Of a stretch of DNA of 64,000 nucleotides, positions 1 to 64,000 are shown in pieces; position 1 is the first letter of the stretch, and every line of letters starts with the position of its first letter. The position numbers and the translations under genes are program-made. Source of the stretch: Streptomyces antibioticus (lineage in GTDB: Bacteria > Actinomycetota > Actinomycetes > Streptomycetales > Streptomycetaceae); assembly GCF_001514065.1 (NCBI RefSeq), contig NZ_KQ948431.1, forward strand, positions 325,434 through 389,433, in the 5' to 3' direction. Below the pieces are notes generated by a model. That model did no database searches. It was given only the letters and a program-made list of their open reading frames with translations, and was not told the DNA's origin.

Positions 1-468
1 GCCCTGCGCACGGCAGCGGAGGTCTCCTCGGGGTCAGCGCGGGTGAAGTACCTGGAGGAGGCCGTCGCCCACCTGGAATGCTCCCCGGCCGGGTACGAGC
101 TGGCGTGCGCGCTGGTCGCCCTGGGCACCGAGCTGCGGCGTACGGGGCGGGCGGCGGAGGCCGCCGAGCACCTGTACCGGGGGTTGGACGCGGCGGTGCA
201 GTGCGGTGCCGACGGGCTGGTGGAGGAGGCCCGCGACGAGCTGGCCGCGGCGGGACTGCGCCCACGCCGCCTGCACAGCACGGAGACGGACACGCTCACG
301 TCCCGGGAGCGCCTGGCGGCCAACCTGACCGTGAAGGGCCTGGGCAGGGCAGAGATCGCGAGCGAATTGCACATCGATGAGCAGACGGTCGTACGCCTGA
401 TGTCGGCGGTGTACCGAAAGATGGGCACGGACCAGACCGGACTGGCGGCGGCTTTGAAACCGACGTGA
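1..468 (+). CDS. LuxR-type transcriptional regulator, C-terminal part (cut by window edge)
   Basis: The reading frame is open from the first base, so this is the 3' part of a longer gene. The visible product ends in a LuxR-type helix-turn-helix, starting near the motif LTSRERLAANL and continuing through a recognition helix around ELHIDEQTVVRLMSAVYRKM. Upstream of it lies an alanine- and leucine-rich helical stretch like the TPR-like region that precedes the HTH in large LAL-family ATPase regulators. A GTG at 43 could act as a start, but nothing favours it over a truncated long protein. Target genes are unknown. Confidence 0.75.
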   Translation, partial: ALRTAAEVSSGSARVKYLEEAVAHLECSPAGYELACALVALGTELRRTGRAAEAAEHLYRGLDAAVQCGADGLVEEARDELAAAGLRPRRLHSTETDTLTSRERLAANLTVKGLGRAEIASELHIDEQTVVRLMSAVYRKMGTDQTGLAAALKPT

Positions 469-539
469 GGGTGACCCACCCAGGGGCGCCCACCCACCCG
501 CAGCCGCCCCACCACCTCAAGGCCCCGTACGATAGGCGT

Positions 540-1037
540 ATGTCGTTCCTCCGCCGCCGCAGCGCGACTCCCGCCGGCCCAGACTTCGACGTGCTGGCCA
601 TGGACCCGGGCGACTGGCCCGGCAATCTCGGCGCCGGCCTGCTGCCCGCCCCCGACGGCACCTGCCAGGGCGTTTTCCTGCGCTACGACCTCTTCGGCGG
701 CCGCGGCCCCGCGATGATCATCGGCAACCTCCCCGAGGGCTCCCCGGCCCGTGATCTCGCCGAGGGCGAGGTCCCCTTCGAGGTCGCCCAGCTGCTGATC
801 GCGCTGGAGAACGACGAGGAGGTGACCGTCACCGAGACCGAGGACATGCCCGTGATGCAGGGCGACAACCTCATGATCGTGCGCCGTCTCAAGCTCTCCG
901 AGAGCCGGATCTCCTGCGTGCAGTTCGACCGCAGCGACAACGTCCTGGTGACCATCGCCGCCTGGGACCGCCCCATCACCGACGACCTGTACGCCCTGCT
1001 GAAACCGCTCCCGGCGGAGCTGTTCCAGCAGGGCTGA
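540..1037 (+). CDS. Conserved hypothetical protein, about 165 residues
   Basis: I chose the ATG at 540, giving MSFLRRRSATP, because the upstream in-frame extension is proline-rich and reads like non-coding sequence. The protein is acidic with no signal peptide, membrane segment or recognisable catalytic motif. It resembles small cytoplasmic proteins common in Streptomyces whose role is not known. The ribosome binding site is weak. It is convergent with the amidase gene that ends at 1050, and only 12 bases separate the two stop codons. Confidence 0.7.
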   Translation: MSFLRRRSATPAGPDFDVLAMDPGDWPGNLGAGLLPAPDGTCQGVFLRYDLFGGRGPAMIIGNLPEGSPARDLAEGEVPFEVAQLLIALENDEEVTVTETEDMPVMQGDNLMIVRRLKLSESRISCVQFDRSDNVLVTIAAWDRPITDDLYALLKPLPAELFQQG

Positions 1038-1049
1038 ACCGGCCGTCCC

Positions 1050-2996
1050 CTACCGGGACGGCTGCACGTCGACGTCGGCGGCCCGCACGAACGCCACGCG
1101 GTGGCCGTACTGGATCTCGTAGTAGAGGTCCTTGCCGACCACGACCTTGTGGGAGTCCGTGGTGAAGGTGACGGCGTAGTAGTACTCGCCGGGCACCTTG
1201 TCGCCGACCACGTACTTCTGGTTCTCCAGCACCTTGTACGGCAACGGCGACACCGCCTGCGCGGGCACTCCCGTCGGATAGGCGGAGGCCTCGGGGTAGG
1301 CGCGCCCGTACACCGGGATCTCCTTCAGACCGGCCTTGGGCGAGACCACCAGGCCCGACGCGGGCACCGCGGTCGGGTCCTTCTTCGGGTTCTTGAACCA
1401 GGCCGTCTGGCCCAGGTACCAGATCGCCGTCCAGTCCCCGTCGCGGTCGGCGACGGCGTACTGCTGGCCGGTGGAGACCCGCGAGGAGATGTCGTTCACC
1501 CCGGTCGTCGGTGCGGTTCCCCGGCCGATGTCCTTGATGAGCGGGTAGGTCTCGCCGGGGCCGGAGTACAGGCGCACCTCGCTCGACCCGTGCGCCGCGC
1601 ACGGTACGTCCTTGGTGACGCAGCCGGTGTACTCGGGCTGGTTCGTCGCGTAGGCGGGACGGATCGTCACCACCCCGGAGTTCTTCTTCGCGGTGGCCTT
1701 GAAGGGGTGGCCGAGCAGGGTGAAGTAGTGCCGCCAGTCCCAGTACGGGCCGGGGTCGGTGTGCATGCCGGGGACGGTCGACGTGGTCGGGCCCGGCACG
1801 TTGTCGTGGCCGAGGATGTGCTGCCGGTCCAGCGGGATGCCGTACTTCTTCGCCAGGTACTTCACCAGCCGCGCCGACGAGCGGTACATCGCCTCCGTGT
1901 ACCAGGCGTCCGGGTTCGCCAGGAAGCCCTCGTGCTCCAGGCCGATCGACTTGGCGTTGATGTACCAGTTGCCCGCGTGCCAGGCCACGTCCTTGGCCTT
2001 CACATGCTGGGCGATGTGGCCGTCGGTGGAGCGCAGGGTGTAGTTCCACGACACGTAGGTGGGGTCCTGGACCAGGTTGAGGACGCCGTCCCAGGCGCCC
2101 TCCGTGTCATGGATGACGATGTACTTGATGCTCTGCGAAGCCGGGCGGTCGCCCAGGTCGTGGTTGCCGTAGTCGTTGTCGCCGAACTCCTCGTACGGCG
2201 CCGGGATCCACTCGCAGGACACCGACTTCGGGCACTCGGTGCCACCGGTGCCGAGCGTGCGCAGACCGGCCTCCGCGAGCTGCGCCCTGGCCGGGGAGAC
2301 GCCGGGCTGGGGCGCGAGGGCGACCTGCTGGCCGGCGTCCGTGGTGCGTTCCTCGCCGGTACGGATCACGTCGTACACGTCGTCGGCGTACGCCGCTGCC
2401 GTCGCGGTGTCGTCCGCGCCGGAGAAGCGGGCCACCGCCGCGTACCAGTCCGCCGGGTCGGCGCTGAGCGGCTCGCCCAGGTCCTTCTGGGCGTCGGCCA
2501 GCAGCGCGGCACCGCCGGCGACGTTCGCCGCCGGGTCGGTGCGCAGCTCCTTCGCGCTCAGGCCGGTCAGTTCCGCCGCCTTCGGCAGCGTCTTCAGCCG
2601 GGCCGGGAGCTCGGCGGGCGCCGGCACCTCGGCGGTGGGGAGCAGAGGCGAGCGGGCGCTGTCGCCGCGGGCGTCCTCCGTGCCCTCGCCGTGGTGCGTG
2701 GCGGCCCCGGCCAGTGCGGTGCGGGCGTCGGTGAGATGCATCGGGCCGTAGCCGCCGGTCACGCTCGGCGCCCCGGCGTGCGCGTCCCAGCGGGACTGGA
2801 GGTAGGAGACGCCGAGCAGGACGCTCTGCGGCACGTGGTACTCAGCGGCCGCCGAGGCGAAGGCCAGCTGGAGGCTGTTCGCCGACGTCCGCGCGCCGGA
2901 CGGGGCCGCGCCGAGGAGAGGGAGCAGCAGAGCCGCCGTCGCGATGACGGTGCGCGTACGTCTGTGCCCGGAGGCACGGTGGGCAGGGACTCGCAA
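1050..2996 (-). CDS. Secreted N-acetylmuramoyl-L-alanine amidase (amidase_2/PGRP fold)
   Basis: This gene encodes a 648-residue exported peptidoglycan amidase. The start is a TTG, supported by an AGGAGG five bases upstream. A signal peptide (arginine-rich start, then ALLLPLLGAAP) is followed by about 240 residues rich in alanine. The amidase_2 domain spans roughly residues 285-430, with the zinc-ligand motif VIHDTEG (His296) and the closing HTDPG (His412, Asp414). The C-terminal 200 residues look like a cell-wall-binding or SH3-like extension. The family cleaves the bond between MurNAc and the L-alanine of the stem peptide. A role in wall remodelling or lysis of other bacteria is inference. 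Confidence 0.9.
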   Translation of the reverse strand: MRVPAHRASGHRRTRTVIATAALLLPLLGAAPSGARTSANSLQLAFASAAAEYHVPQSVLLGVSYLQSRWDAHAGAPSVTGGYGPMHLTDARTALAGAATHHGEGTEDARGDSARSPLLPTAEVPAPAELPARLKTLPKAAELTGLSAKELRTDPAANVAGGAALLADAQKDLGEPLSADPADWYAAVARFSGADDTATAAAYADDVYDVIRTGEERTTDAGQQVALAPQPGVSPARAQLAEAGLRTLGTGGTECPKSVSCEWIPAPYEEFGDNDYGNHDLGDRPASQSIKYIVIHDTEGAWDGVLNLVQDPTYVSWNYTLRSTDGHIAQHVKAKDVAWHAGNWYINAKSIGLEHEGFLANPDAWYTEAMYRSSARLVKYLAKKYGIPLDRQHILGHDNVPGPTTSTVPGMHTDPGPYWDWRHYFTLLGHPFKATAKKNSGVVTIRPAYATNQPEYTGCVTKDVPCAAHGSSEVRLYSGPGETYPLIKDIGRGTAPTTGVNDISSRVSTGQQYAVADRDGDWTAIWYLGQTAWFKNPKKDPTAVPASGLVVSPKAGLKEIPVYGRAYPEASAYPTGVPAQAVSPLPYKVLENQKYVVGDKVPGEYYYAVTFTTDSHKVVVGKDLYYEIQYGHRVAFVRAADVDVQPSR

Positions 2997-3214
2997 AGCA
3001 GCCTCCTGGGACGGTCGGGCGCGATGAGCCGTGCGGGGCCGGGCGTGCGTCAGTGGTACCGGCTTGCCGACGATCCGTCAATCATGCCCAGGGAAGGGTG
3101 AATTCCCTTGTCAACCAGGGGGTGCGGGAGTTTCGTGGCGGCGGCGCGCGTGCCTGCGGGGCGTCAGTGGCGTACACCAATGGACGGGCTCGACCGGGAT
3201 CGGTGAGCGGACAT

Positions 3215-3263
3215 ACGAAGGTCCGCGGTGCGCCGCTGTACCTGGCGCACCGCGGACCTTCGT
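3215..3263 (-). terminator. Perfect 20-bp stem hairpin after the phosphotransferase gene
   Basis: Bases 3215-3234 and 3244-3263 are exact reverse complements, separated by a 9-base loop. The hairpin begins five bases beyond the stop codon of the gene ending at 3269. There is no T-tract, which is usual for GC-rich actinobacterial terminators. It would separate this transcript from the amidase gene downstream. Confidence 0.75.
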
Positions 3264-3268
3264 CCCCG

Positions 3269-4408
3269 TCAGCGAGTGCCGACCGCCGCGCGTACGGCCC
3301 GCCGGGCCAGCTGGCAGTCGTCGTGCAGCCGCCTCAGCAGCAGCCGCTGTTCCTCGCCGGACGGCGCAGCACCCGGGTGGGCCGCTCCCGGTGCCGCCGG
3401 GGTCGTGTCGTGCATGGAACGCTGCACGGCCGTCTCGTACGTACGGATCTCACGGGTCAGTACGAGCATCAGGTTGACCAGGAACGCGTCGCGTGAGGCC
3501 GGGCCGGCCGACTGCGCGATCTGGCTGATCTGACGCCGGGCCACCGGCGCGTCCCCGAGCACCGACCACAGCGTTGCCAGGTCGTAGCCCGGCAGGTACC
3601 AGCCCGCGTGCTCCCAGTCCACCAGCACTGGACCGGCCGGTGAGAGCAGGATGTTCGAGAGCAGTGCGTCGCCGTGGCAGAACTGGCCCATGCCCTGCCG
3701 GCCCGCGGAGAGCGCGATGCCGTGCAGCAGCTTCTGCAGGTCGCCCATGTCCCGGTCGGTCAGCAGGCCCAGCTCGTGGTAGCGGTTGATGCGGGCCGCG
3801 TAGTCCAGCGGGGCGTCGAAGGTGCCCGCCGGGGGCCGCCAGGCGTTGAGCCGGCAGATCGCGCCGAGTGCCGCCCTGATGTCCGCCCGTGGCGGCGCCT
3901 CGGCCGGGTGCCGGTGCAGGGCCGCCACCCGGCCGGGCATCCGCTCGATCACGAGGGTGCAGTTGTCCGGGTCCGCCGCGATCAGCCGGGGCACCCGCAC
4001 GGGCGGGCGCTGCCGGACGAACGAGCGGTATGCCGCTATCTCGTGGCGGATCCGCTCGGCCCATGCGGGGGAGTGGTCCAGTAAACACTTCGCGACGGCC
4101 GTGCTGCGCCCGGTCGTCCCCACCAGGAGGACGGAGCGTCCGCTGCGGCGCAGCACCTGCACCGGAGCGAACTCCGGGCAGATCCGGTGCACCGACGCGA
4201 TCGCCGTACGCAACTGCGCGCCCTGAGGGCCGGACAAGTCGAGTCTCCCGCTGAGCGGTTGGGTACCGATCCCCGGAACACGCCGCGTCCTGCCGGCACC
4301 GAGTACGGGGGCCGCCGGGCGGGCGGGATCGAGGTAGGGGCCGCTGCCCGCCGGGCGGGGGTGCAGCGACCGGGGCGGGGCGGACACGGAGGACGATGCT
4401 GTGTACAT
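3269..4408 (-). CDS. Aminoglycoside phosphotransferase (APH)-fold protein
   Basis: This protein of about 379 residues has a kinase-like APH fold. The catalytic loop is visible as [11 protein letters not shown] (H-G-D with the downstream Asn), followed by the metal-binding VLVDWEHAG (Asp). An N-terminal lobe contains [16 protein letters not shown] chose the ATG at 4408 (MYTASSS) because an AAGGGA lies about 13 bases upstream and the longer N-terminus is arginine-rich non-coding-like sequence. The substrate cannot be read from the sequence. Family members phosphorylate antibiotics, choline or sugars, so antibiotic resistance should not be assumed. Confidence 0.8.
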
Positions 4409-4590
4409 GGGCGAAACAGATCCCTTCGTGTGCCAGCAGTACAGGTGTGTCTGCGCAAACGGGTTACGTCTGCGCCATCGCGCCACCCGGCCCGGGCCCC
4501 GAGTGCACCCTGGGGAATGCACCCGTCATATGTAGGAGACCGGGTCGGGGTGGCGCGTTCCTACCTGACACCCGATGCCCACTGGCACAC

Positions 4591-4620
4591 CATCTGGCGC
4601 ACCCTGGCGAACCCTGGCGA
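4591..4620. repeat. Three 10-bp phased repeats upstream of the NsdA/B-like gene
   Basis: ACCCTGGCGA occurs twice in immediate tandem (4601-4610, 4611-4620), and a diverged copy with CTGGCG lies just before it. The unit length of one helical turn suggests a possible regulator array about 65 bases upstream of the GTG at 4683. No binding protein can be named. Confidence 0.4.
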
Positions 4621-4682
4621 ATAGTCGCCCGGCAACTCGCCCCGGGCTACTGTCAACTCAGCCGAGAACCTGGGGGCTTGAC

Positions 4683-6173
4683 GTGAGCGGACAACCCAAC
4701 ACCCGACTTTCGGACCTGTTCGGCCTGGCCGGCTGGTCCAAGGGTGAACTCGCGAGGCTGGTCAACCGGCAGGCGGCGGCCATGGGCCACCCCCAGCTGT
4801 CGACCGACACCTCACGGGTGCGGCGGTGGATCGACATGGGAGAGATCCCGCGCGATCCGGTGCCCCGGGTGCTGGCTGCCCTGTTCACCGAGCGTCTCGG
4901 CCGTGTCGTGACCATCGAGGACCTCGGTCTGGTCCGGCACGGGCGTACGGGGAAACGGCAGGACGGCGGGAATGCGGAAACTCCCGACGGTGTGCCGTGG
5001 GCGCCCGAGCGGACTGCTGCGGTCCTCACCGAATTCACGGGAATGGACCTCATGCTCAACCGACGCGGCTTGGTGGGTGCGGGTGCCGCGCTCACCGCGG
5101 GATCCGTACTCAGCAGCGCCATGCACGACTGGCTCCACACCGACCCGGCCCTCACGGCCGACGCCCCCCAGTTCGACGATCCTCTGCACGCCGACCCCGC
5201 TGGGTTCGACCGCTACGAGGCCGCCCCCATCGGGTCGCAGGAGATCGAGGAACTGGAGCGCTCGGTCGAGGTGTTCCGGGCGTGGGACGCGGCCCGCGGC
5301 GGCGGGCTGCAGCGCAAGGCAGTCGTAGGCCAACTCAACGAGGTGGGCGGCATGCTCGCCTACCGACACCCCGACCATCTCCAGCGGCGCCTGTGGGGCG
5401 TCGCCGCCAACCTCGCCGTCCTCGCGGGCTGGATGTCGCACGACGTCGGCCTGGAGCCCACGGCTCAGAAGTACTTCGTCATCGCCGCCCATGCGGCCCG
5501 TGAGGGCGGTGACCGGCCGCGCGCCGGGGAGGCGCTCTCCCGAGCGGCTCGCCAGATGGTGCACCTCGGCCGGCCCGACGACGCGCTCGACCTGATGAAG
5601 CTCGCCCAGTCCGGCTCCGGCGACGAGGTGCTGCCGCGGACCATGGCGATGCTCTACACCGTGGAGGCCTGGGCACAGGCGTCCATGGGCAAGGGACAGG
5701 CGATGCGCCGCACCCTGGGCCAGGCGGAGGACCTCTTCGTCTCCGACCGCAGCGATGTGCCGCCGCCGAGCTGGATGCAGATGTTCAAGGAGGAGGACCT
5801 GTACGGCATGCAGGCCCTGGCCTACCGCACGCTGGCGGAGCACGAGCCCGGCGCGGCCGCGCACGCCCAGCACTACGCGGAGAAGGCCCTGGCCCTGCGG
5901 GTCGACGGACGGCAGCGGTCGAAGATCTTCGACTTCCTGTCGATGGCCTCCGCCTGCTTCATCGCCGACGACCCGGAACAGGGCGGCACCTACGCCCGGC
6001 TGGCCCTGGTGTCGATGGGGTCCAACTCCTCGCACCGCACCTGGGACCGACTGCGCCAGATGTACCGGCTCACCGCCGAGTACTCCAGCTACCCGAAGAT
6101 CCACGAGCTGAGGGAGGAGATCAAGCTGGCGCTGCCGAAGCAGGTGAAGAGCGGCAACAGCGCACGGGCATAG
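4683..6173 (+). CDS. NsdA/NsdB-type negative regulator with HTH-like start and TPR-like body
   Basis: The 496-residue product (GTG start) opens with a helix-turn-helix-like segment (LFGLAGWSKGELARLVNR, then RVRRWIDMGEIP). A long helical body with TPR-like character follows (for example GEALSRAARQMVHLGRPDDALDLM). This layout matches the Streptomyces proteins NsdA and NsdB, which I recall as negative regulators of antibiotic production, NsdA also of sporulation. A hydrophobic stretch, LVGAGAALTAGSVL near residue 130, is also typical. I recall that nsdB lies near the chaplin gene chpB in S. coelicolor. A chaplin gene is 10 kb downstream here, which favours NsdB, but I cannot confirm orthology. 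Confidence 0.7.
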   Translation: MSGQPNTRLSDLFGLAGWSKGELARLVNRQAAAMGHPQLSTDTSRVRRWIDMGEIPRDPVPRVLAALFTERLGRVVTIEDLGLVRHGRTGKRQDGGNAETPDGVPWAPERTAAVLTEFTGMDLMLNRRGLVGAGAALTAGSVLSSAMHDWLHTDPALTADAPQFDDPLHADPAGFDRYEAAPIGSQEIEELERSVEVFRAWDAARGGGLQRKAVVGQLNEVGGMLAYRHPDHLQRRLWGVAANLAVLAGWMSHDVGLEPTAQKYFVIAAHAAREGGDRPRAGEALSRAARQMVHLGRPDDALDLMKLAQSGSGDEVLPRTMAMLYTVEAWAQASMGKGQAMRRTLGQAEDLFVSDRSDVPPPSWMQMFKEEDLYGMQALAYRTLAEHEPGAAAHAQHYAEKALALRVDGRQRSKIFDFLSMASACFIADDPEQGGTYARLALVSMGSNSSHRTWDRLRQMYRLTAEYSSYPKIHELREEIKLALPKQVKSGNSARA

Positions 6174-6184
6174 GGGGTTTGTGC

Positions 6185-6212
6185 GCTGAGACAGATTCGC
6201 TGAGACAGATTC
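6185..6212. repeat. Tandem 14-bp direct repeat in a convergent intergenic gap
   Basis: GCTGAGACAGATTC occurs at 6185-6198 and again at 6199-6212, directly after the stop of the NsdA/B-like gene and before the convergent phosphatase gene. It looks like a small slippage duplication. No function can be assigned. Confidence 0.6.
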
Positions 6213-6239
6213 TGAGCCAGTTGGTGAGCTGACCGGACT

Positions 6240-7667
6240 TCAGCCGGTGAGCTTGGCGATGAGCACGCAGGCGTCGTCCGCGCGCTCGGTCCCGCCGAAC
6301 TCCTCCACGAGCACTCGTATGCAGTCCTGTGCGGTGCCGGCCTCGCCGAAGCGCGGCGCCAGGTCGAGGAGACGGCTCACGGCCTCCGCGCTGTCCTGCC
6401 CGGGCATCAGTGTGTCGGTGTGCAGGACCAGCAGGTCGCCGGCTTCGAGGGGCTCTTCGGCCTGTTCGTAGACGGCGCCGGAGGTCGCGCCGAGCAGGAC
6501 GCCGTCCGGTGCGCTCAGCCTGCGCCCCGTCCCGTCGCGGAACAGCAGCGGGGCGGGGTGTCCGGCTTGCGCCCAGGTGAGGGTGCGGGTCTCGGGCCGG
6601 TAGCGGCAGCAGACCGTGCTGCCCAGGGCCGGTTGGACGGTGGCGTCGAGTAACTGGTTGAGCCAGGACAGCAGTTGGCCCGGCCCGGTGCCCGCCATGG
6701 CCATACCGCGGACGGCGCCGAGCAGAGTCGCCATGCCCGACGTCGCGGCCACGCCGTGTCCGGTGAGGTCGCCGACGCTGAGCAGCATGTCGCCGTCGGC
6801 CAGTTGGAGGGCGTCGTACCAGGTGCCGCCGATGAGCGCGCTCGTGGACGACGGCAGATAGTGCGCCGCGAGATCGAGGGTCTCCGGTCCCTGCTGCGGG
6901 AGCCGCAGGGAACCGCGCCACGGCGGCAGCACGGCCTCCTGCAGCTCGACCGCGAGCCGGTGCTCCGTCTGCGCGCGGTGCCGGTGGCGCTGGAGCGAGT
7001 CACGGGTCTCGCTCACCACCCTCTGGCTGCGGCGCAGTTCGCTGACGTCCCGCAGCACGGCCCACATCGAGGCGGTGCTGCCGTCGGTGTCGAGCACGGG
7101 CTCGCCCATCATGTGCACCGTGCGCACGGTGCCGTCCGCGTGCAGCACCCGGAACTCGCCGTCGATGGGCCGCGCGTCGATGAGACAGTCCGTGACCATC
7201 GAGGTCAGCTTCGGCCGGTCCTCGTCGAGGACGAGGGAGGGCAGTTCGTCGAGGGTGAGCGGGGGCGTGGCCGGCTCGCGGCCCAGGATCTGGTACAGCT
7301 CACCGGACCAACTCGCCTCGTCCGTCAGCAGGTTCCACTCCGCGCTGCCCACCCGGCTGAGCAGGGAGCCGCGCCGGGGAGCGGCCGGCGCGGACTGCTC
7401 GGAGGGCGCGGGACCGGCGGGCGCGGGCACCGACGGGCCGTCCCGCAACTGGGCCAAGTGCGCGTCCAGATCGTTGAGTTGATGCAGCGCCAGATCGCAC
7501 AGCGCGCGCTGCCAGCGTCCCTGCGGGTCCGATCCGTCCTCCTGCGCGTCCCGCCGTACGGCGTCCACGTCACCCTTGAGCCGCCGCGCCTGCGATATCA
7601 GCGCGTCGACCGAGCCGCGCCCGGGTGGCTGGGCGGCTGGGTGGTCCGCGGAGAGGTGGGACGGCAT
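6240..7667 (-). CDS. PAS-domain PP2C (SpoIIE/RsbU-type) serine phosphatase
   Basis: The gene encodes 475 residues. An N-terminal helical part (about 1-100) is followed by a PAS sensor (about 105-225, with WSGELYQILG and GEFRVLHADGTVRTVH). The C-terminal SpoIIE-type phosphatase has VGDLTGHGVAA and ends with the metal-ligand motif DDACVLIAKL. Such enzymes dephosphorylate anti-sigma-factor antagonists in partner-switching pathways, and many exist in Streptomyces. The start is supported by a GGAG seven bases upstream. No anti-sigma or antagonist gene is adjacent, so its target is elsewhere. It is transcribed divergently from the SsgA-like gene. Confidence 0.88.
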   Translation of the reverse strand: MPSHLSADHPAAQPPGRGSVDALISQARRLKGDVDAVRRDAQEDGSDPQGRWQRALCDLALHQLNDLDAHLAQLRDGPSVPAPAGPAPSEQSAPAAPRRGSLLSRVGSAEWNLLTDEASWSGELYQILGREPATPPLTLDELPSLVLDEDRPKLTSMVTDCLIDARPIDGEFRVLHADGTVRTVHMMGEPVLDTDGSTASMWAVLRDVSELRRSQRVVSETRDSLQRHRHRAQTEHRLAVELQEAVLPPWRGSLRLPQQGPETLDLAAHYLPSSTSALIGGTWYDALQLADGDMLLSVGDLTGHGVAATSGMATLLGAVRGMAMAGTGPGQLLSWLNQLLDATVQPALGSTVCCRYRPETRTLTWAQAGHPAPLLFRDGTGRRLSAPDGVLLGATSGAVYEQAEEPLEAGDLLVLHTDTLMPGQDSAEAVSRLLDLAPRFGEAGTAQDCIRVLVEEFGGTERADDACVLIAKLTG

Positions 7668-8081
7668 GACGCACTCCGATGCGGGACGGTACGACCAAGG
7701 CGGGCGGAGGGACCGTTACGACTGTTGCACAGCCCGCGACGCCCTGTAAGGGATTTGGCAACACACGATACGGTGGTGCTTCTGGCATATGCCACAGTCT
7801 TCACGGAGGGGTTTCGCCGTGTTGTTGCTGTACGCCGCCTGGTGGGGCAAGTCGTAGTCAGCGTACGTGAGTTGGGGGAGCGCGGGGGGCTTCGGGCGCG
7901 CATTCATTTATGTGTTCGACGGTCGAATGTTCTAACGGGGGTCGTCGTTGGCGGCCTCGACCTCGATGGTGACGCAGGTCACACTAATTGATGAGGGCTT
8001 TCGCGTAATGCAGACGGCCCCTGCGAGGTCGTAAAGACATCGGCAATACGGCCGACCTCCGACCCGTAGTGGAGACCGACC
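7668..8081. other. 414-bp divergent regulatory region between phosphatase and SsgA-like gene
   Basis: The stretch is less GC-rich than its neighbours, especially 7900-8030. It holds a perfect TTCGAC-G-GTCGAA palindrome at 7915-7927, a Crp-like GTGA-N6-TCAC at 7969-7982, and an inverted GAGGTCG/CGACCTC pair just upstream of the SsgA-like start. A 63-codon open frame on the minus strand (7716-7907) has no convincing ribosome binding site, and its codon bias weakens in the second half. I do not annotate it as a gene. Confidence 0.5.
7969..7982. promoter_or_regulatory. Crp-like palindrome GTGA-N6-TCAC
   Basis: GTGACGCAGGTCAC followed by A fits the Crp-family consensus TGTGA-N6-TCACA in nine of ten positions. 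It lies about 100 bases upstream of the SsgA-like start. Streptomyces Crp is a global developmental and metabolic regulator, so control is plausible but unproven. Confidence 0.35.
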
Positions 8082-8495
8082 ATGGATTTCACCATCGAGC
8101 AGCCCGCCCAGGGCCGTCTGGTCACGGCCGACGAGCAGGAGCTGCCTGTCGCCGCGACCTTCCGCTACACCGCCGCCGACCCGCTCGCGGTGCACATCGA
8201 CTTCCCGCCCGAGATCTCCCTCGACGGTGACGTCGTCACCTGGACCTTCGGGCGCACGCTGCTGGAGGCGGGCCTGCGCGGCCCGGCGGGCAGCGGGGAC
8301 GTGCACCTGTGGCCGTGCGGCCGGGCCCGCACGGTCGTGGAACTGCACTCGCCGTACGGGCTGGCGCTGCTCCAGTTCGACACGTCCGCGCTGCGCCGCT
8401 TCCTGCTGCGCTCGTACGCGGTCGTGGCGGCCGGGCAGGAGGACGTCGGTGCGGAGGTCGAGCGCGGGCTGAGCGCGCTGTTCGGGAGCGTCTGA
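8082..8495 (+). CDS. SsgA-like sporulation/cell division protein (SALP)
   Basis: The 137-residue protein has the hallmarks of the SsgA family, which is confined to sporulating actinomycetes: LPVAATFRYTAADPLAVHIDFP, then the W-x-F-x-R-x-L-L motif WTFGRTLLEAGLRGPAG and GDVHLWPCGR. Family members steer septum formation and peptidoglycan processing during sporulation, with SsgB recruiting FtsZ. The length matches SsgB-class proteins, but the sequence is not SsgB itself, so the exact paralogue is left open. The upstream region carries a Crp-like site. Confidence 0.9.
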   Translation: MDFTIEQPAQGRLVTADEQELPVAATFRYTAADPLAVHIDFPPEISLDGDVVTWTFGRTLLEAGLRGPAGSGDVHLWPCGRARTVVELHSPYGLALLQFDTSALRRFLLRSYAVVAAGQEDVGAEVERGLSALFGSV

Positions 8496-8519
8496 AGGGA
8501 CTCTCGTCGCCGTCCCCTG

Positions 8520-8945
8520 TCAGGGGCGCCGGTCGTCCACCGCCATGGCTCTGGCCAGTGTCCAGACGGCGACGATGTCGAGGGTCATCACGCTGATCGA
8601 CCACAGCGGATAGAACGGGATGAACATGAACTGTGTGATCAGGCTGATCGCGCCCAGTGCGGCGCCGGCCCCCGTGCCCCAGCTCTTTCCGAGGAGCACC
8701 CCCAGGCCGGCGGCGACGAGTCCGATGCCGACGACGATGTGGATCCAGCCCCAGGCGGTCAGGCTGAACTCGTAGGTGTAGTCGGGCGAGCTGAAGATGG
8801 TGTCGCGGGTGACGCCCACGACACCGAGAAGGATGCTGAGCGTCCCGCTCAGCTCCAGTGCCCAGCCGGCGAAGAGGGTGAGGCCGCCGCCCAGGTGTCG
8901 CGCGCTGTATTCGGGGCGTCGGACCCCGCTGGATGTCTGCGCCAT
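8520..8945 (-). CDS. Four-helix membrane protein, DUF7144 type
   Basis: The 141-residue protein has four hydrophobic helices. Its conserved segments are typical of a small actinobacterial membrane family: LTAWGWIHIVVGIGLVAAG, then a glycine/alanine-rich helix, then FMFIPFYPLWSISVMTLDI. Its function is unknown. An AAAGG element precedes the ATG. The gene is followed by the convergent SsgA-like gene and preceded by the baeRF3-type gene, which ends at 8989 on the same strand. Confidence 0.8.
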   Translation of the reverse strand: MAQTSSGVRRPEYSARHLGGGLTLFAGWALELSGTLSILLGVVGVTRDTIFSSPDYTYEFSLTAWGWIHIVVGIGLVAAGLGVLLGKSWGTGAGAALGAISLITQFMFIPFYPLWSISVMTLDIVAVWTLARAMAVDDRRP

Positions 8946-8988
8946 TTCAGGGCCTTTCCGTGCGGTGTGGTCATCCCCGAGACCGGCG

Positions 8989-10089
8989 TCAGTAGCGCAG
9001 CACCCCCGCGATCCCCTGGGCGTCGCCGAGCGTGCCGTCCGGGACGAAGCGCACGTCGGCGCCCGTCTCCAGGCACTGCTCGACGATCTCGTCCACGATG
9101 TCCTCGCGGGCGTCGAGGTCGTCGCCGGCGGCTGGTATCAGGTGGTCGCCGCCGGTGTCACGCACGGTGATCCGGTAGTTCTCCTCGACGGCCAGCAGCC
9201 GGACTCGGCCCTCGCGGGCGTTCTGCCAGACCTCGTCGACGCCGGCCGCGAAGGCCCGCCGGCCGCGTGCCGTCTCCAGCTCGCGGGCCACGGCGGCGGT
9301 GTTCTTGCGGTTCTCGGCCTCGTGCAGCGGCCGTACCGCCTGCCAGACGGCGTCCGGTGTGCCGTGGGCCAGGCCGCCGTGCGGGACGTGCACGGCCTCC
9401 TTCGTGACGCTGCCGACCTCGTCCAGCACGGACAGCGCGGCCTGCTCGCCGGTGACGTAGAGCGGGCGTGGCTGGTCCCTGAGGATCTTGGCCATCGCGG
9501 TGTCGGCGTCGCGCAGGAAGTGGCGGGTGCTCTCGTCCCGGAACGTGCTCGGCATGTCGCCGATGCGTTCCTGACGTTCGGCGTCGAAGTTCTCGCGGTG
9601 GTCCCTGGTGAGCGGGAAGCCCGCCAGATGGTCCTCGACGACGCGGTCCGTGCCGCCGTTCCAGAGGGTGGCGCGGTCGGGGGCGACCGAGAGGACCCAG
9701 AAGGGGCGCTCGGAGGCCTGTGCGGAGACGAGGTTGCGGGTCAGGAAGGTGTCCGACAGCACGACGCGTTCGGGCACCGAACGGGCGAGCGACCACACCT
9801 GGTGCTCACCCGGCGCGGCGAAGATCACCAGACCGTCCTCGGCGTGCGCCAGGTCGACCTCGGTGAGGGCCTGGTCGAGCTGGCGGGCGACGTCGATGCG
9901 CCGCTCCCGGGGAACGGCCGGATCGGCCTCCAGTTGCTTCTTGGCCTCGGCCACGACATTGCGCAGCCGGACCGGGTCCTGGGTGTTCTCGGGTTCCCGG
10001 CGATGGGTCGGAGTCAGCACGGACACCGCCGGATAGGGGCGCGGGCGCCGCAGCTCGGAGAGGGTCGTGGGACTGAGTGCGTGCTCCAT
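8989..10089 (-). CDS. baeRF3-type (archaeo-eukaryotic release-factor-like) protein
   Basis: The ATG at 10089 (MEHALSPTT) gives 366 residues. A TTG further upstream is less likely because it would extend the protein into what looks like promoter sequence. The fold pattern, with SVLTPTHRREPENTQDPVRLRNVV near the start and a C-terminal half ending GADVRFVPDGTLGDAQGIAGVLRY, matches bacterial release-factor-like proteins. These are predicted to act on stalled or hibernating ribosomes but are poorly characterised. The terminal glycine-rich segment resembles the eRF1 domain-3 core. The gene is divergent from the antiporter gene, and an inverted repeat lies between them. Confidence 0.7.
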   Translation of the reverse strand: MEHALSPTTLSELRRPRPYPAVSVLTPTHRREPENTQDPVRLRNVVAEAKKQLEADPAVPRERRIDVARQLDQALTEVDLAHAEDGLVIFAAPGEHQVWSLARSVPERVVLSDTFLTRNLVSAQASERPFWVLSVAPDRATLWNGGTDRVVEDHLAGFPLTRDHRENFDAERQERIGDMPSTFRDESTRHFLRDADTAMAKILRDQPRPLYVTGEQAALSVLDEVGSVTKEAVHVPHGGLAHGTPDAVWQAVRPLHEAENRKNTAAVARELETARGRRAFAAGVDEVWQNAREGRVRLLAVEENYRITVRDTGGDHLIPAAGDDLDAREDIVDEIVEQCLETGADVRFVPDGTLGDAQGIAGVLRY

Positions 10090-10104
10090 ATCAGCACGAT
10101 AGGA

Positions 10105-10150
10105 CTGATTGCCGGATAGGGCATTAGGAGCAACCAAGTCAGGCAATCAG
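10105..10150. promoter_or_regulatory. Inverted repeat in the divergent baeRF3/antiporter promoter
   Basis: CTGATTGCC (10105-10113) and GGCAATCAG (10142-10150) are exact reverse complements with centres 37 bases apart. The spacing and the divergent context suggest an operator bridging both promoters. The regulator is unknown. Confidence 0.45.
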
Positions 10151-10206
10151 GGCATTTCGCTGTTAGCGTCGCTCGGGTCTCCTCATGCCGGACGGATAGG
10201 TCTCCG

Positions 10207-11625
10207 ATGAGTCAGGCCGACACCACGACCCAGGCGCCCCCCGCCGCGAAACTCTCCCTGCCGACGCTCACCACCATGGTCGTCGGCTCGATGGTCGGCG
10301 CCGGGGTGTTCTCCCTGCCGCGTCGGTTCGCGCAGGAGACCGGGGTGGCGGGGGCGCTCATCGCCTGGGCGGTGGCCGGTACCGGCATGCTGATGCTGGC
10401 GTTCGTCTTCCAGACGCTCGCGGTGCGCCGGCCCGATCTCGACGCGGGCGTGTACGCGTACGCCAAGGCCGGATTCGGTGAATACCTGGGCTTCTTCTCG
10501 GCGTTCGGCTACTGGGCGAGCGCCTGCGTCGGCAACGTGACGTACTGGGTGCTCATCATGTCGACCATCGGCGCGATCGCCCCCGCGCTCGGCGACGGCG
10601 ACACCGTCCTCGCGGTGGTGCTCTCCTCGGTCGGGCTCTGGCTGTTCTTCGCGCTGATCAGCCGAGGGGTGAAGGAGGCGGCGGCGATCAACCGGATCGT
10701 CACGGTCGCCAAGGTCGTACCGATCATCGTCTTCGTCGTCCTGGCGCTCTTCTATCTCAAACCGAGCGTCTTCGCCGACAACTTCGGCGGCGCCGACTAC
10801 GCCGGTTCCCTCTTCAACCAGGTCAAGGGCACCATGCTGGCCACGGTGTTCGTGTTCCTCGGGGTCGAGGGCGCGAGTGTCTACTCCCGGCACGCACGGC
10901 GCCGCGAGGACGTCGGCCGGGCCACGATCCTCGGTTTCGTGAGCGTCTTCGCGATCTTCGCGTCGGTGACGATCGTGTCGTACGGCATCATGCCGATGGC
11001 GGAGATCGCCGAACTGCGCCAGCCCTCCATGGCCGAGGTGCTGGAGCACGCGGTCGGCACCTGGGGCAAGGTCTTCGTGAGCGTCGGCCTGATCGTCTCC
11101 GTGCTCGGCGCCTATCTGGCCTGGACGTTGATGGCGGCGGAAGTGCTGTACGTGGCCGCCAAGGACGACGACATGCCCCGCTTCCTCAAGCGCGCCACCG
11201 CGGCCGACGTGCCCGTGCCCGCGCTCGTGATGTCCACGGTGCTCAGTCAGATCGTCCTCGTCGTCACCCTGTTCTCCGACGACGCCTTCAACTTCGCCCT
11301 CGACCTGACCAGCGCCCTGACGCTGATCCCGTTCCTGCTGGCCGCGGCCTTCGCCGTGAAGATCGGCCGGCGCGGGCCCCGGGGCCGGTTGGCGATCGCC
11401 GTCATCGCCACCGTCTACACCGCGTTCCTCATCTACGCGGCGGGCCTGAAGTTCGTGCTCGTCTCCTTCATCATCTACGCCCCCGCCACCGTGCTGTTCG
11501 TGATGGCCCGCAAGGAACAGGCCCGACGGCTGTTCTCGCCAGGCGAGTTGGTGATCCTCGCGGTGTCGGTGGCCGGCGCGGCCCTCGGCATCGTGGCCCT
11601 GGCGGTGGGCTGGATCAGCCTGTGA
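10207..11625 (+). CDS. APC-family amino acid antiporter, ArcD-like (arginine/ornithine)
   Basis: The 472-residue protein has about 12 hydrophobic segments and the APC-family first-helix signature VVGSMVGAGVFSLPRRFA. Conserved aromatic and glycine positions resemble basic amino acid/polyamine antiporters. Arginine deiminase starts 18 bases after its stop, which supports arginine import in exchange for ornithine or citrulline. No carbamoyltransferase or carbamate kinase gene is in the window, so the ATP-yielding part of a classical arginine deiminase pathway must lie elsewhere or be absent. The substrate is inferred from context. Confidence 0.8.
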   Translation: MSQADTTTQAPPAAKLSLPTLTTMVVGSMVGAGVFSLPRRFAQETGVAGALIAWAVAGTGMLMLAFVFQTLAVRRPDLDAGVYAYAKAGFGEYLGFFSAFGYWASACVGNVTYWVLIMSTIGAIAPALGDGDTVLAVVLSSVGLWLFFALISRGVKEAAAINRIVTVAKVVPIIVFVVLALFYLKPSVFADNFGGADYAGSLFNQVKGTMLATVFVFLGVEGASVYSRHARRREDVGRATILGFVSVFAIFASVTIVSYGIMPMAEIAELRQPSMAEVLEHAVGTWGKVFVSVGLIVSVLGAYLAWTLMAAEVLYVAAKDDDMPRFLKRATAADVPVPALVMSTVLSQIVLVVTLFSDDAFNFALDLTSALTLIPFLLAAAFAVKIGRRGPRGRLAIAVIATVYTAFLIYAAGLKFVLVSFIIYAPATVLFVMARKEQARRLFSPGELVILAVSVAGAALGIVALAVGWISL

Positions 11626-11643
11626 AGACCCGGAAGGTGCACC

Positions 11644-12903
11644 GTGACCAGTAGTCAAGACACCCGTCCCGCGTACGGCGTCCACTCCGAGGTCGGCAGA
11701 CTCCGCAAGGTGCTGGTCTGCGCCCCCGGGCTCGCGCACCGCAGGCTCACCCCCACCAACTCCGACGACCTGCTCTTCGACGACGTCATGTGGGTGGAGA
11801 ACGCCCAGCGCGACCACGCCGACTTCGTCAACAAACTGCGCGAACGCGACGTCGAGGTAGTGGAGTTGCACGATCTGCTCGCCCAGACCATGGCGGTGCC
11901 GGGTGCCCGGGACTGGCTCCTGGACCGGAAGATCGTCGCCAACGAGGTCGGCCTCGGCCTCGTCGAGCAGACCCGCGCCTACCTGGAGTCCCTCGAACCC
12001 GAACGCCTCGCCAAATACCTGATCGGCGGCCTGGCCACCACCGACCTGCCCGAGGACTTCCGCTCCGGCTATCTCGAACTCGCCCGTGAATCCACCGGCG
12101 TACGCGAGTACTTGATGCCGCCGCTGCCCAATACCCTCTACACCCGCGACACCACCTGCTGGCTCTACGGCGGCCTCACCCTCAACCCGCTGTACTGGCC
12201 CGCCCGGCACGACGAGACGCTGCTGATGAAGGCCGTCTACAGCTTCCACCCCGACTATGTGGGCTCGACCGTCTGGTGGGGCGACCCCGAACGCGACTGG
12301 GGGCAGGCCACGTTCGAGGGCGGCGACATCATGCCGGTCGGCAACGGCGTCGTCCTGATGGGCATGAGCGAGCGCACCTCACGCCAGGCCATCACCCAGG
12401 TGGCCGCCGCGCTGTTCGAGAACGGTGCCGCCGAGCACGTCATCGTCGCCGGCATGCCGAAGCTGCGCTCCGCGATGCACCTCGACACCGTGTTCACCTT
12501 CGCCGACCGCGACCTGGTCACCCTCTACCCGGCCATCATGGACGGCGTCCACACCTTCTCCCTGCGCCCCAGTGACAAGGCGCCCGGCATCGAACTGACC
12601 GACGAGGGCTCGACCCCGTTCGTCGACGTCGTCGCCAAGGCGCTCGGACTGCCCGGGCTGCGGGTCGTGGAGACCGGCGGGGATGTGTACGCCTCCGAAC
12701 GCCAGCAGTGGGACAGCGGCAACAACGCGGTCGCCCTGGAACCCGGAGTGGTGTTCACCTACGACCGCAACACCCAGACCAACACCCTGCTGCGCAAGGC
12801 CGGCATCGAGGTCATCACCATCGTCGGCGCCGAGCTGGGCCGAGGCCGGGGCGGCGGCCACTGCATGACCTGCCCGATCGTGCGGGACCCCGTCGAGTTC
12901 TGA
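11644..12903 (+). CDS. arcA: Arginine deiminase
   Basis: The 419-residue enzyme hydrolyses L-arginine to citrulline and ammonia. The guanidine-modifying fold is clear: early [18 protein letters not shown], the substrate-binding [23 protein letters not shown] region (FEGGD), the catalytic His region [10 protein letters not shown], and the C-terminal nucleophile in [13 protein letters not shown], where the second cysteine is catalytic. The length matches the family. It is co-transcribed with the antiporter just upstream and is convergent with the thioesterase gene, whose stop lies one base away. Confidence 0.95.
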
Positions 12904-12904
12904 A

Positions 12905-13339
12905 CTAGCCTTTCCCGCCCGGCCCTTCGAGCACCGCGATGTTCCCCTGGGCCACCGCGCACAGGCTCTCCGCGCCGGTGTCGTCGACGGTGACGACGTC
13001 GCAGCGGGTCACCACCCGGGTGCGGCCGGCCCGGACCACCCGGGCGTGCGCCCGCAGGACCGTGCCGGTCGCCGGACGCAGGTAGTCGATGGTGAACCCG
13101 GAGGTGATCAGGCCCGGTCCCGCGACGGTCGCCGCGGCGAGGGTGAGGGTGTTGTCGGCCGCGTAGGAGAGCACGCCGCCGTGGACGAAGCCGAACTGCT
13201 GGAGCAGCTCCTCACGGATGTCCAGTTCCAGGGTGGCCTCCCCGTCCCCGAAGGCCGTCACCCGGGCACCCAGCAGTCTGCTGAAGGGCTGTTCCCCGAG
13301 GACCTTCCGGGCCAGGTCCAGATCCATCGTGTCGCTCAC
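12905..13339 (-). CDS. PaaI-family (hotdog) thioesterase
   Basis: The 144-residue product starts at GTG 13339 with GAGG eight bases upstream. The hotdog-fold motif FVHGGVLSYAADNT is visible, and GLITSGFTIDYLRPATG carries the typical second strand. Enzymes of this class hydrolyse acyl- or aryl-CoA thioesters. The gene is divergent from a MarR regulator, and a near-perfect palindrome between them overlaps the presumed promoters, so the regulator very likely controls this gene. The natural substrate is unknown but may be an aromatic CoA ester, as is common for MarR partners. Confidence 0.85.
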   Translation of the reverse strand: MSDTMDLDLARKVLGEQPFSRLLGARVTAFGDGEATLELDIREELLQQFGFVHGGVLSYAADNTLTLAAATVAGPGLITSGFTIDYLRPATGTVLRAHARVVRAGRTRVVTRCDVVTVDDTGAESLCAVAQGNIAVLEGPGGKG

Positions 13340-13345
13340 CGCGCA

Positions 13346-13369
13346 CCTCACTTCATCAGTGAAGTGAGG
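13346..13369. promoter_or_regulatory. MarR-type operator, 10-bp arms
   Basis: CCTCACTTCA (13346-13355) and TGAAGTGAGG (13360-13369) are exact reverse complements around TCAG. The element sits in the 66-base gap between the divergent thioesterase and MarR genes, the classical position for an autoregulating MarR dimer. Confidence 0.75.
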
Positions 13370-13405
13370 GTGGCGCCGGTCGGTGTCCTCTGTCAACATC
13401 GGCCC

Positions 13406-13834
13406 ATGTCCGCCGAGCCCGATCTGCGCCTCTACTTCCTGCTCCAGCGGGCGGCCCACCGCCTGCGCACGAGTGCCGACCGGCGCTGCCTGGCCGCCGC
13501 GGGCGTGACCACGGCCCAGATCGGCGCGCTGTTCGCGGTGCGCGACGAGCCCCGGCAGACCCAGCAGCAGCTCGCCCGCACGCTCGGCCTGCGCGAGTCG
13601 GCGGTCACCGCACTCGTCGCCCGGCTCACCGCGGCGGGGCTGGTCGCGAAGTCGGCGCACCCGCGTGAACACCGGGCCGTGGTACTGGAGTTGACCGAGG
13701 CGGGAGAGAGGGCGCTCAGCGCCGCGCAGCCGGAGATCGACCGCTTCAACGCGGAGCTGCGTGCCGTGCTCGGCGACGACGGCTTCGGCCAGGCCGCGCA
13801 GGCGCTGCGGACATTGGCGTACTGGGAGGCGTGA
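13406..13834 (+). CDS. MarR-family transcriptional regulator
   Basis: The 142-residue protein (ATG 13406, MSAEPDLRLY) has the winged-helix core of MarR: QTQQQLARTLGLRESAVTALVARLTAAGLV, then a wing with HPREHRAVVLELTEAGE. Dimerising helices are at both ends. It is divergent from the PaaI thioesterase gene with a palindrome between them, so it likely represses both genes until a phenolic or CoA-linked ligand binds. No cysteine suggests a redox switch. Confidence 0.88.
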   Translation: MSAEPDLRLYFLLQRAAHRLRTSADRRCLAAAGVTTAQIGALFAVRDEPRQTQQQLARTLGLRESAVTALVARLTAAGLVAKSAHPREHRAVVLELTEAGERALSAAQPEIDRFNAELRAVLGDDGFGQAAQALRTLAYWEA

Positions 13835-13869
13835 CCTCGGGCGAACGAGCCGGTGCACCGTGTACGGGT

Positions 13870-14361
13870 TCACCCGAGGCCGAGTGCCCGGTCCGCGGCG
13901 GCCGGCGAGCTCTGCCACCAGCTGGTCACCGGCTCCCACACCCGGATCGCGTCCCCCGCGCCGAGCTCGGCGGCGGTGAAGGCGAGGCCCCACTGGGAGG
14001 GGTCCGCGGCGACCGCCAGCGCGTCCGCCCGGCGGGCCTCGGGATCGTCAGGGCCGGCGACCGTGCGGACGGTCGCGTACGCCGTACCGCCCGGACCGAG
14101 GCGATGGCGCCCTGTGGCGCCCTCCGGTACCGGCTGGGCAGAGCCGTCGAGGGCCGCGAAGGTGACGGTGGGGGTGCGGGCCACCGTGCAGGTGCGGTCG
14201 CCGCGGTTGGTGACGCTGACGCGCACGACGGCCGGGTCGGCCGCCGCGGCCTCGGCCCGCAGCGTGAGCACCCGCTCCGGACAGGCGGGGGAGGCGCCGG
14301 GGCCCGCCGGGGCGGCCGTGAGCAGTGTGGCGGTCAGGGCGAGGACGGCGAAGGCGCTCAA
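13870..14361 (-). CDS. Secreted DUF4232-like protein
   Basis: The 163-residue protein starts at a TTG that overlaps the stop of the upstream hydrolase gene by three bases. GGAGGA lies six bases upstream of the TTG, so translational coupling is well supported. A hydrophobic signal peptide (AVLALTATLLTAAPAG) precedes a beta-rich domain with two cysteines (SPACPERV and DRTCTVARTP) in the pattern of DUF4232 extracellular proteins. Its function is unknown. The coupling implies a partnership with the hydrolase. Confidence 0.75.
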   Translation of the reverse strand: MSAFAVLALTATLLTAAPAGPGASPACPERVLTLRAEAAAADPAVVRVSVTNRGDRTCTVARTPTVTFAALDGSAQPVPEGATGRHRLGPGGTAYATVRTVAGPDDPEARRADALAVAADPSQWGLAFTAAELGAGDAIRVWEPVTSWWQSSPAAADRALGLG

Positions 14362-15965
14362 TGGTCGTCCTCCTCCGAGCCGCAGGAGCTGCCGCTGGGC
14401 GGCAGGGAGCCGTACAGCAGGAAGGTGTCGACCTTGCGCTGCACGCACTTCGAGGAGGCGTACCCGGTGTGGCCGTCGCCCTTGTTGTCGAGCACCACGG
14501 CCGCGTCGCCCAGCCGCTTCGCGGTCTCCACCGTCCAGCGGTACGGCGTCGCCGGGTCGCCGCGGGTGCCGACCAGGAGCATCTTCGGGCCGTCGACGTC
14601 CCGGACGTCCTCGCGGATGTAGTCGGTGCCCTTGGGCCGGCCGTAGCACATCAGCACCTCGGTCAGGCGGTAGCGGCCGAAGACGGGGGACACCTCCTCG
14701 TACTCGGCGCGCAGCCGGCCGAGGTTCCGGGTGATCTCGTCGGCGCTGGGGCGGTCCGGGTCGTCCGCGCAGTTGATCGCCATCAGCGCGGCCGGCAGGT
14801 TGTCCAGCGGGACCTCGTCCTCGTCGGCGAGCCCCCCGTTGCCGTCGGCGGCGGCTGCCCGGCGCGGCAGCGCGTAGCCGCCGCCCGTGAAGCTCAGGAC
14901 GCCGCGCGTGTCGCCGTCCTCGACGAGCTGGGCGACGGCACGCTCCAGGGACGGCCACAGTGCCCTGCTGTAGAGCGCCTGCGAGATGGCGCTCACGAGG
15001 TCCTGGCCGGAGAAGGTGTCGCCCCAGTCGGTCGGCACCGGGTCCTCGTCCAGTGAGTCGATCAGGCGTACGACCTGGTCCCGGGCGCTGCGCGGGTCCT
15101 GGCCGAACGGACAGGCGATGTCCTCGGCGCACCAGTCGATGAAGTCGTCCAGCGCCTTCTGCTGTCCTTCGGCGCCCACCAGGGCCTGCTCCGTCATGGG
15201 CTCGGTCAGAGTGTCGACGCCGTCGAGAACCAGCCGTCCGACCTTCTTGGGGAATTGGGCCGCGTACACCGCGCCGAGCCTGGTTCCGTAGGAGAAACCG
15301 AGGTAGTTGAGCTTCTTGTCGCCGAGTGCCTGGCGCATCACGTCGAGGTCGCGGGCCGCGTCGACCGTGCCGATGTGGGGCAGGACGGGGCCGGAGTGCT
15401 CGGCGCACGCGGCGGCGGCCTTCTTCAACGTCGTGAGCACGGACCGCGGATCGTCGCTCACCTCGGAACCGTCGTCCGTCGCCGCCAGCGCCTCGTCGGT
15501 GCCGTCCCCGCAACTGACCGGTGAGGACCGGCCGACGCCGCGCGGATCGAAGGACACCACGTCGTAGCCCTTGGCCAGGCCCATGAACTCGTCGCCCCCG
15601 GCGGCGAGTTCGCTGACGCCGGCGCCGCCCGGACCGCCGAAGTTGAGCAGTACCGAACCCCGGGAGTCGCCGGTCGCCCGATAGCGGGCCAGGGCCAGGT
15701 CGAGCGTGCCCGCCTTGGGCCGGGAGTAGTCGAGGGGGACGGTGATCTTGCCGCACTGCAGGTCCTTGGGCGCGTCCATGCCCTTGCACTTGGACCACGT
15801 GACCTTCTGGTCGTAGAACCGCGACAGGTCCGGCTCGTCCTTGTCCTTGTCCGTGGTCACCGTCGGCAGCCCCGCGCCCAGCAGCGCCAGTCCGACCGCC
15901 CCGGTGATCGCGCAGTGCCGGAGCAGGGGCCGCCCAGACAGCTTGGCCAGCATCGATGCCTCCAA
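14358..15965 (-). CDS. Secreted alpha/beta hydrolase, tripeptidyl aminopeptidase (SlpD/E) type
   Basis: The 535-residue protein has an N-terminal hydrophobic segment (AITGAVGLALLGAGLP) that should direct export. The catalytic triad can be read: nucleophile serine in LGFSYGTRLG, aspartate in LLVGTRGDPATPY, and histidine in NKGDGHTGY. The oxyanion motif LLNFGGPGGAG and DPRGVGRS are typical of the Streptomyces SlpD/SlpE and Tap peptidase group, which removes N-terminal tripeptides from extracellular proteins. It is coupled to the DUF4232-like gene by an overlapping stop and start. Confidence 0.88.
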   Translation of the reverse strand: MEASMLAKLSGRPLLRHCAITGAVGLALLGAGLPTVTTDKDKDEPDLSRFYDQKVTWSKCKGMDAPKDLQCGKITVPLDYSRPKAGTLDLALARYRATGDSRGSVLLNFGGPGGAGVSELAAGGDEFMGLAKGYDVVSFDPRGVGRSSPVSCGDGTDEALAATDDGSEVSDDPRSVLTTLKKAAAACAEHSGPVLPHIGTVDAARDLDVMRQALGDKKLNYLGFSYGTRLGAVYAAQFPKKVGRLVLDGVDTLTEPMTEQALVGAEGQQKALDDFIDWCAEDIACPFGQDPRSARDQVVRLIDSLDEDPVPTDWGDTFSGQDLVSAISQALYSRALWPSLERAVAQLVEDGDTRGVLSFTGGGYALPRRAAAADGNGGLADEDEVPLDNLPAALMAINCADDPDRPSADEITRNLGRLRAEYEEVSPVFGRYRLTEVLMCYGRPKGTDYIREDVRDVDGPKMLLVGTRGDPATPYRWTVETAKRLGDAAVVLDNKGDGHTGYASSKCVQRKVDTFLLYGSLPPSGSSCGSEEDDH

Positions 15966-16225
15966 GGGCGCCCGTCGCGGACCGGGAGAGCGGCACCCAC
16001 GCTCACGATAGGCGGCACCCGGAAGGGTCGCCTCCGGGCGGGCGGGATCATATGAAGTGCCTTATCCTGCGCCACTCCATGGGCATTCGACGGTTTTACT
16101 GCTAGTTCGACAACCGTGCCGCTCGATGGGGTGAAAGGCCGATAAGCCATAACTCGGATTGGTTCACCCGCGTTTTATCCGGTGCGGGCGACTGCCCGTG
16201 ACCAAGTCTGGAAGGCAGGGAACCT

Positions 16226-16876
16226 ATGAAACGGGTTACCCGAAACGGCGTGATCGCCGTCGCCGCGGTGTCCGGCGCCATGGCGGTGTCGATGCCTGCG
16301 TACGCCGATGCGTCGGCGGACGGTACCGCGGCCGGTTCGCCCGGGGTGATCTCCGGCAACACGATCCAGCTGCCGGTGCACGTGCCGGTCAATGTGTGCG
16401 GCAACACCGTGAACGTGGTGGGGCTCCTGAACCCGGCCGCGGGCAACAGCTGTGCCGACGAGGGCGGGGCGGACTCCGGGGCATCCGCGGGCGCCGCGGC
16501 CCAGGGTGACGCGCACGACTCGCCCGGGGTGATCTCCGGCAACGGCGTCCAGCTCCCCGTCCACCTGCCCGTGAACATCACGGGCAACAGCGTGAACGTG
16601 GTCGGTGTCGGCAACCCGGCCACCGGCAACGAGTCCGGCAACACCCCCGGCGACGCACCCGGCGAGACCCCGCAGCACCCGGCCCCGAAGCCGCCCACGT
16701 CGCCCACGCCGCCCAAGGCGCACCCGGGCCCCAAGGCCACCGTCCCCCGGCAGCCCGTGGCCTCCCTCGCCCACACCGGCACCGACCTCACGCTCCCGGC
16801 CGCGGCGGGCAGCGCCGCGCTGCTGCTCGGCGGAGCGGCGCTGTACCGGCGGTTCCGCCCCGGGTCGGCGCGCTGA
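16226..16876 (+). CDS. Long chaplin with two chaplin domains and a sortase signal
   Basis: The 216-residue surface protein has a signal peptide ending near PAYADA. Two chaplin domains both begin SPGVISGN. The first carries the usual two cysteines (NVCGNTVNVV and GNSC). In the second both are replaced (NITGNSVNVV and GNESG). A proline-rich spacer leads to LAHTG (residues 181-185), a hydrophobic helix and an arginine-rich tail, as in class E sortase substrates. Chaplins self-assemble into the hydrophobic coat of aerial hyphae. The long form anchors the coat to the wall. The start follows GGCAGGGAACCT. Confidence 0.96.
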   Translation: MKRVTRNGVIAVAAVSGAMAVSMPAYADASADGTAAGSPGVISGNTIQLPVHVPVNVCGNTVNVVGLLNPAAGNSCADEGGADSGASAGAAAQGDAHDSPGVISGNGVQLPVHLPVNITGNSVNVVGVGNPATGNESGNTPGDAPGETPQHPAPKPPTSPTPPKAHPGPKATVPRQPVASLAHTGTDLTLPAAAGSAALLLGGAALYRRFRPGSAR

Positions 16877-16904
16877 CCCCCCGTCGTGCGACGACGACGG
16901 TAGA

Positions 16905-16929
16905 CCCCGCCGGATGGCGACCGGCGGGG
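16905..16929. terminator. Perfect 9-bp stem hairpin after the chaplin gene
   Basis: CCCCGCCGG (16905-16913) and CCGGCGGGG (16921-16929) pair around a 7-base loop, 28 bases after the chaplin stop. There is no T-tract. It can serve both the chaplin and the convergent methyltransferase transcript. Confidence 0.6.
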
Positions 16930-17096
16930 CCTCCGCCGCGCTCACCGCAGCGCCGCGGCAGCCGCCAGCGGGGCCTTTGCCGTGCTCAGCGAGCCGCCGT
17001 AGTCGCCGACGAGGCCTCCGCCGGGCTCACCGAGCCGCCGCGGCAGCCGTCGGCGGGGCCTGCGCGGTTTCACCGAGCCGCCACGGTAGCCGTCAG
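16924..17096. repeat. Four 41-44-bp tandem repeats copying the 3' end of the methyltransferase gene
   Basis: Units begin near 16924, 16968, 17009 and 17053. Each runs GCGGGGCC..., then a CTCACCGAGCC-like core, then GCCGCGGCAGCCGTC or a variant. The last unit contains the final codons and stop (17070) of the methyltransferase gene. The others lie beyond the stop as degenerate copies of that end, each keeping a TGA-equivalent. The length variation and mismatches point to an old slippage-type expansion. Confidence 0.75.
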
Positions 17097-17804
17097 CAGC
17101 ACCATCCCCGAGTCCCCGTAGTCCGGCAGCGTCGGATCGGAATCGAGGTGATGCACCGTCAATTCGCTGGTCAGCGGAGCGAATACGGCCCTCACGGTCT
17201 CCGGGTCCACGGGGCAGCCCGGCCACCGCGACGCCGGCCCGATCCGGTACGTCGGCATGTTCTCCATGAACGCCGCCACCACACACCCGCCCGGCGCGAC
17301 GCAGCGGACGAACGCCCGGCAGAAGTCCGCGAACTCCTCGCGGTCCTCGGTGGCCCCCTCCGCGACGAAGTGCATCGACGCCAGCCCGTACCCGCCCCGT
17401 TCGAGGGTCCGGACGTCCTGGTGGACCACGTGCACGCGCGCCAGCGACCTGGCCAGCGTGGACGGCAGGTCGGGGTTCAGGCGCCGGCACAACGCGTGGA
17501 AGGGCAGCCAGCTCGCCTCCGGCCCGCACAGGATCTGCCGCTCCAGATAGGCGACATTGCCGGCCCCCGCCTCGACGGCCTCGATGCGGCGGCTGGCGGC
17601 CGACGCCAGGATCAGCGGGTAGAGATTGGGCCCCGCGCCGAACTCCACCGACCGCGCTATCCCGCCCGGCGCGAACCGGCGGTAGAAGGCCGAGTGGTGG
17701 GCGATGACGGCGGCGTCCGAGGGGTGCAGCTCGCGGTAGTTCTCCGCGAGGTAGTCCGCGACCGGCCAGCGGTCCCAGTCCACGTCGTCGTTGTGCGTCG
17801 TCAC
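17070..17804 (-). CDS. SAM-dependent methyltransferase, NNMT/PNMT/TEMT-like
   Basis: The 244-residue protein starts at GTG 17804, seven bases after the stop of the large fusion gene, with GGGTGAGG as ribosome binding site, so the two are very probably translationally coupled. SAM-binding motif I is VEFGAGPNLYPLIL, and an acidic residue follows in RIEAVEAG. The closing motif GGCVVAAFMENMPTYRIG resembles the small-molecule N-methyltransferase class (NNMT/PNMT/TEMT, possibly the family named after SCO2525). The substrate may be the product of the PLP domain encoded just upstream, but this is inference. Its 3' end is tandemly repeated downstream. Confidence 0.78.
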   Translation of the reverse strand: MTTHNDDVDWDRWPVADYLAENYRELHPSDAAVIAHHSAFYRRFAPGGIARSVEFGAGPNLYPLILASAASRRIEAVEAGAGNVAYLERQILCGPEASWLPFHALCRRLNPDLPSTLARSLARVHVVHQDVRTLERGGYGLASMHFVAEGATEDREEFADFCRAFVRCVAPGGCVVAAFMENMPTYRIGPASRWPGCPVDPETVRAVFAPLTSELTVHHLDSDPTLPDYGDSGMVLLTATVAAR

Positions 17805-17811
17805 CGCCGCC

Positions 17812-20800
17812 TCACCCCTTCGACCGCAGCCGGAACCTGGTGGCCAGCCGTGACAGCGTCGCCGTGAGCCGCTCGATGTCCTCGTCGGAGTTGAGCGCCG
17901 TGATCTGGACGCGGAAACCGACCCGGTCACGGGGTACGAGGGGATAGGCGGCGAGGGCCACGTAGATGCCCTCCTCCCACAGGAACGCGGCGACCGCGTC
18001 GAGATCGGACGGGTCCGCCAGCGGGATCTCCACGATGGGCAGCCGGTCCCTGTTGAGGGTCAGCACCTCCAGGTCGTCGAGATGGTCGAGCACCCGGGCC
18101 GTCTTGCGATACAGCTCGGCCCGTATGCCGTCACCGCGACGCTCGTTGACGTCCAGGCCGGCCAGCACGGTCGCCAGGGACGCGGTCGGCGACGGACCCG
18201 AGTACAGATAAGGGGCCGCGGCCGTCTTCAGCCGCTCCTTGAGCTCGGTCGGCAGCGCGAGGAAGGCCAGCAGCGACGAGTACGCCTTGGAGAAACCGGC
18301 GGTGAGGACGATTCCGTCGTACGTCTCCCCGGTGTGCCGCACCACGCCGTTGCCGCGCGAACCGTACGGGCAGCTCTCGTCGGGGCCGCGCTCGCCGATC
18401 ACGCCGAAGCCGTGCGCGTCGTCCACGTAGAGCGTCGCGCCCCGGCCGCGGCACACGGCCGCCAGCGCGGGCAGGTCCGGCACATTGCCACTCATGCTGT
18501 CGACGCCGTCGAGGCACACCAGGCGGGGTCCGCTGCCGGGGAGCGCGGCGAGCAACGCGTCCAGTTCCTCCGGGCGTTCGGCGTGGAAGCGGCGCAGCGT
18601 GGCGCCCTGGCTGCGGGCGGCGACGCACCCGTCGTACACGGTCCGGTGCGCGGTCGCCTCGACGAGGACATGGCCGCCCTCGGCGAGCACCGGGATGACG
18701 GAGGAGTGGATGAGTGTCAGCGTCGGCAGCAGCAACGTGTCGGGGGCGCCCAGGAGTTCGGCCAGCCGCTCCTCGATCTCGGGGTACGGCCGGGGGCTGC
18801 CGATGAGCCGCGACCAGCTCGGGTGGGTGCCCCAGCGGCGCACCATGGGCTCGATGCCGGCGGCGATCTCCGGGTCCCAGTCGAAGCCGAGGTAGTTGCA
18901 GGACGCGAAGTCGATCAGCCAGTGGCCGCGGCTGCGGATGTGCCGGCCCCGCACCTCGTCGAGGACCGCGTCGCTCATCAGGCTGTTCCGCCGCAGATGC
19001 TCCAGGTCGGCCCAGCGCACCGCGCGCTCACCCCGCACCGGCGTCTTCGCGGCTGCCGGTGCCCCGTTGCTGACGGTCGCGCGCCGGACGCCGTCCCGGT
19101 CCCGCAGCACCCGCTCGCTCTGCTGCACCGTCATCGGCCGGGCGAACAGGAAGCCCTGCCCGAACCGGCACCCCATCCCCGCCAGCAGGTCCCGCTGCCC
19201 GGGCTCCTCGATCCCCTCGGCGATCACCTGCATCCCGAGCGTGTCGGCGATGCGCACGATGCCCTCGACGAGCGCGACCTGCTGCGAGTCATGCGTGATG
19301 TCGTCGATGAACGTCTTGTCGATCTTCAGTACGTCGATCGGGAAGTCCCGGAGATAGCGCAGCGAGGAGAAGCCGGTGCCGAAGTCGTCCACGGCGATGT
19401 GCACGCCCAGCTCCTTGAGGGCCTGGAGCACCCCCTGGATCTGGATGTCGTGGCGCAGCAACAGCGTCTCGGTGAGCTCCAGTTGGAGTGATCCCGGCGC
19501 CAGCCCCGGCGTCCTGAGCGCCTCGCCGACCTGGTCGACGAAACCGGCGTCGCGGAACTGCCGGGCGGAGACGTTGACGCTGACGTACGGCGGCTCGCCC
19601 GGCCCCGGCAGCCGTTGCAGCCCCGCGATATCCTGGACCGCGTTCTCCAGCACCCAGGAGCCCAGCACCGCGATGTGCCCGGTCTCCTCGGCCAGCGAGA
19701 TGAACTGCTCCGGCGACACCGGCCGGCGGCGCGGGGAGGGCCAGCGCACCAGCGCCTCGAAGCCCACCACCTCACCCGCGGTGATGTCCACGACGGGCTG
19801 GTAGCGCAACGCGAACTCCTTGCCGGCGACCGCCTGGGCGAGCCGGCTCTGCAGGTCGTGCCGCTCGACCATGCGGCTGTGCAGCAACGGCTGGAAGCGC
19901 CGCCACTGCCGCTTGCCGGCCGCCTTCGCCGCGTACAGCGCCAGGTCGGCGTGGCCCAGCAGCTCCTCCGCGTCGGTGCTGTCCCGGGCCGTGGCCACCC
20001 CGACGCTCGCCGAGACGGTCACCGACTCCTCGCCCAGCACGAAGGGCCGGGTCAGCGTCTGGATCACCTGCGCCGCCAGCAGCTCCGCGTCCAGCGGCTC
20101 GCGCGCGTCCTCCATCAGCACCGCGAACTCGTCACCGCCCAGCCGGGCCGCCGTGTCGGTGCGCCGCAGCGCCTTGGCCAGCCGGCTGCCGACCGCCACC
20201 AGCAGATGGTCGCCCGCGGAGTGCCCGAGGGTGTCGTTGACCTGCTTGAAGTCGTCGAGGTCGATGAAGAGCAGACAGGTCAGGGAGGCTTCGCGGCGGC
20301 CGCGCAGCAGGGCCCGCTCGATGCGCTCCAGCAGCAGGGTCCGGTTGGGCAGCCCGGTCAGGGAGTCGTGGAAGGCCCGCTGGGTCAGCTCGTGCTCCAG
20401 ACGCCGCTGCTCGGTCACGTCGCGCAGGGTGACCACGAGCCCGGCGACGGTGCGCTCGTCGCGGAAGTCGCTGCACCGCACCTCCACCTCGACGCGGCCG
20501 TCGCGGTGCCTTACCCACCAGTGGTCGTGGGTGGCCCGCGGTCCGCTCTCCCGTACGGCGTCGAGCTGCCGGGCCGCCCGGTTGCGGTCACGCGGGTCGA
20601 CCAGGTCGGGCAGGGGCGCCCCGACGAGGTTCGTGTGGCCGAAGACGGAGGCCGCGGACGGGCTGGCATAGCGGACGGTGTTGTCGTCCTCGACGATCAG
20701 GATGACGTCGGAGGTGTTCCGCACGAGGGTGCGGAAGTAGGCCTCGTTCTCGCGACGGATGATCTCCTGGCGCAGCGCGACGCGCTGGACGGCCAGGCCC

Positions 20801-22188
20801 GCGTGGGAGGCGAGGATCTCCAGCGAGGCGCGGGTCTCGTGCAGCGGCCCGGGCGGCCCGGCGACCAGCAGCACCCCCGGGACCTGCGCCGCGGGGCGGT
20901 CCGGAGGCGTCATCGGGCAGGCCAGGACGGCGGGCAGGCCCCCGAGGGTGTGGGCGAGGGCGGGGTCGATCTCGTCGGCGGGCACCATGCGGCTGCCATG
21001 GGGGGTGAACTCGGCGGCCCGCTCGGCGGGCAGCAGCAGGGTGCGGTGGTCTGCGGCGGGGGCGAGCAGGGTGTCGACGGCCGTCTCGCACGACCGGGCG
21101 ACCTCCTCCAGCCGGACCGCCGAGACCAGCGAGGCCCCCGCCCGGCGCAGTGCCAGCTCCCGGGCCACCGCCTTGCGGTGGACCACCACGATGCCCGCGA
21201 GACGCAGGATGACCAGCAGGAACAGCACGCTCGAGAAGGCGGCGATCACGGCCGCGTGGTGGGGCGAGCCGCTCAGCCCCTCGTAGAGCAGGATGCCGGG
21301 GGCGATGAGGGTCGCGGCGGCCAGCAGGAACAGCCGGCGCGGCCGGGGGAGCAGGGACACCTTCTGCGGTACGGCCGCGGTCAGCGCCACCATCGAGGGG
21401 TGCAGCGCGGCCAGTCCCCACGCCGTGTAGAAGACGACCCACCCGGTGTCCAGCAGGGTGCCGGTCTCCCACATCGAGTTGAGCTGGAGCATGCCGTACG
21501 CGATGTCGAAGCCCAGCAGCGTCGCGGTCCCGACGAACAGCAGCTGCACCGACCGGTTGGGGCCGTCCACCGGGCTCGGCGTGAGCAGCCTGGCCAGCAG
21601 GGCGAGGACCAGCACGTCACCGAGCGGGTAGGCGACGCTGATCGCCCGCTGCTGCCAGGTCAGTCCCTCCACCTCGGTGAGCGGCTGCACCAGGTACACC
21701 CACACCGGCAGCGCGAGACCGCTGGTGAGGATCAGCGCGTCGAGCAGACTCGGCAGGTCGTGGCCCGACCACCGGTAGCGGATCAGACCGGACAGCCCGA
21801 TCGCGAAGAGCGGGTAGGTGGCCAGGTAGCAGGCGTCCGCGGGGGAGGGGAACGGGTTGGAGGCGTGGAAGTAGTCCTCCATCACGTTGTAGTACGTGTC
21901 GCCCGCGATGAACGTCAGCAGCCCGGCGGCGAGCACCCACCAGGGCCAGCGGTGCGCGGGGCGGTGCAGCCGGCTACCGGTGAGTACGGCGGCGACGCCG
22001 GAGAGTCCGATGACGGCCCAGAGGGGGGTGCGCGCACTGGGGACCGTCAGATAGACGATGGTGGCGACGGCGACCGCCGAGATGTAGACCGCCATCAGCC
22101 GGTGTGCCGGCAGCAAGGGCAAGCGCCTCCCCCTGTGGCGGAGACCGGGCCGTCCTACTGGTCCGGGATCCTTTCCGATCGTAGGCAC
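17812..22188 (-). CDS. Membrane PAS-GGDEF-EAL protein fused to a PLP alpha-oxoamine synthase
   Basis: This single 1458-codon frame encodes, in order: eight to ten membrane helices (about 15-330), a GAF-like region, a PAS domain (about 480-590), GGDEF, EAL and a complete PLP enzyme. The GGDEF motif is intact at 684-688 and preceded by an RRTD inhibitory site. The EAL domain (EAL at 811-813) keeps its metal and catalytic residues (VNVSARQF, ELTETLL, VDDFGTGFSS, LKIDKTF, AEGIE, GQGF). From about 1071 to the end lies an alpha-oxoamine synthase-like fold: HRTVYDG, DDAHGFG (1256-1262) and the Schiff-base Lys1301 in GFSKAYS. Known relatives of this fold make 8-amino-7-oxononanoate, 2-amino-3-ketobutyrate or CqsA/LqsA signalling ketones. 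A methyltransferase gene follows seven bases later. An internal ATG at 18978 could give a free PLP enzyme, but it has only a weak ribosome binding site. Confidence 0.9.
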   Translation of the reverse strand: MPTIGKDPGPVGRPGLRHRGRRLPLLPAHRLMAVYISAVAVATIVYLTVPSARTPLWAVIGLSGVAAVLTGSRLHRPAHRWPWWVLAAGLLTFIAGDTYYNVMEDYFHASNPFPSPADACYLATYPLFAIGLSGLIRYRWSGHDLPSLLDALILTSGLALPVWVYLVQPLTEVEGLTWQQRAISVAYPLGDVLVLALLARLLTPSPVDGPNRSVQLLFVGTATLLGFDIAYGMLQLNSMWETGTLLDTGWVVFYTAWGLAALHPSMVALTAAVPQKVSLLPRPRRLFLLAAATLIAPGILLYEGLSGSPHHAAVIAAFSSVLFLLVILRLAGIVVVHRKAVARELALRRAGASLVSAVRLEEVARSCETAVDTLLAPAADHRTLLLPAERAAEFTPHGSRMVPADEIDPALAHTLGGLPAVLACPMTPPDRPAAQVPGVLLVAGPPGPLHETRASLEILASHAGLAVQRVALRQEIIRRENEAYFRTLVRNTSDVILIVEDDNTVRYASPSAASVFGHTNLVGAPLPDLVDPRDRNRAARQLDAVRESGPRATHDHWWVRHRDGRVEVEVRCSDFRDERTVAGLVVTLRDVTEQRRLEHELTQRAFHDSLTGLPNRTLLLERIERALLRGRREASLTCLLFIDLDDFKQVNDTLGHSAGDHLLVAVGSRLAKALRRTDTAARLGGDEFAVLMEDAREPLDAELLAAQVIQTLTRPFVLGEESVTVSASVGVATARDSTDAEELLGHADLALYAAKAAGKRQWRRFQPLLHSRMVERHDLQSRLAQAVAGKEFALRYQPVVDITAGEVVGFEALVRWPSPRRRPVSPEQFISLAEETGHIAVLGSWVLENAVQDIAGLQRLPGPGEPPYVSVNVSARQFRDAGFVDQVGEALRTPGLAPGSLQLELTETLLLRHDIQIQGVLQALKELGVHIAVDDFGTGFSSLRYLRDFPIDVLKIDKTFIDDITHDSQQVALVEGIVRIADTLGMQVIAEGIEEPGQRDLLAGMGCRFGQGFLFARPMTVQQSERVLRDRDGVRRATVSNGAPAAAKTPVRGERAVRWADLEHLRRNSLMSDAVLDEVRGRHIRSRGHWLIDFASCNYLGFDWDPEIAAGIEPMVRRWGTHPSWSRLIGSPRPYPEIEERLAELLGAPDTLLLPTLTLIHSSVIPVLAEGGHVLVEATAHRTVYDGCVAARSQGATLRRFHAERPEELDALLAALPGSGPRLVCLDGVDSMSGNVPDLPALAAVCRGRGATLYVDDAHGFGVIGERGPDESCPYGSRGNGVVRHTGETYDGIVLTAGFSKAYSSLLAFLALPTELKERLKTAAAPYLYSGPSPTASLATVLAGLDVNERRGDGIRAELYRKTARVLDHLDDLEVLTLNRDRLPIVEIPLADPSDLDAVAAFLWEEGIYVALAAYPLVPRDRVGFRVQITALNSDEDIERLTATLSRLATRFRLRSKG

Positions 22189-22224
22189 CTCACCCGGACG
22201 GCTGCATCCCGAGCCCCACGCGCC

Positions 22225-22704
22225 TCACTGCCGGTGGAAGCGGCGATGCAGCGCGTGCACCTCCTCCGCGAGCTCCGGCACGGGCCCCTCCACCACCACG
22301 TCCGGCGCCACCTCGCGCACCGGCAGGGCGCGCACCGGAGCCGCGGGGACGCCCAATTGGCCCAGCCACTGCACCAGTTGCGCGGAGGAGGCCACGTACA
22401 CGATGCGGCCGAGACCGACCCAGGCGTGCGCGGCCGCGCACATCGGGCAGTGTTCGCCGGAGGTGTACACGGTCGCCGCCGCCCGCTCCTCGGGCGTCAG
22501 GTGCGCCGCGGACCAGCGCGCAAGCTCGAACTCGGGATGCCGGGTGCGGTCCCCGGAGGCCACCCGGTTGTGGTCCTCGGCGAGCACCGCTCCGTCCCCG
22601 CCCACCAGGACCGAGCCGAACGGCTCGTCCCCGGCCTCCAGCGCCTCGGTGGCCAGCTCCACACAGCGGCGCAGATACGGCAGCTCCTCGTCCTTCACGA
22701 CCAT
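22225..22704 (-). CDS. Nucleoside/guanine deaminase-family protein with variant zinc motifs
   Basis: The 159-residue protein (ATG 22704, GAGGAGG nine bases upstream) belongs to the cytidine/deoxycytidylate deaminase superfamily. The usual HAE motif reads HPEFELARW, keeping the zinc histidine and catalytic glutamate. The usual PCxxC motif reads GEHCPMCAAAH, keeping both cysteines. Such enzymes deaminate guanine, cytosine or related bases. The altered residues next to the ligands suggest a shifted specificity. It is divergent from the acetyltransferase gene that starts at 22804. Confidence 0.82.
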   Translation of the reverse strand: MVVKDEELPYLRRCVELATEALEAGDEPFGSVLVGGDGAVLAEDHNRVASGDRTRHPEFELARWSAAHLTPEERAAATVYTSGEHCPMCAAAHAWVGLGRIVYVASSAQLVQWLGQLGVPAAPVRALPVREVAPDVVVEGPVPELAEEVHALHRRFHRQ

Positions 22705-22803
22705 GGCGTACGGCCTCCTCGACCTGGCGGCTGCGGAATGTTCCCGGACATCATGGCCCGTAAAGGTGTTGCCCCGGGTGCCTCCTGGTGCTGGAGTGAA
22801 CCC

Positions 22804-23580
22804 ATGGATCATGACGCGGTGCTCGCCCTGTACGACCGGGACATGCGCGAGGGCGCGCAGCCGGACAGCCCGGAGTCCCGGATCGAACGGACGGGGAAGG
22901 TGGTCCGGCAGGTCTCCACCGCCCAGGGCTGGAACGGCGTGGTGTGGTCCGACCTGGACGCCGGCAGCGCGGACGCCGCGATCGCCGAGCAGATCGCGTA
23001 CTACACCGGGCTCGGTCACGAGTTCGAGTGGAAGCTCTACGGCCACGACCTGCCCGTGGACCTCGGACAGCGGCTCCGAGCGGCGGGGTTCACCCCGCAG
23101 CCCGAGGAGACCCTGATGATCGGCGAGGTCAACGACCTCACCCTGGACGCCGAGCCGCCCGAGGGCATCCGCGTCCTGCCCGTCACCGACCAGGCCGGTG
23201 TCGACCTCGTGGCCGACGTGCACGAGGCGGCCTTCGGCACCGACAGCACCCGGCTGCGCCGCCAGCTGCTCGCCCAGCTCACCGACGACTCCGACACCGT
23301 GGTCGCCGTCGTCGCCCTGGACGGGGACACCCCGGTCAGCGCGGCCCGGATGGAGATGGTCCCCGGCACCCGGTTCGCCGGCCTCTGGGGCGGCGGCACC
23401 GTCGAGGCCTGGCGCGGCCGCGGCATCTACCGCGCCTTGGTGGCCCTGCGGGCCCGCGAGGCCGTGGAACGCGGCTACCGCTACCTCCAGGTCGACGCGA
23501 TGAGCACCAGCCGCCCCATCCTGGAACGCCTCGGCTTCGAACCGCTGACCACGACGACGCCCTATCTGTACACACTGTGA
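22804..23580 (+). CDS. GNAT-family N-acetyltransferase
   Basis: The 258-residue protein has a GNAT fold in its second half. The acetyl-CoA pyrophosphate loop appears as VEAWRGRGIYRALV, followed by the helix ALRAREAVERGYRYLQVDAM and the late strand RPILERLGFEPL. The N-terminal half is a GNAT-like extension found in many Streptomyces proteins annotated only as acetyltransferases. The substrate is unknown. The epimerase gene starts 55 bases downstream on the same strand. Confidence 0.82.
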   Translation: MDHDAVLALYDRDMREGAQPDSPESRIERTGKVVRQVSTAQGWNGVVWSDLDAGSADAAIAEQIAYYTGLGHEFEWKLYGHDLPVDLGQRLRAAGFTPQPEETLMIGEVNDLTLDAEPPEGIRVLPVTDQAGVDLVADVHEAAFGTDSTRLRRQLLAQLTDDSDTVVAVVALDGDTPVSAARMEMVPGTRFAGLWGGGTVEAWRGRGIYRALVALRAREAVERGYRYLQVDAMSTSRPILERLGFEPLTTTTPYLYTL

Positions 23581-23635
23581 CCCAGCACACGCGGCGGCAT
23601 GTCACGCGGTAGCCCGCCCGATCCGTCGCAGAGTC

Positions 23636-24580
23636 ATGACGACGAACCAGAGCAACCCCAGCAACCAGGGCCAGAGCCAGAGCATCCTGCTCGCGGGCGC
23701 CAGTGGCGTCCTCGGCCGGCACCTCACCCGCGCTCTGACCGAGGCCGGCCACAAGGTCACCGGTCTCGGCCGCGGCCGGGACAACGGCGTGCGGGCCGAC
23801 CTCATGGACCGCGACGCCGTGCTCCGTGCCGTCGACGGCCACCACTTCGACACCGTGATCCACGCCGTGACGGCCCTGAGCAAGCCGCCCCTGCGCCACC
23901 GCGACATGTACGCCACCAACGCGCTGCGCATCGAGGGCACCGCCCACCTCATCGAGGCCGCACAGGCGACCGGCGCGCGCCGCTTCGTCGCGGAGTCGAT
24001 GGTCTTCGGCTACGGCTACGGCGACCACGGCGACCGGGAGCTCACCGAGGACGACGCCTTCGGCCCGCGCGGCACGAACCCGGAGTTCGAGCGGCACCTC
24101 GCCGGGATGCGCACCAAGGAGCGGCTGACCTTCGAGGCCGCCGGTCTCGACGGCGTGGCCCTGCGCTACGGCGCGTTCTACGGACCCGGCGGCACCGAGA
24201 ACCTCCTGCCCATGCTGCGCAGGCGTCAACTCCCCGCCCCCGCCGACCACGGCCACGTCGTTCCCTGGGTCGAGCTGACCGACGCGGCCCGCGCGATGGT
24301 CGCCGCCGTCGAGCACGGCCGCCCCGGCCAGGCCTACAACATCGCCGACCGCACGCCCCTCGGGTTCCGGGCCCATCTCCTGGCCGTGTCCGAGGAGTTC
24401 GGCTTGCCGAAGCCGATGGCCGTGCCGCTGTGGATGATGCGTCCGATGTCGTACGCCCACGCGATCATGGCGTCGACACTACGGGTGTCGATCGCGAAGG
24501 CGGAGCGGGAACTGGGCTGGACACCGGTGTACCCGTCGGCCCGGGAGGGGTTGGCGGCATTGCGGGCGGCGACGCGTTGA
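23636..24580 (+). CDS. NAD(P)-dependent epimerase/dehydratase-like protein (extended SDR)
   Basis: The 314-residue protein has the Rossmann motif LLAGASGVLGRHLTRAL near its start, a conserved downstream Asp in VRADLMDRDAVL, and the sugar-epimerase-like RFVAESMVFGYGYG. The catalytic Tyr-x3-Lys of classical SDRs is replaced by a less clear region (HLAGMRTKERL), so catalytic competence is uncertain. The C-terminal part resembles epimerases acting on nucleotide sugars or quinones. A G-rich tract begins 11 bases after its stop. Confidence 0.75.
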   Translation: MTTNQSNPSNQGQSQSILLAGASGVLGRHLTRALTEAGHKVTGLGRGRDNGVRADLMDRDAVLRAVDGHHFDTVIHAVTALSKPPLRHRDMYATNALRIEGTAHLIEAAQATGARRFVAESMVFGYGYGDHGDRELTEDDAFGPRGTNPEFERHLAGMRTKERLTFEAAGLDGVALRYGAFYGPGGTENLLPMLRRRQLPAPADHGHVVPWVELTDAARAMVAAVEHGRPGQAYNIADRTPLGFRAHLLAVSEEFGLPKPMAVPLWMMRPMSYAHAIMASTLRVSIAKAERELGWTPVYPSAREGLAALRAATR

Positions 24581-24590
24581 GCCACGCGCT

Positions 24591-24618
24591 GGGGTTGGGG
24601 TTGGGGCTCGGGCGGGGG
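24591..24618 (+). other. G-quadruplex-capable tract after the epimerase gene
   Basis: Four or more G-runs (GGGG-TT-GGGG-TT-GGGG-CTC-GGG-C-GGGGG) with short loops begin 11 bases after the stop codon. The pattern satisfies the canonical G3+N1-7 rule. It may act as a 3'-end or replication-pausing structure. There is no direct evidence of function. Confidence 0.5.
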
Positions 24619-25060
24619 TGGTGCTGCGGGTTGCCGCGCGGGCCGGGGTGGGCGGGGGCGCTGCTGCTGGTTGCCCCGTGGGCCGGCTGGAGGGGGTGCC
24701 GTTCGGGCGGTGTCTCTTGGCCGACTGGGGTCGGGGGCGTTCGCGGTGTCTCATGGGCCAGCGGGAGCGGGGGCGTTTGCGCGGTGCCTCACGGGCCGGC
24801 CGGGGCCCGGCTGAGCCTCGCGTTGGGTCGTGGACCGGCGGGGGGTAAATGTGGCGCCGCGTGGAGTCGTGGACCGGCTGGGGTCGGACATCGCGTCGCT
24901 TCGAGCCACGGACCGGTGGGGCCGGGTGTCGAGCCGCGATGAGTCGTGGACCGGCCCCGGCCGAATGCCGCGCCGCGTCGAGTCACGGGCCGGCCGGAGC
25001 CGGGTGTTGCCGCGCAGTGCGTCTCGGCGTTTCTCGGCCCGGGTGTCGGCGCGCGGCGGA
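24617..25060. repeat. Degenerate tandem repeat, unit about 36-40 bp, roughly ten copies; no gene
   Basis: The gap between the epimerase and acetyltransferase genes holds no convincing gene. It consists of diverged units built round a core like GTCGTGGACCGGCYGGGG, then YCGG and a spacer ending GCGCCGCG. The clearest copies are at about 24826-25015. Earlier copies have GTCTCATGGGCC or CCTCACGGGCCGG in place of the core. Reading frames through it are simply high-GC open frames. Confidence 0.7.
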
Positions 25061-25933
25061 TCACAGGTCCAGCTGGTACTCCACCGCCTTGTGCGTGGGG
25101 ACGTATCCGAGGGCCTCGTTGACCGCGCGCATCGGTGCGTTGCTGTCCGCGGTGTCGGTGAGGAGGCCGGCGAGGTCCGGGTGGCGCTCGCGGGCCCGGC
25201 GGACCGACGTCGCCTTCATCCAGCGGGCGAGGCCCCGGCCGCGGTGCTCCGGCAGGACGGCCGTGCCGTAGTGCTGGCCGTCGCCGAGTCCGTCGCCCGG
25301 CACCACCAGCTCCGAGAAGCCGACGATCGATCCGTCCGCCGTGTCGACCGCGGCGACGGTGTGCAGCAGATCCCCGCGCCGCGCCACCGCGTCGGCGGCC
25401 GCGACCACGCGCTCCACGTCCCACACGACCGTGCCGTAGTCGGTGCCCTCCATGGGCATGTCGTCCATGGCACGCCGCGAATCGGCGTAGGACTGGGCCA
25501 GTTCGGCAGGCACCGTGCCGTCCCACTCTGTCAACTCGTAGCCGGGCGTAGCCTGTTCGCCGAGCGCGGCGAGGTCGACGTCCTTCAGGTCGAGCCTCGC
25601 GTACGTCAGTGACAGCACCCGGCGAAAGCCCCGCGCGGCGAGGAACGCGTCGGCGGCGGAGCCCTGTTCGGCCTGGGCGATGACCGACCGCCGCCCCTCG
25701 GCCCGGGCCGCGGCCACGGCGGCGTCCAGCAGCCGCGTGCCGACTCCCTGGTGCCGCTCGCCGGCGTGCACGGCGATTTCCAGCTCGGCGAGATGCTGCT
25801 GGCCCTCCTTGGTGAACAGCCGGAGGAAGGCGGACCCTACCGGTGCGCCGTCGGCGCCCGAGGCGAGCCAGGCCAGTCTGCGGCTCGACGTGCCGGGTTC
25901 GGGGTCGGCCAGGGGCGTGATGTGCAGGGTCAA
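25061..25933 (-). CDS. Tandem GNAT acetyltransferase (two GNAT domains)
   Basis: The 290-residue protein contains two acetyl-CoA-binding loops: GERHQGVGTRLLDAAV in the N-terminal half and LPEHRGRGLARWMK in the C-terminal half. The second half also has TDTADSNAPMRAVNEALGYVP, typical of the MshD-like arrangement. Tandem GNAT proteins include mycothiol synthase, but this protein is shorter than usual MshD and its specificity cannot be assigned. It ends next to a degenerate tandem repeat array. A strong hairpin separates it from the gene upstream. Confidence 0.82.
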   Translation of the reverse strand: MTLHITPLADPEPGTSSRRLAWLASGADGAPVGSAFLRLFTKEGQQHLAELEIAVHAGERHQGVGTRLLDAAVAAARAEGRRSVIAQAEQGSAADAFLAARGFRRVLSLTYARLDLKDVDLAALGEQATPGYELTEWDGTVPAELAQSYADSRRAMDDMPMEGTDYGTVVWDVERVVAAADAVARRGDLLHTVAAVDTADGSIVGFSELVVPGDGLGDGQHYGTAVLPEHRGRGLARWMKATSVRRARERHPDLAGLLTDTADSNAPMRAVNEALGYVPTHKAVEYQLDL

Positions 25934-25950
25934 CGGTGCTCCGTCACAGT

Positions 25951-25997
25951 CGGGTTCGGGCGGCGAGCCCGCCGAAGCTAGCCGCCGCCCGAACCCG
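25951..25997 (-). terminator. 15-bp perfect-stem hairpin
   Basis: CGGGTTCGGGCGGCG (25951-25965) pairs exactly with 25983-25997 around a 17-base loop. It follows the stop of the GlsB-like gene at 26030 in the direction of transcription and precedes the acetyltransferase start, consistent with termination between the two. Confidence 0.7.
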
Positions 25998-26029
25998 TAC
26001 GCAACGGGTTATCCACCCGTCTCCCGCAC

Positions 26030-26293
26030 TCAGCGCCGCACCCTCGACCGGTCCAGCGCCGCGACACCCACCGCGGCGAGACCGATCTGGATCAGCCACT
26101 CGACCCAGTCCACGCCCTTGGTGTCGGCCACGTCGAGCCCCGCCGCGATCGCCGAGCCGAGCAGCGCGGCCACGATGCCGACGACGATGGTCAGCAGGAT
26201 GCCGATGTGCTGCCGGCCCGGCACCACGAGCCGGCCCAGCACGCCGATGACGATGCCGATGACGATGGCACTGATGATGCCCGAGATCTCCAT
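26030..26293 (-). CDS. GlsB/YeaQ/YmgE-type small membrane protein
   Basis: The 87-residue protein has three hydrophobic segments with the family glycine motifs (IIGIVIGVLGRLVVPG-like start, then GILLTIVVGIVAALLGSAIA). It belongs to the transglycosylase-associated protein family, small inner-membrane proteins often induced by stress. A role in envelope stress is family knowledge only. It is probably monocistronic and ended by the hairpin at 25951-25997. Confidence 0.85.
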   Translation of the reverse strand: MEISGIISAIVIGIVIGVLGRLVVPGRQHIGILLTIVVGIVAALLGSAIAAGLDVADTKGVDWVEWLIQIGLAAVGVAALDRSRVRR

Positions 26294-26485
26294 CTCAGCC
26301 CCTCTTCTCCAGACCCCCGCACTCGTTCAGATGCCCGCAGGAACCGGTAACAGTCCGTGCCGTTTCAACCAACGGCCAACGTGGGGTCAAACGTTGACCC
26401 GGTGTGGGGAGTGACGTCTGTTCAGTGCCCTGGCTGCCATGTACCTTTCAAATCGTCGGTCGAGGCACGCGCCTGCGGCCGAAGT

Positions 26486-26518
26486 TCTACGCGCGCAGAT
26501 CTGCCCCACGTCTACGCG
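26486..26518. promoter_or_regulatory. Direct repeat TCTACGCG x2 upstream of a secreted protein gene
   Basis: TCTACGCG occurs at 26486-26493 and 26511-26518, 25 bases apart. The second copy is followed by TGTAG, forming CTAC-GCGT-GTAG. They lie about 60-90 bases upstream of the ATG at 26576 and may bind an activator. No factor can be named. Confidence 0.35.
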
Positions 26519-26575
26519 TGTAGCACCCGCACCCGCACCCCGCTCCTTCCCCAACCCCACTCGGAGGTAAGCCGG

Positions 26576-28021
26576 ATGCCCCAGCTCCCCAGATCCCGCC
26601 ACAGACTCACGACCGGCCTCGCGGTCCTCGGCCTGCTCGTCACGGGCGCCGCCGTCGAGACGTCCACGGCCACCCCGGCCGCCGCGGCCACTCCGCACCG
26701 CATCCTGTTCGACAACGCCCACGCCGAGACGGCCGGCAACGCCGACTGGATCATCTCCACCAGCCAGCCCGACCCCCTGGGCGAGGACTCCTCCCCGTCG
26801 ACGGAGACCGACTGGACCGGCGCCATCTCCTCCTGGGGTGTCGCGCTCCAGAAGACCGGCAACTACAGCCTGAAGACGCTGCCTTCCGGCTCCAGCCTCA
26901 CCTACGGCGGTTCCGGCGCCCAGGACCTCGCGAACTTCGACACGCTCGTCCTGCCGGAGCCCAACACGCTGTTCACGACCGCCGAGAAGACGGCGATCAT
27001 GAACTTCGTGAAGAACGGCGGCGGTCTGTTCATGATCTCCGACCACACGGGCGCCGACCGCAACAACGACGGCGAGGACGCGGTCGAGATCCTCAACGAC
27101 CTGATGACCAACAACAGCGTCGACTCCACCGACCCGTTCGGCTTCTCCATCGACTCGCTGAGCATCAGCTCCGACTACCCGAGCGCGATCAGCGACAGCA
27201 CCAACCCGGTGCTGCACGGCTCGTTCGGCACCGTCACCAAGAGCCTGATCGCCAGCGGTACGACGGCCACCCTCAAGCCGGCCGACAACTCCTCCGTCAA
27301 GGGCCTTCTCTACCGCACCGGTTACTCCGGCAACACCGGCGCGTTCTTCGCCACCAGCACCTTCGGCAGCGGCCGGGTCGCGTTCTGGGGCGACAGCTCG
27401 CCCATCGACGACGACACGGGCCAGTCCGGCAACACCCTCTACGACGGCTGGAACGACTCCGGCGCCACCAACGCCGCCCTCGCGCTCAACGCCACCGAGT
27501 GGCTGTCCGGCGCAAGCGGCAGCGGGGGCGGTGGCGGTGGCAGCACCTGCACCGCGGCCCAGCTCCTGGGCAACAACGGTTTCGAGTCGGGCAGCAGCAC
27601 CTGGAGCGCCAGCAGCGGCGTGATCACCAACTCCAGCAGCGAGTCAGCCCGTTCGGGGTCCTACTACGCCTGGCTCGACGGCTACGGCAGCGCGCGCACC
27701 GACACGCTCTCGCAGTCGGTGGCCATCCCGTCGGCCTGCACCACCGCCACGCTCAGCTTCTATCTGCACGTCGACACCGCCGAGACCAGCACCAGCACCG
27801 CCTACGACACCCTGAAGGTGCAGGTGCTCAACAGCTCCGGCACGGTCCTCGGCACCCTGGCCACCTACTCCAACCTCAACGTCGCGAGCGGCTACACCCA
27901 GCGCAGCTTCAGCCTGGCGAGCTACGCCGGCCAGACCGTGACCCTCAAGTTCACCGGCACCGAGGGCTCCACGCTCCAGACCTCGTTCGTCATCGACGAC
28001 ACGGCGCTCAACGTCAGCTGA
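26576..28021 (+). CDS. Secreted two-domain protein (GATase-like plus jelly-roll), function unknown
   Basis: The ATG at 26576 has GGAGG eight bases upstream and begins a signal peptide (arginine-rich start, [13 protein letters not shown], cleavage near PAAAA). Residues about 40-310 resemble a GATase1-like or DUF4350-like alpha/beta domain, with [16 protein letters not shown] and [14 protein letters not shown] glycine-rich linker ([10 protein letters not shown]) leads to a C-terminal beta domain ([18 protein letters not shown] to the end) seen as a binding module on many secreted Streptomyces peptidases. It is probably a polymer-acting hydrolase, but no catalytic triad can be named. Confidence 0.7.
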
Positions 28022-28559
28022 CCCTCGCCGTGGCCCATCCGGTCGCGGCCACCACCTCGGCCGCGATGTCGATCACCGTGCGCCCGTCGGTCACCACTCG
28101 CAGGGTGTCGCCGGGCGCACGCTCGTCCAGCATCCGCGCCTTGAACGCGCTGCCGAGCAGCTCCGTCTCCAACTCGGACCCCAACTCCCGCCCGGCCAGC
28201 CGCTGTCCGGCCGTCTCGTCGGTGGCGGTGAGCAGAATCCGTACGATCCGCACGTCGTCGCCCATGACCCGCCGCCACATGCCGGTCGCCTCCTCCAGCA
28301 CGGCCACGGTGTTCGTGTAGACGAGCCTGCGGTACCCGAGTGCGGCGTAATTGGCCCACACGGCAGTGATGTTGCGCTCGGAGACGAGGGCCCGGCGCGG
28401 ATCGCCGGCTGGCGCGGGATGCACCGCCCCCATGAAGTCCCCGTCGAGCACGGCGTGCGCGACCTCGGCGCCCCGCAGTCGCGCGGAGACCTCCCAGCCC
28501 ACGGACGTCTTCCCGACCCCGGCCCGGCCGCCGATGAGCAGTACCTCGGAGCGCTCCAT
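28014..28559 (-). CDS. P-loop kinase-like AAA protein
   Basis: The 181-residue protein has a Walker A motif at its very start ([15 protein letters not shown]) and [22 protein letters not shown] downstream, which resembles the lid region of nucleotide or shikimate kinase-like P-loop proteins. It may phosphorylate a small molecule. No substrate can be read. It overlaps the 3' end of the convergent secreted-protein gene by eight bases. Confidence 0.7.
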
Positions 28560-28680
28560 GGACCGAGCGTGCCAGCCGGCCTCCAGCTCCGGACACTTCT
28601 TTTCCGCGGAGGAGAGGTCACTGGAGGGCAGCCCGGGGCTGGGAGGGCGGGGCGGCTCACCCCGTTCCGCCCCGGTCTCG

Positions 28681-28716
28681 TTGACATGCAGGTAATTGCC
28701 TGCATAACGTTGGGTG
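28681..28716 (+). promoter_or_regulatory. Promoter with embedded ArsR-type palindrome, probably leaderless
   Basis: A perfect -35 TTGACA (28681-28686) and a -10 CATAAC (28703-28708) are 16 bases apart. The palindrome ATGCAGGTAATTGCCTGCAT (28686-28705, 18 of 20 symmetric) fills the spacer. The GTG at 28716 lies where transcription should begin, so the transcript is probably leaderless. Repressor binding here would block RNA polymerase directly. Confidence 0.75.
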
Positions 28717-29507
28717 TGCCATCAGAGAGCGAACCGGGGTTGGACCAGGTCTTCAAGGCGCTGGCCGACGAGACGCGCAGGCGGTTGCTGGACCGGCTGC
28801 ACGAGGAGAACGGTCAGACGCTCGGAGAGCTGTGCGAGCGCATCGCCATGACGCGGCAGTCCGTGACCCAGCACCTGTCCGTCCTGGAGGCCGCCAACCT
28901 GGTCAGCACGGTGCGGCGGGGGCGGGAGAAGCTGCACTACCTCAACCCGGTCCCGCTCCACGAGATCCAGGAGCGGTGGATCGACAAGTTCGAGCGCCCG
29001 CGCCTGAGCGCGCTCGGCGCCGTGAAGCGACGAGCCGAGGAAGCCATGAGCGACAAGCCCACGTTCGTGTACGTCACCTACATCCGGAGCACCCCCGAGA
29101 AGGTCTGGGACGCGCTCACCGACGCGGACCTGACCGCGGCCTACTGGGGCCACAGCAACGTCTCCGACTGGCAGCAGGGCTCCCGTTGGGAACACGTCCG
29201 TACGGACGGCTCCGGCATCGCCGACGTCGTCGGCACCGTCGTCGAGAGCGACCGCCCCCGCCGCCTCGTCACCAGCTGGGCCGCGCCCGAGGACGAGGGG
29301 CAGGACGACAAGTACTCCCGGGTCACCTTCGACATCCAGCCGCACGGCGACATTGTCCGCCTCACGGTGACCCACGAGGACCTGCCCGACGAGGGTGCGC
29401 TCAGCGAGGTGTCCCTGGGCTGGCCGGCGGTGCTGTCCAACCTCAAGTCGCTCCTGGAGACCGGCAGTCCGCTGCCCGAGGAGCCGTGGCTGATGCCGAA
29501 CGGCTGA
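28716..29507 (+). CDS. ArsR-type regulator fused to an SRPBCC (AHSA1-like) domain
   Basis: The 263-residue protein begins VPSESEPGLDQVFKALAD, an ArsR winged helix (GQTLGELCERIAMTRQSVTQHLSVLEAANLV). After residue about 110 (EEAMSDKPTFVYVTYIRS) comes an SRPBCC/AHSA1 hydrophobic-ligand domain (TPEKVWDALTDADLTAAYW to SLLETGSPLPEE). In many genomes these are two neighbouring genes. Here they are one. Lack of an ArsR cysteine cluster argues against metal sensing. The SRPBCC half may sense a lipophilic ligand. It probably represses its own promoter through the palindrome at 28686-28705. An in-frame ATG at 28686 lies within the -35 element and is less likely to be the start. Confidence 0.85.
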   Translation: MPSESEPGLDQVFKALADETRRRLLDRLHEENGQTLGELCERIAMTRQSVTQHLSVLEAANLVSTVRRGREKLHYLNPVPLHEIQERWIDKFERPRLSALGAVKRRAEEAMSDKPTFVYVTYIRSTPEKVWDALTDADLTAAYWGHSNVSDWQQGSRWEHVRTDGSGIADVVGTVVESDRPRRLVTSWAAPEDEGQDDKYSRVTFDIQPHGDIVRLTVTHEDLPDEGALSEVSLGWPAVLSNLKSLLETGSPLPEEPWLMPNG

Positions 29508-29520
29508 GCCGCGCGTGAAA

Positions 29521-29549
29521 CGGCCGGTCCGCGAGGTGCGGACCGGCCG
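29521..29549. terminator. Bidirectional hairpin, 12-bp perfect stem
   Basis: CGGCCGGTCCGC (29521-29532) and GCGGACCGGCCG (29538-29549) pair round a 5-base loop in the gap between the convergent ArsR-SRPBCC and SPW genes. Confidence 0.75.
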
Positions 29550-29606
29550 GAGTCTCGTCCTTTCGGAACGTTCGGGACCGGGTGACCGGTACCGGGTGAT
29601 CTGCCG

Positions 29607-30047
29607 TCACGTCCTGGTGGCGCTCTTCGTCGCCGCACTGGTGCACAACAGCCCCAGGATCACGGCGAGGCCGCCGATGATGATGTTGTTGAGCGCGACG
29701 CCGGTGTCCGGGCTGTCGCCGACGACCCACGGGGCGACGATCATCCAGATGCCGACCGCGCAGAAAGCCCAGCTCAGGCCGTACATGCGCTCCGGGGTCT
29801 GGGTGAACCCGAGGGCGAGCAGGCCGATCGCGATGCCGACGATGAGGTTGTGCGTCGCGAGGGCGGGCTGGCTCGTCGTGTAGTGGAGTATCCAGGGGGA
29901 CACAGCGCAGTACAGACCGAGCAGGAACACCGGTCCGTCCACGAGCACCACATCGCGACCGCCGAGCATACGGGCGTACCGTGCCCGCATTTCGGAAACA
30001 TCGGGGTGGCTGGTCATGTCACCCCGGGTGGGCGAGACGTTGGCCAT
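29607..30047 (-). CDS. SPW-repeat membrane protein
   Basis: The 146-residue protein has four hydrophobic helices and two SPW-type motifs: AVSPWILHYTTSQPA and MIVAPWVVGDSPDTG (the latter an APW variant), each followed by an N-G-type stretch (HNLIVGIAIG, NNIIIGGLAV). This is a small repeat family of unknown role. The ECF sigma gene ends 90 bases upstream on the same strand. The short AT-rich gap between them could hold its promoter. Confidence 0.88.
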   Translation of the reverse strand: MANVSPTRGDMTSHPDVSEMRARYARMLGGRDVVLVDGPVFLLGLYCAVSPWILHYTTSQPALATHNLIVGIAIGLLALGFTQTPERMYGLSWAFCAVGIWMIVAPWVVGDSPDTGVALNNIIIGGLAVILGLLCTSAATKSATRT

Positions 30048-30136
30048 GACTCGTCTCCTTCTGACTCGCAGGCTGACCGCGTCTGCTGCGGTGTGCGGTA
30101 AGCGCCGCCTGCGTACATTCTGCTCTTATTTTTCCT

Positions 30137-30745
30137 TTATGTGTAGATATCCGTTACGTCCTGCTCCAGGAACGCCCGCAGCTGACGCAGCCCGCGTCGG
30201 GAGTGGCTCTTCACGGTGCCGAGCGGCCAGCCGGTGCGGTCGGCGATCTGGGTCTGGGTGAGGTCCGCGTAGAAGGCCAGCCGCAGCACGCGCTGCTGGG
30301 CGGCCGGCAGCCTGGCCAGCCCGTGCTGCACGACGACCCGGTCCAGGACTGCCTCGGCGGGCCCGGCGGCGGGGACGGCCCGGCCGTACGCCGAGCCCGC
30401 GGCCGCCACGAGCTCCGTACGGCGGGTACGGGCGGACAGCGCGTCTGCGATCTTGCGCCTGGTGATGCCGACGATCCAGCCGCCGATCGCCCCGCGTTCG
30501 GGGCGGAAACCCCCGCGCCCGCGCCACACCCCGAGGAACACCTGCTGGGTCACGTCCGCGGCCTCCTCGGCGTCACCGAGGGATCTCCGCGCCAGCGTGT
30601 GCACCAGCCCGGACCAGCGACGGTAGGCCTCGGCCAGACAGGCCTCGTCGCCCGCCACGAGCCCCCGGGCGACCTCCTCGTCGGCGAGGGCCGCTTCCCC
30701 GCGTGTCCATCGGTACGCCGGAGCGGCGATCGTCTGCTCGGTCAT
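30137..30745 (-). CDS. ECF sigma-70 factor, LitS-like by context
   Basis: The 202-residue sigma factor has region 2 (ADVTQQVFLGVWRGRGGF then GGWIVGITRRKIADAL) and region 4 (LPAAQQRVLRLAFYADLTQTQIADRTGWPLGTVKSHSRRGLRQLR). No anti-sigma gene follows. It is divergent from a MerR/B12 regulator. This resembles the LitR-LitS pair of S. coelicolor, where the B12 regulator LitR permits light-dependent transcription of the sigma gene. Here the photolyase and SDR genes are probable members of the regulon. Assignment as LitS is by context only. Confidence 0.8.
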   Translation of the reverse strand: MTEQTIAAPAYRWTRGEAALADEEVARGLVAGDEACLAEAYRRWSGLVHTLARRSLGDAEEAADVTQQVFLGVWRGRGGFRPERGAIGGWIVGITRRKIADALSARTRRTELVAAAGSAYGRAVPAAGPAEAVLDRVVVQHGLARLPAAQQRVLRLAFYADLTQTQIADRTGWPLGTVKSHSRRGLRQLRAFLEQDVTDIYT

Positions 30746-30850
30746 GGCGACGGCTCCTCACTCATCGGAACGCCTCACCGGAACTCGGCCCGGTGCGCCC
30801 ATCGTGGGAGCCGTCGGACCAGGTCATCAACTTGCATCGGTTCTGCGTCG

Positions 30851-30863
30851 TATATTGGGGTCA
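30851..30863 (+). promoter_or_regulatory. -10 element TATATT six bases before an ATG (probable leaderless start)
   Basis: TATATT at 30851-30856 precedes the ATG at 30863 by six bases, so transcription should begin at or beside the start codon. The -35 region is weak (TTGCAT is too close). An inverted CACCGG/CCGGTG pair at 30776-30795 may be an operator. Confidence 0.5.
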
Positions 30864-31861
30864 TGAGTGAGCCGCTCCCGCACCGAAGCCTCACGGAGGG
30901 GGCCGAGCAGGCCCCCCGAACTGCCGACGTCCCGCTCACCACCGGCGCCCTCGCCCGGCGACTGGGCGTGTCGCCCACCACGCTGCGCTCCTGGGACCGC
31001 CGCTACGGCATCGGGCCCGCCGTACGGGACGAAGGACGGCATCGGCGCTGGAGCCCGCGGGACATCGAGGTCCTGGAGGCGATGTGCCGGCTGACCGCGT
31101 CCGGGGTGCCGCCCGCCGAGGCGGCCCGCGCCGCCCGCTCCGGCACCGGTGGGCCCGGCCCGGCTGTCGAGGTGCCCGCGCGGGAGATGCCGCGCTCGCG
31201 GGCGGCCGGCGCACTGCCGCTCGGGGACGTGCGCCAGGAGGCCCGGGGGCTGGCCCGCGCCGCCGTCCGGCTCGACGCCCCGGCCATTGAGGAGCTGCTC
31301 GCCGCGGCCGTGGAGCAGTACGGCGTCGTCGCCGCCTGGCACGAGGTGATGATGCCCACCCTGCATGCGGTGGGGCGCAAGTGGGCGTCCTCGGGGGACC
31401 GTTACGTCGAGGTCGAGCACCTGCTGTCCTGGCATGTCTCCACCGCGCTGCGCCGCCGCACCCCCGCGGCCCCGCAGCCGGCGGCCGGCCCCGTCGTCCT
31501 GGCCTGTGCGCCCGGCGAACAACACGCCCTGCCCCTCGAAGCGCTCAACGCCGCACTGGGTGAACGGGGGCTGCCCACAAGGATGTTCGGCGCGGCGGTG
31601 CCGGGGGAGACGCTCGTCGCCGCGGTGCGGCGGCTCGGGCCGTCCGCCGTGTTCCTGTGGGCGCAGTCGCGTTCCACCGCGGACCTGCCGCTCGCCCGTC
31701 ATGTCGCCACCACCCGCTGGGGCGTGAAAGGCGCCCGTCGACGGCCCGTGGTGGTTCTCGGCGGGCCCGGCTGGTCGGGCGCGGCGGCCCGCGAGATGGC
31801 GTGGCCCGTGGCCCTCAAGGACGCGGTCGAGCTGCTGTCCGCCGCCGCGACCGGTCCCTGA
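30863..31861 (+). CDS. MerR-type regulator with B12-binding domain (LitR/CarH family)
   Basis: The 332-residue protein has a MerR helix-turn-helix (TTGALARRLGVSPTTLRSWD, wing RHRRWSPRDIEV). A helical cap (VGRKWASSGDRYVEVEH) precedes a cobalamin-binding domain with ACAPGEQHALPLEAL. The ExH motif supplies the lower axial histidine known in CarH. The usual following glycine is proline here, and the W-to-EH spacing is one residue longer than in CarH. Such proteins use adenosylcobalamin as a light switch and repress in the dark. It is divergent from the ECF sigma gene and convergent with the photolyase gene, a typical light-response setting. Confidence 0.88.
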   Translation: MSEPLPHRSLTEGAEQAPRTADVPLTTGALARRLGVSPTTLRSWDRRYGIGPAVRDEGRHRRWSPRDIEVLEAMCRLTASGVPPAEAARAARSGTGGPGPAVEVPAREMPRSRAAGALPLGDVRQEARGLARAAVRLDAPAIEELLAAAVEQYGVVAAWHEVMMPTLHAVGRKWASSGDRYVEVEHLLSWHVSTALRRRTPAAPQPAAGPVVLACAPGEQHALPLEALNAALGERGLPTRMFGAAVPGETLVAAVRRLGPSAVFLWAQSRSTADLPLARHVATTRWGVKGARRRPVVVLGGPGWSGAAAREMAWPVALKDAVELLSAAATGP

Positions 31862-31873
31862 CGCGGGCCCCGG

Positions 31874-33247
31874 TCAGTTGAGCCCGCGGGACTGCTTGAA
31901 GCGGGCGAGACCGTCGGAGAGGTCGACGATCGGGTCCGGGTAGTCGCCGACGGCGGCCCGGTCCAGGCCGCGCAGTTTCCACGGCTCGTGCACCAACGGG
32001 GCGTCCACGTCGGTCAGTTCGGGCACCCAGCGCCGCACGTACGCGCCGTCCGGGTCGTACCGCTTGGCCTGTGTGACCGGGTTGAGGACCCGGTTGGGGC
32101 GCGAGTCGGTGCCGGTGCCCGCCATCCACTGCCAGTTGAGCTGGTTGTTCGCGATGTCGCCATCGACCAATAGCTCCAGGAAATACCGGGCGCCCTCGCG
32201 CCAGTCGACGTACAGCGTCTTGGTGAGGAAGCTCGCGGTCAGGAGCCGGCCGCGGTTGTGCATCCAGCCCTCGTGACGCAGCTGGCGCATCGCCGCGTCG
32301 ACCACGGGGTAGCCGGTGCGCCCCTCCTTCCAGGCCTCGACGTCCTCACCGGCCGCGGGCCCGGACCGCCAACGGTCGTGTTTCGTGCGGTAGTCGGCGA
32401 GGGCGGCGGCCGGGCGCGCGGCGAGCACCTGACGGTGGAAGTCCCGCCAGGCGAGCTGCCGTACGAAGGCCTCGGCGCCCGGTCCGCGGACCTTGCGCGC
32501 CCGGTGGACCAGTTCGACCGGGGAGAGGGTGCCGAAGTGCAGGTGCGGCGAGAAGCGGGAGGTGGCATCGCCGGCGAGGTCGTCGTGGCGGACCTCGTAC
32601 GGGCCGACGTCGTCGCGCAGCCACGACGTCATCCGCGCCCGGCCCGCCGCCTCACCGCCGGCGGCCAGGCCCGCCGAGACCCCCGACACCCCGGCGCGCG
32701 AGGGCGGTTCCTCCGAGCCGACCCCGTCCGGGACCCGGATCGTGCGCGGCGCGGCCATCGGCTCCCGCAGCCGAACGCCGCTCCAGTGCCGGAAGTACGG
32801 GGTGAAGACGGCGAAGTGATCGGAGGCGCCCGGGGCCAGCGCGCCCGGGGCGACCGCCGAGGTCACCGTGTCGTGGACGTGCAGGCGGCGGCCGTCCGCC
32901 TCCAGGGCGCGCCGGAGCCGCTGTTCACGCCGCTGCGCGTAGGCGCTGAAGTCAGCCGCCATGTGCACCTCGTCGGCGTCCGTCTCCGTGGCCACCCTGC
33001 ACACCTCCTCGACCACGTCACCGCTGCGGATCACCAGGCGGCCGCCGCGCTCGCGCAGGCCCGCGTCGAGGTCCCGCAGACAGTCGGCGAGGAAGGCCAG
33101 CCGGTTCGGGGCGGCGAACCCGGCGTCCGTCACTCCGCGGTCGCGCACGAACAGCGGCACCACGTGACGCGCCTCGTTCGCGGCCCGCAGCGGCGGGTGG
33201 TCGTGGAGGCGGAGGTCCGAGGTGAACAGGACGATCGAGACGTGCAT
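31874..33247 (-). CDS. phrB: Deoxyribodipyrimidine photolyase (CPD photolyase)
   Basis: The 457-residue enzyme repairs pyrimidine dimers using blue light. The N-terminal antenna domain starts VLFTSDLRLHDHPPL. The FAD domain has TSRFSPHLHFGTLSP, AFVRQLAWRDFHRQVL, the lesion-binding MRQLRHEGWMHNRGRL region, and NNQLNWQWMAGTGTDSRPNR, a class I photolyase signature. The start has GGAG eight bases upstream. It lies 36 bases downstream of the SDR-DUF2867 gene on the same strand, probably one operon, and next to a B12 light regulator. Confidence 0.95.
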   Translation of the reverse strand: MHVSIVLFTSDLRLHDHPPLRAANEARHVVPLFVRDRGVTDAGFAAPNRLAFLADCLRDLDAGLRERGGRLVIRSGDVVEEVCRVATETDADEVHMAADFSAYAQRREQRLRRALEADGRRLHVHDTVTSAVAPGALAPGASDHFAVFTPYFRHWSGVRLREPMAAPRTIRVPDGVGSEEPPSRAGVSGVSAGLAAGGEAAGRARMTSWLRDDVGPYEVRHDDLAGDATSRFSPHLHFGTLSPVELVHRARKVRGPGAEAFVRQLAWRDFHRQVLAARPAAALADYRTKHDRWRSGPAAGEDVEAWKEGRTGYPVVDAAMRQLRHEGWMHNRGRLLTASFLTKTLYVDWREGARYFLELLVDGDIANNQLNWQWMAGTGTDSRPNRVLNPVTQAKRYDPDGAYVRRWVPELTDVDAPLVHEPWKLRGLDRAAVGDYPDPIVDLSDGLARFKQSRGLN

Positions 33248-33283
33248 GGCGCGAGCTCCGGGGGAGGGGTACGGGCGAGGGGA

Positions 33284-34813
33284 TCAGCGGGTGGGGGCGG
33301 GGCGGTGCGCGGGTTCGGCCGGCGCACGGGCCGCGGCGCGGGCGATGTTGCGGGCCATGCCGCCGAACACGAGGGCGTGGAACGGGGAGACGCTCCACCA
33401 GTACAGGTGCCCGAGCAGGCCGCGGGGGTGGAACAGGGCGCGCTGGCGGTAGCGGGTGCGACCGGTGCCGTCGGTCTGGGCGTACATCTCCAGCCAGGCC
33501 GGGCCGGGCAGGCGCATCTCGGCGCGCAGCCGCAGCAGCCGCCCCGGTTCGATCTCCTCGACCCGCCAGAAGTCCAGCGAGTCGCCGACCCGGAGCCGGG
33601 CCGCGTCCCGGCGCCCCCGACGCAGTCCGACCCCGCCGACGAGACGGTCAAGCCGGCCGCGCAGCGCCCAGGCCAGCGGGAAGGAGTACCAGCCGTTCTC
33701 CCCGCCGATCCCCTCGATGACCCGCCACAGGGCAGCGGGCGGGGCGTCGACGTCGATCTCCCGTACGTCCGTGTAGAGACTGCCGCCCGCCCAGTCGGGG
33801 TCGGTGGGCAGCGGATCGCTGGGGGCGCCCGGGACGGACGCCGAGGACCAGCGGGTCGCCACCTGCGCGTCGCGGACCCGGCGCAGGGCCAGGCGCACGG
33901 CCTCGTCGAAGCCGATGGGGTGGCCCGGCGGATCGGGCACGTACCGGGCGATGTCGTGCTCCTGGCAGACGACCTCGTGCCGCAGGGACTCCGTCAGCGG
34001 ACGGGCGATGGACGCCGGTACGGGCGTCACCAGTCCGACCCAGTGGCTGGACAGGCCGGGGCTGAGCATGGGCAGGGACACGATGAGCCGGCGCGGCAGC
34101 TCCGCGACCGCCGCGTACCTGATCATCATCTCCCGGTACGTCAGCACGTCCGGGCCGCCGATGTCGAAGGCGCGGCTCACGTCGGACGGCATCCGGGCGC
34201 TGCCCACCAGGGCCCGCAGCACATCGCGCACCGCCACCGGCTGGATGCGGGTGCGCACCCAGCTCGGGGTCACCATCGCCGGCAGGCGCTCGGTGAGGTA
34301 GCGCAGCATCTCGAAGGAGGCCGAGCCCGAGCCGATGACGACCGCGGCCCGGAGCACGGTGGTGGGCACCCCGCAGGCCAGCAGGATGCGGCCCACCTCG
34401 GCCCGGGACCGCAGATGCGGCGACAGCTCCCGCTCGGGCACGTCCGCGGGGGTGAGTCCGCCCAGGTAGACAATGCGGCGCACGCCCGCGGCACGGGCCT
34501 GCTCGCCGAAGATGCGGGCGGCCCGTCGGTCGGTCTCCTCGAAGGTGTCGCCGGTGCCCAGCGCGTGCACCAGGTAGTAGGCGACGTCGGTGCCGCGCAG
34601 GGCCTCGGCGACCGCGTCGGCGTCCAGCACGTCCCCGCGTACGACCTCCACGTCACCCGACCACGGCTGGTCGCGGAGCTTTCCGGGGGACCTGGCCAGG
34701 CAGCGCACCCGGTGCCCGGCGGCCAGCAGCTCGGGCACGAGCCGGCCGCCGATGTAGCCCGTCGCGCCGGTCACCAGACAGCGCTGCGCCGCTCCGGTGT
34801 CTTCGTCGATCAT
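33284..34813 (-). CDS. SDR/NmrA-like NAD(P)-binding protein with C-terminal DUF2867 domain
   Basis: The 509-residue protein starts with a Rossmann motif (LVTGATGYIGGRLVPELLAAGH) and continues as an atypical SDR (YYLVHALGTGDTFEETD, YLGGLTPADVP). The C-terminal 190 residues match DUF2867, an SRPBCC-like domain (FSLAWALRGRLDRLVGGVGLRRGRRD cannot be read as a catalytic site). Genes of this type accompany photolyase and LitR-type regulators in other bacteria, as I recall for the PplR regulons of Pseudomonas putida. Its function is unknown, possibly membrane or quinone protection. It heads a probable operon with the photolyase gene. Confidence 0.85.
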   Translation of the reverse strand: MIDEDTGAAQRCLVTGATGYIGGRLVPELLAAGHRVRCLARSPGKLRDQPWSGDVEVVRGDVLDADAVAEALRGTDVAYYLVHALGTGDTFEETDRRAARIFGEQARAAGVRRIVYLGGLTPADVPERELSPHLRSRAEVGRILLACGVPTTVLRAAVVIGSGSASFEMLRYLTERLPAMVTPSWVRTRIQPVAVRDVLRALVGSARMPSDVSRAFDIGGPDVLTYREMMIRYAAVAELPRRLIVSLPMLSPGLSSHWVGLVTPVPASIARPLTESLRHEVVCQEHDIARYVPDPPGHPIGFDEAVRLALRRVRDAQVATRWSSASVPGAPSDPLPTDPDWAGGSLYTDVREIDVDAPPAALWRVIEGIGGENGWYSFPLAWALRGRLDRLVGGVGLRRGRRDAARLRVGDSLDFWRVEEIEPGRLLRLRAEMRLPGPAWLEMYAQTDGTGRTRYRQRALFHPRGLLGHLYWWSVSPFHALVFGGMARNIARAAARAPAEPAHRPAPTR

Positions 34814-34917
34814 CTGCCGCAGACCTTTCGTGTCACGTCCCCTCTGTGATCACTTCCCTGGTCCGGGCGGCACCGGATGCAGTCACTCCCCTGGCTCCGC
34901 ATCTATAGGCTGCTTGC

Positions 34918-35424
34918 GTGGCCACCGCAGACGAACCGAAACCGCAGACGCCGGCGCCGGGACAGCCCCGTCCCCCCGCGGGAACGGATCTCCAGTCCCT
35001 GGCGGTCCAGCTGCGCCGGATGAACGGCGAGATCAACCGGCTGGTGCACGGTTTCGCGGGCACCCAAGGGCTGCACGCCACCGATGTCCAGGCGCTGGCG
35101 GCGATCCTGGACGCGGATGAGCCGATGACCCCGGGGCGGCTGCGCGAGCACCTCGGGCTGACCTCGGGGGCCGTCACCGCCTGTGTCGACCGGCTGGAGA
35201 GCGCGGGCCACATCCGGCGGGTCAGGGAGAGCAGCGACCGCAGGGTGGTGCATCTGTACTACGCCTCCGAGGCCAAGGTGGCCGCCCGCACCTACTTCCG
35301 CCCGCTGGCCCTGGCGGCCGGGGCGGCGCGGGAGCGCCTCACCGAGGACGAGCTGGCGGTCGTCACCCGCTTCCTCGCGGCGATGAACGAGGAACTGTCC
35401 CTGCTCAGGTCTCGCGGCGCCTGA
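34918..35424 (+). CDS. MarR-family transcriptional regulator
   Basis: The 168-residue protein (GTG 34918) has a disordered proline-rich start, then a MarR core: TPGRLREHLGLTSGAVTACVDRLESAGHIRRVRESSDRR, with the wing following. A TATAGG eight bases upstream suggests a leaderless transcript. The MMPL transporter gene begins 118 bases downstream behind a palindromic array, so this protein is the likely repressor of that pump, and perhaps of the divergent SDR gene. Confidence 0.85.
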   Translation: MATADEPKPQTPAPGQPRPPAGTDLQSLAVQLRRMNGEINRLVHGFAGTQGLHATDVQALAAILDADEPMTPGRLREHLGLTSGAVTACVDRLESAGHIRRVRESSDRRVVHLYYASEAKVAARTYFRPLALAAGAARERLTEDELAVVTRFLAAMNEELSLLRSRGA

Positions 35425-35487
35425 CCGCGCGCGGCCGCGGGGAAATCCCGTCACCGCTGCATCCGGGGACCCGGTGTGAGCAGAAAC

Positions 35488-35516
35488 CTCAATGATTGAG
35501 ATTCTTTCTCATTGAG
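35488..35516. promoter_or_regulatory. Composite inverted/direct repeat upstream of MMPL gene
   Basis: CTCAATGA (35488-35495) and TCATTGAG (35509-35516) are exact reverse complements. Inside lies a second palindrome, CTCAAT-G-ATTGAG (35488-35500), and ATTGAGAT occurs twice, 17 bases apart. This is an AT-rich island in GC-rich surroundings and a strong candidate operator for the neighbouring MarR protein. Confidence 0.7.
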
Positions 35517-35542
35517 ATACCTCTACGCCGACCTGGAGAACC

Positions 35543-37636
35543 ATGTCCCTCACCCCGCGCCGAGGCCGCTTCCTCGTGCCGCTCCTGCTGCTCGCCGTCT
35601 GGCTGGGGGTCGGCGGGATCCTCGGCCCCTTCGCCGGCCGGCTCGGCGAGGTCGCCACCAACGACCAGGCGGCGTTCCTGCCCCGCAGCGCCGAGTCCAC
35701 CGAGGTCGTCGCCGCCCAGCGGGCCTTCCGCCAGGACGAGACCCTGCCGGTGATCGTGCTCTGGACCGACGAGGCCGACGGCCGGGTCGACGACCGGAAG
35801 GTCACCGCCGGACGCGCGCTCGCCTCCCTCACCGGCGCCTCCGGGGTGGTCGGGGATGTGTCGCCCGCGCTGCTCTCGAAGGACGGCGAGGCCCTCGAAG
35901 GCGTCGTCCAGCTCCGGCCCGATCTCGGGGAACGGCTGCCCGAGACCCTCGACCGCGTCCGGGCGGCCGCCGAGCGGGTACCCGGCACCACGGTCCAGTT
36001 GGCCGGTCCCGCCGCGACCCAGGCCGACCTCTCCGACGCCTTCGCCGGCATCGACGGACTGCTGCTCGCCGTCGCGCTCGTCACCGTCCTGGTCATCCTG
36101 CTGCTCGTCTACCGCAGCCTGCTCCTGCCGTTCGTCATCATCATCGGCGCCGTTCTCGCCCTAGCCCTGGCCTGCGCGATCGTCTACGTGCTCGCCGACC
36201 ACGGAGTCGTCCGGGTCGACGGACAGGTCCAGGGCATCCTGTCCATCCTCGTCATCGGTGCCGCCACCGACTACGCCCTGCTGCTCACCGCCCGCTTCCG
36301 GGAGGAACTCGCCGTGCACCCGGACCGGTTCACGGCCGTGCCGGCCGCGCTGCGGCAGTCATGGGGCGCCATCGTGGCCAGCGCCGCGACGGTCGCCCTG
36401 GGCCTGCTCGCCCTGCTGATCAGCGACCTGACCAACAACCGGGCGCTCGGACCGGTCGGCGCGATCGGGGTCGGCTGCGCCGTGCTCAGCACGCTCACCT
36501 TCCTGCCCGCCGTGCTGGTCCTGCTGGGCCGCGCCGCCTACTGGCCCGCGGCCCCGCGTCCCGACGCCGGGCGCGGCGTCTGGCGGCGCGTCGCCTCCCT
36601 CGTGGACCGGGCGCCCCGCAAGGTCTGGGCCGGCTCCCTCGTCGCGCTGCTGGCCTGCGCCGCGTTCGCGCCGACCCTCTCCTCCCGGGGCGTCGCGCTG
36701 GACGAGACCTTCGTCGACGACGCCCCGTCCGTGACCGCCCAGCGAACCCTCGTACGCCACTTCCCGGGCGGCTCCGGCAACCCCACCGTCGTCATGGCCG
36801 ACGCCGACCGCCTCGATCGTGTCGTCGACACCGCCCTCGCCACGAAGGGCGTCGCCGCCGCGGCCGGCGTGACCGGGAACGGGCAGCCGGGCGGCACCCC
36901 GCTGGTCGTCGACGGACGGGTCCGGATCGACGTCACCCTGGCCTCCGCCGCCGACAGCGACGCCGCCAAGGACACCGTGGCGCGGCTGCGTTCGGCCCTG
37001 CACGCCGTGCCCGGCGCGAACGCCCTCGTCGGCGGCTACACGGCCCAGCAGTACGACACCCTGCGCACCGCGGAACGGGACCGCACTCTGATCGTCCCGG
37101 TGGTCCTCGCGATCATCTTCGTCATTCTCACCCTGCTGCTGCGCTCCCTGCTGCTGCCGGCGCTGCTGGTGGCGACCGTCGCGCTCAACTTCCTCGCCAC
37201 GCTGGGCGTGTCGGCCCTGGTCTTCGAGCACGTCCTCGGCTTCGGCGGCACCGACCCGTCCGTGCCCTTGTACGGCTTCGTGTTCCTCGTGGCGCTCGGC
37301 GTGGACTACAACATCTTCCTGATGTCCCGGGTGCGGGAGGAGGCCCTGCGGCACGGGGTGCGTCAGGGCGTGCTGCGCGGTCTGGTCGGCACCGGCGGCG
37401 TCATCACCTCGGCGGGGGTGGTACTGGCCGCGACCTTCGCCGCACTCGGGGTGATCCCGCTGGCCTTCCTGGTGCAGATCGCCTTCATCGTCGCGTTCGG
37501 CGTGCTCCTCGACACGCTCGTGGTGCGCTCGCTGCTCGTGCCCGCTCTGGCCCGCGATCTGGGCGCCGTCGCCTGGTGGCCCGGGGCGAAGGCGTTCCCG
37601 ACGGGCATGGGGCAAGGGGGAGTTGAGGCCGACTGA
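35543..37636 (+). CDS. MMPL-family (RND superfamily) transporter
   Basis: The 697-residue membrane protein has the MMPL layout: one helix, a large extracytoplasmic loop, five helices, then a repeat of the pattern. Motifs include LSILVIGAATDYALLLTARFREE and YGFVFLVALGVDYNIFLMSRVREE, both with the conserved Asp-Tyr of helix IV/X used in proton coupling. Family members export lipids, siderophores or drugs. The upstream MarR gene and operator suggest inducible efflux of a toxic or self-made compound. Confidence 0.9.
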   Translation: MSLTPRRGRFLVPLLLLAVWLGVGGILGPFAGRLGEVATNDQAAFLPRSAESTEVVAAQRAFRQDETLPVIVLWTDEADGRVDDRKVTAGRALASLTGASGVVGDVSPALLSKDGEALEGVVQLRPDLGERLPETLDRVRAAAERVPGTTVQLAGPAATQADLSDAFAGIDGLLLAVALVTVLVILLLVYRSLLLPFVIIIGAVLALALACAIVYVLADHGVVRVDGQVQGILSILVIGAATDYALLLTARFREELAVHPDRFTAVPAALRQSWGAIVASAATVALGLLALLISDLTNNRALGPVGAIGVGCAVLSTLTFLPAVLVLLGRAAYWPAAPRPDAGRGVWRRVASLVDRAPRKVWAGSLVALLACAAFAPTLSSRGVALDETFVDDAPSVTAQRTLVRHFPGGSGNPTVVMADADRLDRVVDTALATKGVAAAAGVTGNGQPGGTPLVVDGRVRIDVTLASAADSDAAKDTVARLRSALHAVPGANALVGGYTAQQYDTLRTAERDRTLIVPVVLAIIFVILTLLLRSLLLPALLVATVALNFLATLGVSALVFEHVLGFGGTDPSVPLYGFVFLVALGVDYNIFLMSRVREEALRHGVRQGVLRGLVGTGGVITSAGVVLAATFAALGVIPLAFLVQIAFIVAFGVLLDTLVVRSLLVPALARDLGAVAWWPGAKAFPTGMGQGGVEAD

Positions 37637-37676
37637 CATCGGGGGACTGTCCGCGGCGTTCCCGGGCAACCGCACA

Positions 37677-37709
37677 GTGTGACGGTGGACCGTCAGGCCA
37701 CCGTCACAC
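37677..37709 (+). terminator. 12-bp perfect hairpin between MMPL and a small gene
   Basis: GTGTGACGGTGG (37677-37688) pairs exactly with CCACCGTCACAC (37698-37709) around ACCGTCAGG. It starts 41 bases after the MMPL stop and ends 14 bases before the ATG of the next small gene. It could be a terminator or a structured leader for the small gene. Confidence 0.6.
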
Positions 37710-37723
37710 GGAACGGAAGATCG

Positions 37724-37909
37724 ATGTCGGAGGTGATCGCCGCTATGGGCGCGAAGGTGTTGGAGCGGTTCCCGGCAGGCTCTCCCCGCGGATCGTGGCC
37801 GGCGGAGGAGTACGCGGCGCAGCGCCGCGCCCAGGGTGAACCCGCGACGGTCGTCATGGACCTGAAGTCCGACGCTTTCCTCGTGGTGCTCCAGGGCGAC
37901 GACGACTGA
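37724..37909 (+). CDS. Small conserved hypothetical protein, 61 residues
   Basis: The ATG at 37724 (MSEVIAAMGAKVLERFPAG) avoids placing the upstream hairpin within the coding region. GGAAGA lies six bases upstream. The protein is acidic with a short helix, then EEYAAQRRAQGE and a hydrophobic strand AFLVVLQG near the end. The codon bias is strongly GC-rich in third position, supporting a real gene. Its function is unknown. Confidence 0.6.
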   Translation: MSEVIAAMGAKVLERFPAGSPRGSWPAEEYAAQRRAQGEPATVVMDLKSDAFLVVLQGDDD

Positions 37910-37941
37910 CCGGACCTGTCCCGGCCGCCCTCATCCGCAGG

Positions 37942-38868
37942 TCACCGGTCAGCGTCCCGCTGACCGGACCCCGCCGGTCGCCGGGCCCGGCGCACGAACA
38001 CCTCGTGCAGGTCCTGAGCCGCCCGCGGCACGGACTCGGCCCGGCGGCGCTGGAGCATCAGCAGCACCCGCGTCGTGTCACCGGCGATCGGCCGCCAGGT
38101 GATCGTCCCCTGCCGCTCCAGCGGATCGCCCACCACACTGAAGTCCGGCAGCACCGTCGCCCCGAGCCCCTCGGCCACCATCAGCTTGCCCATCTCGGCG
38201 CCGTCGGTGGAGTAGGAGAAGGACGGGCCGCCACCGCGCAGCAGGCGATGCAGATAGCGGTGCATGACATAGCCGGTCCGCATCGCGATCAGCGGCTCGG
38301 CCAGCAGATCGTCCACGGTCACCACCGGGCGCGCCGCCAGCGGATGGTCGGGCCGCACACACACCACCGGCCGGCCGCGCAGCAGCTCCGTGGACTCGAT
38401 GTCCGCCGGTACGTCGTCGCCGTCCAGGTGGTTCACCAGGCCGAGATCAAGACCGCCCTCGGCCAGCGCACGGTGGATCTCGGTCTGCTGCGCGCCGACC
38501 ACCTCGACCTGGGTGTGCGGATGGGAGACCCGGAAGTCGCGCACGGCCGGGATGAGCAGCGGCACGGTCGCCGCGTTCACCGTGCCCACCCGCACCATCC
38601 GGCTGATCCGGTGCTGCTCGCCCGCCGCCGCCCGCAACCGGTCCACCGCGTCCAGCACATTGACGATGTGCGGCAGCAGCTCCCGCCCTTCGGTGCTCAT
38701 CGTGGCGCCCGAGCGTTTGCGCTCCAGGAGGTCCACGCCCAGCTCGCGTTCCAGATTCCGCACGGTCTCGCTCAACGCGGGCTGGGAAAGCCGCAGTTCC
38801 TCCGCGGCCCGGCGCAGGGAACCGAGCCGGGTCACCGCGGCGATGTATTCGAGCTGTTCGGTGCGCAT
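37942..38868 (-). CDS. LysR-family transcriptional regulator
   Basis: The protein of about 308 residues starts at ATG 38868 (MRTEQLEYIAAVTRLGSLRRAAEEL), the usual family start. An ATG seven codons upstream is possible. The HTH continues LSQPALSETVRNLEREL, and the effector domain follows (PDHPLAARPVVTVDDLLAEPLIAMRTGY-like). It is divergent from the sulfur-scavenging operon, so it probably senses a sulfur metabolite such as O-acetylserine or adenylyl sulfate, as CysB and SsuR-type LysR proteins do. This role is inferred from position. Confidence 0.85.
   Translation of the reverse strand: MRTEQLEYIAAVTRLGSLRRAAEELRLSQPALSETVRNLERELGVDLLERKRSGATMSTEGRELLPHIVNVLDAVDRLRAAAGEQHRISRMVRVGTVNAATVPLLIPAVRDFRVSHPHTQVEVVGAQQTEIHRALAEGGLDLGLVNHLDGDDVPADIESTELLRGRPVVCVRPDHPLAARPVVTVDDLLAEPLIAMRTGYVMHRYLHRLLRGGGPSFSYSTDGAEMGKLMVAEGLGATVLPDFSVVGDPLERQGTITWRPIAGDTTRVLLMLQRRRAESVPRAAQDLHEVFVRRARRPAGSGQRDADR
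37945..37967. terminator. 10-bp perfect stem hairpin over the LysR 3' end
   Basis: CCGGTCAGCG (37945-37954) and CGCTGACCGG (37958-37967) pair round a 3-base loop. It covers the last codons of the LysR gene and can terminate the small gene transcribed toward it. Confidence 0.6.
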
Positions 38869-38954
38869 GCCAGGCAGAATGCGGCCCATTTCCCGGCGCG
38901 TTCAAGGGTTTCCCTGTCACACCTTCGTGAAATTCAATGGTCCGCGATACGAGA

Positions 38955-38999
38955 CCGGTCGGGTTTACCTTGACGGCCCCGACCGGCGACTGTCACGAT
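38955..38999 (+). promoter_or_regulatory. Inverted repeat around -35 TTGACG of the sulfur operon
   Basis: CCGGTCGGG (38955-38963) and CCCGACCGG (38978-38986) are exact reverse complements flanking TTGACG (38970-38975). A weak -10 CACGAT (38994-38999) lies 18 bases away. The leader peptide ATG at 39007 then falls at the expected transcription start, suggesting a leaderless leader peptide. The rest of 38869-39209 holds the leader peptide and a structured 5' region. Confidence 0.5.
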
Positions 39000-39006
39000 C
39001 GATGAC

Positions 39007-39090
39007 ATGAAGATGCGACTGGACCTCACGCGGCGACGCCATGTCGACCTCGCACGCGTCTCCAGCGCCTCCTGTTGCCCCGCGGCCTGA
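39007..39090 (+). CDS. 27-residue Cys-Cys leader peptide of the sulfur operon
   Basis: The frame reads MKMRLDLTRRRHVDLARVSS, then ASCCPAA and stop. It matches the family of actinobacterial putative leader peptides with RRHVDL and a tandem Cys-Cys near the end, placed before sulfur-assimilation genes. In mycobacteria such peptides were described as cysteine-responsive attenuators. Scarce cysteinyl-tRNA stalls ribosomes at Cys-Cys and alters the downstream RNA fold. Between 39091 and 39209, two GAATTC-containing repeats (CCTGAATTC twice) could form the alternative structures. The first enzyme gene follows 119 bases later. Confidence 0.85.
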   Translation: MKMRLDLTRRRHVDLARVSSASCCPAA

Positions 39091-39209
39091 GCACTGCTCA
39101 AGGTTCCCCGCGTCACCTCTGTTTTCCCGCCTGAATTCATTGCGCCCGCGCATTTCCTGAATTCGGCGTGCCCGAAAACATTCCGCAGCATCCGCAACAG
39201 GAGTTCCGC

Positions 39210-40319
39210 ATGCCCGCAGAGCCCGTCAAATTCGCCTACTGGGTCCCCAATGTCAGCGGGGGACTCGTCACCAGCAAGATCGAGCAGCGCACCGACTGGG
39301 GTTACGACTACAACCGCGAACTCGCCGTCCTAGCCGAGAACAACGGCTTCGACTACGCGCTCAGCCAGGTCCGCTACATGGCCAGCTACGGCGCCGAGTT
39401 CCAGCACGAGTCGACCAGCTTCAGCCTCGCCCTCCTCCTCGCCACCGAGCGCCTGAAGGTCATCGCCGCCGTCCACCCCGGCCTGTGGCACCCCGGCGTC
39501 CTCGCCAAACTCGGCGCCACCGCCGACCACCTGTCCAACGGCCGGTTCGCGGTCAACGTCGTATCGGGCTGGTTCAAGGGCGAGTTCACCGCCCTCGGCG
39601 AGCCCTGGCTGGAGCACGACGAGCGCTACCGCCGCTCCGAGGAGTTCATCCGCGCCCTGCGCCAGATCTGGACCGAGGACCACACCGAACTCGCCGGTGA
39701 CTTCTACCGGTTGCGCGACTTCTCCCTCAAGCCCAAGCCCCTCAACACCCCCGAACGCCCGCACCCGGAGATCTTCCAGGGCGGCAACTCCACCGCCGCA
39801 CGCCAGATGGCGGGGCGGGTCTCCGACTGGTACTTCTCCAACGGCAAGGACTTCGACGGGGTCGTCGAGCAGATCACCGACGTCCGCAAGTCGGCCGCCG
39901 AAGTGGGGCGTACGGCACCGAGGTTCGGGCTCAACGGCTTCCTCATCGCCCGTGACACCGAGGCCGAGGCCCGCGACACCCTGCGCGAGATCGTCGCCAA
40001 GGCCGACACCGAGGCTGTCGAGGGCTTCGGCGCGGCCGTGAAGCAGGCGGGCCAGTCCACCGGCGACAAGAAGGGCATGTGGCAGGACTCGTCCTTCGAG
40101 GACCTCGTCCAGTACAACGACGGCTTCCGCACCGGGCTCATCGGCACCCCGGAGCAGATCGCCGAGCGGATCGTCGCCTACAAGAAGCTCGGCGTCGACC
40201 TGCTCCTCCTCGGCTTCCTCCACTACCACGAGGAGGTCCGGTACTTCGGCGAGCGCGTCCTGCCGCTCGTGCGCGAACTGGAGGCCCAGCTCCCCGAGTC
40301 CGTCCCCGCCCAGGTCTGA
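39210..40319 (+). CDS. sfnG: FMNH2-dependent dimethyl sulfone monooxygenase-like enzyme (SfnG, LLM class)
   Basis: The 369-residue TIM-barrel flavin enzyme starts at ATG 39210 with AGGAG seven bases upstream. It has the LLM-class pattern FAYWVPNVSGGLVTSKIEQR, VHPGLWHPGVLAKLGAT, VNVVSGWFKGEF and EIFQGGNSTAARQMAG, characteristic of SfnG. SfnG converts dimethyl sulfone to methanesulfinate using reduced FMN. It is the first enzyme gene after the leader peptide, and the next gene starts 13 bases downstream. Confidence 0.88.
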   Translation: MPAEPVKFAYWVPNVSGGLVTSKIEQRTDWGYDYNRELAVLAENNGFDYALSQVRYMASYGAEFQHESTSFSLALLLATERLKVIAAVHPGLWHPGVLAKLGATADHLSNGRFAVNVVSGWFKGEFTALGEPWLEHDERYRRSEEFIRALRQIWTEDHTELAGDFYRLRDFSLKPKPLNTPERPHPEIFQGGNSTAARQMAGRVSDWYFSNGKDFDGVVEQITDVRKSAAEVGRTAPRFGLNGFLIARDTEAEARDTLREIVAKADTEAVEGFGAAVKQAGQSTGDKKGMWQDSSFEDLVQYNDGFRTGLIGTPEQIAERIVAYKKLGVDLLLLGFLHYHEEVRYFGERVLPLVRELEAQLPESVPAQV

Positions 40320-40332
40320 GGAGGCAACCGAC

Positions 40333-41550
40333 ATGAGCACCGCCACGCACACCGACTGGCAGCACCGTCCCGCCCCCGAGACCGCCCAGGACTGGATCGC
40401 CCGCGCCGCCGAGGTCGCCGCCGTCCTCGCCACCGACGCCGCCGCCCGCGACCGGGCCGGCGCCACCCCGTACGCCGAGGTCCAGCTCCTGAAGGACGCT
40501 GGCCTTGTCACCCTGCTCGGCCCCACGGAGCACGGCGGCGCGGGCCAGGACTGGACCACGGCGTACCGGGTCGTGCGCGAGGTCGCCAAGGCCGACGGCT
40601 CCATCGGCCAGCTCCTCGGCTACCACTACCTGTGGAACTGGGCCGCCCGGTTGGTCGGCACCCGTGAGCAGTGGGAGCACGTCGAGGCCGAGGCCGCCCG
40701 CAACCGCTGGTTCTTCGGCGGGGCCGTCAACCCCCGCGACAAGGACGTGATCGTCACCGAGGACGGCGACGACCTCGTCTTCACCGGGCGCAAGTCCTTC
40801 TCCACCGGCAGCAAGGTCTCCGACGTCACCGTCCTGGAGGGCGTCCTCGAAGGTACCGACCAGCACGTCTTCGCGATCGTGCCCTCCGACAGCGAGGGCC
40901 TGACCTTCCACGACGACTGGGACAACATCGGCCAGCGCCTCACCGAGAGCGGCGGCGTCACCCTCGACGGGGTGCGTACACCCTGGTCGTCGGCGGCCGG
41001 ATACGTCGACAAGCAGTTCCAGCCTCGCACGTACAACACCCTCAACGTCCCCACCATCCAGCTGGTCTTCGTCAACTTCTACCTCGGGATCGCGGGCGGC
41101 GCCCTGGAGACGGCCGCCGGCTACACCCGCACCAAGTCCCGCTCCTGGCTGCACGGCGGACACGAGCGGGCCGTCGACGAGCCGTACGTCATCGACATCT
41201 ACGGCGATCTCACCGCCAAGCTGTGGGCCGTCGAGGCGCTCGCCGACGCCGTCGCCGCCGAGGGGCAGAAGCTGCACGACGACCCTGACGCGGTCACCGA
41301 GAAGACGCGCGGCGACTTCGAGGTGCGGGTGGCGGCCGTGAAGGCACGCGCCACCGACGTCGCCCTGGAGATCGCGAACCGCGTCTTCGAGGTTACCGGC
41401 GCCCGCTCCACGACCACCGCCGAGGGCCTCGACCGGTTCTGGCGCAACATCCGCACCCACACCCTGCACGACCCCGTCGCCTACAAGCGGCGCGAGGTCG
41501 GCCGCTGGGTCCTCGAGGGCGAACTGCCCGAACCCACCTGGTACTCCTGA
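40333..41550 (+). CDS. DszC/SfnB-type flavin monooxygenase (acyl-CoA dehydrogenase fold)
   Basis: The 405-residue protein has the acyl-CoA dehydrogenase fold adapted to sulfur compounds. It shows LLGPTEHGGAGQDW, RKSFSTGSKVSDV, DDWDNIGQRLTESGG, and the C-terminal THTLHDPVAYKRREVG, which marks DszC/DmoC/SfnB relatives. Family members oxygenate sulfide or sulfone sulfur with reduced flavin supplied by a reductase. The FMN reductase gene is next in the operon. Confidence 0.88.
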   Translation: MSTATHTDWQHRPAPETAQDWIARAAEVAAVLATDAAARDRAGATPYAEVQLLKDAGLVTLLGPTEHGGAGQDWTTAYRVVREVAKADGSIGQLLGYHYLWNWAARLVGTREQWEHVEAEAARNRWFFGGAVNPRDKDVIVTEDGDDLVFTGRKSFSTGSKVSDVTVLEGVLEGTDQHVFAIVPSDSEGLTFHDDWDNIGQRLTESGGVTLDGVRTPWSSAAGYVDKQFQPRTYNTLNVPTIQLVFVNFYLGIAGGALETAAGYTRTKSRSWLHGGHERAVDEPYVIDIYGDLTAKLWAVEALADAVAAEGQKLHDDPDAVTEKTRGDFEVRVAAVKARATDVALEIANRVFEVTGARSTTTAEGLDRFWRNIRTHTLHDPVAYKRREVGRWVLEGELPEPTWYS

Positions 41551-41616
41551 CCGCTTCCCCAGGGGCGCCCCCGGCTCGCCCGCCGGGGGCGGCCCCGCCT
41601 CCCCGAAAGAGGACCC

Positions 41617-42171
41617 ATGGCCACCGTCCTGTCCGTCTCCGGCAGCCCGTCCGCCTCCTCCCGCACCAACCGCCTGCTGCGCCACCTGGACCAGCGCCTC
41701 GTCGCCCAGGGCCACACGGTCATTCCGCTCGACGTGCGCACGATCCCCGCGGAGGCCCTCCTCGGCGCCGACTTCCAGCACCCCGCGATCGTCGAGGCCA
41801 CCGAGCTGTTCGCGCGCGCCGACGGCGTCGTCGTCGGCACCCCGGTCTACAAGGCGTCGTACTCCGGAGTCCTCAAGGCGCTGCTCGACCTGCTGCCGCA
41901 GTACGCGCTCACCGGCAAGACGGTGCTGCCGCTCGCCACCGGCGGCTCCACCGCCCATGTCCTGGCCATCGACTACGCCCTGCGCCCGGTTCTGAACTCC
42001 ATGGGCGCCGCCCACATCGTGCAGGGCTGGTTCACGCTCGACAAGGACATCACCGCGCACGAGGACGGGACCCTGTCCGTCGCCCCGACCGCCCGCGACG
42101 CCCTCACCCAGATCGTCGACCAGTTCTCGGCCGCCCTCGTCCGCACGCCGGTCCTGGCCGCGGCGAGCTGA
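41617..42171 (+). CDS. ssuE: NAD(P)H-dependent FMN reductase (SsuE/MsuE type)
   Basis: The 184-residue flavodoxin-fold reductase has the phosphate-binding loop SVSGSPSASSRTNRLLRHL, GTPVYKASYSGVLKALLDLLPQ and LPLATGGSTAHVLAIDYAL, diagnostic for SsuE. It would provide reduced FMN to the two LLM monooxygenases and the two acyl-CoA-dehydrogenase-fold monooxygenases around it. It has a good GAAAGAGG element seven bases upstream. The next gene begins seven bases after its stop. Confidence 0.9.
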   Translation: MATVLSVSGSPSASSRTNRLLRHLDQRLVAQGHTVIPLDVRTIPAEALLGADFQHPAIVEATELFARADGVVVGTPVYKASYSGVLKALLDLLPQYALTGKTVLPLATGGSTAHVLAIDYALRPVLNSMGAAHIVQGWFTLDKDITAHEDGTLSVAPTARDALTQIVDQFSAALVRTPVLAAAS

Positions 42172-42178
42172 GCCGACG

Positions 42179-43363
42179 ATGACCGCCCATGTGATCGCCG
42201 ACGACGCGGAGGCCCTCGCCGTCGCGGCGGCCCTGGCCGACGAGTTCCGCGCCGGAGCCTCCGCGCGGGACGCCGAACGCAGGCTGCCGCGCGCGGAGTT
42301 GGACCGGCTCTCGGAGTCCGGCCTGCTCGCCGTCACCGTCCCCGCCGAGCACGGGGGCGCGGACGTCGGCGCGCCCACCCTCGCCGAGATCTTCCGGCTG
42401 CTCGCCACCGCTGACGGAAGCCTCGCCCAGATCCCGCAGAGCCATTTCGCCTACGTGAACGTGATCCGTCGTCAGGGCACCGAGGAGCAGCAGAAGTTCT
42501 TCTTCGCCGAACTCCTCGCCGGCCGCCGCTTCGGCAACGCCCAGTCCGAGGCGGGCACCAAGCACGTCCAGGACCTCCGCACCCGCCTGACACCGCAGCC
42601 GGACGGCTCGTACGTCCTCGACGGCGTCAAGCACTACTCCACCGGCGCCCTGTTCGCCGACTGGATCCCGGTGCTGGCCCGCGCCGAGGAGGACAAGCTG
42701 CACGTGGCGTACGTGCCGTCCGACGCGCCGGGCGTCACGGTGATCGACGACTGGGACGGCCTCGGCCAGCGGACGACCGCCAGCGGCACCGTCCGCCTGG
42801 CGGGCGTACCGGTCCCGGCGGACCGCGTCCTGCCGCATCACCTCACCTTCGAGGGCCCGCAACTCCACGGCGCCGTAGCGCAGTTGCTGCACGCAGCCAT
42901 CGACGCCGGGATCGCCGGGGGAGCGCTGGCCGAGGCGGCGGAGTTCGTGCGGACGAAGAGCAGGCCGTGGTTCGAGAGCGGCATGGAGACGGCCGCCGAG
43001 GACCCGCTGCTGATCCAGCGGTTCGGTGAACTCGCCGTCCAAGTGCGGGCGGCGGAAGCGCTGTTGCGGGAAGCGGGGCGCGTCGTGCAGGCGGCGCAGG
43101 ACGAGCTCACCGACGACTCGGCGGCCGAGGCGTCCATCGCCGTGGCCGCCGCCAAGGTGCAGGCCGCGCAGGCCGCCGTGGAGGTGGGGAGCGCGCTGTT
43201 CGAGGTGGCCGGCACCCGCTCCGCCCTCAACTCACTCAACCTGCACCGGCATTGGCGCGACGCTCGCACCCACACCCTGCACGACCCGACCCGCTGGAAG
43301 ATCCAGCACATCGGCCGGTACGTGCTCAACGGCACCCGGCCACCCCGGCACGGACTGCTCTAA
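42179..43363 (+). CDS. SfnB-family sulfur acquisition oxidoreductase
   Basis: The 394-residue protein is a second acyl-CoA-dehydrogenase-fold enzyme of the SfnB type: VTVPAEHGGADVG, AQIPQSHFAYVNVIRRQGT, HYSTGALFADWIPV, DWDGLGQRTTASGTV and DARTHTLHDPTRWKIQHIG. It is a paralogue of the gene at 40333 with about the same length but clearly different sequence, suggesting a second substrate. Its start lies seven bases after ssuE, so it is probably coupled. Confidence 0.88.
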   Translation: MTAHVIADDAEALAVAAALADEFRAGASARDAERRLPRAELDRLSESGLLAVTVPAEHGGADVGAPTLAEIFRLLATADGSLAQIPQSHFAYVNVIRRQGTEEQQKFFFAELLAGRRFGNAQSEAGTKHVQDLRTRLTPQPDGSYVLDGVKHYSTGALFADWIPVLARAEEDKLHVAYVPSDAPGVTVIDDWDGLGQRTTASGTVRLAGVPVPADRVLPHHLTFEGPQLHGAVAQLLHAAIDAGIAGGALAEAAEFVRTKSRPWFESGMETAAEDPLLIQRFGELAVQVRAAEALLREAGRVVQAAQDELTDDSAAEASIAVAAAKVQAAQAAVEVGSALFEVAGTRSALNSLNLHRHWRDARTHTLHDPTRWKIQHIGRYVLNGTRPPRHGLL

Positions 43364-43385
43364 CCGCACGAACGGAGACCCCCAC

Positions 43386-44531
43386 GTGTCCCTCACCTTC
43401 CACTGGTTCCTGCCCACCAACGGCGACAGCCGGCACGTCGTCGGCGGCGGCCACGGCACCCCGGCCACCGTCTCCGGACGGGACCGGCCGCCGACGGTGG
43501 CCTACCTGAGCCAGATCGCCCGGGCCGCCGAGGACCTCGGCTTCGTCGGCGCGCTCACGCCGACCGGCGCCTGGTGCGAGGACGCGTGGCTGACGACCGC
43601 GATGGTCAGCCAGAACACCGAGCGCCTGAAGTTCCTCGTCGCCTTCCGCCCCGGCTTCGTCTCGCCCACGCTGGCCGCGCAGATGGCGTCCACCTTCCAG
43701 CGGCAGTCCGGCGGACGGCTCCTGCTCAACGTCGTCACCGGCGGCGAGAGCCACGAGCAGCGTGCCTACGGCGACTTCCTCGACAAGGACGGCCGCTACC
43801 GCCGTACCGACGAATTCCTGGAGGTCGTACGAGGGTTGTGGGACGGCAAGACGGTCGATCTGAAGGGCGAGCACCTCCGGGTCGAGGACGCGAAGCTGGC
43901 CCGGTTGCCCGACCCGGTCCCCGAGGTGTACTTCGGCGGCTCCTCACCCATCGCCGGCGAGGTCGCTGCGAAGCACGTGGACGTGTATCTCACCTGGGGC
44001 GAGCCGCCCGCCCAGGTCGCGGAGAAGATCGCGTGGGTACGCGGGCTGGCCGCGAAGCAGGGCCGGATCCTGCGCTTCGGCATCCGGCTGCACGTCATCA
44101 CCCGCGACACCTCGGAACAGGCGTGGGCCGAGGCGAACCGGCTCCTCGACGGCTTCGACCCGGAGACCGTCAAGTCCGTCCAGGCCGGGCTCGCCCGCAG
44201 CGAGTCCGAGGGGCAGCGGCGCATGCTCGCCCTGCACGGCGGCGGCAACCGGGACGGCCTGGAGATTTACCCCAACCTCTGGGCCGGCATCGGCCTGGTG
44301 CGCGGCGGCGCGGGCACCGCCCTGGTCGGCAGCCACGACGAGGTCGCCGAGCGGATCAAGGAGTACCATGCCCTCGGCATCGACGAGTTCGTGCTCTCCG
44401 GCTACCCGCACCTGGAGGAGGCGTACTGGTTCGGCGAGGGAGTGCTCCCGCGGCTGGCCGCGCAGGGTTTGTGGCAGCACCCGGCCGGGAAGGAGAGCAC
44501 CTCCTCGGCACAGGTGCCGTTCGCGAGCTGA
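43386..44531 (+). CDS. ssuD: FMNH2-dependent alkanesulfonate monooxygenase (SsuD, LLM class)
   Basis: The GTG at 43386 (SLTFHWFLPTNGDSRHVVGG) gives 381 residues, the usual SsuD length. Visible family features are FVGALTPTGAWCEDAW, KFLVAFRPGFVSPTLAAQMA, LLNVVTGGESHEQRAYGDF and VYFGGSSPIAGEVAAKHVDV. SsuD splits C1-C14 alkanesulfonates into an aldehyde and sulfite with oxygen and FMNH2 from SsuE. No sulfonate ABC transporter genes are adjacent here, so uptake must be encoded elsewhere. Confidence 0.93.
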   Translation: MSLTFHWFLPTNGDSRHVVGGGHGTPATVSGRDRPPTVAYLSQIARAAEDLGFVGALTPTGAWCEDAWLTTAMVSQNTERLKFLVAFRPGFVSPTLAAQMASTFQRQSGGRLLLNVVTGGESHEQRAYGDFLDKDGRYRRTDEFLEVVRGLWDGKTVDLKGEHLRVEDAKLARLPDPVPEVYFGGSSPIAGEVAAKHVDVYLTWGEPPAQVAEKIAWVRGLAAKQGRILRFGIRLHVITRDTSEQAWAEANRLLDGFDPETVKSVQAGLARSESEGQRRMLALHGGGNRDGLEIYPNLWAGIGLVRGGAGTALVGSHDEVAERIKEYHALGIDEFVLSGYPHLEEAYWFGEGVLPRLAAQGLWQHPAGKESTSSAQVPFAS

Positions 44532-44570
44532 CGCCGCCCGGCCGTCGGCCGCACCGAGAGGAGCGAGTCC

Positions 44571-45395
44571 GTGGGTGAGTGGCAGCTGACCAGGACCTAC
44601 CTCAGCACGACCGGGGAGGTCCGCTGGGACAGCCTCGGTGAACCCGGTCGCCCGCCTGTGGTCCTCAACCACGGCACGCCCTTCTCCTCGTACGTGTGGC
44701 GTGCCGTGGCCCACGCGCTCGCCCGCCGCCACCAGGTGTTCGTGTGGGACATGCCCGGCTACGGCACCTCGCGGATGTCCGCGGGACAGGACGTCTCCCT
44801 GGCGGCCCAGGGGAGGGTCTTCACCGAGCTCCTGACGCACTGGGGACTGGACGAACCCCGGGTGGTGGCCCACGACTTCGGCGGTGCGGTGGCGCTGCGC
44901 GCCCATCTGCTGCACGGCGCCCGCTACCACTCGCTCGCCCTGGTCGACCCGGTCGCTCTCGCCCCCTGGGGTTCACCGTTCTTCCGCCTCGTCGGCAAGT
45001 CCTCGGACGTCTTCGAACAACTCCCGCCCGCACTGCACCGGGCCCTGGTCCGCGAGTACGTCACCTCGGCCAGCGGCCCCGGCCTGCACCCCGCCGTCCT
45101 CGACCGGCTCGTCCAGCCCTGGCTCGGCGAGGAGGGACAGGCCGCCTTCTACCGTCAGATCGCGCAGGCGGACCAGGCGTACACCGACGAGATCCAGGAC
45201 CGGTACGGCGAGATCGCGATCCCGACGCTGATCTGCTGGGGCGAGGACGACACCTGGATCCCGGTCGCCAAGGGCCACGAACTCGCCGCCCGCATCCCCG
45301 GCGCCCGGCTCGAACTCATCGCCGGTGCCGGTCACCTCGTACAGGAAGACGCACCGGCACAGCTGACCGCCGCCCTGCTCGATTTCCTGAACTAG
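44571..45395 (+). CDS. Alpha/beta hydrolase
   Basis: The 274-residue protein (GTG start, GAGAGGAG upstream) has the haloalkane dehalogenase/esterase-like pattern VVLNHGTPFSSYVWR, the DMPGYGTS loop, a nucleophile-elbow region VVAHDFGGAVALR (Asp rather than Ser), an acidic residue in CWGEDDTWIP and His in GAGHLVQEDAP. An aspartate nucleophile would fit dehalogenase or epoxide hydrolase chemistry. It is the last gene of the sulfur operon by position (39-base gap) and may process aldehydes or esters from that pathway. Confidence 0.8.
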   Translation: MGEWQLTRTYLSTTGEVRWDSLGEPGRPPVVLNHGTPFSSYVWRAVAHALARRHQVFVWDMPGYGTSRMSAGQDVSLAAQGRVFTELLTHWGLDEPRVVAHDFGGAVALRAHLLHGARYHSLALVDPVALAPWGSPFFRLVGKSSDVFEQLPPALHRALVREYVTSASGPGLHPAVLDRLVQPWLGEEGQAAFYRQIAQADQAYTDEIQDRYGEIAIPTLICWGEDDTWIPVAKGHELAARIPGARLELIAGAGHLVQEDAPAQLTAALLDFLN

Positions 45396-46429
45396 CCGCT
45401 CAGCGCGTCCAGATGCGCCCGCCGCACGACCGACGTCTGGCCCTGGATCAGCAGGAACATCCCCTCGCGGGCCAGCCGTTGGGCCGGGTTGCGCAGGTCC
45501 ATGGTGCGGCCGCCGCCGGACACGACCGCCGCTGTCGTGGCCGCCCGCATCAGGTCGTACGCGCGGGTCCGCAGGGCGAGCCGCTCCTCGACGTGCTCGT
45601 GCGCGACGGGGTGGTCGGCCAGCTCGTAGGCCCTCCGGCGGACCTCGTCGACACTCGCGCGCAGCGCCTCGGCCGTCTGCGGCTCACCGCTCTCCGCCAC
45701 GATCCGGAGGGCGGCGTACGCAAGACCGAAGACGGCCGGTGAGGCGTTGGTGCTGCGGGGGATGTCGAGGAGGGCGAACTTCTCCTGCGGGGTGCGCAGC
45801 AGCACGGACGATTCCGGCAGCCACAGCCCGTCCAGCTCCAGGGAGACCGTACGGGCGGCCGTCAGCGCGGCCAGCCGCATCGGGGCCGAGGGCCGCAGCC
45901 CCGGCTGCTCGCGGGCGTCGGCGAACGCGAACACGATCTCGTCCGCGTCGGTGATCCCCGCCAGCAGCATCACGTCGTTCAGCCCCCAGCCCGTGTACCA
46001 GGGCACGGTCCCGTCGAACCGCCAGCCGTCACGCTCCGCCGTGGCCCGTACGGCGACGCGCGGGAAGGCGCGGACATGGGCGTACGCGATTCCGGCCAGC
46101 AGTTCGCCGGTCGCGAGCGGTCCCAACAGGCTTTCCCGCAGCGGCAGTTCGGACTTCGCCAGCATTCGCACCGGCGTGTGGTGCTGGGTCTGGACGAACC
46201 AGGTAGAGCAGCACGCGCCGGCAAGGATCTCCTGGACCTCCCGCGCCACGGAGTCAGGGGCGCCCGCCCCGCCGTACGCCTCCGGAGCGCTCACCCCGAG
46301 CAGGCCCGAGCGCCGGATCGCGTCGAGATGGCTCGCGGGCACCTCCGCCTGGTCGACCCGCTCCGCGTTCGGGACGAGGAGGGTGTCGGCGAGCTGTCGG
46401 GCGCTGGCGATCAATGGCGAGGTGGTCAT
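45392..46429 (-). CDS. Acyl-CoA dehydrogenase-family protein
   Basis: The 345-residue protein has the acyl-CoA dehydrogenase fold ([70 protein letters not shown]). It lacks the usual catalytic glutamate motif in a clear form. It may be another flavin monooxygenase-like member rather than a true dehydrogenase. It is convergent with the hydrolase gene, overlapping it by four bases, and divergent from the DGPF/ECF42 pair. Confidence 0.78.
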
Positions 46430-46461
46430 GGGGAGGATTCTCCCGATCTCGTCGTGCGCGG

Positions 46462-46489
46462 TGTCGATCCGGGGGTGTGCCGTTCGTGT
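46462..46489 (+). promoter_or_regulatory. ECF42-type promoter (TGTCGA ... CGT)
   Basis: TGTCGA at 46462-46467 is followed 13 to 17 bases later by CGTTCGTG. As I recall, ECF42 sigma factors recognise TGTCGA at -35 and CG(A/T)C at -10 upstream of DGPF-protein genes, and here a DGPF gene starts at 46528. The -10 match is imperfect. Confidence 0.55.
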
Positions 46490-46527
46490 AGGAGGTGAGA
46501 GAAGGACACGACGCCAAGGAGGACGTC

Positions 46528-46884
46528 ATGCAGTACTACCTGCTCAGTGTGATCACCCCGACCGACGGGACGCCGCCCGGGCCCGAGGCCATGGCGGAGA
46601 TCGTCCGCAACCTCGACACCTTCCACGACGAGCTGCGCGCGGCGGACGCCTGGGTCTTCGCGGGCGGGCTGCACGGCCCCGAGACGGCCACCGTGCTGCG
46701 CCCGAGCGACGGCGACGTCCTGATCACCGACGGGCCGTACGCCGAGGGCAAGGAGTACCTCGGCGGCATCTGCCTGATCAAGGCCCCCGACCTGGACGCC
46801 GCCCTGGAATGGGGCAGGAAGGCGACCTGGGCCACCACGCTGCCCATCGAGGTGCGCCCCTTCATGCACCAGGCGGAGGAGTGA
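46528..46884 (+). CDS. YciI/DGPF-domain protein
   Basis: The 118-residue protein (ATG 46528, AAGGAGG upstream) has the YciI-like fold: a ferredoxin-like start ([14 protein letters not shown]), [38 protein letters not shown] with the variant DGPY where DGPF is usual, and IEVRPFMHQ at the end. DGPF proteins are the regular partners of ECF42 sigma factors and may act as enzymes or sensors. The next gene starts in a GTGA overlap with this stop, so the pair is translationally coupled. Confidence 0.9.
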
Positions 46885-48047
46885 CACCGGAGCCCGTCGA
46901 CGTCGAGGCCGTCTTCCGCGCGGAGTACGGCCGCGCCGTCGCCGTCCTCGTCCGCTTCCTCGGCGACATCGACCTCGCCGAGGAAGCGGTCCAGGACGCC
47001 TTCACCACGGCCGTGCAGCGCTGGCCGGAGTCCGGCGTGCCGCCGAGCCCGGCGGGCTGGATCATCACCACCGCCCGCAACAGGGCGGTCGACCGGCTGC
47101 GCCGCGAGTCCTCCCGGGAGGCCCGGCACGCCGAGGCCGTCCTGCTGCACACCCCCGACGCACCGGCCGAGGAGGGCCCCGTGCGCGACGACCGGCTCCG
47201 TCTGATCTTCACCTGCTGCCACCCCGCGCTCGCCCCCCAGGCGCAGGTCGCCCTGACCCTGCGTCTCCTCGGCGGGCTCACCACGCCGCAGATCGCCCGC
47301 GCCTTCCTGGTGCCCGAGCCGACCATGGCCCAGCGCCTGGTCCGCGCCAAGGCGAAGATCCGCGACGCGCGCATCCCGTACCGGGTGCCCCGTGACGCCG
47401 ACCTCCCGGACCGGCTCAAGGGGGTCCTCGCGGTCATCTACCTGATCTTCAACGAGGGCTCGGCCGAGCTGTGCGCGGAGGCGATCCGGCTCGGCCGGCT
47501 GCTCACCGAGCTGATGCCGGACGAGCCCGAGGCCACGGGCCTGCTCGCGCTGATGCTGCTGGTCGAGTCCCGCAGGGCGGCCCGCGAGGACGCCGACGGG
47601 GTCCTCGTCCCCCTGCCGGAGCAGGACCGCGACCGCTGGGACCGCGCGCTCGTGGCGGAGGGGCACGCTCTCGTACGACGGTGTCTGCGCCGCAACCAGC
47701 CGGGGCCTTACCAGATCCAGGCGGCCATCCAGGCCGTCCACAGCGACCGACCGCCCACCGACTGGGGGCAGATCCTCCAGCTGTACGACCAGCTGATGGC
47801 GCTGGCCCCCAGCCCGGTCGTGGCGTTGAACCGGGCGGTCGCCGTGGCCGAGGTCGAGGGCCCGGAACCGGCCCTCGACCTCGTGGACAGCCTCGACCTC
47901 GATCGCTACCACGTCCTGCACGCGGTCCGCGCCGACCTGCTGCGGCGGCTGGGCCGGGACGCGGAGGCCCGACGGGAGTACGAGGCCGCCATCGCCTTGA
48001 GCCGCAGTCCGGCCGAGCGCGCCTACCTGGAGCGCTTCACGCGCTGA
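46881..48047 (+). CDS. ECF42-type sigma factor with C-terminal TPR extension
   Basis: The GTG at 46881 overlaps the stop of the DGPF gene. The 388-residue product has sigma regions 2 and 4 ([69 protein letters not shown]), then a 200-residue helical extension with TPR character. This extension is unusual for ECF sigma factors but defines the ECF42 group, and it is needed for activity in the studied case as I recall. The last ten codons ([10 protein letters not shown]) and stop are repeated in tandem beyond the gene. Confidence 0.92.
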
Positions 48048-48170
48048 GCGCGCTTACATGGAACGCTTCACGCGCTGAGCGCGCTTACATGGAGCGCTTC
48101 ACGCGCTGAGCGCGCTTACATGGAACGCTTCGCACGCTGAGCGCGCTTGCATGGAGCGCTTCGCAAAGTG
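48030..48170 (+). repeat. 31-bp tandem repeat of the sigma gene's 3' end, about 4.5 copies
   Basis: Units start at 48030, 48061, 48092, 48123 and 48154, exactly 31 bases apart. Each reads GAGCGCTTCACGCGCTGAGC plus GCGCTTACATG with a few changes. The first unit is the true end of the ECF42 gene with its stop codon. Because 31 is not a multiple of three and the stop overlaps the next GAG, every unit re-encodes [10 protein letters not shown]-stop in a new frame. The fifth unit decays after GAGCGCTTCGC. Confidence 0.92.
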
Positions 48171-48186
48171 GGCGCCCCTGAGCCGC

Positions 48187-48879
48187 TCATACGCTGAGCG
48201 CCTCCCGCACCGCCCCCTCCGACTCCTTGCCGCCCTCGCCGGAGGAGGTCACCCGGCCCGCCTCCAGGACGTAGTAGCGCCCGGCGGCCCGCATCGCGAA
48301 GCCGACGTGCTGCTCGACCAGCAGCACCGACAACCCGCCCCGGGCCGCGAGGGCGAGGATCGTCTCCTCGATCTCGGCGACCACCGACGGCTGGATGCCC
48401 TCGGTCGGCTCGTCGAGGAGCAGGATCCGAGGCTCCGTCACCAGGGCGCGCGCGATGGCGAGTTGCTGCCGCTGGCCGCCGGAGAGCAGCCCGGCGCGAC
48501 GGTTCGACAGCGTACTGAGCGCGGGGAAGAGGTCCAGCGCCTCCGCCACCGCCGCCCTGCCGCGTTTGCGGCCGTCGGCGACGAGTTGGAGGTTCTCGGC
48601 GGTGGTGAGGTGCGGGAACGACTGCTGGCCCTGGGGGACGTACGCCATCCCGCGCGCGACCCGCTCGTGCGGCTTGCGGCGGGTGATGTCCTCGCCGTCC
48701 AGGCGGATCGTCCCGCCGGCCGGCGTGAGCAGGCCCACGGCCGCGCGCAGCAGCGTGCTCTTGCCGGCGCCGTTGTGCCCGAGCACGGCCGCCACGCCGT
48801 CCTTCGGGACGGTCACGGACACCCCGTGCAGGACCGTGCTGCGGTGGTAGCCGACCCGGACGTCGTCGATCTCGAGCAT
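48187..48879 (-). CDS. urtE: Urea ABC transporter ATP-binding protein UrtE
   Basis: The 230-residue ATPase has Walker A GHNGAGKST, the signature LLSGGQRQQLAIARAL and Walker B ILLLDEPTEGIQPSVV. It is the LivF-type partner in branched-chain amino acid/urea importers. The IQPSVV phrase after Walker B is typical of UrtE. Its ATG shares one base with the stop of urtD, so the genes are coupled. It is the last gene of the operon. Confidence 0.92.
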   Translation of the reverse strand: MLEIDDVRVGYHRSTVLHGVSVTVPKDGVAAVLGHNGAGKSTLLRAAVGLLTPAGGTIRLDGEDITRRKPHERVARGMAYVPQGQQSFPHLTTAENLQLVADGRKRGRAAVAEALDLFPALSTLSNRRAGLLSGGQRQQLAIARALVTEPRILLLDEPTEGIQPSVVAEIEETILALAARGGLSVLLVEQHVGFAMRAAGRYYVLEAGRVTSSGEGGKESEGAVREALSV

Positions 48880-49631
48880 CACGCCTCCTGAACCACGGCG
48901 GTGTCCTCCACGTGCCCGAGGTACACCTCCTGCACCTTCGGGTCCGCCTGCACCTGCGCCACCGTCCCCTCGCTGAGCACCTTGCCGGCGTGCAGCACGC
49001 TGACACTGCGCGCGAAGGACCGCATGAAGTCCATGTCGTGCTCGATGACGACGACCGTGCGCTCCTCGCTGATCCGCTGCAACAGCTCGCCGGTCGCCTG
49101 CCGTTCGTCGTGGCTCATGCCGGCCACGGGCTCGTCGAGCAGCAGCAGCTTCACGTCCTGCACGAGCAGCATGCCGATCTCCAGCCACTGCTTCTGCCCG
49201 TGGGCGAGGGTGCCGGCGGGGGAGTCGGCGAGGTCGGTGAGGCCGACCGTCTCCATGGCCTGCGCGACCGCTTCCGGGACGTCCTTGCGGCGCCGCAGCA
49301 TGGTCCACATGCTCCGGCCCGCGCCCGCCGCGATGTCCAGGTTCTGAAGGACCGTCAACTCCTCGAAGACGGTGGCGGTCTGGAAGGTGCGCCCGATGCC
49401 GGACCGGGCGATCCGGTGCACGGGCCGCCCGAGCAGCTCCGCGCCGCCGAACTTCGCCGAGCCCTCGGCCTTCACCAGACCGGTGACCGCGTCGACGAGG
49501 GTCGTCTTGCCAGCGCCGTTGGGCCCGATCAGGAACCGCAGGTCGCCCGGGGCGACGTCGAGGTCCACCCCGTCGACGGCGGTGAACCCGTCGAAGGTCA
49601 CCCGCAGTCCGCGTATCTCCAGCTCGCTCAT
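48879..49631 (-). CDS. urtD: Urea ABC transporter ATP-binding protein UrtD
   Basis: The 250-residue LivG-type ATPase has Walker A IGPNGAGKTTLVDAVTG, the Q-loop near GRTFQTATVFEELTV, the signature region GTLAHGQKQWLEIGMLL (AHGQKQ, a UrtD hallmark), and Walker B LLLLDEPVAGMSHDE. Start and stop overlap the neighbouring urtC and urtE genes. Confidence 0.92.
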   Translation of the reverse strand: MSELEIRGLRVTFDGFTAVDGVDLDVAPGDLRFLIGPNGAGKTTLVDAVTGLVKAEGSAKFGGAELLGRPVHRIARSGIGRTFQTATVFEELTVLQNLDIAAGAGRSMWTMLRRRKDVPEAVAQAMETVGLTDLADSPAGTLAHGQKQWLEIGMLLVQDVKLLLLDEPVAGMSHDERQATGELLQRISEERTVVVIEHDMDFMRSFARSVSVLHAGKVLSEGTVAQVQADPKVQEVYLGHVEDTAVVQEA

Positions 49632-50719
49632 GCTGCTTCTCCCAACGGGACGGCCGCCGTCTGCTGTGCGGGGGATGCCTTGCGCCGCCGCCGTACGAGC
49701 ACCGCGAGCGAGGCCAGTCCGCCCGGCAGGAACGCCAGGGCCACGATGAACAGCAGCCCCTGGAAGTACGTCCACGCCGCCGGGAACTCCTCCGACAGCG
49801 CGGTCTTGGCCCAGGCGACCGCGACCGCTCCCAGCACCGCACCGACCAGGCTCGCCCGGCCGCCCACGGCGGCGCCGATGACGAACTCGATGGACGGCAC
49901 GATGCCGATCAGCGCGGGCGAGATGATGCCGACCGCCGGCACGAACAACGCACCCGCCAGCCCCGCCATGCCGGCGGCGACCACGTACGCGACGAGCTTG
50001 ACGTTCGCCGGGTCGTACCCGAGGAAGCGCACCCGCTCCTCCGAGTCCCGTACGGCGACCAGGAGTTCGCCGTACCGGCTGTTGATCAGCTGCCGGGCGA
50101 TCGCCATGAGCAGCAGCAGGGCGGCGGCGATGACGAAGTACACGAGCCGCTGGTTGACGGGGTCGTCGAGGGAGTAGCCGAAGAAGCCCTGGATGTCGGT
50201 GAGTCCGTTGGTGCCGCCGGTCGTGGCCTGCTGGCCGACCAGCCAGATGGCGAGGGCGGCGGCCAGGGCCTGGCTGAGGATCGCGAAGTAGGCGCCCTTG
50301 ACCCGGCGCCGGAAGATGAACAGCCCGAGCAGCGCGGCGACGGCCATCGGCAGCAGCACGGTGGCGGCGAGCGCGAACAGCGGGTTCTCGAACGGCTTCC
50401 ACCACCAGGGGAGTTCGGTGGCCGTGCCGTACAGCTGCATGAAGTCGGGCAGGTTGCCGGGCCCGGCGTCGGCGATCTTCAGATGCATCGCCATGGCGTA
50501 GCCGCCGAGCCCGAAGAACACGCCCTGACCCAGTGTCAGCAGTCCGCCGCGGCCCCAGGCCAGACAGATGCCGACGGCGACCATGGCCGTGCACAGGTAC
50601 TTGGCGAGCAGCCCGAGCCGGAAGTCCGACAGGGCGAGCGGGGCGATCGCGAAGAGGACGACCGCGGCACCGGCGAACCCCGCCCACGCCCGTGCCGAGC
50701 GGCCCTTGAGGACGTTCAT
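49628..50719 (-). CDS. urtC: Urea ABC transporter permease UrtC
   Basis: The 363-residue LivM-type permease has about nine helices and the conserved loop SRYGELLVAVRDSEERVRFLGYDP, which contacts the ATPases. The region CLAWGRGGLLTLGQGVFFGLGGYAM and QQATTGGTNGLTDIQGFFG match urea permeases. ATGA overlaps join it to urtB and urtD. Confidence 0.92.
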   Translation of the reverse strand: MNVLKGRSARAWAGFAGAAVVLFAIAPLALSDFRLGLLAKYLCTAMVAVGICLAWGRGGLLTLGQGVFFGLGGYAMAMHLKIADAGPGNLPDFMQLYGTATELPWWWKPFENPLFALAATVLLPMAVAALLGLFIFRRRVKGAYFAILSQALAAALAIWLVGQQATTGGTNGLTDIQGFFGYSLDDPVNQRLVYFVIAAALLLLMAIARQLINSRYGELLVAVRDSEERVRFLGYDPANVKLVAYVVAAGMAGLAGALFVPAVGIISPALIGIVPSIEFVIGAAVGGRASLVGAVLGAVAVAWAKTALSEEFPAAWTYFQGLLFIVALAFLPGGLASLAVLVRRRRKASPAQQTAAVPLGEAA

Positions 50720-51612
50720 ACGAGACTCCTCGTGCGCAGCGTGTACAGCCCCTGGGGCCGCCACTGGAGGAACGCGACGATCGCGACGAGCACCAGCACC
50801 TTGGCGACGCTGACGGTCGTGGAGTACTCCAGGACCGACTGGAGCACACCCAGCACGAAGGCCACGATGACCGTGCCCTTGAGCTGCCCGATGCCGCCGA
50901 CCACGATCACCAGAAAGGCGTCGATGATGACGTTGGTGCCCATCGTCGGCCCGATCGGCCCGACCAGCGTCAGCGCGACCCCGGCGACGCCCGCGAGCCC
51001 GGAGCCGAGGAAGAACGCCGTACGGTCCACGGTCGAGGTGGAGATGCCGGACACCTCGGCGAGGTCCCGGTTCTGCACCACGGCCCGGATGCGCCGGCCC
51101 AGCGGCGTCAGCCGCAGTGTCAGCGAGAGCGCGACGACCGCCGCGACCGCCAACCCCAGGATGAACAGCCGGCTGTTGGCGAACGTGAGCGGGTCGTCGC
51201 CGCCGATGATTTCGATGTTGCCGGTCAGCCAGTCCGGCGCGCGGGTCTGCACATTGGGGGCACCGAAAATGTCCCGGGCGAGTTGCTGGAGCATCAAGGA
51301 GACACCCCAGGTGACGAGAAGTGTGTCGAGTGGCCGCAGATACAGGCGGCGAATCAACAGCCATTCCAGCAACGCGCCGAGCACGCCCGAGACGAGAAAT
51401 GCGACGGGCAGAGCGACCAGCAGCGAAATTCCCGCACTCGAAATGGACTTCTGCAGGACGTACGTCGTGTAGGCGCCCGCCATGATGAACTCGCCGTGGG
51501 CCATGTTGATGACGTTCATCTGGCCGAAGGTGAGCGAGAGGCCGAGCGCGATGAGCAGCAGGACGGCACCGATGCTGATGCCGGTGAAGGTCTGACCGAG
51601 GATCACGGTCAT
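50716..51612 (-). CDS. urtB: Urea ABC transporter permease UrtB
   Basis: The 298-residue LivH-type permease opens VILGQTFTGISIGAVLLLIA, then LSLTFGQMNVINMAHGEFIMAGAY (the highly conserved N-M-A-H-G-E motif), and RAVVQNRDLAEVSGISTSTVDR as coupling loop. UrtB proteins of other phyla have a long extra N-terminal domain. This short form is the actinobacterial type. urtA lies 63 bases upstream. Confidence 0.92.
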   Translation of the reverse strand: MTVILGQTFTGISIGAVLLLIALGLSLTFGQMNVINMAHGEFIMAGAYTTYVLQKSISSAGISLLVALPVAFLVSGVLGALLEWLLIRRLYLRPLDTLLVTWGVSLMLQQLARDIFGAPNVQTRAPDWLTGNIEIIGGDDPLTFANSRLFILGLAVAAVVALSLTLRLTPLGRRIRAVVQNRDLAEVSGISTSTVDRTAFFLGSGLAGVAGVALTLVGPIGPTMGTNVIIDAFLVIVVGGIGQLKGTVIVAFVLGVLQSVLEYSTTVSVAKVLVLVAIVAFLQWRPQGLYTLRTRSLV

Positions 51613-51675
51613 GAGGCGGCTCCGGGGGACGGCCGCCGCGGGGCCCCTGAGGACCCCGCGGGGGATGACGGTCGG

Positions 51676-52944
51676 TCAGGACAGGCCGGAGGCCCAGGAG
51701 TAGCCCTTGAGGAACGGGTCCGGCTTGACCGGCTTGCCGGAGTTCCAGACCTCCTTGATCTGGCCGTCGGTCCCGATCTCGCCGATCCGGGCGGTCTTGT
51801 AGACGTGCTGCGTGGCGCCGTCGACGGTGACCGTGCCCTCGGGGGCGTCGAAGGTGATGCCGTCGGAGGCGGCCTTCACCTTCTCCGGGTCGAAGGACTT
51901 CGCCTTCTCGACCATGGCCTTCCACAGGTAGACCGAGGTGTAGGCGGCCTCCATCGGGTCACTGGTCGGCTTGTCCTGGCCGTACTTGGCCTTGTACGCC
52001 TTCACGAACTTCGCGTTCGCCGCGCCCGTGGTGGTCTGGTAGTAGTTCCAGGCCGTCAACTGGCCCGCCAGGTACTGCGTTCCGATCGACTTGACCTCCT
52101 CCTCGGCGATCGACACCGAGACGACCGGCATCGACTTGGCGGTCAGGCCGGCCGACTTGTACTCCTTGAAGAAGGCCACGTTGGAGTCGCCGTTGAGGGT
52201 GTTGAAGACGGCGTCCGCCTTCGACGCCTTCACCTTGTTGGCGATCGTGGAGAACTCCGTGGAGCCCAGCGGCGCGTAGTCCTCACCGAGGATCGTCATG
52301 CCGTTGGCCTTCGCGTACGCCTTGATCTCCTTGTTGGCGGTGCGCGGGAAGACGTAGTCGCTGCCGACCAGGTACAGCTTCTTCAGGCCCTTGCTCTTGA
52401 GGTAGTCGAGGGCCGGGACGATCTGCTGGTTGGTGGTGGCGCCGGTGTAGAAGATGTACGGCGACTGCTCCAACCCCTCGTACTGCACCGGGTAGAACAG
52501 CAGCGACTTGTTCTTCTCGAAGACCGGCTTGACGGCCTTGCGGCTGGCGGAGGTCCAGCAGCCGAAGGTGGCCGCGACCCCGTCCTCCTTGATGAGCTTC
52601 TGCGCCTTCTCGGCGAACGTCGGCCAGTCGGAGGCGCCGTCCTCGCTGATCGGCTTGATCTTCTTGCCGAGGACGCCGCCGGAGGCGTTGATCTCGTCGA
52701 TGGCGAGCTTCAGCGAGTCGCGGACGGTCACCTCGCTGATCGCCATCGTGCCGGACAGCGAGTTGAGCAGACCGACCTTGACGGTGTCTCCGCTGACGTC
52801 GATCTTCGCCGCCTTGTCGGACGACGAGCCGGCCGCGTCGGTCTTGGCGCCGCACGCGGAGAGCGTCACGACCGCCGTGAGGGCGGCGCCGACGGCGAGG
52901 AAGCCACGGCGGGGAACACGGGAACTGCCGGAACCGCTGGACAA
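51676..52944 (-). CDS. urtA: Urea/amide ABC transporter substrate-binding lipoprotein UrtA
   Basis: The 422-residue lipoprotein starts at a TTG preceded by AGGGGG. The signal peptide ends in a lipobox, LSACGAKTD. Typical UrtA features follow: [99 protein letters not shown], and [19 protein letters not shown]. It captures urea or short-chain amides outside the membrane. A GlnR-like site lies in the 207-base upstream gap. Confidence 0.95.
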
Positions 52945-53002
52945 ACCAACCCCCTAGGGTGAACGGCCTGCTGAAGTGCGGTCCACAGACTCAAGTCCCC
53001 CT

Positions 53003-53018
53003 GTTTCCAGGGTGTTTC
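53003..53018 (-). promoter_or_regulatory. GlnR-like box upstream of urtA
   Basis: On the minus strand the site reads GAAAC-N6-GAAAC, close to the Streptomyces GlnR pattern gTnAC-N6-GaAAC. It lies about 60-75 bases upstream of the urtA start, in the position expected for nitrogen control of urea uptake. Confidence 0.45.
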
Positions 53019-53151
53019 GCTCGACTTTCCCGGAGGCAACAAAAAACGCCCCGGACAGGGTGTGATCTGCATTCGGAAACAGAAATCACAATTCGCCCGA
53101 GGCATTCTAATTACTTTCTGTGGGAAGTATCTTGGCGGTGCCGGGCACCTG

Positions 53152-54264
53152 TCAAGGGCGGGTGTTGTGCAGATCGAGCTCGGTGAGGACGTCGAAGTCC
53201 AGCCCGTCCGCGCGCGCCAGATAGATGCGCTGCCGCACATGCCGGTCCCGCAGATGCATCAGGCCGCGCGGACCCTCGTACGACACCGTCCCGGCCGCCG
53301 CCCCGATCGCCGTCACGTCGAGCGTCCCGGCCCGCTTGAGCAGCGCGGCGAGCAACAGCACTCCCTCGTAACAGGATTCGCCGAGACTGCCGAGCGCGGG
53401 CGCCTCGATCCCGTACCGGTCGGCGTACTGGCCGTGGAGGTCGAGGGTGTCCTGGTTGGCGAGCGAGGCGAAGAAGCCGGCGGTGCTGTAGAGGTCCTCG
53501 GTGGCCGAAGGGCCGCTCGCCATCAGCATGTTCTCGTCCATCAGCGTGCTGAGCCGCAGACAGCGCGCCGGCAACCCGTAGGCGGCGAACGCCCGGTTGA
53601 AGCGCACGGCGTCACTGCCGACCAGCAGCATCAGCACCCCGTCCGCGTCCGAGCGCTCGATGCGCCGCAGAACGGGCTCGAAGTCATGGGTGCCGAGCGG
53701 GAGATAGACCTCACCGCCGATCACTCCGCCGGACTCGCGGGCGTACGCGTGCGCCGCCCGTGCCGTACGCCGCGGCCACACGTAGTCGTTGCCGACGACG
53801 AACCAGCTCCGCACCCCGCGCTCGTGTGCCAACAGGCCCATGGCGGGCCGCAGTTGGTCGCGCGGTGTCTCGCTCGTCAGGAACACCCCCGCGGTGTGCT
53901 CGCCGCCCTCGTACAGGGCGGTGTAGACGTACGGCACCCGATGGGCGATCCTCGGCGCCAGCGCCTGCCGCACCGAGGAGATGTGCCAGCCCGTGACGCC
54001 CTGCACGACCCCCAGGTCGACCAGTGCCTCGACATGGTCGGCGATCTCCCGCGGCGAGGCGCCCCCGTCGACGGGCAGCAGCTTCAACTCCCGCCCGAGG
54101 ACCCCGCCCGCCCGGTTGACCTCCTCGGCCGCGAGCTGCGCGCACAACTCGCAGGTCGGCCCGAAGATCCCGGCAGGACCCTGCAACGGGAAGACCAGGG
54201 CCACGCCGAGCACGGAGGCGTCGGCGGTGAACCAGTCGGCGGCGGGCGGACGAGGCCGGAACAT
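53152..54264 (-). CDS. AmiC/UrtA-like ligand-binding protein without signal peptide
   Basis: The 370-residue type I periplasmic-binding fold resembles AmiC and UrtA (GVALVFPLQGPAGIFGPTCE, NRAGGVLGRELKLLPVDGGASP, RVPYVYTALYEGGEHTAGVF, SWFVVGNDYVWPRRTARAAHAYA). The start MFRPRPPAADWF has no signal peptide or lipobox, so it should be cytoplasmic, as AmiC is. AmiC binds short amides and releases a regulator of amidase genes. It lies 207 bases upstream of urtA and divergent from a MarR gene, consistent with an intracellular amide or urea sensor. Confidence 0.85.
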   Translation of the reverse strand: MFRPRPPAADWFTADASVLGVALVFPLQGPAGIFGPTCELCAQLAAEEVNRAGGVLGRELKLLPVDGGASPREIADHVEALVDLGVVQGVTGWHISSVRQALAPRIAHRVPYVYTALYEGGEHTAGVFLTSETPRDQLRPAMGLLAHERGVRSWFVVGNDYVWPRRTARAAHAYARESGGVIGGEVYLPLGTHDFEPVLRRIERSDADGVLMLLVGSDAVRFNRAFAAYGLPARCLRLSTLMDENMLMASGPSATEDLYSTAGFFASLANQDTLDLHGQYADRYGIEAPALGSLGESCYEGVLLLAALLKRAGTLDVTAIGAAAGTVSYEGPRGLMHLRDRHVRQRIYLARADGLDFDVLTELDLHNTRP

Positions 54265-54342
54265 GACGTCATGATTTCGGGTCCGCCCGGTGAACTCCAG
54301 CCTGTCTCATACGATGTACGCACCCCGTGACCTAGGAGCGCG

Positions 54343-54780
54343 ATGCCCCCCTCATCACCGCGTCAGCAACGCGACCTGGTGCAGCTACTGACCCGGGCCG
54401 AGCGGCTGGCGGCGCGACGCCTTCAGGCGGTGCTGGACGAGGAGGGCTGCTCGCTCGACGCCTGGCGGGTGCTCGGGCTGCTCTCCGACGGGCAGGGGCA
54501 CCACATGACGGCGATCGCCGAGTCCGCCTTCCTGCCGCCGCCGACGCTGACCAAGCTCGTGGACCACCTCGTCGACCAGAACCTCGTCCACCGCCGGGTG
54601 GACCCGCTGGACCGGCGGCGCATCCTCGCCCACCTCACCCCGCGCGGCCAGGAGTACTGGCGGCGCGTCGACCGCGCCGTCCGCGCCGACTGGCCCGCGC
54701 TGAGCGACGGGGACGAGGAGCTGCTGCGGGGGCTGCTGGAGCGGCTGGCGGGGACACTCGACGCGACCAGCCGAGTGTGA
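54343..54780 (+). CDS. MarR-family transcriptional regulator
   Basis: The 145-residue protein has a MarR core: RLQAVLDEEGCSLDAWRVLGLL, HHMTAIAESAFLPPPTLTKLVDHLVDQNLVHR, and the wing DPLDRRRILAHLTPRGQEY. The divergent gene encodes the AmiC-like sensor, separated by 78 bases. It may control that gene, the urt operon or the aldehyde dehydrogenase gene downstream. Confidence 0.88.
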   Translation: MPPSSPRQQRDLVQLLTRAERLAARRLQAVLDEEGCSLDAWRVLGLLSDGQGHHMTAIAESAFLPPPTLTKLVDHLVDQNLVHRRVDPLDRRRILAHLTPRGQEYWRRVDRAVRADWPALSDGDEELLRGLLERLAGTLDATSRV

Positions 54781-54837
54781 CCGGGGCGTAGCCCAGAGTT
54801 ATGTACGTGGTCAGGGAATGTATTTCGGTGTAGAAAA

Positions 54838-54858
54838 GGTTGGCGTTTACATCCAACC
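54838..54858. promoter_or_regulatory. Short inverted repeat before the aldehyde dehydrogenase gene
   Basis: GGTTGG (54838-54843) and CCAACC (54853-54858) are exact reverse complements round a 9-base spacer in a locally AT-rich stretch, about 47 bases upstream of the GTG at 54905. It is a possible operator. Confidence 0.35.
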
Positions 54859-54904
54859 GTCGAGGCCGCGCACCCAGCGGCCCGCGCAGCACCAGTGAGG
54901 CACC

Positions 54905-56230
54905 GTGAACCAGCAGCCGACTCCCGAGCAGCCCGCCGACGTCGTGGCCCGACTGCGCGCCGCCTTCCGCACCGGCCGCACCAAGCCCCTCGCCTGGCGC
55001 ACCACACAACTGCGCCGTCTGCGCGAGCTGCTCACGGAACGCGGCGCGGAGCTGGCCGCCGCCCTCCACGCCGACCTGGGCAAGAGCTCCACCGAGGCCT
55101 ACCGCACCGAGATCGACTTCACGATCCGCGAGATCGACCACACCCTCGACCATCTGGAGGAGTGGCTGCGCCCCGAGTCCGCGCCGGTCCCCGCGCACCT
55201 CGGCGCCGACGCGACCGCCTGGACGCAGTACGACCCGCTGGGCGTCGTCCTCGTCATCGCGCCCTGGAACTACCCGGCCCAGCTGCTGCTCGCGCCGGTC
55301 GTGGGCGCCCTGGCCGCGGGCAACGCCGTGGTCGTCAAGCCGAGCGAGCTGGCCCCCGCCACCTCGGCCGCGCTCGCCCGGCTGCTGCCCGAGTTCCTCG
55401 ACCCCGAGACCTTCGCGGTCGTCGAGGGCGGCGTCCCGGAGACCACGGCGCTGCTCGCCGAGCGGTTCGACCACATCTTCTACACCGGCAACGGCACCGT
55501 CGGCCGCATCGTGATGCGCGCCGCCGCCGAGCACCTCACCCCGGTCACCCTCGAACTCGGCGGCAAGTCCCCGGCGTTCGTCGACCTCGACGCGGACCTC
55601 GCCGTCGTCGCCGACCGCCTCGCCCGCGGCAAGTTCCTCAACGCGGGCCAGACCTGCGTGGCCCCCGACTACGTCCTGACGGACCCGGAGACGGCGGCGG
55701 CCCTCGAGCCGCTGCTCACCAAGGCGATCCAGGCGGTGTACGGCACCGACGCGTCCACCTCCGGCGAGTACGGCCGGATCATCAACGAGCGCCACTTCGA
55801 CCGGCTCACCGGCCTGCTCGACTCGGGCCGCGTGGTCGTGGGCGGCGACACCGACCGCTCCCAGAAGTACATCGCCCCGACCGTCCTCGCGGACGTCGAC
55901 CCCGCGTCGCCCGTCATGCGGGAGGAGATCTTCGGCCCGATCCTCCCGATCGTCACCGTGCCGGACCTCGACAAGGCGATCGAGTTCATCAACGACCGCG
56001 ACAAGCCGCTCGCCCTGTACGTCTTCGCCGAGTCCGAGGACACCCGCGCCCGCCTCGCCGCGGAAACCTCCTCCGGCGGCCTCGGCTACGGCCTCCCCCT
56101 CGCCCACCTCACCGTCTCCGACCTCCCCTTCGGCGGCGTCGGCGAGAGCGGCATGGGCAACTACCACGGCCGCTACTCCATCGAGACGTTCAGCCACCGC
56201 AAGGCGATCCTGAGCAAGCCGCTGGGCTGA
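54905..56230 (+). CDS. Aldehyde dehydrogenase, class 3-like
   Basis: The 441-residue enzyme (GTG start, GAGG seven bases upstream) has the catalytic Glu in LELGGKSPAFVDLDADL, the nucleophile Cys in NAGQTCVAPDYVL, the cofactor-binding APWNYPAQLLLAPVVGALAAGN, and a C-terminal NYHGRYSIETFSHRKAIL typical of class 3 ALDHs. It oxidises medium- or long-chain or aromatic aldehydes with NAD(P). The short length without the extra N-terminal segment fits class 3. Confidence 0.93.
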   Translation: MNQQPTPEQPADVVARLRAAFRTGRTKPLAWRTTQLRRLRELLTERGAELAAALHADLGKSSTEAYRTEIDFTIREIDHTLDHLEEWLRPESAPVPAHLGADATAWTQYDPLGVVLVIAPWNYPAQLLLAPVVGALAAGNAVVVKPSELAPATSAALARLLPEFLDPETFAVVEGGVPETTALLAERFDHIFYTGNGTVGRIVMRAAAEHLTPVTLELGGKSPAFVDLDADLAVVADRLARGKFLNAGQTCVAPDYVLTDPETAAALEPLLTKAIQAVYGTDASTSGEYGRIINERHFDRLTGLLDSGRVVVGGDTDRSQKYIAPTVLADVDPASPVMREEIFGPILPIVTVPDLDKAIEFINDRDKPLALYVFAESEDTRARLAAETSSGGLGYGLPLAHLTVSDLPFGGVGESGMGNYHGRYSIETFSHRKAILSKPLG

Positions 56231-56419
56231 GACGCGGGCTGGAGCAGCGGCACACGCGCGCCGGAGAGGACCCGCACGCTTCCCGAGCGGGCCCGTCTGT
56301 CCGCCTTCATGTAGCCCGGTCGGCCCTGTCGGGTACCCGGCGCGACGGGTCAGGGTGGATCCGGACACCGCCACCCGCACGCGCCCGCCGAACTCCGACA
56401 CCGACCGGAAGGGGAACCC

Positions 56420-58804
56420 ATGTCCGCCGTCACCCGGCAGCAGCCCGGCGTACTCACGGACGAGGAGCTGACCTCCCTGGACGCCCACTGGCGCGCGGCG
56501 AACTACCTCGCCGTGGGCCAGATCTACCTCATGGCCAACCCCCTGCTGACCGAGCCGCTGCGCCCGGAGCACGTCAAGCCGCGGCTCCTCGGCCACTGGG
56601 GCACCTCACCCGGCCTCAACCTCGTCCACACCCACCTCAACCGGGTGATCAAGGCCCGTGACCTGGACGCCCTGTGCATCTGGGGCCCCGGACACGGCGG
56701 CCCCGCCGTCCTCGCCAACGCCTGGCTGGAGGGCTCCTACACCGAGACGTACCCGGACGTCACCCGGGACGGGCAGGGCATGGCCCGGCTGTTCAAGCAG
56801 TTCTCGTTCCCCGGCGGCGTCCCCAGTCATGTCGCCCCCGAGACCCCCGGTTCGATCCACGAGGGCGGCGAACTCGGCTACTCCCTCTCGCACGCCTACG
56901 GCGCCGCACTCGACAACCCCGACCTGCTCGTCGCCTGTGTCATCGGCGACGGCGAGGCCGAGACCGGCCCGCTGGCCACGTCCTGGCACTCCAACAAGTT
57001 CCTCGACCCCGTCCACGACGGCGCCGTCCTGCCGATCCTCCACCTCAACGGCTACAAGATCGCCAACCCGGCCGTCCTCGCCCGCATCCCCGAGGACGAA
57101 CTCGACGCCCTGCTCCGGGGATACGGCCACGACCCGCTCCATGTCACCGGCGACGACCCGGCCACCGTCCACCGCGCCCTGGCCGAGGCCCTCGACACGG
57201 CCCTCGACCGCATCGCCGCGATCCAGCACGCCGCCCGTGAGCAGGACGCCGGCGAACGCCCCCACTGGCCGGTGATCGTGCTGCGCACCCCGAAGGGCTG
57301 GACCGGTCCCGCCGAGGTCGACGGCCTGCCGGTGGCCGACACCTGGCGCGCCCACCAGGTCCCGTTGTCCGCCGTACGCGACAACCCCGACCACCTGCGG
57401 CAGTTGGAGGCCTGGCTGCGCTCCTACCGCCCCGAGGAACTCTTCGACGACCAGGGCCGTCCGCGCCCCCATCTCCTCACCCACGTCCCCGACGGACCGC
57501 ACCGGCTCGGTGCCACCCCGCACGCCAATGGAGGCCTCCTCCTGCGGTCGTTGCCCCTGCCGCCCCTGGAACGGTTCGCCGTGCCCGTCGACAAACCCGG
57601 CGCCACGATCCACGAACCCACTCGCGTCCTCGGCGAGTTGCTCGAACACGTCATGCAGGCCACCGCCGACCGCCGCGACTTCCGTCTGGTGGGTCCCGAC
57701 GAGACCGCCTCCAACCGCCTCCAGGCCGTCTACTCCGCCAGCGGCAAGGCCTGGCAGGCCGACACCTACGAGGTCGACGAACACCTCGACCGGCACGGCC
57801 GGGTGATGGAGATCCTCTCCGAACACACCTGCCAGGGCTGGCTGGAGGGCTACCTCCTCACCGGCCGGCACGGATTCTTCTCCTGCTACGAGGCCTTCGT
57901 CCACATCGTCGACTCGATGGTCAACCAGCACATCAAATGGCTGCGCGTGACCCGCCGACTGCCCTGGCGCGCCCCCATCGCCTCCCTCAACTACCTGCTC
58001 ACCTCGCACGTCTGGCGCCAGGACCACAACGGCTTCTCCCACCAGGACCCCGGGTTCGTCGACCACATCCTCAACAAGAGCCCCGAAGCGGTCCGGGTCT
58101 ATCTCCCGCCGGACGCCAACACCCTGCTCTCCGTCGCCGACCACGTGCTGCGCAGCCGCGACTACGTCAACGTCGTCGTCGCCGGCAAACAGCCCTGCTA
58201 CGACTGGCTGTCGATGGACCAGGCCCGCCTCCACTGCGCCCGCGGACTCGGCGCCTGGGACTGGGCGGGCACCGAGGACGGCACCCGCGAACCCGACGTG
58301 GTGCTCGCCTGCGCCGGCGACGTCCCCACTCAAGAGGTGCTGGCCGCCGCCCAGTTGCTCCGTCGCCACCTTCCCGACCTCGCCGTGCGCGTCGTGAACG
58401 TCGTCGACATCGCCCGGCTGCTGCCGAGCGAGGAACACCCGCACGGGATGAGCGACTTCGAGTACGACGGCCTCTTCACCCCGGACAAGCCGGTGATCTT
58501 CGCCTACCACGGATACCCCTGGCTGATCCACCGCCTCGCCTACCGCCGCACCGGCCACGCCCAGCTGCACGTCCGCGGCTACAAGGAGATCGGCACCACG
58601 ACCACACCCTTCGACATGGTCGTCCGCAACGACCTCGACCGCTACCGCCTCGTCATGGACGTCATCGACCGCGTCCCCGGCCTCGCCGTCCGCGCCACCG
58701 CCGTACGCCAGGCGATGGAGGACACCCGGCTGCGCCACCACGACTGGATCCGGGAGCACGGCACGGACCTGCCCGAGGTGGCGGACTGGTCCTGGGACGG
58801 CTGA
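56420..58804 (+). CDS. xfp: Phosphoketolase (xylulose-5-phosphate/fructose-6-phosphate)
   Basis: The 794-residue ThDP enzyme matches phosphoketolases in length and motifs: [72 protein letters not shown], the ThDP-binding [21 protein letters not shown], and [21 protein letters not shown]. It splits xylulose-5-P or fructose-6-P into acetyl-P and a triose or tetrose phosphate. The start has GGAAGGGGAA upstream. No acetate kinase gene is adjacent. Confidence 0.96.
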
Positions 58805-58888
58805 CCCGTCAGCTGCTGACCCATCAGCCGCCGACCATGAGTCCGTAAAGGGTTCGTCCATCCACGAACCCTGTGTGACACTCCGCTG

Positions 58889-59782
58889 ATGACCTCCGAA
58901 ACGATCACCGCGGACGCCGCGGGCACCTGGAAACTCGGCGACCTGCCCGTCAACCGCCTCGGCTACGGCGCGATGCGGGTGACGGGCAGTGCCGCCTTCC
59001 ACCACGGGACACCGAGCGACCGGCACCAGGCGATCGCCGTGCTGCGCAGGGCGATCGAACTCGGCGTCAATCACATCGACACCGCCGCCTTCTACTTCTC
59101 CGCCCTGCGCTCGGCCAACGAACTGATCAACACCGCGCTGGCGCCGTACGCCGACGACCTCGTCATCGCCACCAAGGTCGGCCCCTTCCGTGACTGGACG
59201 GGGGAGTGGGGCACCTCCGCCCGCCCCGAGGATCTCCGCGGCCATGTCGAGGAGAACCTGCGCCAGTTGGGCCGCGACCACCTCGACGTGGTCTACCTGC
59301 GCCGCATGGGCCAGGACTCGATCGCCGAGCACTTCGGCGCCCTGGCCGACCTGCGCGAAGCCGGCCTGATCCGCCACCTCGGCCTCTCCGCCGTCCAGCC
59401 CCGGCACCTCGCCGAGGCGCAGGCCATCGCCCCCGTGGTCAGCGTGCAGAACCGCTACGCCCTGGACCATCCCGACGAACTCCTGCGCATCTGCGGTGAA
59501 CAGGGCATCGCCTACGTCCCGTTCTACGCGGTGGCCGGGAACGCCGGCGAACACGGTGCCACCGCGGACCACGACGCCGAAGTGCTCGCCGTCGCGCGGG
59601 CACACGGTGCGAGCCCCGCCCAGATCCGTATCGCCTGGACCTTGCACCAGGGCCCGCACCTGCTGGCCATCCCCGGCACCGGCAACCCCGACCACCTGAC
59701 CGAGAACGTGGCGGCGGGCGCCATCCGGCTCACGGAGGAAGAGCTGGCCTGCCTCAACTCACTTCATACGCGGGGCGATTGA
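58889..59782 (+). CDS. Aldo/keto reductase-family protein
   Basis: The 297-residue TIM-barrel protein has LGYGAMRVTGSAAF, the tetrad Asp/Tyr in INHIDTAAFYFSALRSANELI, Lys in LVIATKVGPF, and the NADPH region AIPGTGNPDHLTENVAAG. The histidine expected after the fourth strand (usually an HR or H pattern) is replaced in VVYLRRMGQDS by arginine. Members of this subgroup are often annotated as oxidoreductases of unknown substrate. Its stop abuts that of the convergent sphingomyelinase gene. Confidence 0.85.
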   Translation: MTSETITADAAGTWKLGDLPVNRLGYGAMRVTGSAAFHHGTPSDRHQAIAVLRRAIELGVNHIDTAAFYFSALRSANELINTALAPYADDLVIATKVGPFRDWTGEWGTSARPEDLRGHVEENLRQLGRDHLDVVYLRRMGQDSIAEHFGALADLREAGLIRHLGLSAVQPRHLAEAQAIAPVVSVQNRYALDHPDELLRICGEQGIAYVPFYAVAGNAGEHGATADHDAEVLAVARAHGASPAQIRIAWTLHQGPHLLAIPGTGNPDHLTENVAAGAIRLTEEELACLNSLHTRGD

Positions 59783-60757
59783 TCAGCCCCCGTACCCGAC
59801 CACGGGATAGTGGTCGGAGAGGTTCGTGTAGGTGTAGTCGGTGCCCCAGCTCGACACCGTCCAGGGCGCCGACGCCTCCTTGACGACCTCGTTCTTCCAG
59901 ACCGACGGCCGGACATGACCCGCGCGGTACAGGACGTGGTCCAGATCCTCGCGCGGGTCGTCCGGATAACGGTCGTGGGCGATGGAGTTGTCCTGCGTGT
60001 CGAAGGAGTACGGGTGCCCGGTGCGGGCGTCGGCGCCCACCAGGCCGCCGTCCGCCAGCATCGAGGCGTACTCGGGTGAGCGCGAGTCGACGTTCATGTC
60101 ACCGGCGACCAGGACCTGTTCGCCCGCGGGGATGTTCTTGGCGTCGAGGAAGGCGTCGATCGCCCTGAACTGCCGGCTCCGCATGGCAGCCGCCTCGCCC
60201 GCGGCGCAACCGGGGTCGGTCGACTGGGCGTGCGTGCCGACGACGTGCACTCTGCTGCCGTTGACGTTCAACACCACATACGCGAAGCCCTTGTTGGACC
60301 ACCAGTCCGCACCGCACGCGTCCTTGTAGACGTACTGCTCCTTGCGCAGGACCGGCCACTTGCTGAGCACCGTCACCCCGCCGTCCTCGGGCGTGGTCGC
60401 CGAATAGGCGCCGCCGGTGGCGTCCCAGCCGTCCTTCGTCCGCCCGACGACGGGTGTCTGGTACGGGTACTCGCCCGCGGCGGCGCTCTTCAGCGCGTCC
60501 GACGAGGAATTGTCGAACGCCTCCTGGAGCACCACGACGTCGTTCCCGTGGAAGAAGCCCGCTCTCGCGATCTCCGCAGCCCGGTGGTCCTGGCCCCAGT
60601 TCGGGTACAGGGTCTTGCTGAAAAGAAAGGTGTTGTAGGTCAACACCCGTACGGCCGGGGCGGGTTCGGCGGCCGTTGCGGTGGGTGCGGCGGTGGCCGC
60701 GAGGGCGACTGCGAGTGCGGTCGCGCCCAGGGTGCGGCGCGGTGCGAAGAGCGTCAC
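59783..60757 (-). CDS. Secreted sphingomyelinase C-like phosphodiesterase
   Basis: The GTG at 60757 (GGGAG upstream) gives 324 residues. A signal peptide (ALAVALAATAAPTATAAEPA) precedes an endonuclease/exonuclease/phosphatase-fold enzyme: VRVLTYNTFLFSKTLYPNWG, VVVLQEAFDNSS (Glu), VHVVGTHAQSTDPGC, VLVAGDMNVDS, EDLDHVLY and the terminal SDHYPVVGYG. These are the metal- and phosphate-binding residues of neutral sphingomyelinases. The two cysteine pairs suit export. It should cleave phosphodiesters of phospholipids outside the cell. Confidence 0.93.
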   Translation of the reverse strand: MTLFAPRRTLGATALAVALAATAAPTATAAEPAPAVRVLTYNTFLFSKTLYPNWGQDHRAAEIARAGFFHGNDVVVLQEAFDNSSSDALKSAAAGEYPYQTPVVGRTKDGWDATGGAYSATTPEDGGVTVLSKWPVLRKEQYVYKDACGADWWSNKGFAYVVLNVNGSRVHVVGTHAQSTDPGCAAGEAAAMRSRQFRAIDAFLDAKNIPAGEQVLVAGDMNVDSRSPEYASMLADGGLVGADARTGHPYSFDTQDNSIAHDRYPDDPREDLDHVLYRAGHVRPSVWKNEVVKEASAPWTVSSWGTDYTYTNLSDHYPVVGYGG

Positions 60758-60866
60758 TGGATCTCCCTGAGGGTGAAGGGGGTTGAGTGGCGCCGCACAT
60801 CCAATCACCGGGGATTACTCTCAGGTAACTCCCGTGCGCACACGAAATGTCGAACAGCGGTATGCC

Positions 60867-61325
60867 TCACACGACCCAGGCGCCGTCCCGCATCAGATAC
60901 CGGCCCCGCATCTCGTGCACACCGTTGCGCGCCTGCACCGTGCGCGGACGCACCCGGAACCAGACGTACGGCAGGCTGTCCGTCCGCGGATCCCAGCCGG
61001 TCTTCGCCAGGAACCCCTCCGCGGCGGCCGAGGGCACGGTGTCCGACGCGTACATCTGCGCCTCGCCGTCGACGAGCACGACGTCCTGGGTGTCCCCGAG
61101 CGCCAGCCTGGCCCGCCCGGCGTCGCGCAGATTGCGGCCGGTCGGTGTCGTCAGCCGCGTCGCCAGCCACAGGGCCTCCCCGTCCCACAGGAACCAGAGG
61201 GGGACCAGACAGGGCAGCCCGTCGGGGTCCGCCGTGGCCACCCAGACGTCCATCTCCCGCTCCAGCCGGGCGAGGAGGTCGCGCTTGCGCTGTCCGGGGT
61301 CGCGGGGATGCTTGTCGATCTTCAT
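60867..61325 (-). CDS. PNPOx/F420-dependent oxidoreductase-like split-barrel protein
   Basis: The 152-residue protein has the split beta-barrel of the pyridoxamine-phosphate-oxidase class: VWVATADPDGLPCLVPLWFLWDG, LWLATRLTTPTGRNLRDAGRARLALGD and VVLVDGEAQMY. The actinobacterial members mostly use F420 or FMN and reduce biliverdin, quinones or nitro compounds. The cofactor cannot be decided here. It is divergent from the glyoxalase-fold gene at 61478. Confidence 0.85.
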   Translation of the reverse strand: MKIDKHPRDPGQRKRDLLARLEREMDVWVATADPDGLPCLVPLWFLWDGEALWLATRLTTPTGRNLRDAGRARLALGDTQDVVLVDGEAQMYASDTVPSAAAEGFLAKTGWDPRTDSLPYVWFRVRPRTVQARNGVHEMRGRYLMRDGAWVV

Positions 61326-61477
61326 GCCGCGACGCTAACGGGCCGTCCGACACGGGCGCATCGGGCCACAGTCCTAGGGCTGAGGCCCCGCGCGGGCGTC
61401 CGCTGCGGAAGGCGACTGGCGCCCGCGAGGTTTTACGTATAACCTCTCCGGCTAATCCCACGCCCCGAAAGGCCCCG

Positions 61478-61873
61478 ATGAGACGCATCGCCCTGGTCAC
61501 CCTCGTCGTCGACGACTACGACGAGGCGATCCGCTTCTACACCGAGGCCCTCGGCTTCCGGCTCGCCGAGGACGCCCCGCGTCCCGACGGCTCCCGCTGG
61601 GTCGTCGTGGAACCCGGCACGGAGGCGGGCGGCGGCACCGGCCTGCTGCTCGCCCGCGCCAAGGACGACGCCCAGCGTGCCCGCCTCGGCGACCAGACCG
61701 GCGGGCGCGTCGGCTTCTTCCTGCACACCGACGACTTCGCCCGCGATCACGCCCGGATGCTGGCCGCCGGCGTGACCTTCCTGGAGGAGCCCCGCCACGA
61801 GCCCTACGGCTCGGTCGCCGTCTTCCAGGACCTGTACGGCAACCGCTGGGACCTGCTCCAGCCCGCCGCCTGA
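61478..61873 (+). CDS. VOC/glyoxalase-fold protein
   Basis: The 131-residue protein has two beta-alpha-beta-beta-beta modules: [23 protein letters not shown] with an early variation of the metal ligand (usually His, here Thr-Leu-Val), and [22 protein letters not shown] with [15 protein letters not shown] at the end. Metal-ligand Glu near VVVEPGT is plausible. VOC proteins include glyoxalase I, dioxygenases and antibiotic-binding proteins, so no specific function is given. AAAGG lies seven bases upstream. Confidence 0.85.
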
Positions 61874-61965
61874 CACCGTCTGACACCGCCTCCCGCCGTT
61901 CCGCCCCGCCGCCCGCCCCTCCTCCCGTCCCGTCGTTCCACCCACGCTCCCCAGGAAAGACCGCC

Positions 61966-63030
61966 ATGACTGCTACGCGCGTAGACGCCGATGTGATCCG
62001 CCGCCTCCCCAAGGCCGTCCTGCACGACCACCTCGACGGCGGCCTGCGCCCCGCCACCGTGATCGAGCTCGCCGCGGAGGTCGGCCACACCCTGCCCACC
62101 ACCGACCCCGACGAGCTCGCCGCCTGGTACTACGACGCCGCGAACTCCGGCGACCTGGTCCGCTACATCGCCACCTTCGAGCACACCCTCGCCGTGATGC
62201 AGACCCGTGAAGGCCTGCTGCGCACCGCCGAGGAGTACGTCCTCGACCTGGCCGCGGACGGCGTGGTCTACGGCGAGGTGCGCTACGCCCCCGAGCTGAA
62301 CACGCGGGGCGGGCTCGCCATGAGCGAGGTCGTGGAGACCGTCCAGGAGGGCCTCGCCGCCGGTATGGCCAAGGCGGCCGCCGCCGGGACGCCGGTCCGC
62401 GTCGGCACCCTGCTCTGCGGCATGCGCATGTTCGACCGCGTCGCCGAGGCGGCCGACCTCGCCGTCGCCTTCCGCGACGCCGGCGTCGTCGGCTTCGACA
62501 TCGCCGGCGCCGAGGACGGCTTCCCGCCCGCCGACCACCTCGGCGCCTTCGAGCACCTGCGCCGCGAGAGCGTGCCGTTCACCATCCACGCCGGTGAGGC
62601 CCACGGCCTGCCCAGCATCCACCAGGCCGTCCAGGTGTGCGGCGCCCAGCGCATCGGCCACGGCGTCCGCCTCACCGAGGACATCGTCGACGGCAAGCTC
62701 GGCCGCCTGGCGAGCTGGGTGCGCGACCGCCGGATCGCCCTGGAGATGTGCCCGACCTCCAATCTCCAGACCGGCGCCGCCACCTCGATCGCCGAGCACC
62801 CGATCACGGCCCTGAAGGACCTGGGCTTCCGCGTCACCCTCAACACCGACAACCGGCTGGTGTCGGGCACGACCATGACGCGCGAGATGTCCCTGCTGGT
62901 CGAGGAGGCGGGCTGGACGGTCGAGGACCTGCGCACGGTCACGGTCAACGCCCTCAAGAGCGCCTTCATCCCGTTCGACGAGCGCAAGGCCCTCATCGAG
63001 GACGTCGTCCTGCCGGGCTACGCGCTCTGA
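61966..63030 (+). CDS. add: Adenosine deaminase
   Basis: The 354-residue enzyme deaminates adenosine to inosine in purine salvage. Zinc-site motifs are present: [16 protein letters not shown] (HxH; the usual HVHLDG), [17 protein letters not shown], and the late SLNTDN-like [15 protein letters not shown]. The catalytic Glu lies in HAGE. The ATG sits inside a perfect CTACGCGCGTAG palindrome (61973-61984). It overlaps the convergent DinB-like gene by 13 bases. Confidence 0.95.
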
Positions 63031-63527
63031 CGCAGCCCGCGGAGGTAGGCCGCCTGTCCGACGTGCTGGAGATCGTCGGACAGGACGCTGACCAGCCGCA
63101 CGCCGAGCGTGACCGGCGGATCCCAGCGTGTGTCCACGATCCGTTCCAGGTCCGCCGCGGTCACCCCACGCAGTGCCTCCAGGCTCTGCGCGTGGACGGC
63201 GTCGTAGTAGCCGGTCAGCAGCTCGGCGGAGTCGACCCGCACTTTCGCGACCTGCGCGGAGGTGTGGCCGTACCCGTGGTCGCGGGGCGGCAGGTCGAGG
63301 CCGAAGCGCTTCTCCCAGTCCTGGGTCAGCCACACCTGGTCGAGCCCGAAGGCGTCGGCCACGTGGTCGTCCTGGACGCGGGTGAGGTGCCAGACGAGCC
63401 AGGTGATGGAGTTGGCGTCGGGGGCCGGGCGATGGTTGAGGTCGTCGGGGGTCAGGCCCTCGACGGCGGCGTGGACTTCTTCCTGGATACGGCTGAAGCC
63501 GTCGATGAGGATGTCCTTTGCATGCAT
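63018..63527 (-). CDS. DinB/DUF664-family protein (mycothiol-dependent-enzyme-like)
   Basis: The 169-residue four-helix-bundle protein begins [21 protein letters not shown] (family DUF664) and carries the three-histidine metal-site pattern, with [40 protein letters not shown]. Related proteins act as mycothiol S-transferases or metal-dependent thiol enzymes. I chose ATG 63527. An ATG four codons upstream (63539) is an alternative since the ribosome-binding GGAGGG sits close to it. Confidence 0.85.
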
Positions 63528-63555
63528 GCCCTCCACCATCGCGCACCCGGGCGCC

Positions 63556-64000
63556 TCACGCGTCCGGAATCCAGCTCCCGTGGAAACCGAGCGGCACCCG
63601 CCCCGGCAGATGGATACGGGCCACCGGCTCACCGGTGAAGTCCTGGGCGGCGAGGATCACCAGGTCGGACGCCCCGCGCTCGGGGTTGTGGACGTAGGCG
63701 ATCGCGTACCCGTCGTCCTCGGCCGTGCTGTGCTCGCGCGGCACGAACACGGCCTCGCTCGCCGCCGCGCCGCGCGGCAGCCGGTGCACCTGGGTGGTGC
63801 CGCGCAGCAGGTCCTGCTTGATGAGCGCGTTGCTGAACGCCCGGTCGGGCGGATTGCCGTCGACCGTCATATAGGCCTGCGCCATCTCGGCGGACGCCGC
63901 CGAGTAGCCGTAGCGGTGCCGGCGGGACACCAACGCCTCGTTGACGCGCGGGAATTCCTGCGGCCGGTCGTCGAGGGTGCGGGTCCGTACCCGGCCGTGG
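63556..64000 (-). CDS. Carotenoid oxygenase-family protein, C-terminal part (cut by window edge)
   Basis: The frame is open to the right end of the window, so the 5' part lies beyond it. The visible C-terminus matches the RPE65/lignostilbene dioxygenase family: FPRVNEALVSRRHRYGYS, GYAIAYVHNPERGASDLVILAAQDF, and the final iron-ligand motif VPLGFHGSWIPDA with the conserved His. Such enzymes cleave carotenoids or stilbenes oxidatively. The stop lies 29 bases from the DinB-like start. Confidence 0.88.
   Translation of the reverse strand, partial: HGRVRTRTLDDRPQEFPRVNEALVSRRHRYGYSAASAEMAQAYMTVDGNPPDRAFSNALIKQDLLRGTTQVHRLPRGAAASEAVFVPREHSTAEDDGYAIAYVHNPERGASDLVILAAQDFTGEPVARIHLPGRVPLGFHGSWIPDA

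Follow-up and report, generated by a model that had tools for sequence, protein, structure and literature searches.

An alpha-oxoamine synthase domain in the c-di-GMP enzyme CdgF and its linkage to a membrane sensor across Actinomycetota

By sequence comparison, the named Streptomyces protein CdgF appears to carry an alpha-oxoamine synthase (AOS) domain that had been missed. We met this domain in a window of 64,000 nucleotides from Streptomyces antibioticus (contig NZ_KQ948431.1, the whole stretch of DNA analysed here), in which a membrane-bound c-di-GMP enzyme and an AOS share one reading frame. That the fusion is conserved and that the protein is the CdgF orthologue are, taken jointly, conclusions of which we are nearly certain. 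Elsewhere in the Actinomycetota the AOS gene lies beside a gene for the same type of multi-helix membrane sensor, and this adjacency suggests, by analogy with known autoinducer systems, that the product of the enzyme is a signal which the sensor detects. The wider proposal, to which we give slightly less than an even chance, is that AOS and sensor form a phylum-wide module, usually a single protein (CdgF) in Streptomyces, in which the AOS would make the signal, the sensor would read it and c-di-GMP would be the output.

The fused protein and its identity

The frame at 17812–22188 lies on the minus strand, as do all features given below, and runs uninterrupted from a GTG to a stop over 1458 residues, with high GC at third codon positions throughout. 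Its start codon is uncertain, since the tblastn matches of relatives to the protein begin at residues 2–46, mostly 8–30. The N-terminal part is a multi-helix membrane sensor domain (residues 31–336; 21181–22098), recognized by hydropathy, by an alignment (A3) and by the phylum-wide linkage described below, and with nine membrane segments in a simple hydropathy analysis. It is followed by a possible degenerate GAF-like region (residues ~345–470; 20779–21156), which has no Pfam match in the window protein and matches GAF weakly in two homologues (L271 and L274). Pfam then places a PAS domain (residues 484–596; 20401–20739; the best among several PAS models), a GGDEF domain (residues 605–760; 19909–20376; E 2e-46) with the GGDEF motif from residue 684 and an RxxD I-site at R675-D678, and an EAL domain (residues 782–1018; 19135–19845; E 2e-70) with its catalytic motifs present and EAL at 811. 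A variable linker (residues 1019–1057; 19018–19134), at which split relatives have a stop, a ribosome site and a start, leads into the PLP-dependent AOS domain (residues 1058–1458; 17815–19017), with DDAHG at 1256 (D1256-D1257-A-H1259) and Lys1301 within FSK. In this domain Pfam reports Aminotran_1_2 (1130–1443, E 2e-20) and NCBIfam reports bioF (1078–1445), overlapped by serine palmitoyltransferase (SPT) and KBL models, all under their curated cut-offs (bioF, 172 bits versus 426). These matches and motifs bear out the sequence-only reading of one frame joining a membrane region, PAS, GGDEF with RxxD, EAL and a PLP enzyme with Lys1301, both halves being intact.

The same reading had placed the PLP enzyme among the alpha-oxoamine synthases, and both the sequence matches and four active-site features agree. 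The nearest solved relatives are KBL/AONS (PDB 8s1y, 7poa) and serine palmitoyltransferase (2x8u), with E values of 1e-35 to 1e-33, and a profile search against structures of these enzymes gave E 4e-43. The window domain has the DDAHG motif and the residues that we take to be the Schiff-base lysine, the PLP-stacking histidine and the carboxylate-binding arginine; K242, D198, H200, H122 and R367 are invariant in an alignment of 24 sequences (A1). The best KBL/AONS entry scored 127 bits, SPT 120 and CqsA 38, and direct membership of the CqsA family was ruled out on this difference (38 bits against 127 for KBL/AONS). The analogy with CqsA and LqsA that the sequence-only reading had drawn deserves to be taken seriously, although the PLP domain itself is closer to KBL/AONS and SPT. 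Across the 109 distinct loci described below, DD[ATS]HG was found in 109, FSK in 104, AH.T in 105 and VG.R.Q.T in 105. One FSK exception has LSK (L191), and four fused relatives out of 84 (L113, L150, L163 and L171) have the PLP lysine replaced while retaining the fused AOS domain. In two distant relatives (family f58), an AMP-binding domain and a carrier protein precede the AOS in a fused protein, an arrangement indicative of an acyl-carrier substrate in these cases. Modelling the PLP domain with AlphaFold from 24 rows gave a low-quality structure (pLDDT 63), to which we attached no weight.

The link to CdgF comes from gene order. There are eight GGDEF proteins in the window genome and eight in genome G015, and the eight G015 genes correlate in position (r = 0.9998) with the eight chromosomal vnz tags of S. 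venezuelae that PMC6205966 lists in its Table 1; among the open-licence PMC papers searched, no other names these tags. The single HD_5 match of G015 lies at 5.246 Mb, against 5.296 Mb predicted by the fit, and the same table has two HD-GYP genes (one degenerate) against the one that we found. We infer that G015 is S. venezuelae and that its gene at the cdgF place (L201/L049) is CdgF (vnz02140/sven0451). Seven pairs of GGDEF proteins are reciprocal best hits between the two genomes, and the partner of the window protein is encoded at the cdgF place (63.7% over 878 residues), within the orthologue cut-off of PMC6205966 (reciprocal best hit, >45% identity). Like the CdgF orthologue group, it has a multi-TM region, PAS, and intact GGDEF and EAL domains.

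As listed from SMART in the available part of PMC6205966, CdgF is a 10TM-PAS-PAC-GGDEF-EAL protein, with ten membrane segments, that ends at EAL, whereas the G015 gene, itself a fused locus, and the window protein continue into the AOS. PMC13232838 describes the function of CdgF as still to be defined. The open-licence PMC literature yielded no paper on GGDEF together with AOS, BioF or PLP, and none on a fusion of diguanylate cyclase and class I aminotransferase in Streptomyces; a search of PMC7911125 and PMC7026642 turned up neither aminotransferase nor pyridoxal, and one of PMC12096830 turned up no oxononanoate. The earlier suggestion of an undescribed system fits the fusion, on which we found no paper in that literature, but the protein itself is not entirely new, its apparent orthologue CdgF having been published.

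Fused and split forms of the locus

A fusion peculiar to the window genome was considered and rejected, as other loci are fused too. We examined 125 loci, and 109 distinct ones remained after the removal of 14 duplicates and two short ones: 84 fused, 13 split, 11 with an AOS that has no adjacent CdgF-type gene, and one cut by a contig end. Both halves are thus adjacent in 97 distinct loci, and with 84 of them fused, the end-to-end architecture that the sequence-only reading had suggested looking for in other Streptomyces is present there, and homologues are not always two separate genes. A script assigned the fused or split state on the basis of where the tblastn matches ended and in which frame they lay, and genes in unannotated loci were called with a home-made ORF caller, so that starts and lengths are rough.

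In the less selected sample, a query of AOS plus linker matched 25 of 150 Streptomyces genomes, the window's own among them. The flanks of the other 24 show c-di-GMP enzyme and AOS collinear without exception (24/24), and the 25 genomes divide into 16 fused (the window included), eight split and one frameshifted; the eight split loci have a stop, a ribosome site and an ATG start at the linker. A named genome collection held 315 relatives, and the best 80 of these, which are the nearest ones and hence biased to window-like forms, comprise 71 fused, eight split and one cut by a contig end. Besides Streptomyces, Actinacidiphila rubida has a fused locus, and in the family as a whole the AOS was found in 11 of 150 genomes, spread over three of 17 genera. 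A further candidate fusion, in G317 (family f28; open frame 1543), turned out to be split: a 63-bp gap precedes the AOS, which is in a different frame. A plasmid search with the AOS gave no match at E 1e-60.

An open frame across the linker is by itself weak evidence for a fused product, because GC-rich DNA contains few stop codons; of the 84 fused loci, 71 have a linker that is also open in one of the other two forward frames, and 66 in the second. In 89 of the 97 loci the length of the EAL-to-AOS linker is divisible by three, where one third would be expected. When close fused linkers that share the same length are compared, substitutions at the three codon positions number 51/52/103 in 13 disjoint pairs and 147/130/318 over all 39 pairs, and the window linker differs from that of its nearest relative (L101) by 0/2/8. 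Judged by these counts, the fused linker evolves like coding DNA. In a quick tree of the AOS, with SH-aLRT support only, the fused and split states require at least eight changes, and the strongly supported branches force at least 4–5. A loose pattern finds a ribosome-site-like motif ahead of an in-frame start in 21 of the 84 fused linkers, and the fused linkers of L044, L124, L140, L144, L147 and L164 have AGGAG or GGAG with ATG, as in split relatives. To judge from such motifs, it is as if the fusion had arisen through loss of a stop codon. Moreover, the split forms and the possible internal starts indicate that covalent fusion is not essential.

These features could also be read as one gene giving two proteins, with translation of the AOS beginning at a start codon inside the linker and with read-through giving a fused product of minor importance. 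The stop, ribosome site and ATG of the split relatives, the motifs in the 21 fused linkers and the repeated changes of state on the tree would all agree with this reading, but the remaining 63 fused linkers, the window's included, have no such site under the same loose pattern, and the linker carries a coding signature. In addition, C-terminally FLAG-tagged CdgF of S. venezuelae was found in the membrane fraction only, as stated in the available part of PMC6205966; if G015 is S. venezuelae, the tag sits behind the AOS, and this result supports a fused product. We therefore regard two proteins from one gene as very unlikely. A relative with a frameshift in the linker region (L057) might raise the suspicion that the fusion is an assembly or sequencing artefact; this idea is refuted by the 84 distinct fused loci, and we give it practically no credence.

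The sensor, the methyltransferase and other neighbours

The sensor is present in 28 of the 150 Streptomyces genomes, including all 25 with the AOS; the other three have the sensor with no AOS match, and extra sensor copies occur elsewhere. At larger scale, the AOS was found in 36 of 394 genomes of the class and in 26 of 396 across the phylum, including 24 from outside the class. In 20 loci from outside the class, a sensor-domain protein stands beside the AOS in the fetched stretch in all 20. A second, overlapping test (20 genomes, 19 shared with the first), with a sensor query derived from G892, itself one of the tested genomes, gave one to five sensor matches per genome; in each of the 20 a match lay no more than 6 kb from the AOS, where 0.15 would be expected by chance, and in 17 no more than 1.5 kb away. 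Taken together, the two tests find the sensor near the AOS in all 21 genomes examined out of the 24 outside the class (G658, G754 and G766 were left out). Gene order in the 20 loci is AOS then sensor in 14, sensor then AOS in two, divergent in three and convergent in one; the commonest order is the reverse of that in Streptomyces.

The output joined to the sensor varies. It is GGDEF-EAL in 16 of the 20 loci outside the class (Pfam was run on six) and a histidine kinase in six, three of which hold the GGDEF-EAL form as well. These three (L260, L262 and L264) have PAS-HisKA sensor kinases alongside the sensor-GGDEF-EAL protein, and the other kinases are an ATPase-receiver protein (L259), a HisKA_3 protein (L265) and a kinase-receiver-receiver-Hpt hybrid (L275), so that in three of the 20 the fetched stretch holds a sensor kinase with no sensor-GGDEF-EAL protein; in L273 the sensor output is cut off at a contig end. 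A constant AOS–sensor pair with changing outputs across the phylum resembles a signal synthase and its receptor.

Within the class, the AOS of family f18 stands alone, with no CdgF-type neighbour, in the 11 fetched loci. Six of these have, within ~7 kb, a GGDEF-EAL gene whose membrane domain is weakly similar (30–55 bits), and we rejected this as linkage: the unlinked paralogue CdgC carries a related membrane domain that scores higher, at 76–83 bits.

Downstream of CdgF, with a likely GTG start 7 nt past its stop, the window encodes a SAM methyltransferase of 244 residues (17070–17804), which the sequence-only reading had passed over. Of the 97 loci, 93 have a match to a methyltransferase of ~245 residues in this place, with a median offset of 33.5 nt relative to the AOS match; the 93 include a 43-residue remnant (L171) and a gene cut by a contig end (L122). 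There was no match in the other four, nor in the 20 loci outside the class. Fold and sequence similarity place the window methyltransferase in the NNMT/PNMT/TEMT family: its AF2 model (pLDDT 90.6) retrieved the NNMT/PNMT/INMT group in all 50 Foldseek matches listed, and its profile match to NNMT has E 1e-5, with a Pfam score of 20, under the cut-off of 25. A match to the NCBIfam SCO2525 family (E 2e-36) reaches 125.7 bits against a cut-off of 240, and the protein was not assigned to that family. The window methyltransferase is thus like the NNMT/PNMT/INMT amine N-methyltransferases in fold and profile, which makes N-methylation of a small amine its likely chemistry. An alpha-aminoketone is a small amine of the kind that such methyltransferases could take. 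Of the four fused loci in which the PLP lysine is replaced, three also have the methyltransferase missing or reduced to the 43-residue remnant, compared with two of the 92 other loci (the contig-cut L122 set aside). Since L150 and L163 are sisters, the counts reduce to three losses of the lysine, two of them joint with the methyltransferase.

An MFS pump lies beside the AOS in five distinct loci of the class and is present in 10 of the 20 loci outside it (Pfam on two). Among the loci of at least 12 kb, 93 in number, we counted glycan genes of several types: GH15 in 35, GalE-like in 28, Ugd in 16, UXS-like in 16 and beta-helix in 12. Finally, in six of 10 loci that have a sensor-GGDEF-EAL gene and no AOS, a protein of ~1090 residues with an MbtH-adenylation-carrier (PCP)-reductase architecture is encoded 73–79 bp downstream (Pfam on two). 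Enzymes of this type release amino aldehydes. Both the AOS and this protein would therefore make alpha-amino carbonyls, a possible hint at the class of ligand that the sensor binds.

A putative signalling pathway, its alternatives and known systems

From these observations we infer a pathway of AOS chemistry, methylation, export and sensing. The AOS would probably form an alpha-aminoketone by decarboxylative condensation of an amino acid and an acyl thioester, judging from the chemistry of the family and the intact active site. In Streptomyces, the product of the next gene may then N-methylate the amine of this aminoketone, a step suggested by fold, operon position and joint loss; we favour it moderately, and the count of joint losses raised our confidence a little. 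The product would be exported, in some lineages perhaps through the adjacent MFS pump. The membrane sensor would bind the product or a derivative and set the balance between GGDEF and EAL, a step that we propose tentatively and hold somewhat short of even, from the gene linkage and the precedent of CqsS and LqsS. Local c-di-GMP may feed the developmental network, and it is tempting to speculate that c-di-GMP at the I-site in turn affects the synthase. In its most specific form, CdgF would be an autoinducer synthase and its own receptor, with a methylated alpha-aminoketone read by the membrane domain of the same class of protein and turned into c-di-GMP for development; we consider this form possible, with the odds clearly against it.

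Several observations count against a receptor role: there are sensors with no AOS, CdgC has a related domain, f18 shows no clear pairing and some fused AOS domains have no PLP lysine. The closeness of the AOS to KBL/AONS and SPT rather than to CqsA, the absence of the methyltransferase from the loci tested outside the class and from four of the 97 inside, and the lack of a developmental phenotype on deletion of cdgF, as reported in the available part of PMC6205966, count against the pathway as well.

The main rival runs in the opposite direction and was the proposal of the sequence-only reading: CdgF would be a biosynthetic enzyme anchored in the membrane, with an AOS under the control of c-di-GMP or of membrane signals and a metabolite not read by the sensor. 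In favour of this, all 97 loci keep GGDEF and I-site intact, and the EAL motifs are kept as well (DD.G.G in 96, E.TE in 97 and K.D in 93). The gene also shares an operon with a methyltransferase and, in some loci, a pump, and six of the 10 AOS-free forms are followed by another biosynthetic enzyme, the MbtH-adenylation-carrier-reductase protein. Against this, the constant partner of the AOS is the sensor and not the c-di-GMP enzyme, as in the three loci outside the class where only a sensor kinase was found in the fetched stretch. The pair with swapped outputs fits a synthase and receptor at least as well as gating by c-di-GMP, which we see as a real but minority possibility. It is also conceivable that the AOS product is no signal but a building block or decoration of an envelope polysaccharide or lipid under c-di-GMP control, as the sugar-nucleotide and glycan genes near many loci might suggest. 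The GH15, GalE, Ugd, UXS and beta-helix clusters are, however, absent among the window's neighbours, each is missing from most of 80 fused loci (GH15 occurs in 24, GalE-like in 17), and none is prominent in the general listing of recurrent clusters that served for this comparison outside the class. We consider this envelope role unlikely.

If the synthase–receptor reading is right, CdgF is the fused form of an Actinomycetota-wide system with a common synthase–sensor pair and with either c-di-GMP enzymes or histidine kinases under its control. In some members of this system an MbtH-adenylation-carrier-reductase protein would take the place of the synthase and make another alpha-amino carbonyl. 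The AOS would also offer a chemical handle on CdgF, as finding its product may lead to the ligand of the sensor. Signalling in Actinomycetota is known mainly for gamma-butyrolactones, and the system proposed here would add an AOS-based route across the phylum, with synthase and putative receptor covalently joined in CdgF.

In the autoinducer systems of Vibrio and Legionella, CqsS and LqsS are the sensors for the products of CqsA and LqsA. The arrangement described here resembles CqsA/CqsS and LqsA/LqsS in that an AOS-family synthase gene adjoins that of a multi-helix membrane sensor, a linkage that was found throughout the loci tested outside the class and is not clear in f18, and in that the sensor is a histidine kinase in six of 20 loci. 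The likeness of the sensor to CqsS and LqsS is one of gene linkage. In contrast to those systems, the main output here is GGDEF-EAL, and synthase and sensor are fused in Streptomyces. Similarly, the counterpart of KBL/AONS and serine palmitoyltransferase is here the C-terminal domain of a membrane signalling protein.

Genes beside and antisense to the CdgF orthologue

Directly upstream of the CdgF orthologue lies a minus-strand gene for a protein with a cytidine-deaminase-like zinc domain (window 22225-23223), whose cluster is present in 3 of the 25 loci compared. The opposite strand carries an open frame of 1321 codons (19615-23580, plus strand), which runs mostly antisense to the CdgF orthologue and is probably an effect of the high GC content. 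By eye, the 3' end of this frame resembles a separate GNAT acetyltransferase gene.

Irregular and substituted copies among relatives

In locus L057 (genome G009, assembled as a single contig), the cdgF-like gene contains frameshifts, which reflect either a pseudogene or sequencing errors. At L180, from Streptomyces noursei B-3066, the frame of the downstream methyltransferase extends to about 828 residues, a possible further fusion. In addition, the PLP lysine of the alpha-oxoamine synthase (AOS) is substituted in four fused proteins, by Q in L113 and L171, by R in L150 and by N in L163, and the methyltransferase is absent or a remnant in three of these four loci.

Other settings of the AOS and the membrane sensor

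Outside Streptomyces, two AOS proteins have AMP-binding and carrier-protein domains fused ahead of the synthase: L275:6309-9806, whose neighbour is a sensor hybrid kinase, and L276:7730-11182, whose neighbour is a sensor-GGDEF-EAL protein. In L260, L262 and L264, the same membrane sensor occurs on two proteins per locus, a histidine kinase and a GGDEF-EAL enzyme, and these loci also contain an AOS and an MFS pump. The AOS of family f18 (L182-L192) stands alone, often with a GGDEF-EAL gene nearby, and in 8 of the 11 loci it lies near a gene that by eye is leucyl/phenylalanyl-tRNA-protein transferase-like.

Glycan genes and a second biosynthetic enzyme

Many split loci and AOS-free copies (L037-L048, L240-L247) are surrounded by GalE, Ugd, UXS-like, beta-helix and GH15 genes, some of these names having been assigned by eye; these surroundings are an envelope glycan context. 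Moreover, in 6 of the 10 fetched loci with an AOS-free, CdgF-like sensor-GGDEF-EAL gene (L241, L243 and L246-L249, all Streptomyces), an MbtH-A-PCP-reductase protein of about 1090 residues is encoded 73-79 bp 3' of it. This protein is another biosynthetic enzyme linked with the CdgF-like class of c-di-GMP proteins.
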